From Amanita rubescens (Eukaryota; Basidiomycota; Agaricomycetes; Agaricales; Amanitaceae): a stretch of DNA of 64,000 nucleotides. Under the pieces are notes generated by a model. The model worked only from the letters and a program-made list of their open reading frames with translations. It had not been told where the DNA came from and made no database searches. Shown here in pieces: positions 1 to 64,000 of the stretch (positions are counted from its first letter, which is position 1; the number at the start of each line of letters is the position of its first letter). The translations under genes were made by a program, and so were the position numbers. The stretch lies in the NCBI GenBank assembly GCA_015039365.1, contig WION01000164.1, positions 1 through 64,000 of the forward strand, in the 5' to 3' direction.

Positions 1-933
1 TAACAGAATATTCTCCTGGAGAGAAGAGTCAACATTTCAACATGATGTATATCAGGTAGAACACATACCCCACGGAGGTCGCCATGAACTGTGCCTTCTG
101 AATGAATATATTCCACGCCTCGAGCAACTTCCAGTATCTTCCATGGAAGGTGAGCGTCGACAAAGAGCTGAGGGAAGAAAACTTACACGTTCTTCTACCT
201 CGGCTACAGATGGATTTGCTTTCTTGCGCCACTGGGCTAGATTGCCATTCATCATATAGGGCGAGACGAGGAAGAATTGTGGTGTCGTTCCATCTTCGAG
301 CTCATAGATTCCTAAAAATGGTAGCACGAACCTATGGGTTAGAGATCGCCACATCAGTGCCTCTCGACAAAAAGCCTATTGGAACAACGAAATCAACGCA
401 ATGACTCCATTATGGCAATAACATGAAGAACTGACAACGTTGTTATCAGACTTGTACAATAGTTTGAGCGCAACGACTGCGCCCTGTAGTTCGCCCTTGA
501 AAACGCGCCCAAAGCCACCACTACCGATATGGTCGCGCTTTTCTGGCATGCTGACTCCAGTCACGATCAAGGAGGGCGGTATGACAGGAATCCTTGATAT
601 GATTTTGAACATCAACCGTCTCGCTCGCCTCTTGATACCCATGGTTTCACCCAGATTTGGTAGGAGACCATCACGAAGCAGGTAAAGCATGAAATCCAAC
701 AGATTCTTGACATCTGAGTCCTGGCTCAGCTGTTCTGCGACGCTGACGTAGTCTTCGCTGGACAATAAGTTGCAAATAAGATAGATAGCCGATTCATTCA
801 CGACGGAATCAGGCAGGATGGATGCGAGCCGCGAGTTCTTCTTGAGTAGATTCTTACTGTTAAGTATAGAGAGCAGCGTTGGGAGGGCACTGTGGCAGCC
901 TTGATTTTGAAACTGCATCAGTATGCTGTTCAA
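1..933 (-). CDS. TKL-type protein kinase, 3' part beyond the left edge (copy A)
   Basis: This is a protein kinase gene read right to left that leaves the window at base 1. The first exon (933 to about 439) encodes an alpha-helical N-terminal region and then the glycine-rich loop I-G-S-G-G-F-G-R-V-F with the ATP-binding lysine in V-V-A-L-K-L-L. The next exon (377-187) gives the rest of the N-lobe and the hinge (F-F-L-V-S-P-Y-M-M-N-G-N-L). Around bases 60-120 the catalytic-loop start V-H-G-D-L-R-G is readable, followed after an intron by E-N-I-L-L at bases 1-20. Such kinases are expanded in Agaricomycetes and resemble tyrosine-kinase-like families; the substrate is unknown. One apparent intron near 168-186 would be only about 19 bases, too short for normal splicing, so local decay is possible. 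The start at 933 is the first in-frame ATG; an upstream exon cannot be excluded. Confidence 0.7.
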
Positions 934-1094
934 AATTCAAATGCCCCCATGTGAAGCTTGAAGCATGACGGGAAAAGACTGCAAGAATGATATTTGAGTG
1001 CTTGATCGTGTGAACTGAATGACAAGAAAAGCTAAAGGCACGCATAACATAGCGTGGCAGTGCACATGCCTAATATCCATTACAAAATGCTCGT

Positions 1095-1178
1095 CTGGGA
1101 ATATAAATGATATTTAATCCAATCGAGTAACCACTCTCTACTTGTAATCTCTCATCGGACTCACTCTTGCGACTCTTG
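1095..1178 (-). pseudogene. Detached 3' end and UTR of an Abp1-like gene
   Basis: This stretch is nearly identical to the end of the intact Abp1 gene and its downstream flank at about 17,725-17,800. It includes the last codons and the phrase 'atatttaatccaatcgagta' in the flank. The match stops at about 1,178, where unrelated sequence begins. It is therefore a duplicated tail without its gene body. Confidence 0.6.
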
Positions 1179-1301
1179 CAAACAACCGAACTATGACTTC
1201 TGAGTCAATGGCCAACATATCAATGCGGCGAAAGACTTTTTCCACGCCCTACGAAACATATGCTTAGCAATCTACAGAACCACAACATCCATGCACGACA
1301 G

Positions 1302-1643
1302 CTATGAGACACCCCCGCGAGAAACCTGGAGTCCTGCCCCATCGCGCCGCCCGCGCCCTTTAACGAGTTTAACCCGCCTTTCATTGGCGAATCCCCCGAT
1401 GTCCTTGCCATAATCTGGAAATACTTGGTGGTGCACGTTACCTGAACTACATGCAGCGATGATGTGCAGTAGATTCATTGGATCAAAATGCATAACATGC
1501 TCCAAGTCCGAGTTCCGGAATCGATATGTCGTGATCGAGATAACGGAAATAGTGGTAATCATAATAACCAGAGGCGCTGTTATGATTGCAAGTTTCAAAG
1601 GTGGAATTTGCCCCCACGTGAGGCCATCCACGTGTGTTATCAC
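1302..1643 (-). CDS. Fragment of a membrane protein, unknown family
   Basis: An open stretch of 113 residues has one clear hydrophobic segment near residues 17-39 (A-I-I-T-A-P-L-V-I-M-I-T-T-I-S-V). A hydrophilic tail follows, containing F-D-P-M-N-L-L-H-I-I-A-A-C-S-S-G. That layout, a last membrane helix followed by a D-P-x-x-L-x-x-I-A-A motif, resembles the C-terminal end of hypothetical membrane proteins I associate with Agaricomycetes, but I cannot name the family. No upstream exons with further helices are recognisable, because an Abp1 fragment abuts it. It is probably a relic tail inserted between two Abp1-derived pieces. Confidence 0.35.
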   Translation of the reverse strand: MITHVDGLTWGQIPPLKLAIITAPLVIMITTISVISITTYRFRNSDLEHVMHFDPMNLLHIIAACSSGNVHHQVFPDYGKDIGGFANERRVKLVKGRGRRDGAGLQVSRGGVS

Positions 1644-1645
1644 AC

Positions 1646-2330
1646 CTACATTGTGACCGTATAATGCCGCGGCGGTGGAGGAGGAGCTTCTTCCTCAACC
1701 GGAACATCCGCTTCTTCAACAAGTTCAACATAGTTGGCTTCAGGAACATCAGCATCCCAAAGCATAAGGGAAATATCCGCCGTACTTACACGGGAATAAC
1801 CCCGATTTGCCTCCAGGACCAATACCAGACCACCACCCATCTTGATATATTCCCCTTCGACCAGGTTCACAGCCTACAATCGCGCACTAAGCAAGAAAGC
1901 TATGATTTTACTTATCTACCTGGTACTCACCTCATAATCGTACTGAACAACAGCTACTATTCCTCGTCCTCCAGCGCCAATTGTATAATGTTCTGACCCC
2001 GGTTCTGGTTTTCGGACACTTAGCGCTGCCATTGGATTGAAAGTGAACATCGGGGATCACACTAGCATAATAATGACTTACGAGAGCACTAAAAGTGGGT
2101 CCCGCGATGGTGGGTAGCACTGAAGGACGACCCACAGCAGGCGGAGCACGCGGTAAAGGTGCAGAACGATATCCTTTATCCATGCACCCACAGCAGGCGG
2201 GGCAAGCGGTGAAGGTGCAAAACGATATCCTTTATCCCATGCATCTACAGGTGTCACTAGAGCTGTGGATGTAGAGGCCCACAATGAAGCAGCAGCAGTT
2301 GCCAGCTTCGCACTATCGAGCGCCATGATA
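1646..2330 (-). pseudogene. Abp1-derived fragment (Pro-rich linker and damaged first SH3)
   Basis: On the minus strand this matches the intact Abp1 gene at 18,200-19,770. It covers the linker T-P-V-D-A-W-D and the first SH3 region (M-N-L-V-E-G-E-Y-I, then L-V-L-V-L-E-A-N). The SH3 has lost the residues between E-Y-I and G-G, including the conserved Trp pair. About 51 bases are tandemly duplicated (about 2,130-2,185 and 2,186-2,243). The acidic and poly-proline exons present in the intact gene are missing. At about 2,330 it joins the C-lobe of a kinase relic in the same orientation, giving a chimeric reading frame. It is almost certainly non-functional as Abp1. Confidence 0.7.
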
Positions 2331-3095
2331 TCGTTCATTCTCGGTCGTTTTGACGCCGCCCTCATCCAGCAGGACTGAATCACGTTCCATGCCCTATCAC
2401 TCAAAGGTGGCTCATCTAACCGAGGTGGAAGTGTGCCTCGAGAGACGAGGGTCCAGATTTGTATCTCTTAGGTATACTATTGTAATGGATCTTGGCAATT
2501 CAGCAAGAGCATCAGCATGTTTATTACGACCTACTTCATAATAAAGACAACCAAATGCATAGATATCCGACATTTGCGTTCTGGCTGGAACGTCTTCGGA
2601 AGAGTCATTCTCATCCTCGGAGAAACCGAATAGCTCTGGGGCTGCAAAATTGAAGTGTAACGCTCCGGATCGGGTATTCGTAGCTTCAGATAGTCGGGTT
2701 AGTCCAAAGTCAGCGATTTGAACATGAAGCTTGTCATCTAACAGAATGTTCTCCTGGAGAAAAAAGTCAGCATTTCAACATGATATATTTCAGGTAGAAC
2801 ATATACCCCACGGAGGTCGCGCCTTCTGAATGGATATATTCCATGCCCTGGGCGACTTCCGGTATCTTCCATGGAAGGTTAGTGTCGACAAAGGGCTGAG
2901 GCAAGTAAACTTACACGTTCTTCTACCTCGGCTACAGATGGATTTGCTTTCTTGCGCCAGGGCTAGATTGCCATTCATCATATTCTTGATATCTAAGTCC
3001 TGGCTCAGCTGTTCTGCGACGTACTGACGTAGTCTTCGCTGGATAATAACTTGCCAATAAGATTGATAGCTGATGCGTTCACGAATGGGTCACGA
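2331..3095 (-). pseudogene. Kinase relic (copy B), N-lobe deleted, fused to Abp1 fragment
   Basis: This is a second copy of the left-edge kinase. On the minus strand, 3,095-2,990 matches the helical N-terminal region, then jumps straight to the hinge region (M-M-N-G-N-L-A). Roughly 450 bases with the ATP-binding lobe are missing. A two-base deletion after N-G-N-L-A shifts the frame. The C-lobe is still readable: Q-I-A-D-F-G-L-T-R-L (the DFG motif), then A-P-E-L-F-G and W-N-V-I-Q-S-C-W. It runs without a stop into Abp1-derived sequence at about 2,330. Without the glycine loop and lysine it cannot be an active kinase. Confidence 0.75.
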
Positions 3096-3348
3096 GTGGG
3101 CCAGGATGTCGGGGTGTATGTTTATCGTGGCCAACGACGACGTGGGGTAGATAGGGAGGAGAGTGGAATGAAGTTGGTCCCGGAGAGATTTGTCTTTGTG
3201 TGTGAGTAGTTGGTGTTCATGCTGCGGAAGGAGATGCGGGAGCTAGATCATCGCCGTCGTTAAGTAGAGGGAGCCGAAGGCCGTTCAGCTCAGTTGATCC
3301 GCGGAGTGATTGTGATAATGAAGTACGGCTGATCCCAAGGCAGGTTCG

Positions 3349-4575
3349 TCATTTGAACGACATGGATATTCGTACCATTGTCGGCGGCACGTCCTCGCGT
3401 CTCATAGATATCAACCTCGACTCTTCACTCCGTGTTTCCAAGAGGCCAGATATCGCGGTCATAACCTCATCACCATCATCTCGGCCCTGGAGACATGACA
3501 CCTCCAATTCCCGTAGGTTAGGCAGGCAAACGCCATCATTCATCCGCGTAATATGCTCTACAAGGAAAGAGCCATGTTCAGATTCCGTCGTCTTGATGCA
3601 GAGCACCTCGACGCTCGAAAGTAACTTCATAAGACGGGGCAACAGTTGACATACGTAGTTGTGCAGTGTCAATCGGCGAATGCGGCATGACGAATGACGG
3701 ATAAAAAATGATAGTTCTTCAGTAAAGACAAGGGAATAATGTTGCTCCTGAAACCCTGGACGCCAATCCACCCAAAGATGTTCCAGTAAAGGTGCTTCGA
3801 TCTGTGTCAGGATTTCACGACGATATATTGGGACCGCAAGCAACCGGAGAGACGCAAGCCGGATAGGGCACTGGTCGTGATCATCGTTCCTGACCCGGGC
3901 GCGAACTTTGCCCAGGCGTAGCTCCTCGATGTTTTGTAACTGTGGTAAAATTGTTTCCAGCCTTTTACCCCGATATCTCGATATCTTGAGTTTGGTCAAC
4001 TGCGACCAAGGAAACACCCATCCTCCGATCCATTTGAGAAGGTCAAGTTCGGTAAGGCGCGGCGCGGCGGTAAACGGGTGGTACAACCCGAAATTCGAGT
4101 CCGCACAGAGCCTCAGCGACTTGATGATTGGCATTTTACATCTGAGAAGATCAAGTAAGAGAGATTCGTGGCGTAGTGTCAGATCCGCCCTTCCCCATCT
4201 TTCAGAACAAGAAAGCAACAGTTTCCACGTCGTCCTCGGAAAACTTTCGAACGACCCCCCGTATGTACTTTGAACGGTTATGGTGAGTGGTAACCGCTCG
4301 GATCGTTCAAGGTACAAGAGTGTACGCCGACTCATTTCGTGGAGGCGATCCACGTCGACAATGTCGCTGAAATGATACCGTAGGGAAAGAGAGGTCCATA
4401 GATGTGGGTATGATAAAAATACCTCTCTCCAGTGTTTGCAAACTTGTCCTACAGCCCACGGGAATTCCCCAAAACATGAGCTATTATTCAGAACATGGAG
4501 AGAGATAGGTTTATAGCAGAGGAGTTGAAATATTTCGCAGAAAATTTCGGAGGGTATTTTCGAGTGTCCATTCAT
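3349..4575 (-). CDS. F-box protein, single exon
   Basis: This 408-residue open frame starts with an F-box-like domain: I-P-S-E-I-F-C-E-I-F-Q-L-L, then V-C-K-H-W-R-E-V-F-L-S-Y-P-H-L-W-T. Leucine-rich, repeat-like segments follow (for example L-R-L-C-A-D-S-N-F and I-E-E-L-R-L-G-K). F-box proteins of this layout normally bring substrates to SCF ubiquitin ligases; basidiomycete genomes hold large numbers of them and the targets are unknown. The frame is complete from ATG to stop with no intron needed. It is divergent from the first dioxygenase-like gene, with about 325 bp between the two starts. Confidence 0.85.
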   Translation of the reverse strand: MNGHSKIPSEIFCEIFQLLCYKPISLHVLNNSSCFGEFPWAVGQVCKHWREVFLSYPHLWTSLSLRYHFSDIVDVDRLHEMSRRTLLYLERSERLPLTITVQSTYGGSFESFPRTTWKLLLSCSERWGRADLTLRHESLLLDLLRCKMPIIKSLRLCADSNFGLYHPFTAAPRLTELDLLKWIGGWVFPWSQLTKLKISRYRGKRLETILPQLQNIEELRLGKVRARVRNDDHDQCPIRLASLRLLAVPIYRREILTQIEAPLLEHLWVDWRPGFQEQHYSLVFTEELSFFIRHSSCRIRRLTLHNYVCQLLPRLMKLLSSVEVLCIKTTESEHGSFLVEHITRMNDGVCLPNLRELEVSCLQGRDDGDEVMTAISGLLETRSEESRLISMRREDVPPTMVRISMSFK

Positions 4576-4900
4576 GATCGATCAATCGATCAGATCTTCA
4601 GATCTAGAGCAATTGAGACTCCGATTTTGAGCTCGAGTGTATAAAGGTGCTTCAAACGATTCTACTGTATAATGAGTGCATATCCTAACACTAAGGCCTC
4701 GCCCAGCATGTAAGATCAAGCCATGTTTGGGTCAGCCTTTTGAATCTCTGGCTGAATATGGGGTCGCCACGCTGACTCGGAACAGTAGTGCGTTTACTAA
4801 CACCATGGCCACCATCATTGATCGCTAATTCGCGTCGCGCTAATTTTCAACTACCGCCGCACGCGTCACGGTCTTTATTCTTACATCTTTGACTACTACA
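4576..4900. promoter_or_regulatory. Divergent intergenic region
   Basis: The 325 bp between the F-box start (left) and the first 2OG gene start (right) must hold both promoters. 'gtgtataaagg' at about 4,637 is TATA-like. I see no other motif that I can defend. Confidence 0.3.
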
Positions 4901-7900
4901 ATGACCTCAAGCGCGAGCAAGGCTGTCCCGGCAGCAGCAGGGGGGCACTTATGTGTACGTACAGCGCTTGACCTGATAGAAACCATTAAAATATAATGTT
5001 TTTAGGAGGATCTTGAAATAGCCTTGCAAGAGAAAAAAATGGGGGAGTCAGGATCATACAGATACTCATCTCTTTTGCCTTTCGCACCTTACCCTTGCTT
5101 AAACATCGAGGGCCTTGGATGTATTGGATTGCCTCTGTCTGAAACTGAAGCAAAAAGGGTAATAGCATGCGCATCTCAGGCGCCCCATGGTCGAGGTAAC
5201 CAGACCAGCAAGAAAGTACGAGATACTTGGGAAATCAATCCGGCGCGCGTCAAATTCGAAAATCCGAATTGGCTTACCTATGTACAAGATATGGCCGTTC
5301 AGACCGTGTCGCCCGCTCTCGGTTTGAAAAAACTTGACACTCCACCGCGGTGCGAGTTATATAAACTTTTAATTTACGGGACTGGTTCATGGTGCGGCAC
5401 CTCGTCTCTCTAATGGCTTATTGACTGATATCTCGGTAGCCTCCCTCCGCATAAAGAGTTCGTTTTAACATATATATCTAGCAAATTTTATTCTTATGAC
5501 GTTCGGATATAGAACCAAAAAAGCGGACGGCATTTTCGCAACCATGATCATTTTCTTACCGTCTCGATACACTGGCGGGGAGATTCACCTTACTCATGCT
5601 TCGAAAACACAGGTCATTGATTTCTCTGCATCCTCTTTGACGAGTACTGCCGTCCTTGCCTGGTACACCGACGTACTACATGAAGTGAAACCAGTAACCT
5701 CCGGCTATCAACTTGCGCTCTCCTATAACCTCATACACACGTCATCACGCATGCCGGTGCCAATGGCTCCAGCTGACGATGGTCCATGCGGAGAGCTCAG
5801 GCAACTGCTGGATAAATGGGAGAAGGGAAGATACGAGAAACCGAAAGACTGCGATTACATCGCGTATCTCCTAAAACACCAGTATGACGCCGGGGATTTC
5901 AGTCGTGGGGTATCCTGCTTGAAGGGACAGGATGAAGAAAGAGTTGCACTTGTTCGTGCAGCCGCAGAAGGACTGGGCTTCGTGATCCTCCTTGCTAACA
6001 TGGAGTATCATGTTTCAGGAGGCTTGGATGATTGCGACTACGGTTGGTCAAAGCGTCGGCCTATATGCGCATACGACCCCGTATACTCTAGATTTGGCGA
6101 TTTTGGCGATGGGGAGGTAGACGATTTTGATAATGAGTTCATAGACGTCACCCTCTCGAATATCGTCGACTTGGACGGGAATGTAGTGCTTGGCCCTAAG
6201 CGCTCCATGGAGATTGGTGAAGACCTCTTTCTCCCGAGGCATGCTCTGGATGGCGCGAGTCCCGATCACTCAATGGAGAGTGGTTATTCCAGTTATGTTA
6301 GTCCAAGTGTCAGATAATGTCGTATGTTTTTACTCACGTTGTGGTTGCGCAGGAGGGAACCGCAGTGGCCTACTGTACGTGGCCTATTCATGTTAATGTC
6401 GTCTAATACTAACACGCGTGTAGCGTACCGTCGCTCTGTTTTCGTACTGATATTGTCAGACAAGCTCCCTGGTATTCTACTGAGGAATGGTGGAATAGAA
6501 TACGTGATGAAGCTATTCAAGGACTCGCTTTCCGTGGATGCGCCTACGAAAAACCATAAAGAGCTGGCAAAGCAGATTATTAGTAACCTTTACTACAACG
6601 CAGGCAATGACAAGGTCCCAATTACGAAAGCCATGTTTAATTTTGCCTACAAATTGAAAGACGTTGAGATATGGCAACAAGTATTCAAAAGTTGGGGCAA
6701 TATTGAAGCGCAGGGTGAAAATGGACTACTTCGAGCGTGGCGTGTTTTCAAATTTGATCAAACTTGCCCAGGGTACGTTCTTGGTGTTCGATGTTCGTTT
6801 CCTACTAACATCATTAATATCTAGCATTGAGGACTTATTGCGTAACAGAGGCTTAACTGATAAGCTCACCTCTATCAATACTATCCGTCAAGCAGCCTCA
6901 GAATCGAATGAGAAAGATGCTATCCAAAAATGGTGCTCGAATCAGGTTTCGATCGCTCTGACATCCTATGTTTCTCCTAACGTCAAGGACGCACCATTCC
7001 TTGCCTCCATGGCCGGCGAGAACGGAATTCAAAGCATCCGGTCATTGTATGTTTCATATTGAACTGTTTCAAAAGTCGACGTCCCTGATTTACCTCTTCA
7101 GGCCCATTGAAAAATTTGTTCCTGAAAAGGCATTTCAGTTTTTAACCCTGCTTCTCATGGACCTTGTTTCGATGCGGACTGTTGTTCTACAAAAAACTGC
7201 AGCGCGTTGCGCAAGGAGCAAAGATCCGCAATCTGAAGCAGCTCGTACACTGGATGAGTTTATTAGGAGCTGTCTCGATTGTGCCGGAAAACAATGGGAT
7301 GTGGTGGCATCGGGTCCACTGACGGTTGGCTGGAATACCTCGTTCTATCCTAACCAAAGGCAATGCATTCTCGACATCGTCGAATTATGTCTTCTTACTC
7401 GCCAAATGGATAAATGCACCACTTTCCTCGACAAAGTATGGAACGTGGCAGGCGAAGTGGTGGATAAGTTTGAAAAAACCTATACGCCGCTTGTACCTGA
7501 GCTCTGCAAACTCCTGCAGAAGACAAGCACCGACATTTGTTCTCCGCCATTTATCGATTTCTTCCGCTTGTTGATCTCCCACTACCTGTGTTACGTGCTT
7601 GGTACAAAGGGACAAAATGTACAACCGGCACGCAAAATCGGTTGCGGTTGCGCTGACTGTCAAGAATTGGACCGCTTTATAGTTGGAAAGGAGTCGACGC
7701 ATACTTTCCGTTTCGTCCAAAAGAGAAGAAGCCACTTGGAGCAACAGATGAATAGCGCTCGAGACCTCGTGACACACGAAACGGAACGCTGTGGAAGTCC
7801 CTATAGCCTGGTGGTCAAGAAAACGAATATGTGGGAATACCGGATCAAAGCCGTTAACACCATGTTTGGCGCGATTGGCGCGAAAAATGTCGAGAAGATC

Positions 7901-8101
7901 ATGGGAAATCGATATGGCGACGTTTGCGCGGCCATAAGGGGTCAGGGTCCCTTCCGCTTGGACAAGACGGTAGTTCAGCGGCAGGATGTACCCGGCCCTG
8001 TAGCATCAACGTCAACCGTCAAACCGTCGAAACCGACTACTTCGGTGATTGGGGGAAAAAGGAAACGTGAAACCGAGGTCATTACTGTTATGGATGACTG
8101 A
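4901..8101 (+). CDS. 2OG-Fe(II) dioxygenase-like protein, tandem copy 1 (active site altered)
   Basis: Exons by splice signals and paralog comparison: 4901-4954, 5006-5391, 5440-5457, 5513-6296, 6353-6374, 6424-6772, 6825-7046, 7102-8101. The N-terminal half has a prolyl-4-hydroxylase-like core: F-A-T-M-I-I-F-L-P-S, G-G-E-I-H-L-T-H, then W-Y-T-D-V-L-H-E-V and S-G-Y. The long helical C-terminal half is a family-specific region of unknown role and contains a Cys cluster (I-G-C-G-C-A-D-C). The 18-base third exon carries the iron-binding H-x-D motif in copies 2-4, but here it reads H-K-E. The 2OG-binding Arg (G-Y-R in the others) is Gln (G-Y-Q). The donor of exon 2 (gtgcgg) is weak. The gene is open, but iron and cosubstrate binding are doubtful. 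The substrate is unknown. Confidence 0.75.
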
Positions 8102-8359
8102 TGGAAAAGTCTATCTACAGAGTTCTGAGTTGTTTCTTCGCATTTTGGGCCTCTCGGAAAAGTTATCTTGCGTATGATACTGTACTGTCGGACTAGTGAT
8201 ATAAGACCAAGTTTCCTTTCCCTCGACTGCGATCGTCCGCGGTGGTTACCGGGTACATCTTAAGAAGCCGCTGTTGATTGTTACCCACACTAATTAGTAA
8301 TTCTCAACTGACGCGACTTGGACGCGACGTGCCACGGTTTCTTATCTTCGGCGACTACG

Positions 8360-11300
8360 ATGGCCTCGAATGACTCTGAGTCTGATGTTATAGAGCTCAC
8401 TTCTGAGGACGAAGACGACACCCGGATGATCCGGCAAGGACCAAAAAAATATTATGATTCGGAAGACGAAGGTTATTTAGTATGCGTACGTACAGCGGTC
8501 ATTGCGCGGGTTTTTTTGAGAAGCTGAATACTGCATTTTTTTTTAGAAACGACTTGAACTAGCCTTGCAAGAGGACAAACTGGAGCTGCCGGGCTCATAT
8601 GCACACTCGTCCCTTTTACCTATTGCACCGTACCCCTGCTTGAACATCGAGAGCCTTGGAAAAGTTGGTTTACCCCTTACTGAGACTGATGCAAAAAGGG
8701 TAATTGCATGCGCATCTCAGGCGCCCTTTGGTCAAGGTAACCAGACCATAGTTAACAAGCACGTACGGGATACTTGGGAAATCGAACCTGCGCGTGTTAA
8801 ATTTGAAAATCCGAACTGGCACACCTATGTACAAGACTTAGCTACTCAGACCGTGTGTCCCGCTCTCGGCGTTAAAAATTACGATACCCCACCGCAGTGC
8901 CAGTTTTATAAACTGTTGATTTACGAGACTGGTTCACGGTGAGAGTCGAGACTTATCTTCTCTTGAATAGTTTGTTGGCTGACGACCTTGTGCTAGCTTC
9001 CTTCCGCATAGAGAGTTCGTCTTAAGACATATCTCTAGCGGTTTTCTTTCTAACGACTTTTGGATGTAGCACTCAAAAGGAGGACAACATGTTTGCAACA
9101 ATGATTGTGCTCCTACCTTCGGAGTATACTGGTGGGGAGATTCACGTTACCCATGCGTCAAAGACACAGATCATCGACTTCTCCGCATCATCTTCGGCAA
9201 ATACGGCTGTCCTCGCTTGGTACACCGACGTATTGCATGAGGTGAAGCCGGTTACCTCAGGGTATCGACTTGCACTCTCTTATAACCTCATCCACACATC
9301 ATCACGCGTGCCATTGCCAATGGCTCCGACTGACGATGGTCCATGCGGGAAGCTTAGAAAAGTGCTGCGCAATTGGAAGATGGGAAAATATGAGGAATCG
9401 GAAGAATCGGAAGAATGTGGCTACATCGCGTATCTTCTGAAACACAAATACAGCGAGGTGGATTTCAGACGTGGGGTATCCTGCTTGAAGGGAGAGGACG
9501 AGGAGAGGGTTGCGCTCGTTCGTGCAGCAGCAGAAGGACTAGAGTTTCTGATCCTCCTCGCAAACATGGAATATCATTTCCATGGATGGTCAGAAGATGA
9601 CGACGACCGGAGACACGGATACAGCATGCATGGCTTTGATGAAGTGGACGTATCCATTTCCCTCTCGAAGATGATTGACTTGGATGGGAAAATCGTTTTT
9701 GGATCTGGCAAACGCTCTGTTAATATTGATAAAGGTTGCTTTCTCCCGAGAGATGCTCTCGATGACGAGAGGCCCGATACCTCAGACGAGAGTGGCTTCA
9801 CCGGTAATGTTAGTCTAAGTGTCCGATAACCGTCTATGTTTTCACTCACGTTGGGGTTGCGCAGGAGGGTGCCACGGTCGAATACTGTGCGTCGCATGCT
9901 CTTCTGAACATTGGCTGATACTGACACGCGTGCAGGGTACCATCGCTCTGTTTTTGTATTGATGTTGCCAGATCAACTCCCTCGTATTCTGATACGGAAT
10001 GGGGGAATAGGACACGTAATGAAACAATTCAAGGAGTCACTTTCAGAGAATACACCTACGGTAGAAGATAGGACTCTGGCAAAGCAGATTATTAGCAACC
10101 TTCACTACGCAGACGACAACAAGGTCTCAGTCATAAAGACCATGTTTGATTATGCCTACAAATGGAAGGACATTGAGATGTGGCAAGACCTGATTATGCT
10201 TAGCGGTGGCAAGGTGCAGGGTGAAAACGGGCTTGTTCAAGCGTGGGGTGTCTTTAAATTTGATCAAACTCGTGCAAGGTATATGCTTGGGGTTTGATGT
10301 ACATTCTTTGCTGACATCGTCAATATCCAGCGTTGAGGGGTTGTTGCGGCAGAAATGCTTGCCTGACAAGTTCACATTCATCAATGCCATTCGTCAAGCC
10401 ACATCGGAATCTGATGAGAAGGATATTGTTCAAAAATGGTGCTCGAATCAGGTTTCAGCCGCTCTGAAATCCTATGTTTCTCCCGATCTCAGCGACGTAC
10501 CATTCCTCGTCTCCAGGGCCTGCAAGAAGGGAATTCAGGGCATCTACGAAATGTATGTTGGCTATTGAAAAGCGGCGTCTCCTGACGTATCATGTTCCTA
10601 CCCAGACCCATCAAAAAGATTGTTCCTGATAAGGCATTCCAGTTTTTGACAGAGCTTATCAGGGTTCTTCATCCGCAGCAGGCAGCTGTACTAGAGAAGA
10701 CTATGGCCCGTTATTCAGGAAACAAGGACCCACAATCTGAGGCATCTCGCATGCTGGATGAGTTCATTAGCAATTGCATTGACTGTGCCGGAAGACAATG
10801 GAATACAGTGATCGCAGAACCAAAAACCACTAATTGGTACGATCAGACGCAAGTAAACTATAGTAATCAACAAAGGGTGCAAGTCGTGCTCAAGATCGTC
10901 AAATTATGTCTTCTTACCCACCAAATGGATACGTGCCGCACTTTTCTTGACCGGGTATGGAACGTGTCAGGTGTTGTGGTGGACAAATTCAATAAGATCT
11001 ACGTGCCACTCGTACCTGAGCTCTGCAAACTCCTGCAGAAGACAAACACCGACGTTTGTGCCCCGCCGTTCATCGATTTCTTGCGCCTGTTGATCTCCAA
11101 CTACCTGGGTTACGTGCTTGGTGGGAAGGGGCAAATTATACAACCGGTTTTACGCAAAATTGGTTGCGGTTGCGGAGACTGTCAGGAACTGGACCGCTTT
11201 TTAGCTGGAACGCGATCGCAACATATTTTTTGTATCGCGCAAGCGAGAAGAAGCCACTTGGAGGATCGGATGTATAGCGCTCAAGACCTCGTGAGACATG

Positions 11301-11599
11301 AAACGCACCGTGTTGGAAGTCCCCATAGTCTGGTGGTCACGAAAGATCCAGCAATCGTTGCCATAAGTACCTGGGAGCACCGGATTCAAGTCGCAAACAA
11401 GATGTTAGAGGCGATTGGCAGGGAAAATGTTGAAAAAATTATGGGGGATCGATATGTCGACGTTTGCAAGGCCATGAAGGGCAAGGCTGCATTCGATTTG
11501 GACGAGATGGTAGTTCAACAGCATGAACAGAATGCGCCTGGCCCTTCAACTGCCAAACCGACAACTTCGGTGATAGGGGGGAAGAGGAAACGAGGCTGA
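8360..11599 (+). CDS. 2OG-Fe(II) dioxygenase-like protein, tandem copy 2
   Basis: Exons: 8360-8485, 8547-8938, 8997-9014, 9070-9808, 9865-9886, 9936-10278, 10331-10552, 10606-11599. All join in frame. The 18-base exon 8997-9014 supplies F-L-P-H-R-D, the H-x-D iron ligands. The distal His lies in V-L-H-E-V and the 2OG Arg in S-G-Y-R. A second small exon of 22 bases (9865-9886) is also shared by all copies. The C-terminal half includes I-G-C-G-C-G-D-C, which could bind a metal. The start at 8360 (M-A-S-N-D) is preferred to an in-frame ATG at 8318 because the other copies start at the equivalent place. The N-terminus is acidic (S-E-D-E-D-D). This looks like the most intact copy along with copy 3. 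Confidence 0.82.
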
Positions 11600-12139
11600 T
11601 TTACCCCCTTCAGACTCAGACTGACACGTATACTGTTAAAGATTCCCATTATTAGTTATAACTGACCACCTTTGATATTTGATACATGGAATGACTCCGA
11701 TGTCTGGCTGCAACGCATACGTGGCTCGTGGCTTCATGACCATCAGCGCAAGTGATGAGCACTCTGGCAATATGGCAAACTCCGATTACTTGCGCGCACA
11801 TCGTATCACTGTGACTCGGCTGGCATAAGACTCTTCTGCCGACTTCTATAGCTGCTCAGTATGTTTGCGTATGTTGACCTCGGAAAAACCTCAGGCTACC
11901 GCGATGCGGCGATCGCCTAGCAGAAGACTGAACCTCGAATATGTGGCCGTACTGTTACGGACGAGCGCGATCACGGTGCATTGGTAGGCCAATCCTCATC
12001 TGCCAGTCAGCAAAAGTCCACGCCCGGCAACTTTACAATAGGAGCGTTAGGAGACTTTAAGACAAGACAAGTCTAGGAGACTTGAGACAATAGTCACATA
12101 TAAGGAGCATTGCTCTCGCCCTCATCTTCTCCAGCGACT
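11600..12139. promoter_or_regulatory. Intergenic region upstream of copy 3
   Basis: These 540 bp between copies 2 and 3 hold no supported gene. Just before the copy 3 start there are three near-repeats of 'gagacttaag/gagacaa' type at about 12,048-12,093. I cannot assign a function. Confidence 0.3.
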
Positions 12140-15100
12140 ATGATGGCCTCCAGCGCGAACGACCCCGTCCAGGAACCTGACCTCATGGATGTCTCTTCTG
12201 AAGAGGGAGACGGTACCCAATCAAAAACCAAGGGAAATTTGTGTGTACGTACCACGCGCTCGTTTTTCATGAAGCATAATATAACACACTACATCTTGTA
12301 GAAAGATCTCGAATCAATTTTGAAAGAGGATAAATTGGAGGCCCCGGGCTCATACGCATATTCATCTCTTTTGCCCTTCGCACCGCACGCTTGTTTGAAT
12401 ATCGTGGGCATAGGAAGTGTTGGACTTCCCCTAACTGACGCTGACGCGAGAATGATAATAACATGCGCGTCTCAGGCACCCTATGGTCGGGGTAGTCAGA
12501 CTGTCGTTGATAAAGAAGTTCGAGACACTTGGGAAGTCGACCCGACACGCGTCACATTCGAAAATCCAAACTGGCTTATCTATGTACAAGACTTGGCCGT
12601 TCAAACGGTGTGCTCTAGTCTCCGCGTGAAGAAATACGATGCTCCACCCCGGTGCGAGTTCTACAAGCTCCTACTCTACGAGGCTGGTTCACAGTGAGAC
12701 GAATCTATTTTAGAGTAGTTCATTCGCTGATATTTCATGTAGCTTCCTTCCACATAGAGAGTTCGTTTTCACACACATATCTCTTTATTTTGTTGTGATG
12801 ATGTTTGGGTAGCACCCAGAAGGCAGACGGCATGTTCGGTACCATGATCATACTTCTACCTTCGCGATACACCGGTGGAGAGGTTCACCTTACACACGGA
12901 TCAAAAACCCAGGTCATTGACTTCTCGGCATCATCTGCGGCGAATACTGCTGTCCTTGCTTGGTACACTGACGTATTACATGAAGTGAAGCCAGTAACCT
13001 CAGGATACCGACTTGCACTCGCTTATAACCTCATTTATCCATCGTCACGCTTGCCATTGCCTATGGCTCCAACTTACGATGGTCCATGTGCAGAACTCAG
13101 ACAAGTGCTGCGCAAGTGGGAGGGAAAATACAAAGAGCACGAGGAAGAGGAAGACGAGGAAGAGGAAGATGAGAAATCGAAAGACGAGGAAGAGGAAGAG
13201 GAGGAAGAGGAGGACGAGGAAGAGGAAGACGAGGAAGAGGAAGATGAGGAAGAGGAAGACAAGGAATCGAAAGAATGCAAGGAACCAGATTACATTGCAT
13301 ACCTCCTAGGACACCAGTATAGCGACATTGATTTCGGTCGTGGGGCATCCTGCTTGAAAGGAGAGGATGACGAAAGGGTTGCACTTGTTCGTGTAGCAGC
13401 AGAAGGACTAGGCCTTGCAATCTTCCTCGCAAAAATCGAGTATCATTTTTCAGGAAATGCGGACAATTTCGGGGGCCACTACGGCAGGGCAAAGCGCCGG
13501 CGTGGAAGCGAAGACTCGGACTCGGACGGTGTGTATGACCAATTTGATAAGGCCGATGTGGAGATTTCCCTCTCGACGATGGTTGACTTGAGCGGGAATG
13601 TTGTGCTTGGTCCCGACGAGTCTATTAAAATTGGCGAAGATTGTTTTCTTCCAACGGATGCTTTCAATGACGAGGAACCTGATGATGAGAAGGAGGAGAT
13701 TACTGGTAATGTTAGTCTGTTGGATAACCATACGAGCCTTTCTCACTTAGCGGTTGCACAGGAGGGAACCACATTCGACTACTGTACGGCTCCTGCTCTC
13801 GTGAACATAACTAATACTGATACATTGAAATAGGGTACCATCGCTCCGTCTTCGTACTGATTCTGTCGGATAAACTCCCTCACGTTTTGATACGAAACGG
13901 GGGAGTAGGGTATGTCATGAAGCTCTTCAAGGAGTCGCTGTCTGAGAATGCGCCGACGGGAAAAGATAAAGATATGGCAAAGTTCATTATTAGAAAACTT
14001 CGGAAGGCGGGTGACGACAAGGCCTTGGCTATGAAGGACATGCTTGGTTATGCTTACAAATGGAAAGACATCGAGATGTGGAAAGGCCTGACTAAAAGTT
14101 GCGAAAAATATGTTGAGGTGCAGGGTGAACATGGTCTTGTTCAAGCATGGCGTATTTTCAAATTTGAACAAACTCGCTCAAGGTATATTCTTGGAATCCA
14201 GATGTTTGTTTACTGACGTCGTCAATATATAGCGTCGAAAAGTTGTTGCAAAACAAACGTCTGCCTCACAGGCTCGCATATATCAACACAATTCGTCAGG
14301 CTGTATCGGAGTCTGACGAGAAGGATGTTATTCAAGAATGGTGCTCGAATCAAGCAACACTCGCCTTGACAACCTACACTTCACCCGATGACAGTGACGT
14401 GTCGCCGCTTGTCTCTATGGTATGCGAGAATGGAATTCAAGGTATCAGAGAAATGTATGTTGCCCATTGAACGGTTTTCGAAGGCGAAGGTCCCTGATAT
14501 TTCTGCCCAGGTCCATTGAAAAGATTGTTACCGAAAAGGCATTCCTATTTTTGACGGCGCTTGTCAAAGCCCTTCACACAAAGCAGGCAGCTGTGCTGGA
14601 GAAAACTTCAGCCCATTGCGCAGGGAGTAATGATCCACAGTCTGAAGCTGCTTGTTTGCTTGAGGAGTTTATTAGAAACTGTCTCGATTATGCCGGAAAG
14701 GGATGGAGTCTGGTGATATCGAAACCCCGAACCGTTGGCTCCTCGTACCATACGAACGAAACAATGCTGGCTCGCCTGCTCGACCTTGTTGAATTGTGTC
14801 TTCTTACTGGCCAAATGGATACATGCCGCACTTTTCTTGACCGAGTGTGGAATTTGTCAGGCGAACTGGTGGATAAATTCCATAATATCTACGCGCCTCT
14901 CGTACCTAAGCTTTGCAAACTCCTGGAGAAGACAAACACGGACATCTGCACTCCGCCGTTCAACGATTTCATGCGACTGCTAATTTCCCACTACCTGTGT
15001 TACGTGCTCTGTACAAAAGAGCAAGGAGCAAAACTACGCCAAATCGGTTGCGGGAGTTGCGATGACTGCAAGAAGCTGAACAGCTTTTTGACGGGAAATG

Positions 15101-15489
15101 CAAAGGAACATAGTTTCTACATCCCCGGAAAAAGTCACCTGAAATCTCGGTTAGATTCCGCTAAAGACCTTTTGACGCAGGGAAGTCAATCTTATTGGGC
15201 TTCTCCCTATGATCTGAGAGTAACGAAAACTCATGTGGCGCTTTCTGCGAGCATCTGGAAATACCGGCTTCAAGTCGTTAACGACATGCTTAAGGCGATT
15301 GGCACAAAGAATGTTGAAAAGATCATGGGAGATCGATATACCGACGTTCGCGAGGCCCTAAAGGGTCAGCATGCATTTACCTTGGAGCAGACGGTAGCTG
15401 AACAGGAGAATGTGTCCGGCCCTGCGTCAATGTCAACTGTCGAAAATACAACTTCGGTAATTGGAGAGAAAAGGAAACTTGAAGCTTGA
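12140..15489 (+). CDS. 2OG-Fe(II) dioxygenase-like protein, tandem copy 3 (acidic insert)
   Basis: Exons: 12140-12244, 12302-12693, 12743-12760, 12813-13710, 13762-13783, 13834-14182, 14233-14454, 14511-15489, all in frame. The 18-base exon gives F-L-P-H-R-D; V-L-H-E-V and S-G-Y-R are present, so iron and 2OG ligands look complete. Between the dioxygenase core and the next conserved block (Y-I-A-Y-L-L) sits an expanded Glu/Asp-rich tract of about 45 residues encoded by a GAGGAA-type repeat. It is absent or short in the other copies. The C-terminal half matches copies 1 and 2, with the Cys cluster changed to I-G-C-G-S-C-D-D-C. Both tiny exons are conserved in sequence and length. Confidence 0.82.
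13138..13285 (+). repeat. GAGGAA-type acidic repeat inside copy 3
   Basis: Imperfect repeats of GAGGAAGAGGAAGAC type encode a Glu/Asp-rich run within an exon. The same position in copy 4 (about 16,738-16,770) has a shorter GAG run. Copies 1 and 2 have only a few acidic residues. The repeat stays in frame. Confidence 0.9.
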
Positions 15490-15692
15490 ATCTGTTGATG
15501 TCATTACATGTCGTTAACAATTTATATTAGTTCTATCTAAATGTGTGGTCATTGAGCGCAGCTTGGCTGTTGAGAACTTTGCCAGGTGATATACTTCTTC
15601 TTGAGCAGGCGGAGCGTGACAGTGCCATCAATTTCAACAATGCCATGGGTCGCTACAAGGGCCCTCGTCTCACAAGTGCGGCGCCCTCAAAA

Positions 15693-17568
15693 ATGAACAC
15701 AATGACGATCCAGGCACTTGATGGTCTTCTAGAAGTTTCTTCTGAGGAAGGAGACAGCAGTCAACCAGAGGAAAGAGACGATAACCAACCAGAGGAAGGA
15801 GATGGTAGCCAACCAAAAACAAAGGACCATTTGTGTGTACGTACGGTACTTGTTACGCGAAAGATATATAACGAATCGCATGTTGTAGGAGGACCTTGAA
15901 TTAATCTTGAAAGAGAACAAATTGGAGGCGCCAGGCTCATACGCATATTCGTCTCTTTTGCCTTTCGCACCTCACGCGTGCTTGAACATAAAGGGTCTTG
16001 GAAGGATTGGACTGCCCCTGTCTGAAATTGACGCGAAAAGGGTGATAGCACACGCATCTCAAGCTCCCTATGGTCGAGGTAGACAGACTATCGTCGACAA
16101 AGAAGTACGAAATACTTGGGAAATTGACCCCGCACGCGTCAAATTCGAAAATCCAAACTGGTTTATTTATGTACGAGACCTGGCGGTTCAGACGGTGTGC
16201 GCCAGTCTCCGCGTGAAGAAATACGATGCTCCGCCGCGCTGCGAGTTCTACAAGCTCCTACTCTACGAGACTGGTTCACAGTAAGACGAACACTACTTCA
16301 TAGTAGTTTATTGGCTGATATTCCATAAATTAGTTTCCTTCCACATCGAGAGTCAGTGTCAATATTCATTTTCATCGAAATTCTCCCGATGATGTTCATA
16401 TAGTACCCAAAAGTCAGACGGCATGTTCGCAACCATGGTCATCCTCCTACCTTCGCAATATACTGGTGGAGAGATTCACCTTACACACGCATCGAAAACG
16501 CAGGTCATTGACTTCTCTGATTCCTCTGTGGCGAATACTGCTGTCCTTGCTTGGTATACCGACGTATTACATGAAGTGAAGCCAGTTACCTCAGGATACC
16601 GACTTGCACTCTCATATAACCTCATTTACGCGTCATCACGCTTGCCGTTGCCTATGGCTCCAACTTACGACGGTCCATGTGCAGAACTCAGACAAGTGCT
16701 ACGCAAGTGGGAGGAGGGAAAATACAAGAAACCGAAAGAGGAGGAGGAGGAGGAGGAGGAGGAAGAATGCGAGGAACCAGACGAACGTGATTGCATTGCA
16801 TACCTCTTAGAACACCAGTATAGCGAGATGGACTTCAGTCGCGGGGCATCCTGCTTGAAAGGAGAGGACGACGAAAGGGTTGCGCTCGTTCATGCAGCAG
16901 CAGAAGGACTAGGCCTTGTAATCCTCCTCGCCAGAATCAGATATCATTTTTCGGGAGATATGGACGATTTCGAGGGCTATGGCAGGATAAAGTGTCAAGA
17001 TGGGTACAGAAACCTTAACCATGACCTTGATGGGGGAGCATCCATTTCCCTCTCGAAGATAGTTGACTTGAGCGGGCACGTTGTGCTTGATTCTGATCGC
17101 TCTGTAGGAATCGACGAAGATTGCTTTCTTCCGAGGGATGCTCTCAACGATTCACGCCCTGATGGCACGGAGGAGGAGCGAACAGGTAATGTCAGTCCGT
17201 CGTATGTTAGATAGCAATACGTGGCATTCTCACTTGGCAATTGAACAGGAGGGAACCACGATCAGCTACTGTACGACCCTTGCTCCTTTAAACGTCAGCT
17301 AATGTGACTGACACGCTGGAATTTGCGTAGGGTATCATCGTTGTGCCTTCATAATGATTCTGTCGGATAAACTCCCTCATATTCTGGGGGAGTCGGGTAT
17401 GTCATGAAGCTATTCAAGGAGTCGCTGTCCGACGATGCGCCCACTGAAAAAGGCAAAAGTATCGCAAAGCATATTATCAGCAACCTTCAGATCGCAGGCT
17501 CCGACAGGGTCACGGCTCTGAAGCCCATGCTTGATTATGCTTATGAATGGAAAGACATCGAGATGTGC
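15693..17568 (+). pseudogene. 2OG-Fe(II) dioxygenase-like tandem copy 4, frameshifted and truncated
   Basis: Exons 15693-15836, 15889-16280, 16334-16351, 16404-17190 and 17249-17270 are in frame and keep F-L-P-H-R-D, V-L-H-E-V and S-G-Y-R. The exon starting at 17,331 has lost about 11 bases relative to copy 3 at about 17,383 (after the codons for P-H-I-L), which shifts the frame to a stop. Homology then ends abruptly at about 17,565 in the middle of K-D-I-E-M. The last two exons of the family are absent, and the Abp1 3' flank follows. A shortened protein with only the dioxygenase core could still be made from the 5' part. Confidence 0.75.
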
Positions 17569-17784
17569 TGCGGGATTTCGGATTTCTGACGCGTAGGACT
17601 TTAGGATTGGTCATCTATATGTTTTCGAATGTGTCTCTTCCAATGCAGTGACGTGATCCCTGGTATACATGCGCGTCTGTCCCGGTAACGTGGGCTATCA
17701 TGCATATGTCAAGGGTAATACAAATGATATTTAATCCAATCGAGTAACCAATTCTCTACTTGTAATATAATCTTCTCAGCGGAC

Positions 17785-20549
17785 TCACTCTTGCGACTCG
17801 ACATAATTGGCTGAAAAATACAAGCCCGTTATTGCAAAGACCAAGATATGCTTCTATTAAGCACTCACCTGGGAACAAACCACGTCGTCCATCTGCCAAA
17901 GTGCCCTCCCACCATTCATCCATTACAGCTTCGATCTGAATGACCCTGTCACCTTCATGGAAGGATATCTCGTTATCTTCCGCAGCTTCATAACTAATGA
18001 AAGGTTAGCTAATCGCAACGGAAAAGAAATTGTTTGAAACTTACGCATATATGGCGATAGCCGTGTATCCCTCATCTTCAACAGGCTGCTCTGGGGGTAC
18101 CACCGGCTACATGGCATGAACTAGATTAGCACACGGATCTTGTTTTCCTTCTTGTGCACTTACCGCAACTGGGGGTGGTGGTGGTGGCGGCGGCGGCGGT
18201 GGCGGAAGAGGAGCTTCTTCCTCAACCGGAACATCCGCTTGTTCAACAAGTTCAACATAGTTGGCTTCAAAAGAACATCAGCATCCCCCAAAAAAACACA
18301 AGACGAATACCGCAGACTTACATGGGAACAACCCAGATTTGCCTCCTTGACCAACACCAGACCACCACCCATCTCCAACCTCTTCTATTTGTTCTATATA
18401 TTCCCCTTCGACCAGGTTCATCTCATTATCTTCGGCAGCCTACAATCGCGCGTTAAGCAAGAAAGCATTGGCTTCATTTGTCTATCTGGTACTCACCTCG
18501 TACTCATACAAAGCAACAGCTGTTATTCCTCGTCCTCCAGCGCCAGTTGCATAATGTTCTGGCTCTGGCTCCGGTTCTGGTTCTTGGACACTCAACGCTG
18601 CCATCTAGTCATAAATGAGTCGTATAATTATCTAACTAGAAATAATCACACAAACCTGTGCGACGGGCGCTGCGGGAGGCGGCGGTGGCGGTGGCGGCGG
18701 GGGAGGTGGAGGGGGGGCTATAAAATCTGGTTCCTCTTCCATATGTGGTGGAACTGGCGGAGGAGGTGGGGGAGGAGGAGGAGGCGGAGGAGGGGGGGGA
18801 GCGAATTCTGGTTCTGTCTCCGGTTCAGGTTCACTTTCCTGTTGCCAAGCAGGCATGGAAGGACGAGATGGCGGGGGTGGCGGAGGCGGAGGTGGGGGTG
18901 CTGCCTCTTCTACATCCTCGACTGGGGGCCGTGGCGGCGGTGGAGGTGGGGGAAGTGGCTGATACTATCATGTTTGTCACTGTATGCCAGATATTACATC
19001 AAAAATGATACACACCGGAGCTACTGCTGCTTCTTCTACTTCATACCCGGCGCTGTCCCCAGTAGAGTGTGCAAACAGTGATGCACCTGCTCCTACCGCT
19101 GCACCCGCTCCTACCGCTGCACCCGCTCCTACCGCTGCACCCGCGGAAACAGGTCCAATCGCACCAAAATTTCGGGGCGCAGGTTTGGCAACCGCAGCTC
19201 TACCAAATGTAGGTGCACTGGATGTAAACGTCGGGACAGCAGGCGCCGACGAGGGCGGAGAAACAAAAGAGGCGCCTCGGCTTCTTGCTTCTTCTTCTTC
19301 CGCCTGTTTCTTCGCAAGAGCCTGTCTTTCGCTCCATGTCAACTTCTTCGGTCCTCCTGCACTTACGCTGGATTTGAGAGGAGGCGCGGTGTTCTGTTGC
19401 TGTTGTCCAAACGCAGAAAATGGATTTTTGAGTTTTCTGGGTGCTGGAAGCGAAACAGGAGTATAGGCAGATCCAACCGGCTTCTCTTCCTCGTCCTTGC
19501 TACTTGGTGTATCTATAGTTGTTGGCCTAGGAGCAGACGCAGTGCGAGTTACAGGAGGGGAGGACTGGATTGAAAATGAACAGCAAGGATCACGCTAGCA
19601 TAATAATGACTTACGAGAGCGCTGAAAGTGGGTCTCACAGCGGTGGGTAACACTGGAGGACGACTTGCAGCAGGAAGTGCGGAAAGCGGTGAAGGTGCAG
19701 AAGGCTTTTCTGCATCCCATGCGTCTACAGGTGTCACTGGAGCTGTGGATGCCGAGGCCCTACCGTACAATGAAGCAGCAGTCGTTGCCGGCTTCGCACC
19801 ACCAAACGCCGGACGTGGGGCGGATGGTGGCGGTGGAGGCTTAGCAGCGGATGGTACGGATGGTGTGGGTGTCGCGCGCAGTGCAGTGATGTCAACCTTC
19901 CCTACTGGTTTGTAGTTGGTGCCAACGGGGGTTATCGGTTCAAATGTACGCGGTGCCTCCTTTTGAGCAGTATACTTGGCTCCAGATGCGGCCTCCACGC
20001 GCGACATGATAAGAACCGGGTCAACGTCGCCCTTTCAATGAACACCTCAGAATGTGAACGCAGACATCATCATCGACAACGTACCTCATTCCGTGCACTG
20101 ATAACGACATGCGCACCACGCAGAAATTTCCCTACTGCACTTGCATGGGTATGAAACAGGCCTTTCTTAGATTCCGGAACGCCGTCGCCACACCAGTTGA
20201 CTTGCACGAACTTAGGAAGTTGACTCTGAGAGCGGACAGTTAAGATCATCGAATATCGAAACTCAAGTCATCGCATACGTTTGTATCAACGACACGGGCA
20301 AAAGCATATTGAATTCTAAAGATATGAAGATTAGGCACTTTCGTAACATGCAGATAGATCGGCTACTCACCTTCCGTCTGAAAACTCTTCTTGCAATTCC
20401 TCCAGGCCACCATTGCCTTTAGACTGCACCTTGAGATCATTCGTTCCCTTTTCGTATGTAAAAAGTGCCCAATTGATTCCACGATTATTGAGGATGTCAT
20501 GATAAGCGTCGTTGAGCGTTTTATTCGAAAGATTAACTTGGAGGGACAT
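17785..20549 (-). CDS. ABP1: Abp1/drebrin-like actin-binding protein
   Basis: Exons on the minus strand begin 20549-20371, 20315-20279, 20225-20085 and 20031-19615, and end with N-Y-V-E-S-Q-E and a stop at 17,785. The first three form an ADF-homology domain (I-N-W-A-L-F-T-Y-E, then F-V-Q-V-N-W-C-G-D-G-V, then G-A-H-V-V-I-S-A-R-N). Next come V-N and P-rich linkers, a K-K-L-T-W-S-E-R-Q-A-L-A-K-K-Q motif, a G-A-G-A-A-V tandem repeat, and an exon (about 18,650-18,980) with two long proline runs. Two SH3 domains close the protein: the first around 18,170-18,600 (G-D-G-W-W) and the second around 17,870-18,110 (M-D-E-W-W-E-G-T). Abp1 links cortical actin patches to endocytosis through the SH3 domains. 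All parts look intact, so this is probably the functional parent of the relics at 1.1-2.3 kb. Confidence 0.88.
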
Positions 20550-20844
20550 TTCTATGGCTATAAATCATGTAAATTCAAGTTACGTGTAGATCCGACGCTT
20601 ACCTTGCCTGCGAAGTGCTTCGATGCACTCAGATATGTTGCGGGCGGTACAAGTTGGCCGGAATTATATATATGTTCTCACGCGACCCGCAGCACTACCG
20701 CCGCGGCGCCGCGCGACTGACCGTATCTTCAATTGAATCATCAACGGAGTCAACTAGTCAGGGTAGACACGAGTGCTTCGATAGACATAGACAGTAATAC
20801 ACAGAAATCAAAACACCAATGATATATCCATAGCAACATCGACA
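20550..20844. other. Intergenic region, Abp1 promoter and esterase 3' flank
   Basis: About 295 bp that must contain the Abp1 promoter (reading left) and the 3' end of the neighbouring esterase gene. No gene or clear motif was seen. Confidence 0.3.
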
Positions 20845-23800
20845 TCACCGCTTCCCAGTTGGAAAAAGCGAACCGGGTAAATTCAAAACGATACTACCAC
20901 GTCCCAGTGAATCATTCTCATACGTCTTCATTACGCCCTCGTAATTCACCTTGTCTGTCGACCATTCGATTATTTTGTCCTTTGTCAACTTCAGCACAGC
21001 GTTAGCACCCCGTTTAGGTTTGGCATCTGGTGCCTCCAGCGCTGCAGTTTCGTCCCGCACCGCTTTCAACCATCTCCGGGAAATATCAACCTGGTTTGGT
21101 GTCATGAGTGGAGTTAGCAGTGACCAGATGGCACGGTCCGTGCCATGCGTCACGTAACCTATATGTTTATTGAAAAGCCCGAGTTTTGAATGAGCGGTAT
21201 TATCAAACTTACCATTAGGGCAGAGTTGCTCCGGGGTCCACTCAATTCGGTATCTGATAACCGGAAAGTCTGCATCTAACAGCTCTTTGTGCAATAACCG
21301 AATAGGAAAATGGGTCAGTAGACAGCTCAAAGCCTGGCCAAGGACCGCTCTCGTCGCTTCCAGGTCCGTATCGTCGGAGATCGCCTTGAAACATGACATG
21401 AGTTTCCGGACGTTATAGTACGGGAAATGGCCCTCCAAATGCCTACGGCAGTCTTGCGGGGAGGACATCGGGTGTGAAACCGAATAGATATACCATTCGT
21501 CCGACACTTCGCCGACCACGATACTCCGAACTCCTCGCTCACGTAGACCAAGAGCAAACTTTCCAGATTTTTGCCTGTCCATGAGTCTCAATGTTGTGGG
21601 TATCCAATCTTCTGACTGGCACGCTCGAAAGATCCCATGTTCGAATCCCAATGCATCAGATTCGATCACCTTCGTGATCGCCGTCCAGGGAACTTTAACG
21701 GGATCTCTCAAGGTATCTAGAATATCTGGCGAATGTGGCTTTAATCCTAATGCCCTGCATAATGCGTCGAATTGCGGCTGCAGTCCCTCATCATTCTTTG
21801 GATCTAACCTGATCATTTGATTAGTGACGAAACAACCGCAAAACAGATACACGCACATCATGGCATTAGATTGGAGGATAGCCGATTGGAATGGCGCACG
21901 TTCCCCTTCAGGTAGAGAAGAGACTTTATGCAATTGTTGATGGATCGAATTTGAACTCAGATCACAAAGAGAGCCTAATTGCGAAAGCTTTAGGGGGGAA
22001 AAGGTGACGTTTAAAGTTCTCACCTATAGAATGGCCTTGGAGTTGGATATTGTTAGGATCCCCTGTGACGATAAACTTATGCCCCCGTTTATTGAACAGT
22101 GAGAGGGAAACGTACCTCCGAAAGATTCAATGTTTGACTTGATCCATTGCAACGCCAGCCATTGATCTTTGAATCCATAATTTCCGCTCAATTTTGGCTT
22201 ATGAGATGCAAGGAATCCGAATGCCGAGAGTCGATAGCCGATGCTGACCCATACTTCTGACATCTCAGCGCAGACATATTGCGCCTGAGCAGACACAGCA
22301 TGCGGAGAACCAAATTGAAGGAATCTAATTGCATTGTATGTTACAATACCTTCGAAGCGACAAGGAAACTCATACCCTTCATGAATGTAGACTTTCACAG
22401 GAAATTTTTGTTGAGTAGGGAATGATGGGGGAATGAAGACGTTGAGGAATAAACTTGAAGAAATGAAATCAGCCAAGTTACTGAATGTTTACTTTTCGCG
22501 CCTTACGGATTCTCAGTGGGTTTTCCAAGCCCAACCCTGTGTTCGTAGGGCACGTCTATATAACCTGATCAAAAATCGCAATCTGCTTTAAAGCAAGTCC
22601 AACGTACTCGCTGCTTGACCATCGAAATTTGGCTGAGCGGCATCTCCAGAAAACGGTTATCACATTGATCAGACACCAAAATCAATACAACCTTACATGA
22701 TGTTTCCTTGATATATTCTTTCTCTTCGTATCGATGATCGGGAGGCAAAGGTTCGGGATCCATAAACCGCTGGGGAGGAAGAGCATAGGGTATCTCTATT
22801 GATGCTCCTTGTTATAATCCCGCATACAAGTACATTGAAAGAGTCATACCTAGAAACACCGCGGCGCCATTGGAAGTTCGCCCACCGATAACTGGTCCAT
22901 AATGCGTAACGACCGAAATACGATCATTATTCTGACTTAATTCGTCGTGCAGATGAGTGACATTATGAACCACGGGTGCAGGCAAAGGTGGAACGTCACG
23001 AGGGTATAATATCACCATGGTATTGAAGGTCCCATAGTCTGGAGACCATTCGATTTTCCTGTCCTTCGTCAACTTCAGCATGGTTTTAGGATCCCGTCTA
23101 GACGCAGGTTTCTGTGTCTTCAGTGCAGCAATTTCGTCCTGCACCGTTTTCAACCAACTCCGGGCGACGTCAACCTGGTCCGGTGTCATGAGTGGAGTTA
23201 ACAGTGACCAGATAACCCTGTCTGAGGCATGCGAAATATGACCTTTGTTTTCTGCTTTTTCGGGACAATCATATACTGGAGTGCATACTTCGTGATCTAT
23301 GGGCCCTTAGATGAGTCCTAGCCTCGCATGAAAGACATTATCATACCAGCGGGGCGGACTTGCTCGGGTACCCACTCGATTCGATATCTTATGACCGGAA
23401 AGCCTGCTGCGAACAGGTCTTGGTGCAGTAACCGAATTGGAATATGGACCAGTCCAGCCGGCAAAAGCGAGTCGCCAAGCAGCACCCTCGCTTCAGCCCC
23501 ATTTTTGCTGCGCTCGAAACCTTTTATGAGTTTATTGGCGAAGCGGTCGGGGAAATATCTCTTCAAAGTTGGTTCAACTTCCGACGGGGAAGATAGCGGG
23601 TGTGAAACTGAATAGTCATGCCCTTCAGCCTTCACTTCGCCGACCACAATACTTCGAACTCCTCGCGCCCACAAGCCGCGAGCGAATGCCCCACTGCGCT
23701 GCCGCTCCATTGGCCCTGGTTCCGTGTGTATCCAGTCACCTGACAAACACGCTCGGAAGATCCCATGTTCGACTCCTAATGCCTCGGTTTCGATCAGCTT

Positions 23801-25108
23801 CGTGATCTTCGTCCACGGAACTTTAACAGGGTCTCTCAAGGTATCTAGAATATCCTGGGAATTCGGATCTAATTCCAATGCCTTGCAGAATGCGTCGAAT
23901 TGCGGCTGCAGTTCCTCTGGAGTCCTAGGATCTGACCTAATCATCTGATTAACAATGAAACGGTCACAGGATAGAGACACGCGTACAGCATGGCATTAGA
24001 TTGGAGTATAGCCGATTGAAATGGAGCATATTCCCCTTCGGGTAGGCAAGACGCTCTATGCAATTGTTGATGGATTGAGTGAGAGCTTAAATCGCAATAA
24101 GAGCCTTCATTGCAAAAGGCATCAGAAGAAGAAAGGTGCCTAGTTCTTGACATTCTTACCTGCTGAATGGCCTTGGATTTGAATATTATCAGGATCCCCT
24201 GTGATAATAATTATGCCCACGTCTATCGAAACGCGAGAGGACAACGTACCTCCGAACGATTCAATATTTGCCTTGATCCATTGCAGCGCAAGCCATTGAT
24301 CTTTGAAACCGTAGTTTCCGCTCAAGTTTGGCCTGTGGGACGCAAGGAATCCGAATGCGGAGAGTCGATAGCCGATATTGACCCATACTTCAGACATCTC
24401 GGCGCAGATGTACTGCGCTTGACCAGTTAAAGCATGCGGAGAACCAGATTGAAGAAATCTGACAAATATCTTATATCACGACAGCATCCGATGGCGACGA
24501 AGATAGCTTACCCTTCGTGAAAGTAAACTTTCACAGGGAACTTTTGTTGAGTAGGGAAAGATGGCGGAATGAATATGTTGAGAAATAAACTTGAAAAACC
24601 AAGTCGGTCAAATCGCCGGATGTCTATTTTTGGTGACGTACGGATTCTCAGTGGGTTGTCCAAGCCCAACCAGGTGTTCGCGAGGCACGTCTGTATAATC
24701 AGATCAGACGCTGGAGTCTACTTTAGCCATTTTCAACGTACTTGCTGCTTGACCATCCGAATTTGGCTGGACGGCATCTTTGCGAAACAGTGGTTATTAC
24801 ATTGATCATAAGCCGAAACTTGTATAACCCACATGACATCTCCTTGATGTATTCTCTCTCTTCGTATTGATGATCAGAAGGCAGAGGTTCAGGATCTGTA
24901 AACCGCTTGGGAGGAAGAGCATATGGTATTTCTGTTGGTATTTCTTGTTATGATCCTGTCAGATAAATACGTCCGAGATCATACCTAGAAACACCGCAAC
25001 GCCATTAGGAGTCCGTCCTCCCATAACTGGCCCATAAGGCGTAACGACAGTAATACGGTCATTACTCTGAGCTAACTCGTGCTGCAGGTGAGGCATGTTG
25101 TGAACCAT
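20845..25108 (-). CDS. Two-module carboxylesterase-like protein (modules E2-E1)
   Basis: Two complete copies of a type-B carboxylesterase-like module lie head to tail on the minus strand: E2 from 25,108 to about 22,967 and E1 from there to 20,845. The frame runs straight from the E2 C-terminal block (K-I-E-W-S-P-D-Y) through a P-P-L-P-A-P-V-V linker into the E1 N-terminal block (V-T-H-L-H-D-E-L, then Y-G-P-V-I-G-G-R-T-S-N-G) at 22,812-23,189. There is no stop and no new promoter. Nucleophile elbows: E2 Q-G-H-S-A-G (about 24,165), E1 Q-G-H-S-I-G (about 22,030). Each module keeps a catalytic His candidate (E2 I-S-H-A-S-D, E1 V-T-H-G-T-D). The oxyanion motif H-G-G is H-E-G in both. Each module has about nine exons. 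The substrate is unknown. Two separate transcripts remain possible. Confidence 0.7.
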
Positions 25109-25600
25109 GAGGGAAAGTGTAGTAAGTTGAAAGCTTGACTCGTTTAAACGGGCAGGAGCTTAGTCAGCGATGGCATCCAAAATAGTTACCGGGCCATTTA
25201 ACCCATCAACAAAAGTTAGGTCCCGGCGATTAATGGGCTAGTCCGATTTTAATCTGAGGCAGTCCAATTTAGATTACCCCAAGTAGATCATAATACGATT
25301 GGTGACATTGATTACATTAAAGTTCATGTATATTATTTACAATGAGTACCAATAGCAAGACAACATCATGGTGTGCAGGAATGGGACTTTTCGGTAAGGT
25401 AACAAGAGAGTGTCCAAGAAAGAAAGCGAACGAGGTAGCATTGTCGGCGTCGCAACCGTCGTCGTGCTCGGCGGCGCTGGAGGTTGTATTCAGGGGCCGC
25501 TAGTAAAACACGACGCGTCGGTGTTGTCGGAATCGTACTCACGTGTGGTTACAGTGGTGGACACTGGAGGTGTAGTTACTAGTGCTGAGCGCTGAGTAAT
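25109..25600. other. Upstream region of the two-module esterase gene
   Basis: No supported gene. The part next to the esterase start ('ggagcttagtcagcgat' at about 25,148) recurs upstream of the single-module gene at about 36,932, so the esterase promoters were duplicated along with the genes. Confidence 0.35.
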
Positions 25601-25635
25601 GGTTAGACGTGTCGTCCAAAGACTTGCCTTCGTCA

Positions 25636-26313
25636 TCACTGGCGCTCTCCGTTTCCTCCTCCGGTTTTTCCGCTTCCTCCCCTCGGAATATCTTCAAGAT
25701 TAATAATAATAATTCGGCTCTGCTTGCTCATCATCGCTCTCACCGTCACCAGGCTCGTTTTTGTCTTTGGTTGTCCGAGTATCTTCTGGTACGTCGGGCG
25801 CGAGACCCGCGTTATCCACAACGGTTTCATGTTGAAAAACATCGAGAGTCACAGGAGGAAACTCTTCCCTGTAGCGCGCAGGTATGCGACGCCCGCGCGC
25901 CACGCGCCGAGCGTTTGAGCCTGCCGGAACATCGGACTGAATTTCTGGCGTGACGATATCATTCTAGTCATAGATTAGATTAAAGAATAATAATAATAAT
26001 AAGTGGAACGTACCATCTGAATGTCGTTTGTCGCATCGGCCAAATGAACAAATGGGCCTTCCTCTTCGAAGCGAGGACTCGGACCAGGTCCTTCCTGTAC
26101 TGCAGGGCTAACGACCTGTGTTGGTCCTCGCATGAAACGACTCCTGTCAATTGGACCTCTAGGCATTATTTTGGTCGTACGCCTCAGAGCATCTTTGTAC
26201 GTCTGACAATGACGTCGATGATTTGCAAGGCCCCTTGCGTTTTTAGCAACAAAGCTGCACAGACAATAGTTTTCGCGAGAAGACATAGAGGAGTCGCCAG
26301 CAGGACAAGTTGA
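25636..26313 (-). pseudogene. Transposase N-terminal-like fragment
   Basis: On the minus strand a first exon starts at about 26,290 with C-L-C-S-F-V-A-K-N-A-R-G-L-A-N-H-R-R-H-C, an incomplete C2H2-like finger. A second exon (about 25,960-25,700) contains R-G-R-R-I-P-A-R-Y-R-E-E-F-P-P. A finger followed by an 'R-x-x-R-x-P-x-R-Y-R' line reminds me of the N-terminal region of Plavaka/KDZ-type basidiomycete transposases, but this is recollection, not a search. The catalytic part is absent, so I read it as a remnant wedged between two esterase genes. Confidence 0.35.
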
Positions 26314-26415
26314 GTAAAACGTGAGTCTGCACTCGAATTTACGCCAGTGCAGTGCCGTTTGAACTTGTGCCGCGTCCGATAATAATACGTGGCTCACACA
26401 GGCCCGGGAGACCAT

Positions 26416-26775
26416 AAACCTGGGTTAATATTATAACGTGCCTCGCCTTAAAATTCGTCTCTCGCATCACCCTTTCAAAGAACACCTTAGTGCAAGCGCA
26501 GACATTATCATCGATGCACTTCATTCTGTGCACTGATCATAACACCAATGCGCACCGAACTGTAAACATTAATTCTCAGGGACGCAGCTTTCGGCTACAG
26601 ATCATGGCAAAAGTTTGTGCTCACTGCCCATCACCCAGATGAAATGGCTGGTATGATAGACTATATATTTCTCATGTGGCTCCAGGAAGCCTCACCGCCG
26701 TACCCAGGACAAATAGATTTCAGTTCAACATTCAGCATTTAGTATTTTATGTTTATCGTCACTTGCCACTGGGCG
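26416..26775. other. Intergenic, 3' side of the three-module esterase gene
   Basis: About 360 bp without a supported gene. It holds an 'attcagcatttagtattttatg' A/T-rich stretch close to the esterase stop. Confidence 0.3.
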
Positions 26776-29700
26776 TTACGAGTAACGCATATTTGTCGTG
26801 GTAAAAGTGTGCCCACAGAGCGGGTATGTGATGCTCTCTGTCGACTGGGAGGATCCACGTTCATAGATCCCCAGCGTGTCATCGTACTCCTTGTCCACAG
26901 ACCATTCGATTCTCTTGTTCCTCGTCAACTTCAGCACGTCGCTAGAACCTCGTTTAGGCTCGGGTTCCTGAGCGCTTAACGCTGCCGTTTCGCCCTGTAC
27001 TGCTTTCAACCAGCTGCGTGCAACTTCGATCTGCTCCGATGTCATGAATGGAGTCAGTAATGACCAAATAGCTCTGTCCGTGGGAGGCGTCACACAACCT
27101 ATGTGTCCATCAATAAGCCCGAGGATTGAATAGAGATTATTTAGAATATACCATTAGGGCGGAGTTGCTCGGGTGTCCACTCAATTAGATATCTGATGAC
27201 CGGGAAGCCTGCTGCCAAAAGGTCTCTTTGCAATATCCGAATCGGAAGATGGACCAGAGCACAGCTCAAGGCTTGACCAAACAGCCTCTGTGCCACTTCC
27301 GGGTCCTCGTCATTGGAGATCTCCCTGAAACATAACATGAGCCTGTTAACGATACGTTCGGGGAAATGTTTCGTCAAATGTCTTTTAACGTCTTGCGGGG
27401 AGGATATTGGGTGTGAAACCGAATAGATATACCATTCGTCCTTCAGTTCACCAACCATGACGTTCCGAACACCTCGCTCCCTTAAGCCACGAGCGAAATC
27501 TCCCTGCTTTTGCCTTTCCATGGGGCCAGGTTCCGTGTGTATCCAATCGTTTGATAGGCACGCTCGAAAGATCCCATGTTCGATTCCCAGTACCTCAGAT
27601 TCGATCACCTTCGTGATAGCTGTCCAGGGGACTTTCACAGGATCTCTCAAGGTATCCAGAATATCGTCCGAATATGGCTTTAATTTCAGTGCCTTGCATA
27701 ATGCGTCGAATTGCGGCTGCAGTCCCTCATCATTCCTTGGATTTAACCTGATCATTTGATTAACGATGAAACAACCGCAAAACATATAAACGCACATCAT
27801 GGCATTAGATTGGAGAACAGCGGATTGGAATGGTGCACGTTCCCCTTCAGGTAGGCAGGATACTTTATGCAGTTGTTGATGGATCGAATGTGAGCTTGGG
27901 TCGCAAAGAGAGCCTAAATCGCGAAAGCATGAGGGGAAAAGAAGGTACCTGATACTCGAAGTTCTCACCTATCGAATGGCCCTGGAGTTGTATGTTATCA
28001 GGGTCCCCTGCGACGATAAACTTATGACCACATCTATCAAACTGCGAAGGGGGAACACACCTCCGAACGATTCAATGTTTAACTTGATCCATTGCAACGC
28101 CAGCCATTGGTCTTTGAATCCATAATTTCCAGTTAATTTTGGCTTGTGAGATGCTAGGAATCCGAATGCGGAAAGTCGATAGCCGATGTTGACCCATACT
28201 TCAGACATCTCAGCGCAGACATACTGCGCTTGAGCGGATACGGCATGCGGAGAACCAAATTGAAGGAATCTAATTGGATCGCATGTTACGATACCTTCAC
28301 GCGACGAGGAAACCGCTTACCCTTCATGGAAGTAAACTTTTACAGGGAATTTTTGTTGAGTAGGGAAAGATGGCGGAATAAAGAGGTTGAGAAATAGACT
28401 TGAAAACTGAGATCAGTAAAGTCGCTAAGTGTCATCTTGTGAGACATACGGATTCTCAGTGGGCTGTCCAAGCCCAACCCTTCGTTTGTAAGGCACGTCT
28501 GTATGATCTAATCAGACATCACGGATCTACTACTCTGGTCAATTTCGACGTACTTTCTGCTTCTCCATCATAATTCGGCTGAGCAGCATCTGTGGGAAAT
28601 GGTTATCACTTGTTCCATTCATCAAAGATAATAAACCCCACATGATGTTTCCTTGATATATTCTTTCTCTTCGTATCGATAACCAATAGGCAACGGTTCA
28701 GGATCCGTAAACCGCTTGGGAGGAAGGGCATAGGGGATCTCTGTTCATGCTTTTCGTTATAATCTCGTCAAGCAAGTAAATCAAAAGAGTTATACCTAGA
28801 AACACCGCAACACCATTGGAAGTTCGCCCACCGATAATTGGCCCATAACGCGTAGCGACAGAAATGCGGTCATTACTCTGAGTTAATTGGTCTTGAAGAT
28901 GTGTGACATCGTAAACCACAGGTACAGGCAGGGCTGGAATGCCACGAGGATATTTAGCTACCGCGTCAACGATTGACCCATACTCTTGACCCCATTCGAT
29001 TTTCCTGTCCTTTTTCAAGCACAGTAAAGTTCTAGAATTCCGTCTAGACTCGGGCTTCTGCGCCTTCAATGTTGCAACTTCGTCCTGTACTGCTTTCAAC
29101 CAACTGCGGGTGACATCGACCTGGTCCGATGTCATAAGCGGAGTAAAGAATGACCAGATAAACCTGTCGGAGGCACCCGGAACATGTCCTTGATTTTCTT
29201 TTTGTTGGGGACAATCGTCTGCCACAGTGCATACCTCGTGATCTACGTAGTCATAGATAAGTCATGGCCTTGAATGAAAGATATTATCAGACATACTATT
29301 TGGGCGGAGTTGTTCGGGTATCCACTCGATTCGATATCTCATGACGGGAAAGCCTGCTGCCAATAGGTCTTTGTGCAGTAATCGAATTGGAAGATGGACT
29401 AGCCCGGCCGCCAGGAACCTGCTAAGCAGTATCGTCATATCTACCCTTTTCTTGGCTTCACCGAAACATTTTATAATGTTGTTGGCGATACGGTCAGGGA
29501 AATATCTCTCCAAAATTTCCCCAATGTCGAGCGGTGAGTAATATATTGGATGTGAAAATGAATAGTTATACCACTCGTCCGACACTTCGCCGACCACAAT
29601 GCTCTGAATTCCTCGTTCCCGTAAGCCACGAGCGAATTCACCGTTGCGTTGCCTCTCCATTGGCCCTGGTTCCGTTTGAATCCAATCGGCTGATAAGCAG

Positions 29701-32700
29701 GCTCGGAAAATCCCGTGTTTGATTCCTAATGCCTCGGTTTCGACCACCTTCATGATCTCCGTCCACGGAACTTTAACAGGGTCCCTCAAGATATCTAGAA
29801 TATCCGATGAATCCGGGTCTAATTTCAATGCTTTGCATAGTGCGTCGAACTGCGGTTGCAGTTCCTCTGCAGTCTTCGGATCTGACCTAATCATTTGATT
29901 AATGATGAAACGGTCACGGAATACAGATACGCGCACAGCATGGCATTAGATTGGAGTATAGCGGATTGGAATGGTGCATGTTCCCCTTCAGGCAAGCAAG
30001 ACGCTCTATGCAATTGTTGGTGGATCGAATGAGAGCTTAAATCACAATAAGAGCCTTAATCGCAAAAGGCATTAGCTGTAGAAGAAAAAAGCACCTAACG
30101 CTGGAAATTCTTACCCGCAGAATGGCCCTGGATTTGTATGTTATCAGGGTCTCCTGTCAGAATAAATATGTACCGAAGTCCAACGAACAGCGAAAGGATT
30201 TCGCACCTCCGAACGATTCAATGTTTGCCTTGATCCATTGCAGCGCAAGCCATTGATCTTTGAATCCATAATTTCCAGTCAATTTTGGTTTATGAGACGC
30301 TAGGAATCCGAATGCAGAAAGTCGATAGCCGATGTTGACCCATACTTCAGACATCTCAGCGCAGACGTACTGCGAGGCTTGAGCGGAAAGTGCATGTGGA
30401 GAACCCGATTGAAGAAATCTGATTGCATCGCGTATGACGATAACCTCTGAAGGTGATGAAGAAAAAGCTTACCCTTCGTGGAAGTAAACTTTCACGGGGA
30501 ACTTCTGTTGAGAAGGGAAAGATGGCGGAACGTAGATGTTGAGAAACAGACTTGGAAAATGCAATTAGTCACGTCGGGTGTCTATTCTTTTGAGACGTAC
30601 GGATTCTCAGTGGGCTGTCCAAGCCCAACCCGATGTTTGTGGGGCAGGCCTGCATTATCTAATCAGACATCACCTATATATAAGGCTAATTTCGACGGAC
30701 TTGTTTCCTGCCCATCACTGCAATTTGGCTGAACGGCATCTGAGAGAATCGGTTATCATGTTGATCATACTCAAAGTCAACGCAACCTCACAAGAATTTT
30801 CCTTGATATATTCTTTTTCTTCATATTGATGATCAGGAGGAAGAGGTTCGGGATCCGTAAACCGCTTGGGAGGTAGAGCATAAGGTATCTCTGTTTGACG
30901 CTTGTTATAATCCGATCAAGCGATTACATGAAAGGGTCATACCTAGAAACACTGCAATTCTACTGGACGTTCGCCCACCGATAACTCGGTCCATAACGCG
31001 TAACGACCGAAATACGGTCATTATTCCGACGTAACTCGTCCTGAAGACGAGTAACATTGCGGGCGACGGGTGTAGGGATAGCTGGAATGCCACGAGAATA
31101 TTTGGCTACCAGGGCACCGGAGGACCCGTCATCCACGGACCATTGAATTTTATGGGATTTTGTTAACGTCAGTATGGCGCTAGAACTTCGCTTAGACTCG
31201 GGCTTCTGCGCCTTCAATGCTGTAACTTCGTCTTGCAATGTTTTCAACCAAATGCGGGCGACATCAACCTGGTCCGATGTCATAAGTGGAGTTAACAACG
31301 ACCAGATAACTCGGTCCGAGGCATGCGGGACATGTCCTTTAATTTTTTCTTTTTCTTCTTTTTCCGGACGATAGCCTATCATAGCGCATATGTGGTCTAC
31401 GAGCCGATCGACATTGATTCCACCTTTCGGTTTAAAGACATTATCAAACACCTTCTCTGGATGGAGTTGCTCGGGTATCCACTCGATGCGATATCTCATA
31501 ACGGGAAAGTCCGCTGCCAAAAGGTCTTTGTGCAATAACCGAATTGGAAGATGGACCAGCCCGTACGCCAAGAGTGAACCGAACAGCATCTTCGCTTCTG
31601 CTTCATTCTTGCTTTCATCAAAGCATCTTATGAGCTTGTTGGAAACGGAGTCGGGGAAATATCTCCTCAAAGTTGGTCCAACATCTTGAGGAGAAGATAT
31701 CGAGTGCGAAAATGAATAATTGTACCATTCGTCCGACACTTCACCGACCACGATGCTCTGAACTCCCCGCTCCCGCAAGCCACGAGCGAATTGCCCGTTG
31801 CGTTGCCTTTCCATTGGCCCTGGTTCCGTCTGTATCCAATCGTCTGATAAACACGCGCGGAAGATTCCATGTTCAACTCCCAATGCCTCGGTTTCGATAA
31901 CCTTCGTAATTTCCATCCATGGAACTTTAACAGGGTCCCTCAAGGTATCCAGAATATCCGGTGATTCCGGGTTTAATTTCAATGCTTTGCAAAACGCGTC
32001 GAATTGCGGCTGCAGTTCCTCTGGGATCTTCGGATCCGACCTAATCATTCGATTAGCGATGAAACGGTAACGAAATAGAGAAACGCTCACAGCATGGCAT
32101 TAGATTGAAGTATGGCGCATTGAAATGGAGCATAATCCCCATCTGGTAGGCAAGATGCTCTATGCAGTTGTTGGTGGATCGAGTGAGAGCCTAAATCGCG
32201 AAAAGAGCCTTAATCGCAAAAAGAATTAGTAGAATAAAGGTGCTTGATACTCGAGATTCTTACCTGCAGAATGGCCTTGGATTTGTATGTTATCAGGGTC
32301 CCCTGCGATAATAAACTGGTACCCATGTCTATCGAATTGCGAGAGGGAACCCACCTCCGAACGATTCGATGTTCGCCTTGATCCATTTCAGTGCAAGCCA
32401 TTGATCCTTAAATCCATAATTTCCGTTCAATTTTGGCTTATGAGACGCAAGAAATCCGAATGCAGAGAGTCGATAGCCGATATTGACCCACACTTCAGAC
32501 ATCTCTGCGCAGACATACTGCGCTTGAGCGGACAGAGCATGTGGAGAACCATATTGAAGGAATCTGATGGCATCGCATATTACGATAACCTCCGATGGCA
32601 ACAAGGAGACGCTTACCCTTGGTGGAAGTAAACTTTTACGGGAAACTTTTGCTGAGTAGGGAAAGACGGCGGGATGAAGACATTGAGAAATAGACTTGAA

Positions 32701-33215
32701 AAATGGATCAGTCCAGTTGCTGGATGCCTATTCTTTGCGACTTACGGATTTTCCGTGGGTTGTCCGAGCCCAACCCTATGCTCGTAAGGTACGCCTGCAC
32801 GATCTGATCAGAGATCGCGAATATATTCAAGGCTAATTGCGACACACTTGTTGCTTGCCTATCACAATTCGGCTGAGCGGCATCTGCGTCGGAACTGGTC
32901 ATCACATTGATCGTAGATCGAAATCAATTCAACCCACAAAATGTTTCTTCAATATATTCTCTCTCCTCATATCGATGATCGGGAGGCAGAGGTTCAGGAT
33001 CCGTAAAGCGCTTGGGCGGCAGAGCATACGGTATCTCTGTCGGTGTTTCAAGTTGTCATGATCGCACCAAAAGATTCCATCGAAAGAGCCATACCTAGAA
33101 ATACCGCGGCACCGTTTGAAGTTCGCCCTCCGATAACTGATCCATAACGCGTAGCGACCGAAACACGGTTACTATTCTGACTCAGTTCGTTCTGTAAATG
33201 AGTGAGATAAGCCAT
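26776..33215 (-). CDS. Three-module carboxylesterase-like gene (E5-E4-E3), one frameshift
   Basis: Three carboxylesterase-like modules follow one another on the minus strand: E5 33,215 to about 31,060, E4 to about 28,913, E3 to 26,776. At both junctions the C-terminal block runs through an R-G-I-P-A-(L/I)-P linker into the next N-terminal block. E4-to-E3 is open at 28,698-29,225. In E5-to-E4 one extra base at about 30,986 (ataactcggtcc against ataactggtcc in other copies) breaks the frame. Elbows: E5 and E4 Q-G-H-S-A-G, E3 Q-G-H-S-I-G. The His in the (V/I)-x-H-x-x-D-R motif is kept in E5 (V-P-H-A-S-D), is Gly in E4 (V-P-G-A-S-D) and Pro in E3 (V-T-P-P-T-D). Oxyanion motifs: H-Q-G in E5, H-E-G in E4 and E3. 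Either a decaying fusion gene or three adjacent genes lacking starts. Confidence 0.6.
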
Positions 33216-33410
33216 GCGTGGGGGCGTGTCAGTTGTGCCAGACGAAAGAGGATCGTAGTCACGGGTCGCTTTAATTTCGGCTTTCCAAATAGTTACCGGG
33301 CTTCACTCCAATAACGATCAGCAATGGAAGCGAATAAACTTTATTGGGCGCAGGGCATTGTCATGAGATACTGTGAAGGCACGAAGTATGCGGAAAAAGT
33401 CATTGAGTAC

Positions 33411-34702
33411 CTAATATATACTTGGTGCATCGTGCTCAGTATCACTTGACTGAGAGGCTGGGCACGAAGTAAAAGTTACGCTCTCCAGGCACCGAGGACC
33501 TTTACGCGCCGAGTAATTGTCTCCAAGATGGATTGCGGCTGACGCAATGACTGGTACATTGCAGACAATCAGAGAAGTGCAGTTCTGTCAGAATTGAATG
33601 TCAGCTCGTTGTTCAAAACTGGTTGATGCGAACTAACCTCGACGATGGCAGCTATTACAAGTCTTGGGCCGCCGGCGGTCAGGATATAAAGGGCATGCAC
33701 AAGCGAGACGATCGTCGTTACCATGCACGTAGAGAATATTGCTACCAACCGGTAGCGCAGCCACTTGTCACGAATGTTCCGGAAAAGGCATATTGGCGTT
33801 ATGAGCAACGTCAGATCGGCAAGGACATCAGCTAGGGATAGGTATTATATACAAGCGAAGAACATAGGTAAATGAGCACATACTAACTAACTGAAGTAGA
33901 GCAACTTGAAGGCCAACGTGGCATTGCGGAGGTTTGAGTGACTTCCACTTTCGTTGAGGCTCGCAGATCCAGAAAATTTGCGCAACGAGAAGCACGCAGA
34001 CGAAAGCGAAAATGTAGGCATTGAAGATCAGATACTTTCGTCTTATCGGGTTGGGGTCGATCCGAATAATGGAAAAGAGCAGTGACAACCGGGCTGACCT
34101 TTCAATAATCGGTAACCGATTATCCAGAAGCAGATAGAAAATTCGTACCATATAGTAAGATAGAACGTGATCGCCATGAGGTAGTATCTAGCAACTCCTA
34201 GTCTTGCCTGGATCGACTCTAGATGTAAAAAAGAATCAGCGGGGGTAATGGGAGTAGGACGCGATCTCTATTTACCTAATGGCAAGAAAACGGCGGTGAG
34301 TTGGATAACCAAGGATAGCATAGAGAAGGTTGCTGATGCCTAAAGACGCGGTCAATCAAGTTAATCTGGATACTTTGACGCCAAATAGCACACATCGTCA
34401 GCCCATAGTCTTCCCATGCGCAGCGCCAAGCGGATTAAAGTCGAGCATATCGCAAGTGACGAACACACAAGAGAGGTAACTGGTCATGATCCAATGTCAG
34501 TAACTTGAACGCAATTGAGTGTAGATTGGTAGGGTACCTTCAACACCTGAGAGACACCGCGGCATGCAAGACTGTGGTCCAAGGCAGCCATTTCACAACA
34601 AGTTGAATCCGTCGGAGGCTGACAATTACTATGCCGCGACATGGCAAGTGGCAACCCTTTAGCCAAACAGACAAATATAATGGAAAATAGGGTAAAATAC
34701 AC
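33411..34702 (-). CDS. Fungal 7TM integral membrane protein
   Basis: Exons on the minus strand start at 34,702 (signal-like M-Y-F-T-L-F-S-I-I-F-V-C-L, low end 34,538) and end at a stop at 33,411. Readable blocks are L-R-M-G-R-L-W-A-D-D-V, A-R-Y-Y-L-M-A-I-T-F-Y-L-T-I-W, S-I-I-R-I-D-P-N-P-I-R-R-K, L-L-V-A-Q-I-F-W-I-C-E, and A-D-V-L-A-D-L-T-L-L-I-T-P-I-C. Short loops, a W-A-D-D motif after the second helix and W-x-C before an extracellular loop are typical of a large fungal 7TM family with no assigned ligand. The tail (V-I-A-S-A-A-I-H-L-G-D-N-Y) ends in a Ser-rich segment. It sits between the three-module and single-module esterase genes in the same direction. Confidence 0.65.
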
Positions 34703-34827
34703 TATCGTTGGCCTCTCAGTAAGCTCACTGGCTGCGGTCTTTCATTACAGAACAAGGTACAGCTGAACTGGTACTGATATGAAATTACAGGTTACCCAGA
34801 CTCGGTATCATGTGTTCTCGCCCTCTC

Positions 34828-36883
34828 TCATCCCTCTTCGGAATACTTACTGAGGAGCTGATTGTAGTTTTTGTCTATAGACCATTCGATGCTCTTGTCC
34901 TTCGCCAACTTCAATACAGCATCAGGATTCCGTCTAATAGGCGGATTCTGCACCCTCAATGCTGCGGCTTCAGCCTGCACTGATTTCAACCAATTCCGGG
35001 CGACATCGACCTGATCGGAAGTCATGAGTGGTGTCAATAATGACCAAATAGCCCTGTCCGTGGTATGTGTCACGTAACCTATATTCATAGATGAGTTCTA
35101 TGCAGCTTTGAAAATAAAAGACGTAATCGGGCGTACCATCAGGGCGGAGTTGCTCGGGTGTCCACTCGATTAGGTATCTCATGGCCGGGAAACCTGCTGC
35201 TAACAGATCTCTGTGCAATAACCGCGCTGGAATATGGACCAGCGCGCTGCTCAAGATCCTGCCAAACAGCTCCTTCGCTTCTTCCTGGCTCGCGTCGTCA
35301 GGTAACGATTTGAAGCATCGTGTGAGCCTCTCGATGATGGCGTCGGAGAAATGTCTCTTCACATTCGGTATAATATCACGCGGGGAGGATATCGGGTGCG
35401 AAAGCGAATAGATATACCATTCGTCAACGACATCGCCGACCACGATGCACTGTACTCCTCGCGCCCGTAAACCACGAGCGAAATCGCCGTTACGTTGCCT
35501 TTCCATGGGGCCCGGAGATGTATGTATCCAATCGTCTGATAAACAGGCTCGGAAGGTTCCATACTGGACTCCCAATACATCGGTTTCGATAACCTTCGTG
35601 ATCTCCGTCCAAGGGACCTTGACAGGATCTCTCAAGGTATCCAGAATATCTGGTGAATCCGAGTTTAGCTTCAATGCCTGGCAGAACGCGCGGAATTGCG
35701 GCCTCAATTCTTGGGGGGTCTTGGGGTCTGATCTAATTATCTTATCAACGATGAAAATGTCATGAATGGACATCCACGTACAGGATAGCATTGGATTGAA
35801 GTATAGCTGATTGAAACGGGGCATATTGCCCTTCGGGTAGGCAAGACACTCTATGCAGTTGTTGGTGGATCGAATGGGAACCTAAACGAAAAAGGGTCTG
35901 AGTAGGGGGGTGACTGACGTTAGGAAGTCTTACCTGCCGAAAGGCCTTGGAGCTGGATGTCATCGGGATCCCCTGCGACAATAAATTTCAACTTAAATCG
36001 CATCTATGGCACACCGCCGGACAAACGCACCTCCGAACGATTCGATGTTTGACTTGATCCATTGCTGCGCGAGCGATTGATCTTTGAAACCATAATTTCC
36101 ACTTAGTCGCGGCTTATCGCAAGCAAGGAACCCAAAGGCGGAGAGCCGGTAGCCGATGTTGACCCATATTTCGGATCTCTCGGCAGAGATATATTGCGCT
36201 TGAGCCGACAGAGCATGCGGAGAACCAAATTGAAGAAATCTGATCACATCGTGTTACGTCGTAACTCCTGCTTGGGATAGGATACTGCTTACCCTCCATG
36301 GAAGTACACCTTCACAGGGAACTTCTTCTGGGTAGGAAAAGATGGCGGTACGAAGATATTGAGAAATAGACTTGAAAAAATTGAATTAGTCAAATTGCTG
36401 GACGCCAATTCTTAGTAACATACGGGTTCTCCGTGGGTTGTCCAAGTCCGACCCTGTGTTCGTAAGGTACGCCTACATGGCTCGATCAAATATCCCAAAA
36501 TCTAATCAATTTCGACGTACGTGCGGCTTGCCCATCATTATTTGGCTGAGCGGCATCTAAATGGAACTATTATTATTGATTACACAGTAGAGTCGATATA
36601 ATCGTACATGATATTTCCTTGATGTATTCTCTGTCCTCGTATCGATGGCTAGGGGGCAAGGGTTCGGGGTCCGTGAACCGCTTGGGAGGAAGAGCATAGG
36701 GTATCTCTGTTGACGTCTCTTGTTACAATCGTGCCGAATCAGTAAGGACGTCGAAGGATCACCTAGAAAAACCACAACTCCGTTGGAAGTTCGTCCTCCA
36801 GTAACTGGTCCATACTGCGTAACGACCGACATGCGGTCATTATTCTGACTCAATTCGTTCTGTAAATGGGTGAGGTTAGCCAT
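34828..36883 (-). CDS. Single-module carboxylesterase-like protein (E6)
   Basis: The minus-strand gene starts M-A-N-L-T-H-L-Q (ATG at 36,883; exon low end 36,763). The next exons encode P-Y-A-L-P-P-K-R-F, then V-P-Y-E-H-R-V-G-L-G-Q-P-T-E-N-P, then V-K-V-Y-F-H-G-G. Next are V-N-I-G-Y-R-L-S-A-F-G-F-L and W-I-K-S-N-I-E-S-F-G-G, the elbow Q-G-L-S-A-G (about 35,940), I-V-V-G-D-V-V-D-E-W, and V-T-H-T-T-D-R-A-I-W with the His candidate. The stop is at 34,828. This is the only module here with the standard oxyanion H-G-G, although its elbow has Leu instead of the usual Glu or His. Type-B carboxylesterases are alpha/beta hydrolases acting on ester bonds; the substrate is unknown, and I see no convincing signal peptide. 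Confidence 0.78.
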
Positions 36884-37049
36884 GGGTGGTGTTGTGCTGG
36901 CAGACGAACTTCGAGTTTGAAGCTTGAATAGCGGAGCTTAGTCAGCGATTCAAAGTTATTTTCGGTCCGAACCAGCCTCCAATAATCATGTACGATTTTT
37001 GAATTGATACGGATAGTGAAGAGGAAACAAATTGGGTAGGCCAATGATT

Positions 37050-37190
37050 GCGAATGCAGATACGAAAACTATGGGAAGAAAGTCATCGGGCGGCTGATAT
37101 ACTCTCGTTGTCACCGCGCTCATCATGGGAGTAAATGCTAAGCTCTCCCGACACAGAGGAGCTTTGCGCCCCGGGTATTGGGTGTGGTCG
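37050..37190 (-). pseudogene. Relic of the 7TM gene 3' end
   Basis: The sequence 36,890-37,190 follows, in order, the interval 33,220-33,510 between an esterase start and the 7TM C-terminus ('ctgatatactctcg' against 'ctaatatatacttgg', and 'gaggagctttgcgccccg' against 'gaggacctttacgcgccg'). It shows that esterase and 7TM genes were duplicated as one unit. Confidence 0.45.
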
Positions 37191-37815
37191 GAGCTTCAAG
37201 CTAATAGATCTGGTTTTGCCTCAGCATGTTGGCAATGGCGGGAAAACAGATGGGTAATAACGCACGGGAGTAGTACGGACGTTGAGTCTAAGGTAGCCTG
37301 ACCCCCATATGAGGATTTTATTTGCTTAGTGCTCTTCGCCGGTTGCATCGGACTAAGTCGACGTTCGCCCGGGCATCCTGGCAATTGTGGAGGCAAAAAG
37401 AGCTGAGGGATATAGTACTATTACTAACGAGTCCAACCACACGGCTCCAGCTGGGAGCCAAAAATTGGTCTCCGCTCGATTCAGTGCGGCTCCACAGGTC
37501 CTGGTCTGACAGCTCCGTTGAATCTCCGACTCGACAGAGTGTCCAATTGCGTACGATTTGGCTACTCTGCTTGGAACGTTACCCTACCGCGTGCAAAGTT
37601 CTGAAAATCGTCCCCCGCACTACGAATCCTCTCTCCCTTCGCTGCCACCTGAAGTTACGGCCAGATCATCGCACGAAAGAGTCACGGTCGACTCAGCACG
37701 ATATTGGCAACTGATCGGTCCTTTAAACCTGGTTACCATCTGCACTTCATGTAAGTACCAATCCAGCCACGCTGACAAATGCATTAACCTTGGAACCCGA
37801 TGCTCTAGTGCACCC
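37190..37815 (+). repeat. Block X, duplicated flank upstream of microexon gene 1
   Basis: This about 620 bp block has a diverged direct copy at 44,880-45,580. Shared stretches include 'ttgcctcagcatg', 'atttggctactct' and 'ctgcac..gtaagtac.aatccA.cca.gc'. I see no convincing gene in it. A short piece ('gggagccaaaaattgg') also recurs inverted at about 57,950, upstream of microexon gene 2, but that match is brief. Confidence 0.5.
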
Positions 37816-38069
37816 ACCAGCTCTCAAACTGCTGATCTTTGCTTGCATCTGACCCACTGTCTGGACCGATCAATCCGCCGAACTGCAGTCTGCCTCATGT
37901 AAGCGCTGACCTAGCAGTATTAAACTGGATGCACTATAATTGTCTCACACAGTCACACTAGAATTTGCATTCAATTCTACTGTGACACTTTAAGAGCTTC
38001 TGTGACCAAATTCCCCCTAGTAGCACATAATTCATAGTACCACCAGTATTCTAACACAGAACACCGGCA

Positions 38070-41000
38070 ATGAAAAATACTGCTAAAGCCTCATCTTCAT
38101 TTGGTAAGTGAAAGCATCTTGGCACCAGCTGCACCACTGACATATATATGTATGACCTGTGAATATCAGATCCAGATCCAGAAATTTTATGGCTTCGGGA
38201 ACGATACAAGTGCCCACATTTTCGTATCCTTGTCATAGGGAGGGCTAATGCAGGCAAGACAACCATCTTAGAGAAGGTTTGTCAAGTAGCCAAGGGCACA
38301 AAGCCTGTCATATATGACGAGAATGGTAAGCAGAGGTCAATCCCATGTTTTATAATTATCACTTAGCTCCTTGTACATAGGTGAACAGTTGCTGCCTTCT
38401 GAGACCCATTTAATACCATCACCTGAGGCAAGTCAGATAATTATGCATAATTGTACTTTGCATATGTGACAATGGCAGAGAGGCATGCATGACATTGTGC
38501 ATCAAATTACATATGATGGAAGCAACTTTATCTTCCATGACTCTCAAGGTTTTGAAGCTGGTGCAATTGAGGAATTGGAGATTGCTTGGAATTTTATTGA
38601 AAAGAGGGCTGCAGAAACTGACCTAAAAAATCAGTTGCATGCAATTTGGTATCTCACTTTGGCTTTACAAAAATGACTGAATAAATTTCTTGTATAGGTA
38701 TTGCATACCCATGGACAGTCCTCGTCCTATTCTGCCCACAGAGCTTGAGTTCTTTAGTAAAGGGACAGGCAAAGGTAAGTTATACATCCCTGATGATAAG
38801 CTATGTCTTGGCTTTCCTCATACACCTTCTTTGTAAGTCATGTGCTGACTGATAATTTGCACTTTTACAGTTCCTTTGGTGGTTGTATTCACCAAATTTG
38901 ATGGGCAAATAATCAAGGAATATGTCGACTTGCCTGATGTGGATGAACATAAGTGGGACAAAGCTAGAGAGAATGCTGAAGCCACTTTTCGGACCATTTA
39001 TCTCCCCAAAGTCTTGAATACCCAATATCCTCCTAAGGGATATGTGCAATTGGAAGGTAACAATGACAAAATTGACTCCTGAAAAATAGAGATAATGTTG
39101 TTCAACAGACATGGATTTATCAGAGAAGAACTGTCCTGAATTGACTGAGACAACTGCTGATGCAATTGATGACATTGGCATACAGCAGCTGTTTGTTTCA
39201 ACACAGATGAATAATCTGAACCTCTGTGTTAAATCTGCACTTCAGTGAGGATGACATCCATAATATCACTTTCAAATATTTACCATTCTCAGACATGTTG
39301 TGGATTCTGAATTCTTCTGGAGATATGTTGTTCTTACAGTTCTCACTAAGTTTCCTCATTTTTGGGTGTGCATTTATTTCCAAACAGTGACAAAATATAG
39401 TGAAAACTTACCTGAGAACAGGTGAACAAAAGGGTCAGTGTCCTTTATGTAAGATGACCACTACCTTCAATAAGCAAATGAAACAGTTTGTAAGTAAAAT
39501 CTTAATCCCCTTTCATGACAATCTGGTTACCCATGCTTCAGAAATCCTTGAATGAAGTGACAGTGAGCTACATACATATCATCATGTCTTTTGTAACAAG
39601 AGCTAATGACATGGATGAAGTGGGTAGGTAGCATTGAACCAGATAAATAAGATCTTTTCTCATACCCAACAGTTTGTGAGTGATGATGATGATATGCTCT
39701 GTTGCTCAACAGGTCTCTAACTTGATCAACAGGCAGTGGGTGACATTCCATAACTTATGGCAGCATCTTAGCCTTCATTGTATGACAAACAGGAAGTAAG
39801 TTAAGCTGCTTTGTAAGCAGTCCTACCACACTCAATTGTAAAATCAACAGGCAGTGAGCAGCACAATTTATTTTTTCTGTTTTCATTCATTTGAAACCAC
39901 ATCCTTCTGCTTGCAGAAAGTATGTGTCATTGCAGAAGTGTGTGTCTCTTGTGTGACCTGATCAAATGAACAACAGAAAGTTGGTGACACTATTTTATTT
40001 GTGCAACCATCTCCCTCTAAAGTTGTCATCACATGAACAACAGCAAGTCAGTGACATTGCCATCTTTAAATATATATATTTTATGGTATAACAGGCAGTA
40101 AGTGAAAACATTAATTTCTTCATGCATGTCACATGATCCTCATCTTGCAACCAATAGGATGTGGGTGACACCTGTTTTACAGGGCAATCTCATAATATGT
40201 ATCTGATTCTGAGGCCAACAGAGAGTCAGTGACATTGCACCTCCTGGACAGCCAGACTCAACAGATCCCATTTCCCATTCCATAGGAAGTTAGTAACACC
40301 AGTCATTCTTTTAGAGTGGCATAACTCATCATATTCCCATGACCTGCAGAGGGTGTGCTATTTTCAAGTTCCTTTCAAGTAATTTGCTTCAACTTGCAAC
40401 ATGATTAATAGGAAGTAAGTAAAACAGCTCTTGTTCAAACAAATAATCTTACACATGAGTAACAGTTTGTGAGAATGTTTATTTCAAGGAAATTGACAGT
40501 TACATTTAATTGTGTACAGTTTGTAAGCTAAACTTTATTGCTTCTGCATGACCACCTCATTGCATCATACTGTAGGAAGTGAGTTGATGCTGTATTGATG
40601 CATGACATCTCATTGTACAGCAAACAGGATGCAAGTAGCCTTCCATTATTGCCTCCAAGACAGTAATTGTCTCATCTCTTCACACTTGTATAGATGGATA
40701 AGAGAAAAGCAAGTTCATTCATTTTACTAACAATTTCATGATGATGATGATTGAATAATTTAAAGGAAGCAAGTGACACTACCATATTCTCCACTATTCT
40801 GATCATATTGATTTTCAATGACCTATAGCTAGTGAGTGATAATGCATATTCCTTTGCCATATGTGCCAATTTGAGCAATAGACTGTGAGTCAGATCCTTC
40901 TCTGTCTTGTTATTGGCTTCAATGTGCCATCCAATGAACAGTATGTAAGTGAAGCCCCACAGTTCTCTGAAAGACAGTCTCTTCATATTTTTGATATGTC

Positions 41001-43380
41001 CTTGAACAGGGAGTGAGTGATATACATATGTATTCCTGAGGGCCAATTTCTTCACACTTTGTTCTAATAGGCGGTGAGGATCATTATACATTTCTGAAAT
41101 GCAGTCTCAACTATGACCAACAGTGGGTGGGTGCATACACTACTAAGTCTCATCCTTTTTTACCTGTGATCAACAGGATGTGAGTATTGTTTCAAATTTT
41201 CAGAACTACAGTTGCATTACCCTTTATTATGACAAACAGCGAGTTAGTAACAATGTGTACTGATTGGCAAAATAATCTGATCAATGTGTCCTATGATTAA
41301 CAGCAAGTAAGTGACCTTGGGCATTTCCTTGAAATATCTGATATTCTTGTGCAACCAATAGGAGGTGGGTGAAAATATACTTTCTTTCTACAATGATGCT
41401 TCATTCCATCTTCTGGTGTGACCATCAGTATGTGAGTAACATTCAGTGTAGCACAACTTTGAAAGTCTCTCTTATCACATCTTCCCCCATGACCCAATAG
41501 CATGTGAGTAATATTGCATATTTATTCAAACAAGGTACATCATGCCATATTCCTCTGTAATCAACAGAAAGTGTGTAGCTTTCTGACAGAATGTCTCACC
41601 ACACCTGTTTTATAATGAACAGGTAGTGAGTGACAATGCAAATTTTCTGTCAAGCCATCTCTTCACATTTCCCCCTAATTAACAGAATGTGAGCAACTTA
41701 GCACATTTTTCTGAAACAGTTGCATATGAATTTCAATAAACAGGATGTGAGTCTCATGGAATGCTTCTCTGAGACCCCACAACATAGTAATACCATCCCC
41801 CATAATTAATGAACAGGATGTGAGGTCATTGAAATGTTTTCTGAAATGCTGTTTTATCACATCTTCTCTTATGACCAACAGGAAGTGAGTATCATTGCAG
41901 TGTTTTTGAAGCCAATATCATTATATCCTTTCCTTGTGGTCAATAGTATGTGAGTGATGTTACATAATTTTTTTGGAATTATACATTCAACTTTACCACA
42001 AATAGATAGTGAGTGACATGTTGCACCAAACTCCTATGTATCTCCTTGCATTTCCCATGAGCAGCAAGTGAGTGATACTGCATGATTTTCTGAAAGTAGT
42101 CAATGCTCTTATGATAAATAGCTTGTGAGTGGCATTGCACATTGTCTAAAAGGCTCATTCATGCGTGGGCAACAGGCAGTGGGTCACATCATTAGATATT
42201 TGCCTGAAAATTAAAACATCACATCTTTTGTAACCAACAGCATGTGGGTGTCATTACACATTTTTCTAAGAGGTCATCTGATCATGTCTGTTCACATGAT
42301 GAATAGAAAGTGAGTGATAATATCTGCTTTCTGAGAGGTTATTTCAACTTATTTTGTGACCAACAGGTAGTGAGTGACATTTCACCTCTTCAATATGAAG
42401 CTGTCTCATCACATTTTATCCTATGACTAACAGCAAGTGAGTGATATTGCTCTGAAAAGTAGCCTCTTCACAACCCTCCTTATGACAAACAGAAAGTAAG
42501 TAATATTTCCACATCTCTCTGAAAAGCAATGCCAACACACTTTTTCCCAGGTAGTGAGTGACATTACCATTTTCTGAATGTAATGCCAAAACATTTCTAT
42601 GACCCATGGCAGGCAGTGAGTGGAACTGCACAACTTCTGGAAGTATTTCCATTTATCAACAACAGAAAGTAAGTTTCATTGAATATTGTTGAAAGGCAGC
42701 TCACAATTTTGGTTGATCCTTAGAAAGTGTGTGACATTGTTCATCTGATCTCCCATTGCATCACAATCATTTTATGGATGTTAGACAGTGAGAACACAGC
42801 CCTGCACCTTTAACACCTTGTCTGATCCCACTTTGTCTTAGATTGTGAGACACCATTTTAATGCTTTGCATCTGACCCTTGTGACCATTATGACTTTACA
42901 GGTAAGTAACTGTTGGTGGGAGACATTACCAATCTTGACATTGATTGATGTAGTGTGTAAGTCCAATGATACATTGAAAACTTCCTATCTCATTGTCAGC
43001 CTGAACTTTTCTCCTTGTTTGGAGATCCAAAATCAGAAACATTTTCAATAACTGTATGAGCTGAATTTTTACCTTATGTTAAATAACTTTTGATTTCTGT
43101 GCCAACAAGCCTGCCACCTGCCAAGTCTTAGCTGGTAGTCTATACCACCTCATTCACCATATTATAATGCTAATAGGCTCAAGCAACTGTAATCATTGCC
43201 AAGCTATCATTTTGGATAAACAAGCCATTTATAAAATCAGTGATGGAGGCCTTGGACCAATTCAAGAGCCACTCAGAATATGTGCAAAAATTGAAGGATT
43301 GCATTACTTCTGAGTCTATGCCCTTGGATCATGGTGAATTGGTTGCATTCCTGTACAAGCAAGTTACCAAAATGATTTAA
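38070..43380 (+). CDS. G-domain GTPase with single-codon exon array (microexon gene 1)
   Basis: Head exons: 38070-38103, 38170-38325, 38381-38427, 38479-38648, 38698-38774, 38871-39056, 39109-39244, 39293-39365 and probably 39422-39433. They encode G-R-A-N-A-G-K-T-T (P-loop), D-S-Q-G (G3) and T-K-F-D (G4), so a GTP-binding domain is clear. The middle is the array described separately: 54 three-base exons plus exons of 21 (39542-39562), 21 (39603-39623) and 15 bases (40694-40708). The tail exons 43000-43053 (P-E-L-F-S-L-F-G-D), 43110-43134 and 43177-43380 (A-K-L-S-F-W-I-N-K-P) match paralogs 2 and 3. In this copy the join between the last two exons is out by one base, since the acceptor adds a G, so the last 68 codons may be frameshifted or differently spliced. 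Function is unknown; the array encodes a charged, probably helical stalk. Confidence 0.75.
39487..42956 (+). other. Single-codon exon array of gene 1 (54 triplet exons)
   Basis: From TTT at 39487-39489 to TGT at 42954-42956 the unit 'acceptor AG, three bases, donor GT' recurs about every 61 bp. Examples: GCA 39733-39735, GAA 39793-39795, TAT 40942-40944, GGA 41010-41012, GCG 41071-41073, TGG 41124-41126, CGA 41240-41242, ATT 42842-42844. Typical unit: 'gaccaacag' then a codon then 'gtgagtgacattgca'. Each gap has a branch-point-like TGAC, TGAT or CTAAC about 5-15 bases before AG. Decoded, the run before the 15-base exon reads F-F-A-E-A-K-K-Q-A-D-R-E-R-E-F-F-E-D. After that exon comes E-L-T-Y-G-A-W-D-R-Q-E-Y. 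No triplet is a stop. Between ATT and TGT the acceptor at 42,901 touches the donor at 42,902 with no base between. Confidence 0.8.
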
Positions 43381-43774
43381 TGAATGGTGCGTGATTTATC
43401 TACAATCAATACTATGCATTTATTTAAGGCAACATGAAGTACTACCTGTGGATCACAGCTCTTATTTTCTCCAATATGCCTTCCTTTGTTGTACAACCAC
43501 ATCCAATTTCATGCTGATATAGAAATATATTGTTTACGGGATCCAATGTTGATGCTGTAGTAAATGGGATGCATGTTTCACATCCCAGGTGAAACGAGAT
43601 TATCCGGCTAACTCCCAAAAGCCACACCTGGTTCAGTCTCACCAATGCTACGCTACCAGGCCGGCAACCACCGCAGCCATATCACCAAACATCTCCTTGA
43701 CATCTCCTTACTCTCCGTCACTTTTCAACATTGCCTCCATCATGATTCACAACCTTTACACAGAAAAGATTATT
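43381..43774. other. 3' flank of microexon gene 1
   Basis: No gene seen. CpG dinucleotides become frequent again from about 43,540, marking the right edge of the CpG-poor segment. Confidence 0.4.
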
Positions 43775-44235
43775 AAGTACATTAATTAAGCATAGAATAT
43801 ATGACACAACATGTAGGCATGCCCGATTCGAGTGCAATGGAACGAGTAAGCACGCAAAATGATGTTGGCCAAAAGGTGAATCGCTGGTGAGGTTGCATGC
43901 ATTGAGATAAATTTGAACTGAACTGGGTTAGGACCCACATTCAGGTTATTGCGCCAATGTTACACGCATTGGGCGAAAGTTTAATTCTCCCGTTAGGCGG
44001 TATTGTCTCTGATCGTTTTCGAGACACATAGGTTTCATTGTCCACAGGGCATAACTTGACGGCAACACTGTTGGCTGGTGGTGCGAGAAACCTTCCTCCA
44101 ACGGCCACGGATTTCAACTCCGAATTTAACGACATTTCAGGTGCCATCAAGAAACGATGTACATCAACCAAACAATCAAAGGATCCAGCGAGCATAAATT
44201 CAGTTTCATTCGTCTTCATGATCTCCGTCTAGAAA
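43775..44235 (+). repeat. Block Y, first copy
   Basis: About 450 bp resembling 45,635-46,230 in the same orientation. Shared stretches are 'gacacaacatgtaggc', 'gatgttggccaaaaggtgaat', 'aacgccaatgtta'-like, and 'ggatccagcgagcataaatt' against 'ggatccggtgagcgtaaatt'. No supported coding content; the type of element is unknown. Confidence 0.5.
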
Positions 44236-44390
44236 CCATGACAGGACCAGAATTGCGGCCGCAGTCCCTCGGGTTTAAGGATCCAACCTAATGAGGTTGA
44301 TCAACGATGAAACGGTCATGTTATATATGTGCATACCGAATAGCTGGATTAACCAATTGAAAATGGCATCTCAGGTAGATAAGATACAAC
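44236..44390 (-). pseudogene. Carboxylesterase fragment
   Basis: 'gaattgcggccgcagtccctcgg...ggatccaacctaat...caacgatgaaacggtcat' matches the esterase exon encoding R-S-D-P-K-T-P-E-E-L-Q-P-Q-F (for example 32,000-32,070), minus orientation. Only this piece of the gene is present. Confidence 0.6.
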
Positions 44391-44399
44391 TGTTTTAGT

Positions 44400-44690
44400 T
44401 GTGGGTGGATTGCCGAGGAGCTTTGGGGGGCGTGTAAAGCTCCTGAATTGGTTGCCTGGTGCATTGCGAACAAACAGGGAGCGGAATTCCGTCCTAGTAA
44501 AAGTAGCCGACACAATAACAGATCGTCGTCACCATGCACATAGAGAATGTGGCTACAAGACGGTACCGCAGCCACGTATCACGCATGTTTCGGAAAAAGG
44601 CATCTTGATGTTATAAACAACGCCGGATCGGCCAGGACATCAGCTAACGATATGGGTTACATCGACGAAAAGGACAAGATAGATGCCCAC
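44400..44690 (-). pseudogene. 7TM gene fragment
   Basis: 44,515-44,650 is a diverged copy of 33,705-33,840 ('gatcgtcg.taccatgcac.tagagaat', 'ggcaaggacatcagcta' against 'ggccaggacatcagcta'). It covers the 7TM block A-D-V-L-A-D-L to V-T-T-I-V. Stops interrupt the frame. Confidence 0.65.
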
Positions 44691-44879
44691 GTACTATTAT
44701 AATATCGCGAGTGCGTCTACGCGCCCAAAACAAATTTGACGATTGTATCGAATGCGACTCGTGTGTTTCCCGTTCCCATCCCTTACCATTCGCGATGTCC
44801 ATCTACCTAATCTCCGAGTAAATAAGCAGGTTCACCATGTACCACAGAATCAATACACGTACCTGTACAGTATGCTAAA

Positions 44880-45580
44880 CCTTCACTTCTCCTGTGGGGC
44901 TAGTAGTGCTTTGGATCTGGTTTTTGCCTCAGCATGCTGACAATGGCGGAGGAAACAGATGGAGAAAAACGCACGGAGCAGTACTGGCAGGTGTCGGGTA
45001 GATATCATCGCAGGATAAGTATTTCATGGTTGTTACGCTCTTCGTCTCTTGTTTTCAGGGCTAACTTGGGTTTCGACTCGGCACCCTGGCATTGATGGTT
45101 GGTTGATCATGGACCTCGGTAACACTTGGTGGAGGTTGGATGGGCGGGGGAGACAGTTTTTGGTAGCAGGACCCGCGGGTATGTTTGTGGTGATGCTGCG
45201 CAAACCAGGCATTTGCAATTGCAGGTAAAGCAGGGTGTAGAGTGGGAGGCGAGTTGCAAGAACGGCCAAGTAGCCGGGAGGCGAGGGCGACAAATCAGGA
45301 GCGGAATCGTTATGTGGGTGTCGGTTGGTGAGCTTCGATTGTCTCCGCTCGGCTCCGACTTGACAAGATATCCAAATTTGGCTACTCTTCTGCAGAACTC
45401 TCCTTTCGCCGCTGCATGAACTTGCCTCAAAGTCTGCAGATCTTTCGCACATCAGGAGCACGAGTCCGGACTAAATCAATCTCTCGAATAAAACTACCAG
45501 ATCCGAACCTCACTATCTGCACGTAAGTACTAATCCAACCATGCGAGCAAATGTGTTCTTTCAAACCTGATCCGATTGCA
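44880..45580 (+). repeat. Block X', second copy of the 37.2-37.8 kb flank
   Basis: Direct, diverged copy of 37,190-37,815 with insertions. It is followed after about 55 bp by block Y'. Open frames here (for example the minus-strand frame 45,461-45,033) lack paralog support and are not called. Confidence 0.5.
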
Positions 45581-45634
45581 TGTTATCACCAGATACAGGT
45601 TAACGTGTTCAATCGTACACTAGGACACACTCGA

Positions 45635-46230
45635 GTACATTAAGCGTATGGAGAACACGACACAACACGTAGGCCTGCCTGGTACTTGCACGCAAGCGAA
45701 AAGATGTCGGCCAAAAGAAGGTGAATGGCCGGTGTGGGTACACGTGTCGTGATAAATTCGAATTGAACCGGGGTCCCCACGTTCCGGTTCGTCATTACGC
45801 CAATATTACGTGCAGTGTTGAGTGGAGAAATGAATTATCCCGATAAGCGGTACGGTCTCTGCAGCTGCGTGTAAAGTCACAGGAGAACGTAATTCCGCAG
45901 GAATCTCTTGGCTTGTGACCTCCGAACGCTCACGCGACACCAACAACGTGAGTAGGCCAGTCAGACTCTGCCTCCGTTCTAAAACAAGTATATATCTGAC
46001 TAAAGCCATACATTTATGTACAGTGCCCTTGATCTATCCCTATCGGGTCTTGAACGGAATCCAATCGATTTCCCACATCTGACTCGCTTCCATAATGGCG
46101 TTTTCCAACGCTCACGGATTTGGTGTATTCAACTCCGAATTTTGATTACAATCATTAAGAAACGACTTCCGTCAACCAAATCATCAACGGATCCGGTGAG
46201 CGTAAATTGGTTCGGGTTCAAGTTCTATTA
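45635..46230 (+). repeat. Block Y', second copy
   Basis: Direct, diverged copy of block Y (43,775-44,235). Together with X' it forms an X-Y arrangement without a microexon gene between the two blocks. Confidence 0.5.
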
Positions 46231-46251
46231 TTCTAAACTTGGCCTCAAAAG

Positions 46252-46569
46252 GTGGAAATGCAAATGAACAATACACTATGGGTGAGCCTCGTTCGGATGG
46301 AAAATAATCTTTCGGAATACCAAAAAAAGGTCTATCGCAGAGCAGTAACGTATCTGAAAACCAAATCAACTATGTCACAAAACATCACCTATAATCCCTC
46401 GAGTCCCATTAGCGCCAACATTAACGCCACTCCTGGTCCATCAAGTAGGTCCATCTATGATTCCATCTTCTCAACATTCTTTCAATCAAGAAGCGACACG
46501 CAAAACTCTATGCCCGGGACAAGCGACGCTCGTTGGCATGAAGCCGTAAGCACGTCCAAGTCTCTTTAA
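46252..46569 (+). CDS. Small hypothetical protein
   Basis: An open frame of 105 codons with N-Y-N-P-S-S-P and Ser/Thr-rich composition and no recognised domain. A shorter start (M-S-Q-N-I-T) lies at its codon 41. No paralog or splice evidence supports it, so it may be chance. Confidence 0.2.
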   Translation: MEMQMNNTLWVSLVRMENNLSEYQKKVYRRAVTYLKTKSTMSQNITYNPSSPISANINATPGPSSRSIYDSIFSTFFQSRSDTQNSMPGTSDARWHEAVSTSKSL

Positions 46570-47163
46570 TTGGATCAAGTAGTATAATAATTACCCTCTA
46601 GATGCAAAAGCTCGTAGCTGGTCCTGCCAAAGGGAAACGGGGACAGCACTTGGGATATTTGACTTTGAGCTGAGGATTGAATAATAGCTAACTGCATATG
46701 GCTGAGTCTTCGCGGTCATTATAGGCTCTTCAAATAGTCATCCCTTGTGATGGGTCTCAGCATCATCTGATAGTTACCACGATAGTGAGATATCCTTCCC
46801 CGGGATTATTCAGGTCAAGCCTTGTGACTAGCGTACGGTTGGTGCGTAGGCACTTCGAGGGGCGGGCGACGTGGTCTGTTTTGCCTCGACGTCAACCGGT
46901 GTTATATAGTACTTGTAGATCCGAACGAGAGTACATAATGTAATCGCGATCGACGCCGTGTGAAAAGTGATCAAGGCACCGCCACGTGGATCTGAGTGAA
47001 CAGTTGACCTCCGCCGCTTTTAAGAGAGTCAAAGCTCAATGCCTCGCGTCATCCTGGTATGCACCCAATCTCCCCACATCCGCCATCCTCATCACCCTCC
47101 TCCCAGAAACCCCCGGTTGAGGATGTCCAGCGTATTCCCATTAGCGTCACGGCGTCGCGGAGC
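46570..47163. promoter_or_regulatory. Upstream region of the coiled-coil gene
   Basis: About 590 bp without a supported gene; 'gtgttatatagtac' near 46,900 is TATA-like. An alternative first exon beginning at an ATG at about 47,039 (M-P-R-V-I-L, donor gtatgc) is possible. Confidence 0.3.
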
Positions 47164-48269
47164 ATGAGTGGAGAAAAACCTGGAGTATGTTCATCACCTG
47201 ATGCACTTTGACGCCTAGCATTCACACTTCGCGATTAGGCTGCACAACGAACGACAAGTACAAAGTACAAGGAAAAGTATGTTTCATGCTTATCTCCGAC
47301 CGGATTACTAACGAATTGGGGTGACTAGGTTCAACGCGATGCGACAGAAATATGAACAGGTCACGGCGGTAAGCGGTGCCATCCTTTCACCTTTCACCAT
47401 CATCAGACCCTGAGACGCCCTTCCAAGAGACACGAGGACTATCAACGCGAGATAGAAACGGCCAACGCAAAGATTAAAAAGCTTCAAGCGGAGAACGAGT
47501 ACGTGTCTTACTATACCCGTCATCTGACTCGTCTGACACCGCTTAGCCTCCTCCTCGACGTCATCTCGTCTGGCGCAGTCAACGTCTACCCCTACCCACC
47601 ACCCACAGAACCTCCGCAACCCAACTTTCATCACCCTCCCCACCCTTACCCGAACCCTAACCTTCCGACTCCATATAGTGGCCGACCACAGGAAAGCACC
47701 CCTAACAACAGTTATCCGCATGGCCAACTTCCCCCTCCGCCCCTTCCTCAACCAAACACCCGCCATCACCCTTCTCCCCATCCTCACGTCCACCCTCATT
47801 CACATCAACAACACCCACACCACCGCTCCCCTCACCTGATCCAAGTCAATGGAGGCGGGCCTGGGCCTGGCCCAGGTACAGGTACGGGAACATCAACCCA
47901 AGGGTCAGGCGGAGCAGCAAGAAACGGCTACCCGGGTATATCCACTTCACACACTAGAACCATGCCAATGGAGGTGCGTTACGCGTTATTACGTTTTTTC
48001 TCCCTCGCGACTGCCACGCTCACACTAACCCCCTTTTTTTTTTTTCTTTTTCGCGCGTATAGTCACATGAACGGAATATGGTTGGACCGGCGCCTTTACC
48101 ACCTCCGCTTTCTTTGCCTTCGTCGGTGGGTGCTGGGCCACAGGCTCAGACGCACGCGGGAGGACGAGGGTCAACACCAAACCCTAGTGGGAGAGCGCGG
48201 CCGACGCCGACGCCACCTCCACGTCCCCCGTCTCCAGAGTACCGCGAGCCCAACGGGCGACATAACTAA
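47164..48269 (+). CDS. Coiled-coil, His/Pro-rich nuclear-type protein, unknown family
   Basis: Exons 47164-47184, 47239-47276, 47329-47368, 47407-47498, 47547-47973 and 48063-48269 join in frame. The N-terminal part is a coiled coil (K-Y-K-E-K-F-N-A-M-R-Q-K-Y-E, then I-E-T-A-N-A-K-I-K-K-L-Q-A-E-N-D-L-L-L-D). A long low-complexity region follows, rich in Pro, His and Asn (residues about 75-195), then a Pro-rich tail with P-P-P-R-P-P-S-P. A coil followed by disorder is common in chromatin or transcription complex subunits of fungi, but I do not recognise the family. It is convergent with the HSF gene. Confidence 0.65.
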
Positions 48270-49345
48270 TCTACCTGGATATCGGACAACTTACAACTTT
48301 AATATGGTATAGTTTTAGTTTTTTTAGTTCTTTCCTTACATCGCACGACAGAAGAGAGAAGAAACCTTTTGTGATAGATGAGGGGGTATATGTACAAAAC
48401 AAATGGGATATATGTAACGCATGTATATATGTCTCTTCTGTCTGTCTTTTTAGGAAATGTATGGAATATGTGCACAACAACCCCATCCGCTTATGAACTG
48501 CCCTGCATTCCGCCGGATGGACAAAACAACGCTAACCTCTGAGCCTATGTAACAGAATACAGCAGCGAGAAAGAAAGAAAGAAAGAAAAATGCTTGCTCC
48601 GAGTGTTTTTTTCTCCAAAACGCGGAAGCGGGTAACCGTTCGCTCGCTTCGTCCAAGGTGTGTTCTCTAAAGATATGAACAAGGGGAAGAAGGGGAGGGG
48701 AGGGTGATAATCAAGTCCAAGAGGGCATATATAAATCCGTTTTGCGTCGGGTGGTGGATTGGTTGGGTTTCTTTGGTTTGAACTTCTCGCTATCGTATAC
48801 CGCCGTTTTTTTCTTTTCGTCGTTGTTCTTGTTTCGCTTTTATTTCGAGAGACGAGAGATAAGAAGAAGAAAAGTCCAAGTTTTCAGCCAAAAAAAAGGG
48901 GGACAAAAGGGGAGGAAGAGGGAAGAGGAGGGGGCACTGTACAGGGGCGGATGTGTATATATAAATGCATGTAGACGTGAAATGTGCGCTTGATTGTAAG
49001 AAAAACAATATGCGTCGGGAATATCAAATGACAAGTGTGCATGCAGATTTTGTATCGATGAAGCAGTGATGTGGGGTATCAGTATCGAACAAAACATCAA
49101 CAAAGAAAGAAATGGGAGATAAATGCACACGGCAAGGAGGTAGAGGAGATAGCGCACGGGAAGGAGATCATGAATGGAACGAGGTTAGACTGAGGAAACG
49201 AGCAAACGGTTACCGAATGGCCAACCATGAAGGGAGAACTCGAGGGACAGGACCAAGGGGGAGAATCGCGCGCTGCCAGGTGCGGGTCGCCATCCACCTA
49301 TCGCTCGCTTCCTCGCTCGCGGCAAACACGAAGCACGACGCAGTT
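48270..49345. other. Convergent 3' intergenic region with simple repeats
   Basis: About 1.08 kb between two convergent stops, probably both 3' UTRs. It holds a GAAA microsatellite at about 48,567-48,590 ('gagaaagaaagaaagaaag') and purine-rich stretches at 48,850-48,945. Small frames here are low-complexity and unsupported. Confidence 0.5.
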
Positions 49346-51920
49346 TCATCGCGTCTCTGGCAGACTCGGAACGCTCAACATCGCCGGAACCCCAACGTTC
49401 CCGTTCACACCTAGCGAGCCAACACCAACGTTGACACCTAGACCACCGAGACCACCTGTGATACCACCCCTGGTCATCGTCCCAATATTCGGCACTCCCC
49501 TCGGCCCCGCAAGCCCGCTGCCGCTCCTCGGTCGGCCGATAATCCCGTTTAGCCCTCCTGAAGCACTACCAGGACCACCAGGACCGCTGGCACCTCCACC
49601 CCACGACGCCAATCCGCTAAAACCGTACCCGAGCGGGGCACTATCGCTCCTCGCGCGGCTACCAGCGGCCTTTTTGCCATTCACCACCCCTACACCGAGT
49701 CCCACCCCGACACCGTGTTGCACACCTGGCACGCCATGCTGCACCCCTACTACACCATGTTGAACACCATGTTGAACACCGTGCTGCTGCACGCCGACCA
49801 CCATTCCGGGGGGACCACCGCTTCCAGGTGAAGACAAATTAGACGACGGAAGCGGGGAGAGCGAATCCGTGCTGCCGTTCATGCCCGCGAGACCGATACC
49901 TATACCTATACCCAAACCCATCCCTTCGTCCGTAGACAACCTCTGTCGTTTCGTGCTCCCTCGGCCATTAGGAGAGTGATCCCCGGGACCGCCACCACCC
50001 GATCCAGGTCCAGGTCCAGCAGACCCACCACACCCAGATACCGAAACCGATCCAGCACCACCTGGCCCTCCCCCACCAGACGTCACTCCGCCCGCGTTCG
50101 AGGTGACGTTGACGTTCCCGGTTCCGCTTCCATTGGGATTTCCGTTCCCGTTCCCGTTCCCGTGTCCGTGTCCGTGTCCATGTCCATGTCCATGTCCGTG
50201 TCCGTGGTGGTGTCCGTTACCGCCCCCGTTACCGTTGCCACCTCCGTTTCCATTTCCATTTGAGGGCGCGCCACCGTTCACAGTGGCGTTGGTGCCGTTA
50301 ACGATGTTACCTCCGTTTCCGTTTGCGGTGTTGGGTCCGGTCCCACTCGGGGGTGCACCTCCGTCGTCGAATAGATCTATTGACATGGACCTGGGTGACG
50401 ATGGTTGGAGAGGGGTCGAGGAAGCGGATAGGTTATCGGTTCCCGCATTCGTCCCTGATGTACCGTTACGTGAAAATGAGATGTGTTGAATTGATTGTTG
50501 GCGTGAAAGGTGCCCGTGGCTATGATTGTGGCTGTGAGTGTGAGTGTGATTGTGATTGTGATTATGACCATAGTGTGAATGTGAATGGCCATGGCCATGC
50601 TGTGAGTGCAGCGGAAGTGGAAAGTCGGTAGCTGTAGGACTCGAGCTAGGCGTGCTGACGTTCATCGCCCGACCTGTCAGATTGCTGATGGACAAGGGAG
50701 GCGGAAAACGGGAAGACGTCGGAGAAGTTACGTAAATGTTCGGATTCTCAATGTCGACCAAGTCAGTGGGGAACGGGGGTACTAAGGCCGAACCAGTCAG
50801 TGTTGTCCACGGAAAACAAGTGAAAAAAGCGATGCTCACACCCTCCAGGCAGATTCTTCCCGACAACGTCCCACAATCGACCCACTAGACCAATGAGCCG
50901 CTCTGTTCGCCGGCGTTCAGCAGTGAGTTGTTCCCATACTCTGTGATTTTCGTCTCTGAGTGAGTTAAGCTGAGCTACAACTTCACCCGGAAGTTCGACG
51001 CGGTGTTTTACGCCTGGGTCTGGCTCCAAAGCCTTTCTCTTGATTTCGTCCAGCAGATCAGGGCGGCCTCGGAGAAACTTGGGATGGGAAAACTCCCACG
51101 TCTGGGCATCCGTTGAGGTCCGTTGCGCACGCGGGGTCTACGTTGGGGGGGCGGTTAGCTATCATAGGCGGGGTAGGGTGGGATCATTAACCCTGTTTAT
51201 TTTGTGGAAGCCGTACATGTTCAGTTGCCTCACGAAACTTGAAAACTGAAATGATAACCAATCGTCAGAAACAAAAAAAAGTCAGCCAAGAAGGCATACG
51301 TTATTGTGTTTGAAGTGCGACCCTAGGATGCTGCGGCTGAACTCGCCAACGTTTGAGACGACGAAAGAGGTCCCGAGTTCCGTCCAGGAGATGAAGTGCT
51401 GAGATTTGGGGTCATTGATCATTCTGAGGAGTTTTTCGTCAAAATGGAAGGAAGAACGGGAGAAGAAGGGTTGAACTTACTGGTATAACTTGGTTACGAA
51501 GTTGTTGGTGCCCATGGGTTTGCCGAGGACGTTAATTCCTGCACTAGGCATGGTAGATGTAGAACTTGAGTTGGGCACAGATGACTGCGGGCGCTGTTCG
51601 TCGCTGCCGCTGCCGTTTCCGTCTGCGTAACCAGAGTGAGGCATCTCCTCACTTGCGTAACTGCCCGCATCCACGTCGTAGTCGACAAGACCTGCCGAAT
51701 TGGTAGAAAATGATCTTTTTCTGCGTGAAGTGGGTGGGCGGTCGTCGTAGGAAGCGGTGTCGAATTGAAACGACTGATGGATTGACCCGGTGAAGGGGGG
51801 ACTGATGGGGGTAGTGGGTGAGAGAGCGGCAGGAGAAGTAACGGAAAGTGAGGAGAGGTTAAGTGAGAGATTTGGCTGGTATGGCTGCTGCCACTGAGTC
51901 TGGTAGTGGGAAGCATCCAT
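49346..51920 (-). CDS. HSF-type transcription factor
   Basis: Exons 51920-51481, 51423-51300, 51245-51192, 51137-50840 and 50782-49346, all in frame. After a Ser/Pro/Thr-rich N-terminus comes a heat-shock-factor DNA-binding domain: F-V-T-K-L-Y-Q-M-I-N-D, then F-I-S-W, F-V-V-S-N-V-G-E-F, F-K-H-N-N-F-S-S-F-V-R-Q-L-N-M-Y-G-F-H-K-I, and W-E-F-S-H-P-K-F-L-R-G-R. A heptad region follows (V-V-A-Q-L-N-S-L-R-D-E-N-H-R-V-W-E-Q-L), suited to trimerisation. The long tail is disordered, with a His-rich zigzag (G-H-G-H-S-H-S-H-Y-G-H-N-H), Gly/Asn repeats and V-Q-H-G-V repeats. It would act in the nucleus on heat-shock-element-like DNA. Which HSF subfamily cannot be told from this. Confidence 0.85.
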
Positions 51921-52104
51921 GGAGAGCCAGGCGTCGCTGCGGCTTTTAGGAGTTCAATGTCGGATGACCCTATCGGGCAGCACACCGCTGGGAGTTTCAT
52001 CCCGCATGTGACCGTGTGCGTCCCATTTCGGTACACGCATCACTCAACCACGATATACGGACATGATTATACAACAAAGGACGGCATATTGGTATCGGAT
52101 GAAA

Positions 52105-52212
52105 AGGCATGTAGCAAAATTAAAAAACTGTGATTGCTGAGTAGGGGTTCCCTAAATGCAAGTATTGGTATTGTCACTAGCACCGTGTTCATTACTGCCA
52201 AAGGACATACCA
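52105..52212. repeat. 3' flank shared by microexon genes 2 and 3
   Basis: 'aaaaggcatgtagcaaaatt' and the following about 100 bp recur at about 60,585-60,695, immediately beyond the stop codon of gene 3. The duplication that made genes 2 and 3 therefore ends here. Confidence 0.8.
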
Positions 52213-55200
52213 TTAAATGAAGTCAATGACCAGTTTGTAGAGGAATGAAACCAAGGCTTCATTGTTATCTTCAGAAGGCATTGACTCTGATGTGATTTGA
52301 GTTTGGATCCTCTCCACATAGTCTTGTTGAGTCTTGAATTGGTCCAAAGCCTCCATGAATGATTCCAAAATTGGCTTGTTGATCCAAAATGATAGCTTTG
52401 CAATTATGACAATTGCTTGAACTTCATATTAGCATATATGTAGAGTGAAAGAATGGTATACTATATTACCAGCTAAGACTTGGCAGGCTGTAGGCTTATT
52501 ACAGCAAATCAATTATTCATCAATGGGAAAAACACAGCACGTACAGTTACTGAAAATTCTCCTGGTTGGTCTCCAAACAAGGAGAAAAGTTCAGGCTGAC
52601 TATAAGAAAGAGGAAATTTCCAATGTAATGCTGGACTTACACACTGTGTTAATTAATATTGAGATTAAAATATTCTGCAACTTGACAACACTCACCTGAA
52701 AAGCCAGGAAAATCAAGGGTGTCAGGTGCAGTACATTCCAAGAGCCTCTCACAATCTATGGATGACAGTAAAATTAGAGAAAGCAACAATGGTCTAAGAC
52801 TACTCTGTTCTCACTTTCTGTAATGTTAATCAAGGACATGGATGAATTGGGATGTGTTGGAATTTCAGAAAATTGAGGCATTTCACACACTTCCTATGGG
52901 TAATGTCAAGTGCCTCCTTGAAAGAAGGTTTAATATTACTTACATCCTGTTGGTCATAAATTAGATAGTACCATCATGCTTTCATAAATTTGAACAATAC
53001 CACTCACTGCCTGAAGATTGTGGGGTGATGGGGACTACTTTTCAGAAAAGTGTACTGTCACTCACTGCCTATAGGTCATTGGGAAAACACATTGGTCACT
53101 GTATTGTTGAAAATGTGCAACATATTCCTCACAGCCTGTTTATGGTTATAAAAGCTATAAAAAGGACATTGTTCAGAAAATGGGCAAGTTACATTACTCA
53201 CTTTCTGTTTATCATGGCAGAAAACATGATGAAATTGGCTTTCAGAACAATAGAAGATGGTGCTCACATCCTGATAGTCAAGATTGCGATAAGTTTCACA
53301 AAAGTGTCTAATGTCACTCACTGCCTGCAAGTTTATTATGCATGACATAAATAGTCTTTTCAAATACTCATATGCAATACCACTCACAAGCTGTTCATCA
53401 TAGGAGAATATGTGATGCAACTACTTCAGCAAAGTGTGGAGAATGACTTACTTCCTGCTCATCAAGGAAGATATAGTTTTTGTGTGGCAACTAGTAGTAT
53501 CACTCACTTCCTATAATAGGTTATAGTAAGGGATGAAGTACACTCTCAGATGACTTTGCAATATGACTTACATGCTGTTGACCATAAGATTTGGTGACAT
53601 CACTGTTTAGAACATTGGTTACTCACTTGCTGTTGGTCATAAGAGGAGATGTGATGAAACACTGTTTCATGAAACTTGCAATGGCCTCACCTTCTGTTAA
53701 TTAATTATAAAAGAAAGATATGATGAGATAACATCTCAGGAAATGAGGAATGACATTCACTCTCTGTTGATAGAAGGTGAAGAAGTGATTTACATGAGAC
53801 AGATTTTGCAACAATTGCTCACTAGCTGTAATGATCCACACATAGGAAATATGTGATGAGATAACTTGTGAAAACATTTGCAACATCACTGACTTCCTGT
53901 CAATCAGGAAAAGATGATGAGACAACCTTGCAAAAAAGAACAAGATGTGATGTCACTCACTTCCTATTGATCAAGGGAGAGATGAAGCAGGTTTCAAGAG
54001 TTGAAATGTTTCTCACATCCTATAAGTCACAGTAGAATATGTGATGAGATAGATTCCCAGGGATTTGTGCAATGCTCTACCCACATACTATCAGTCACAT
54101 AAGAAAGTATGAGGCAGCTGCTTGAAAAAAGATGACATGTTACTCACTTCCTGTTGATTGCATAATATAATCAGATTGCATTTCAGAAATGCACAATGTC
54201 ACTTACTTGCTGTTGGTCATAGGCGCTTGAATCTGATTACATTACTGAGAAATGGTAGATTGTCACTCACTCGCTTTTCATCACAATAAGGATAGGATGC
54301 AACTGTTTATCCAAAATTTGCAATGTCACTCACATCCTATTAATCATTTGAAAAACAGAATGAGATTGCAGTTTGCAATATCACTCACCCACTATGGGTC
54401 ATACATAAGCAAGACTGCATTTCACAATGTGTAATCATACTCACTGCCTGTTAGAATATATCATGAAGAGATTGGCTCTCAAGGATATATTACTCACTCC
54501 CTGTTCAAGGGAAAATCAGAAAACTGTTTTCCAGAGAGCCACATAGTTTCACTTACATACTGTTGTTCATACTATGTGTATCAGATTTGACTAGGCAAGC
54601 ACTTGACTCACAATCTGTTGCTCACATGATTTTATGACAAAATAATGTATTATGACTCACTTTCTATTGGAAATGATGGTTCTATGAGATGTAATCAAGA
54701 TGGTCAAACATGTTGTAGTCTTACTTGCTGTCAAGGGCTCAATTATCATGATGAAACTAATAGAAAAATGAAGACACTTGCTTTTCTCTTCTGTGACTGT
54801 TGATTGTGATGTGAGGAGTACCATTTCAACCTTGCAAGCAAGTGTAAATGCTACTTACACTCTATTTGTTGTGCAAAGAGATGTGACACAACTGTGCATT
54901 GATGTAGTTTCAACTTACTTCCTGCAAAAGAATGATGTGATGAAGCTGTCATATAGTTAACACCAAAATGATGCTTACAAACTGCACATCATAAAATTGG
55001 AGGCATAAGACTGCCAGGTTCTTTAAAATTAAGGTTCTCACAAACTGTTGCTCACAACTCAAAATTGCACATTTGAAGATGGTAAGTTACCCACTTCCTA
55101 ATGATCATATTGCAAGATGTGGTGTGATTGCTGAAAGAGGAAAGATCAAATGGCTCACTCTCTGCATGATGTGGGGATGTGATGAGTTTTCCAATCATAA

Positions 55201-57451
55201 AAAGAGTGTGGTGTCAGTGTGTCACACACCTCCTAAGTTAATCATGGAATAGGAAGCAACAGTGAGTCTTGCTGTCAAGGAAATCTCACTAACTTTCTAT
55301 TGATTTCAGGATGAGTATATGCATGTCCTGAGATTGTTTCAGAAGAAATGTAACCCACATCCTAGTTGCAAGGTGATAATCATGAGACATCCATGAAGAT
55401 ATGGAAGTCACTACTTACTGCCTGTTGTTGCACAACAAAATAATTAAATTGTATAATTGGGGAAATAATGACTGTATCATTCACTTGCTGTTCACAGGAT
55501 GAAAGGATTAGGAGAGCTGTCACTCAGATAAAAATATAATGTACCAACTTTCTGTTGTTCACTGAATCAGGTCATACATAAATAAATTGTAATGTCACTC
55601 ACTTTCTGCAGGCAAGAGGATTCAATTTCATGTAATTAAAATGGTAATAAAATGCTGCTCACTGCCTGATGATTTTTCAGTGTAATATGATTGAACGACA
55701 TACAAAGCAAAGCAACTCACATCCTGTTTGTCATACAATGAAGGATAAGTTGTTGCCATAAATTGAGGATTGTTACCCACTGCCTGTTGAGAATGTTACA
55801 AGTTTGTTAAGCAGTAAATCATGGATCATTCACAAACTGTTGGCCATCAGACAAACCATGTCAAATGTATGCTGTTTCATTTGTATTTACCCACTTTGAT
55901 CCCTATTATTCAATTTTGTTGCAAAGTGAAAATATAACTTACTTTTATTTCATTTGAGGAAGCCTGAAGTATGGATAACCAAATTGCCATAAAAATGGAT
56001 TGAATAAACTGACAATCTGCTGCATAAGGTGTTTTTCAAGATAGCTGTAATTTTATAGAAATGACACTGACATTTCTATCCACCTGCTCTCAATTGAGTT
56101 TTCAACTACATAAGTACTATTTGCAAAACATGCATACCCAGAAATGTGGGAATTTAGTGATAACCTCAACAATGATGGTATTCCATGCAGTAATGTCATC
56201 AAGCACATGTCTGAGAAACATAAATATTCAGAAAACATATTATACATAAGTGATCCTCACTGAATTGCAGATTTAACACAGAGATCCAGATTATTCATCT
56301 GTGTTGAAACAAAAAGCTGGTGGATAATGTCATCATCAATTGCATCAGCAGTTGTCTGGGTCAATTCAGGACAGTTCTGCTCTGGTAAATCCATGTCTAT
56401 TGAACAGCATTATTGCTATTTGGGGAAAGAAATTTTGTTATTCTGACCTTCCAATCTCACATATCCATTGGGAGGGTATTGAGCATTTAATACTTTGGGA
56501 AGATAAACAGTCTGGAAAGTAGTTTCAGCATTCTCCCGGGCCTTACCCCACTTATCTTCAATCTCAACATCCAGCAAATTGACATATTCATTGATTATTT
56601 GACCATCAAATTTGGTGAATACAGCTACCAAAGGAACTATAAAAATGCAAGTTGTTGGTCAGCACATGTCTTGCAGAAAGGAGGTATGAAAAAAAAACCA
56701 ATTGAAGGCATCCTACCCAAACAAACATTGTGAGAGATAAATATCTCAGGACCTACCTTTGCCAGTCCCCCTGCTAAAGAACTCAAGCTCTGTAGGTAAA
56801 ATGGGTCGAGGACTGTCCATTGGTATGCAATACCTACAAGAGGCTTGGTCAGCTAGTTTTATATACCGTAGCCAAAGCCAAAAATACCAAATTGCATGCA
56901 ACTGATTTTTCAGCTCAGTTTCTGCAGCTTTCTTTCCAATAAATTCCCAAGCCATCTCCAATTCCTCAGTTGCACCAGACTCAAAACCCTGAGAATCATG
57001 GAAGATAAAGTTGCTTCCATTGTATGTAATTTGATGCTCAATGTCATGTATTCCTCTCTGCCATCATTAAATATGTTTGATTTATGTATCATCATTGAGT
57101 TTACCTCAACTGATGGAATCAAATGAGTCTTGGAAGGTACCATTTGATTACCTATAAGGAATTATATAGTTGAAAGAGAATAAGGAAGAGCATGATTCCT
57201 CACCATCCTTGCCATATATAACAGGCTTTGTTCCCTTGGCTACAATACAAACCTTCTCCAAGATGGTTGTCTTGCCTGCATTAGCCCTTCCTATGACCAG
57301 AATACGAAAGTATGGGCATTTGTATTGTTCCCTAAGGCCTGCAATATCTGCATTAGATATTCACAGGTCACATGTCAGTATTGTGTCAGTGCTGTCAAGA
57401 TACATATTTTGACATACCAATTGGTGATGTAATACTAGTAATGTTTTCCAT
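52213..57451 (-). CDS. G-domain GTPase with single-codon exon array (microexon gene 2)
   Basis: Head exons on the minus strand: 57451-57418, 57347-57205, 57151-57105, 57057-56888, 56833-56757, 56636-56448, 56396-56261, 56210-56138 and probably 56083-56072. Six of these have exactly the same length as in gene 1 (34, 47, 170, 77, 136 and 73 bases). Motifs: G-R-A-N-A-G-K-T-T, D-S-Q-G, T-K-F-D. The array follows (56,016 to 52,641). Tail exons encode P-E-L-F-S-L-F-G-D-Q, then C-Q-V-L-A, then an exon 52421-52213 with A-K-L-S-F-W-I-N-K-P. Here the last two exons join in frame (G plus TT gives Val), so this copy reads through to the stop at 52,213. It is the best candidate for a functional gene of the three. 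Confidence 0.8.
52641..56016 (-). other. Single-codon exon array of gene 2 (52 triplet exons)
   Basis: Seen on the plus strand as 'actcac', three bases, 'ctgttg' every 60 bp or so, which is the reverse of AG, codon, GTGAGT. It starts with ATT (56016-56014) and ends with TGT (52643-52641). It contains the 15-base exon 54796-54782 (S-Q-K-R-K, donor GC) and a 21-base exon at about 55,945 (A-S-S-N-E-I-K). Decoded core: A-D-K-E-R-E-F-F-E-S before the 15-base exon and Q-K-I-Y-G-A-W-D-R-Q-E-Y after it. Acceptor and donor touch with no exon base at 52,695/52,696. No stop triplet. Relative to gene 3 two units are missing near 53,180, which removes exactly two residues. Confidence 0.8.
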
Positions 57452-58380
57452 TGGTGCCAGAATACCAATAGTTTTAGAGACAGAGGTCAGAAATGCAATA
57501 GCAGTGTTTATCTTGAGAACTGAGTGCAATAATTGTAGACCTGTTAAGTGGTGGGGCAATCATTATGTGTGAGACTTAAAAGATCAACATGTTTGCACAG
57601 CTGGATTGGTCCTTACTTGAGTGGGCAGAGCACTGGATAATTAAATGTCAGCGGATCAATCAGTTGAGATGGTAAACAAGGTGTTGAAAACCTTCAGAAG
57701 ATGAACACAATACTTACATGAAGCAGTAGCTGGACGGAGATTCAAGGCACGGTACTGTATTAGTACTTCGCCAGTCAGGCTCGTGGGATCAATTGGCAGT
57801 TGGGATGATGCTCACTGCCAGTTCAGGTGCAATAGATCTGTAATTTGAGGCAACACTGGCTGGTGAGTTGTAGGGAGGAGATCGATTCAGCGTGCTCGCA
57901 GTAAAGATGTTCCAGCTTTGATCGATTTGATCGTAGTACACATTTGTGGAAGCGGAGCCCAATTATTGGCTCCCGGCCATCATCTGAGCCGGACTCGGAA
58001 GCCCGGGCGCTCACTGCTGCCACAACTTCCACTCTATGGCCACTCTCTCAAATGCTCCACTGAGACGCCCACGTCGGAAACGAGTTGCCACGAGCTACCA
58101 TTCTCAGCTCCCTGCTACTATCTGTCGCGCTGCCCTCCGACATTGCAAGCACGCTGAGGTGAAGAAGCAACTTATCTCACGACGAAAGGGGCAAGCATTG
58201 GTAGATGTTGACTAACACCCATACGGAGAAGCAACGACTGTGAGAGATGGAGAACGAAATGCGAGACGCGTGAATCAATGCACGGCTCGCGTTCAGAATA
58301 GAAAACTAAAGAGTTCGCGTGAATGCTCGGCCTTCTGTATGTCGCAAATCAATTGTCATCCAACGATTATCTTTCTAGTT
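57452..58380. other. 5' region of microexon gene 2
   Basis: About 930 bp without a supported gene. The part nearest the gene (57,452-57,700) is CpG-poor like the gene; from about 57,730 CpGs are frequent. 'caattattggctccc' near 57,960 is a short inverted match to block X. Confidence 0.35.
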
Positions 58381-58770
58381 TATCTCTCAATGTCTTCGTT
58401 CCACCACTTCTCACACAGGAAGAGGTTCCCTGTACTTCCACGTAGGGTAAGTATTCTCCTCGTCGGTATCGGGAGATCGGAGTCGAAATGAATGATTAGA
58501 TGCTTCAACTTGGTTCCTGGGATGCTCTGTTTGCCCAGGCGCAGTACATCTCTGCTGAACGGTCGGAAGTGTGGGTCAACGTCGACTACTGACGCTTCTG
58601 CATTCGGGTTGCTGCATGAAGCCGCAATCAGACGGAAATGAAAGATCAATTGCTCGCGCTAAGCGATTCAAGTCAAATATTGGATCTTTCGGTGTCGCAT
58701 TCTCCTCTCGTGGTTTCATAAATCTGTATAACAACCGGCTCCAAGGCCTTTCGGCGGGTAAGACTTTCGA
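58381..58770 (+). pseudogene. Carboxylesterase relic, plus strand
   Basis: Scattered matches in order to the esterase exons: L-S-L-N-V-F-V-P-P (58,385), A-Q-A-Q-Y-I-S-A-E-R-S-E-V-W-V-N-V (about 58,537-58,587), K-S-N-I-G-S-F-G, and N-R-L-Q-G-L-S-A-G at about 58,735-58,760. The elbow G-L-S-A-G and A-E-R-S-E match module E6 best. A stop follows the V-N-V block and several frames are shifted. The orientation is opposite to the main array. Confidence 0.75.
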
Positions 58771-59065
58771 ACATCAACTACCTTTCAATTCTAACGGTGT
58801 GGTTTAGACCCACGTTCGATCCACCAAGGACCACATAGTAGAGCATCTTGCCTACTTGAAGGATAATATGCACCATTCCAATCCCTGGTACCCGCCACCG
58901 AATGAGGAGGAGACGATTTATTGATAAACGGTTCAGTGGCTCCGAGAGTACATCAACTTGAGGCAAAAGCTTGCAGTTGTCGAGCGGTGAAATGTCGTAA
59001 GTCTCTCCACATGCACGAACATACATACCACCCACTGAAGTGTCACTCGTTGATGAACAGATCGT

Positions 59066-60291
59066 AACAGTATTGTTGGAAAAGACTTTTTACCGCGCGG
59101 ACAAGGAATCGTGACGCGCAGGCCGCTCGTGCTTCAGCTCATGATCATCCATACGCCTATTTCGCCAGAACCCAATCCAACTGCTTCCCCATATACAGAG
59201 TGTGGGCAATTCCTCCACACGGACAAACGGTTTACGGACTTTAGCGAAGTGTGTAGAGAGATTGAGCAGGAGACGTACAGAGTCGCGGGTCAGAATAAAG
59301 GCATCAGCAAGCTACCAATACACTTTCGGATATACAGCCCGGATGTGTTGGACTTGACGTTGATGGACCTTCCTGGTTTGACAAAGGTACGGCACCATGC
59401 CATCGAGGTTTGAACTCTTCTCATTCCAGAATTCAGATTTGTCGGTGATCAACCAAGCGATATTGAACGGCAAATTAGAAACCCCGTTATCGAGTCCATT
59501 TCAAAACCGAACAGGTATTCTCGGCGCAATCCTGTTTTTAGCGCGTCTCATCGACCATAGCGTTGTCCTCTCCGTTTCTGCCGCAAATGTTGACCTTGCC
59601 AACTCAGATTCTCTCAAACTTGCCCGCACTGTTGACCCTCAAGGCCGAAGAACCATAGGCGTTCTTACCAAACTTAACCTCATGGACGCCGGTACCAACG
59701 CCCTTGACGTCCTCACTGGACGTGTTTACCCCCTCAAGCTTGGATTCATTGGTGTCGTTAACAGAAGCCAACAGGACATCAACGGAAAAAAGAGCTTGGG
59801 AGACGCTTTGGAAAGCGAAACTGAATTCTTTTGTAACCACCCTGCCTACCGGAATATTTCCCACAAAAACGGAACAAAATACTTGGCAAAGACGTTGAAT
59901 ATGGTGGGTATATACATTGTTTTGAAGGCGTAGTGTTGATGATTTGATTGAAAAGGTACTCATGAACCACATTTGCGACAAGTTGTCAGATATGAAGGCG
60001 CGTCTGAATACATTGATGGGACAGGCTCAGCAGGAGCTCAACTCATTTGGTGACAGTGCGACCATCTTTGGAGACAAGAATCAGGTATGTTGACTTGAGC
60101 ATCATTTAATGAATCCTACTCACCGACGATCTACAGCAAGGTTCCCTTGTTCTACGCCTCATGACACAGCTTGCGAGAGACTTGAAGACTTCATTTCTTC
60201 AATTGAAGGAACCAAAATTGATGTTTCAACCAAAGAACTCACTGGTGGTGCACGCATATACCACATTTTCCACGATGTTTTCATAATGTAA
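59066..60291 (+). pseudogene. Dynamin-related (Vps1-like) relic
   Basis: Blocks in order: [18 protein letters not shown] (59,085), L-M-D-L-P-G-L-T-K (G3 region), [11 protein letters not shown] (about 59,445), [34 protein letters not shown]. The P-loop exon is absent, the G4 motif T-K-L-D has become T-K-L-N, and extra bases at about 60,180 shift the frame before D-F-I-S-S-I-E-G. Nothing follows D-V-F. Dynamins are membrane-remodelling GTPases; this copy lacks the catalytic start and the whole stalk/GED part, so it is a dead fragment next to an esterase relic in the same orientation. Confidence 0.8.
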
Positions 60292-60584
60292 TTTAGATTG
60301 AAGACAATGCCCACACCACTGAATAGGAGACAGATGAATTAGTTTGTCCGTGTCGGAAGGTTGGGGGATAGAGCGGTTGGTACGGCAGTTATCTGGGCTT
60401 GGTGCTCAGGCTGGTAGTGGGAATCAAGAGCCAGGTGCTGGTGTGGCTCTTGGCCATGCACTGGCAGCAGAATGCGACACTGCACATGCCAATGTGTTGT
60501 GTAAGGCACCAGAGTCATTGAAGTTCACAACTGTATACAGACAATTTTTACATGAATGAGAAATTGGACATTATGGTACAACAA
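60292..60584. other. Spacer between dynamin relic and microexon gene 3
   Basis: About 290 bp. A 71-codon plus-strand open frame (60,344-60,559, with L-G-A-Q-A-G-S-G-N-Q-E-P) has no recognised homology within the window and is not called. Confidence 0.3.
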
Positions 60585-60695
60585 AAAAAGGCATGTAGCA
60601 AAATTGGAAAAACTGTGATTGGTGAGTAAGGTTTCCCTAAATGCATATTGGTATTGCCACTAGTATTGTGTTCATTGCTGCCAAAGAACATACCA

Positions 60696-63600
60696 TTAAA
60701 TGAAGTCAATGACCAGTTTGTAGAGGAATGAAACCAAAGCTTCTTTGCCATCTTCAGAAGGCATTGACTCTGATGTAATGTGAGTCTGGATCTTCTCCAC
60801 ATAGTCTTGTTGAGTCTTGAATTGGTCCAAAGCCTCCATGAATGATTCCAAAAATGGCTTGTTTATCCAAAATGATAGCTTTGCCATTATGACAATTGCT
60901 TGAACTTCATGTTAGCATATACATAGAGTGAAAGAATGGTATACTATATTACCAGCTAAGACTTGGCAGGCTGTAGGCTTATTACAGGAAATCAATTCTT
61001 CATCAATGGGAAAAACACAGCACGTACAGTTACTGAAAATTCTCCTGGTTGGTCTCCAAACAAGGAGAAAAGTTCAGGCTGACTATAAGAAAGAGGAAAT
61101 TTCCAATGTAATGCTGGACTTACACACTGTGTTAATTAATATTGAGATTAAAATATCCTGCAACTTGATAACACTTGCCTGAAAAGCCAGGAAAATCAAG
61201 GGTGTCAGGTGCAGTACATTCCAAGAGCCTCTTACAATCTATGGATGGCAGTAAAATTAGAGAAAGCAAAACAGTCTAAAACTACTGTTCTCACTGTCTG
61301 TAATGTCAATCAAAGACATGGATGTGTCACTGGGATTTCAGAAAATTGAGGCATTTCACACACTTCCTATAGGTTAACAGAATAATGTCAAAGGGCCTGT
61401 CTTAAAAAGGTTTAATATTACTTACTTCCTGTTGGTCATAAGATATGATAGCATGCTTTCATAAATTTAACAATACCACCCACTGCCTGGAGATTGTGGG
61501 ACAAAATGAGGACTACTTTTCAGAAAAGTGTTCTGTCACTCACTGCCTATAGGTCATTGGGAAAACCACATTGGGCACTGTATTGTTGAGAATATGCAAC
61601 ATATTATCCCTCACTTCCTGTTTGTGGTTATCAAAGTTATAGAAAGGTCATTGTTCAGAGCATTATCACTCACATGCTGTTGGTTATGAAGGGGAATGTG
61701 ATAAAAGAACTTCAAAATAATGTGCACTGTACTCACTACCTGTTGGCCATAACATAGATGAAGTTATAATAAAGAGAAAATGGGCAAGTTACATTACTCA
61801 CTTCCTGTTATTGTGGCAGAAGACATGATGAAATTGCCTTTCAGAACAATAGAATATGGTGCTCACAGCCTGATAGTCAAGATGATATGTTGCAATAAGT
61901 TTCACAAAAGTGTCTAATGCCACTCACTGCCTACAAGTTTATTATGCATGTCCGAATAGTTAGCCTTTCATACTCATGTACAATACCACTCACAAGCTGT
62001 TCATCATATGTAGGAGAATATGTGATGTGACTACTTCAGCAAAGTGTGCAGAATGACTTACTTCCTGCTCATCAAATAGATATTTTGAGATTTAGTTTTG
62101 TGCAATTAGTATCACTCACTTCCTGTAGGTTATAGTAAGGGATTCAGAGGTGCACTCTTAGAAAACTTTGCAACATGACTCACATGCTGTTGACCATAAG
62201 ATTTGATGACATCACAAACACTGGTTACTCACTTGCTGTTGGTCATAAGATGAGATGGTGATGAAACACTGTTTCATAAAATTTGCAATGATCTCACATT
62301 CTGTTAAGTAATTATAAAAAAATGATATGATGAGATAGCATTTCAGGAATGAGCAATGACATTCACTCTCTGTGAAGAAGTGATTTACACAAGACAGATT
62401 TTGCAACAATCAGTGCTCACTAGCTGTAATCAGACACAAGAAATATGTGATGAGATGACTTGTGAAAACAACTGCAGCATCACTGACTTCCTGGAAAGAT
62501 TTGAATCTTTCAAAAAAACACAAGATGTGATACCACACACTTCCTATTGAGCAAGGAAGATGTGATGAAGCAGGTTTCAAGAAAAGTTGAAATGTTTCTC
62601 ACATCCTATAAGTCACATTAGAATATGTGATGAGACAGATTTCCTGGGATTTGTGCAATGTTCTACTCACATACTATCAGTCACAGAAGAAGGTAGGCAG
62701 CTGTTTGAAAAAAGATGCAATGTTACTCACTTCCTGTCAATTGCATAATATAATCAGATTGCATTTCAGAAATGCACAATGTCACTTACTTCCTGTTGGT
62801 CATAGGAAACTTGAATCTGATTACATTGCTGAGAAATGTACATTGTCACTCACTCGCTTTTTGTCACAATAAGGATAGGATGCAACTATGCATCTGAAAT
62901 TTCCAATGACACTCACATTCTGATAATCATACAAAAAAGAATGACATTGCATTTTGCAAAATCACTCACCCACTGTTGGTCATAGGTAAGACTGCATTTG
63001 AAAATGTGTAATATACTCACTGCCTGTTAGAAAATATCATGAAGAGATTGGCTCTCAAGGATATATTACTCACTCCCTGTTCAAGGGAAAATCAGAAAAC
63101 TGTTTTCCAGAGAGCCATGCAGCTTCACTTACATACTGTTGTTCATACTATGTGTATCAGATATTTGAACTAGGCAAACTTGACTCACAATCTGTTGCTC
63201 GCATGATTTGATGACAAAAGAATGTGCATCATCACTCACTTGCTATTGGCAGTGATAGGTCTATGAGATGTAATCATGATGGTGGAAAATGTTGTAGTCT
63301 TACATGCTGTCAAGAGCTCAATTATCATGATGCAATTAATAGAAAAATGAAGACACTTGCTCTTTTCATCTCTGGCTGTTGATTGTAATATGAGGAGTGC
63401 CATTGCAACCCTGCAAGCAATGTTACTTACACTCTATTTGTTGTGCAATGAGATGTGACACAACTTCTGGGTCCATCAATGTAGTGTCAACTCACTTCCT
63501 ACAAAAAGAATAATGTGATGAAGCTGTCATGTAGTTAATACCAAATAATGCTTACAAACTGCACATCATAAAATTGGAGGCATAAGACTGCCAAGTTCTT

Positions 63601-64000
63601 TGAAATGTAAGATTCTCACATACTGTTGCTCAAAACTCAAGATTGCACATTTGAAGATGGTGTTACTCACTTCCTAATGACCATATTGCAAGATGTGATC
63701 TGATTGCTGGAAGAGGCAAGATCAAATGGCTCACTCTCTGCATGATACAGTGGGGATGTGATGAGCTTTCCACAACAAAAAAGAGTGTTGTGTCACACAC
63801 CTCCTGTTAATCATGGAATAGGAAGTAACAAGTCTTGCTGTCAAAGAAATCTCACTAACTTTCTATTGATTTCAGGATGAGCTACACATGTGTATGTCCT
63901 GAGGTTGTTTCAGAAGAAGTGTAACCCACATCCTATTAGTTGCAAGGTGTTAATCATGAGACATCCATGAAGATATGTAAGTCACTACTTACTGCCTGTT
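60696..64000 (-). CDS. G-domain GTPase with single-codon exon array (microexon gene 3), 5' part beyond the right edge
   Basis: The tail exon 60904-60696 (A-K-L-S-F-W-I-N-K-P, stop at 60,696) is almost identical to that of gene 2, as are the C-Q-V-L-A exon and the P-E-L-F-S-L-F-G-D exon at about 61,035-61,085. Upstream the array fills the rest of the window (61,124 to at least 63,990). The GTPase head must lie to the right. The last-exon join is in frame, as in gene 2. The flank beyond the stop is also shared with gene 2, so these two are the closest pair. Confidence 0.75.
61124..63992 (-). other. Single-codon exon array of gene 3 (46 triplet exons in view)
   Basis: Same layout as in gene 2. 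TGT lies at 61126-61124, the zero-length site at 61,178/61,179 (donor GC), and the 15-base exon at 63375-63361 (P-E-M-K-R, donor GC). Decoded core A-D-K-E-R-E-Y-F-E-S before it and H-Q-I-Y-G-A-W-N-R-E-E-Y after it. The next 23 triplets start D-E-E-L-R-N-Q-H-E-E-L-A and end E-E-T-I, the same number as in gene 1. No stop triplet. Confidence 0.8.

Follow-up and report, generated by a model that had tools for sequence, protein, structure and literature searches.

The window, a 64,000-bp stretch of Amanita rubescens DNA that corresponds to contig C73 of the 75.7-Mb, 786-contig assembly searched here, contains two complete members and part of a third member of a GTPase gene family. Genes 1 and 2 each comprise a head, an array of very short exons, and a conserved tail. 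The head of gene 3 lies beyond the window edge at 64000, and its array is seen from codon GCA at 63995. The features are as follows.

38070-43380, + strand: gene 1, whole, running from GTPase head through array to conserved tail
38070-38103, 38170-38325, 38381-38427, 38479-38648, 38698-38774, + strand: gene 1 head, coding exons 1-5 of 9, open joined frame
38871-39056, 39109-39244, 39293-39365, 39422-39433, + strand: gene 1 head, coding exons 6-9 of 9, open joined frame
39487..42956, + strand: gene 1 array, 57 phase-0 exons (55 of 3 nt, one of 21 nt, one of 15 nt)
39542-39562 (21 nt) and 40694-40708 (15 nt), + strand: the gene 1 array exons that are not 3 nt
42900..42903, boundary 42901/42902, + strand: predicted zero-length exon, AG followed directly by GTAAGT, in the intron between ATT at 42842 and TGT at 42954
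43000-43053, 43110-43134, 43184-43380 (stop), + strand: gene 1 tail exons, open frame
56072..57451, - strand: gene 2 head, 9 coding exons
52641..56016, - strand: gene 2 array, 55 exons (53 of 3 nt, one of 21, one of 15)
52595-52545, 52494-52470, 52415-52213, - strand: gene 2 tail exons
61124..63995, - strand: gene 3 array, in-window part, by blind decoding 46 exons (45 of 3 nt, one of 15)
60699..60902, - strand: gene 3 last tail exon, by tail-exon match

Examination of the gene 1 head revealed a GTPase with the P-loop GRANAGKTT. Its match to Pfam MMR_HSR1, a TRAFAC-type GTPase family (E=0.0029), and that of gene 2 (E=0.0048) both fell below the cut-off, and 45 of 49 relatives matched the same family at E<=0.01. 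Head relatives come from many mushroom genera among the matches listed. The gene 1 head is identical over 298 residues to the deposited A. rubescens protein P0001 (F5887DRAFT_624095), which stops after the first array residue; in a second deposited model, P0031, head and tail are separated by just a handful of residues (VMMKQ). As these two models miss the array, other genomes may hold comparable genes that annotation has overlooked.

The gene 1 array begins with the exon TTT at 39487 and ends with TGT at 42954-42956. When its 57 exons were joined to the nine head and three tail exons, the resulting model of 455 residues was without an internal stop. The exon chains of genes 1 and 2 were hand-corrected, each against the other. 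An earlier sequence-only reading had described an acceptor AG, a triplet, and a donor GT recurring between head and tail; this array is real, and the phase-0 chain is open throughout. The count of three-base exons shifts slightly, from 54 to 55, and the proposed run of more than 50 consecutive one-codon exons does not hold, because the 21- and 15-nt exons interrupt it: without interruption the run reaches 36 at most (40766-42956), and 18 precede the 15-nt exon. A run of 52 given by our decoder skips over the 15-nt exon and was not used. The decoder scores splice signals and ignores codons; having been trained on sites spaced 3 nt apart, it favours 3-nt exons. Interrupting exons of 21, 21, and 15 bases had been proposed, and one of 21 and that of 15 were recovered, but the exon at 39917 is better read as AAA since gene 2 shows AAA followed directly by gtgagtgac at that place. 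Nor are the donors always GT, those after the exons at 40628, 40694, and 40766 being GC (GCAAGT), and the exon TGG at 39621 has AAG as its acceptor. Besides these three GCAAGT donors, one GCGAGT was accepted, in the sister locus L049; the later decoder permitted no GC donor but GCAAGT.

The arrays of genes 1 and 2 have a largely common codon order (WFAEAKKQADREREFFE vs WFADAKKQADKEREFFE, with YGAWDRQEY in both). Gene 2, for which GAA at 53896 is a better reading than TCA (53892), gave a joined model of 451 residues. In the DNA alignment of the two genes, 23 of 51 aligned triplets were identical, and intron interiors differed at 901/2336 positions as against 11/202 for the AG/GT dinucleotides, some of the latter possibly from misalignment. 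Between genes 2 and 3 the AG/GT sites had changed at 0/174 and the intron interiors at 224/1971, and for seven closer array pairs the corresponding figures were 1/500 and 102/5858.

The motif [CT]AGNNNGT[AG]NG, counted per 3470-bp interval, peaked at 46 in the gene 1 array, and the rest of the + strand gave 0-2; on the minus strand, where the background was 0-4, two more arrays stood out with peaks of 45 and 42. In a count that does not depend on the decoder, the first YAG before a GTRAGT donor was exactly 3 bases away in 28/29 cases in the gene 1 array, 25/28 in gene 2, and 25/26 in gene 3. Across the genome, ACAGNNNGTRAGT occurred at 5803 sites, compared to 329 for the reversed pattern. Chance recurrence was ruled out by the interval counts, the YAG spacing, and the genome-wide motif excess.

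The tail exon was then used to estimate the size of the family, and at least 150 scored matches were found in the genome (218 candidates; allelic copies included). Many of these form groups of equal score that look like haplotypes. Upstream of the best 30 of the 150 tail loci (L009-L038), decoding placed one-codon exons in 30/30, the fewest being 4. The longest runs, predicted by decoding alone, were 85 (L042), 73 (L039), 56-58 (L041), and 44-75 (L044), the lower figures for the last two being obtained when introns >80 nt were disallowed. In 39 loci, some of which overlap or are allelic, 1046 of the 1101 exons called by the decoder were 3 nt long. Its calls also included 17 short exons whose length is not a multiple of three, and 26 of >=40 nt; we take these to be mostly errors. 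Three 2-nt and three 4-nt exons were decoded in L040. The median array intron was 61 nt long in a set of 1170 that includes allelic copies.

The triplets themselves were tested for coding. No stop was present among 702 one-codon exons (the distinct contexts among 1004 three-nt exons that passed the site filter), where the composition at each position predicts 35; at three control positions within introns, 1.6 to 2.8% were stops. The 702 exons are not independent tests, since the units are related by descent. Genome-wide, TAA or TGA, the two stops counted there, occupied 3/5803 of the ACAGNNNGTRAGT sites and 10/329 of those for the reversed pattern. The most abundant linker residues were Q, E, L, K, R, and G, a composition that may suggest helices. 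Splicing seems to constrain the triplets as well, because CAG, TAG, and AAG are scarce and C stands at the third base in 1/702, a constraint that we cannot fully explain. Such constraint might be all that keeps the triplets, stops being avoided where they would make new splice donors or acceptors, with the peptide as neutral filler; consistent with this, the triplets of close copies change about as often as their introns, and nearly always non-synonymously. We regard this as unlikely in view of the blocks AKKQAD and AWDR, which are common to gene 1, gene 2, and the protein P0002, and of WFE.GKK..DRE, which recurs in the decoded peptides of several loci.

Evidence apparently at the RNA level came from sister loci. 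A protein search gave 1142 matches, and 41 sequences among the best 120 were examined. Several JGI proteins extend from the head across the linker into the tail, and their contigs measure 1.1 to 1.7 kb. Those of P0073, P0079, and P0103 are 1107, 1099, and 1143 nt long and match genomic stretches of 4.8, 4.0, and 2.8 kb; the contigs were taken as RNA because they are far shorter than the matched loci, an origin thus judged from length. These three proteins and P0002 were searched against the genome, five loci were taken for the first three, and each was aligned with one locus (P0073 with L049, P0079 with L050, P0103 with L048). The linkers agreed with the array exons, in order, at 65/66, 51/52, and 35/35 residues for P0073, P0079, and P0103. 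Shuffled linkers (20 each) reached at most 26, 22, and 19, reversed peptides 27, 17, and 16, and the linkers of the other two proteins scored 11 to 22 on each locus. The one-codon exons agreeing in order numbered 59 in L049 (58 plus one GAG with the GCGAGT donor), 40 in L050, and 23 in L048, with a single F/Y difference, and some matched residues sit in array exons of 6, 9, or 15 nt. The longest unbroken one-codon run with this apparent RNA-level support was 32, in L049. Decoding of the sister loci blind to the proteins gave nearly the same peptides; L027/L028, for example, were decoded as RGGGSNEDQFFFGEQRDKI ahead of the comparison, and P0073 contains RGGGSNEDQFYFGEQRDKI. P0079 is compatible with several near-identical loci. 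These genes thus have many internal exons of <=30 nt, as expected of microexon-rich genes, the evidence that they are spliced coming from the sister loci. The addition of one amino acid per three-base exon, as read earlier for gene 1, is accordingly supported in the sister genes and inferred for gene 1 itself.

Among the matches listed no gene 1 transcript was found, the nearest apparently RNA-derived protein being P0002, which is identical to the gene 2 array peptide at 38/66 residues (E=7e-21; E=1e-15 for gene 1). When its final 19 residues were compared with 162 intron-frame readings of gene 2, the highest score, 44 vs 26 for the next, fell to frame 0 of the intron that follows GAA at 52893. 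P0002 therefore reads as ending in a retained orthologue of a gene 2 array intron, and a product with that intron would end early. As the preceding array introns are gone and one is kept, splicing is not perfect. P0073, P0079, and P0103 all start at one point in exon 6, which may reflect retention of an upstream intron. Odd ends were also seen in the JGI proteins P0006, P0007, P0043, P0048, and P0066. P0003, P0004, P0005, and P0019, which derive from less similar genes, likewise reach from the head into the tail; a search with the gene 2 region matched P0003 and P0004 solely. The linker and tail of P0084, whose linker is of low complexity, matched only itself in a protein search. One 76-residue array peptide gave no match to a contiguous intronless genomic copy, in a search run without a positive control.

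The exons could be real and yet act as alternative cassettes, skipped subsets yielding many in-frame linkers per gene. Every one-codon unit is frame-neutral, the AAG unit of L048 is missing from P0103, and P0002 retains an intron; however, P0073 and P0079, of the three proteins aligned, hold nearly every blind-decoded unit of their loci, and the AAG discrepancy may be a strain difference, which leaves such cassette use rather improbable. The array might instead be a decayed tandem repeat within a single large intron, with the head joined straight to the tail and the 3-nt exons unused, as the deposited models P0031 and P0001 might indicate. This is very improbable, given that P0103, close to the exons of C106 (92-98%) and of C650, the contig of P0031 (88-95%), carries array codons in order, that stops are absent, and that the splice dinucleotides are conserved. 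Skipping of the array as one large intron is rejected at L048, L049, and L050 if the contigs are RNA.

The above considerations strongly indicate that the linker of this Amanita GTPase family is stored in the genome mostly as one-codon exons that are joined by ordinary short-intron splicing. Each amino acid stored in this way would correspond to a phase-0 exon of 3 nt, flanked by spliceosomal introns about 61 nt long. By intron definition, every short intron would be recognised singly and its neighbours removed successively, so that the growing exon would gain one codon per splicing step. The ordered joining of one-codon exons is supported in the sister genes; the order of removal and the use of intron definition are what we infer. 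Removal of the array introns in sequence by intron definition is plausible, and intron definition is favoured because the introns are short and the donors strong. The zero-length AG/GT site in gene 1 leaves no exon, which would imply stepwise removal at that place. Such a site, the sequence hallmark of recursive splicing, was present in 15/19 tail-locus rows and 16/25 of all rows, several of them alleles or close paralogs and none from L048, L050, or L051, as compared to 7/1103 control windows. A search for a changed U1 RNA found no U1 in this genome, nor in any of 14 control genomes. The splicing chemistry is presumably ordinary, and the architecture is not.

Since a unit consists of an intron and a single codon, units can be gained or lost without a shift of frame, and the linker could lengthen, shorten, or change residue by residue. 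It would likely serve as a variable recognition or coupling segment of the GTPase switch, perhaps in self/non-self recognition. The frame-neutral unit would be a route to new protein length and sequence, for which no earlier example was found in the open-licence literature searched. That literature also gave no precedent for coding sequence interrupted at almost every codon boundary and no paper on Amanita together with microexons. The arrays test how small, and how many consecutive, the exons that a spliceosome can join may be, with one-codon runs of 36 in gene 1, 32 in a sister gene with apparent RNA support, and up to 85 by decoding alone.

The nearest published systems differ in scale. Schistosome micro-exon genes have 10-20 exons of 6-81 bp (also given as 3-81), mostly 15, with introns of up to 5 kb, and encode secreted proteins (PMC10526429). 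Like them, the Amanita genes consist mostly of tiny in-frame exons, are hard to annotate, and form variable multigene families; unlike them, they encode GTPases and string together one-codon exons separated by introns about 61 nt long, and so fall outside a class of exons mainly 6-81 bp with long introns. One aphid megacycle gene has 118 exons for 2092 residues (PMC9168663), and the bicycle/megacycle genes resemble the arrays in their very many microexons, there of about 50 nt each. Single-nucleotide exons are described in Arabidopsis APC11, for which intron definition with recursive splicing was proposed (PMC4674806), and in Fusarium CYP621A (PMC12940212); these exons too are too small for exon definition, but occur one per gene. 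In fungi, lipS has two 3-nt exons (PMC5639578) and Trichoderma Xlr2 a regulated microexon (PMC11121469), tiny exons as in Amanita, but one or two in an ordinary gene.

Within two arrays the introns are homogenised and the codons vary. In L040, 44 units share an exact 35-base intron start, and 41 of these have an identical 62-bp intron; the codon is CAA, CTA, CGA, or CTT, with CA, CATT, or GCT in five. Among unit pairs identical outside a 3-base window, the exon triplet differed in 553/762 and intron windows in 70/4196; seven arrays were compared, and all qualifying pairs lay in L039 and L040, with none in the other five. Codons that vary amid homogenised introns could result from selection that favours diversity, from targeted change, or from copying bounded by the introns. 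Fungal NLR repeat domains are homogenised repeats with a few hypervariable residues. Both systems thus combine homogenisation with variable codons, but the NLR repeat is translated, whereas the Amanita repeat is the intron. We offer only tentatively the idea that the arrays are a codon-by-codon diversity system, in which intron copying is bounded by splice sites or triplets are targeted, a recognition peptide is edited residue by residue, and frame-neutral skipping perhaps adds isoforms. Introners are near-identical introns dispersed over unrelated genes. Here, one intron sequence was present in 1697 near-identical copies (<=3 mismatches over 35 bases), compared to 0 for the reversed control. 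Many of the 100 such copies that were listed lie in tandem runs.

Two paralogs in the window carry arrays of one-codon exons like that of gene 1, and both lie outside the gene 1 array (39487-42956). These are listed here with an additional open reading frame:

52213-57451, minus strand, gene 2, paralog with a one-codon exon array
60699-64000, minus strand, gene 3, paralog with a one-codon exon array
3349-4575, minus strand, open reading frame whose F-box-like match and LRR match both fall below their cut-offs

Close copies of family members of the type of genes 1-3 were found on contig C737 at about 91000-114200, and this contig is possibly allelic.

Close to the end of the gene 1 array, AG is followed directly by GT, forming a zero-length exon at 42901/42902, and the same was found at the corresponding position in sister loci. 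In the arrays of the family loci L039 and L040, the introns are almost identical and the intervening codons differ; some L040 units also have 2-nt and 4-nt exons.

Examination of the array-site motif ACAGNNNGTRAGT genome-wide revealed TGA at three sites (C67:57243, C537:2935, and C557:79206), which are possibly broken copies, and TAA at no site.

The deposited A. rubescens models P0001 and P0031 either skip the array or end at it. The JGI proteins P0003 and P0004, which run from head to tail, are near-identical in both of these regions and differ in their linkers.
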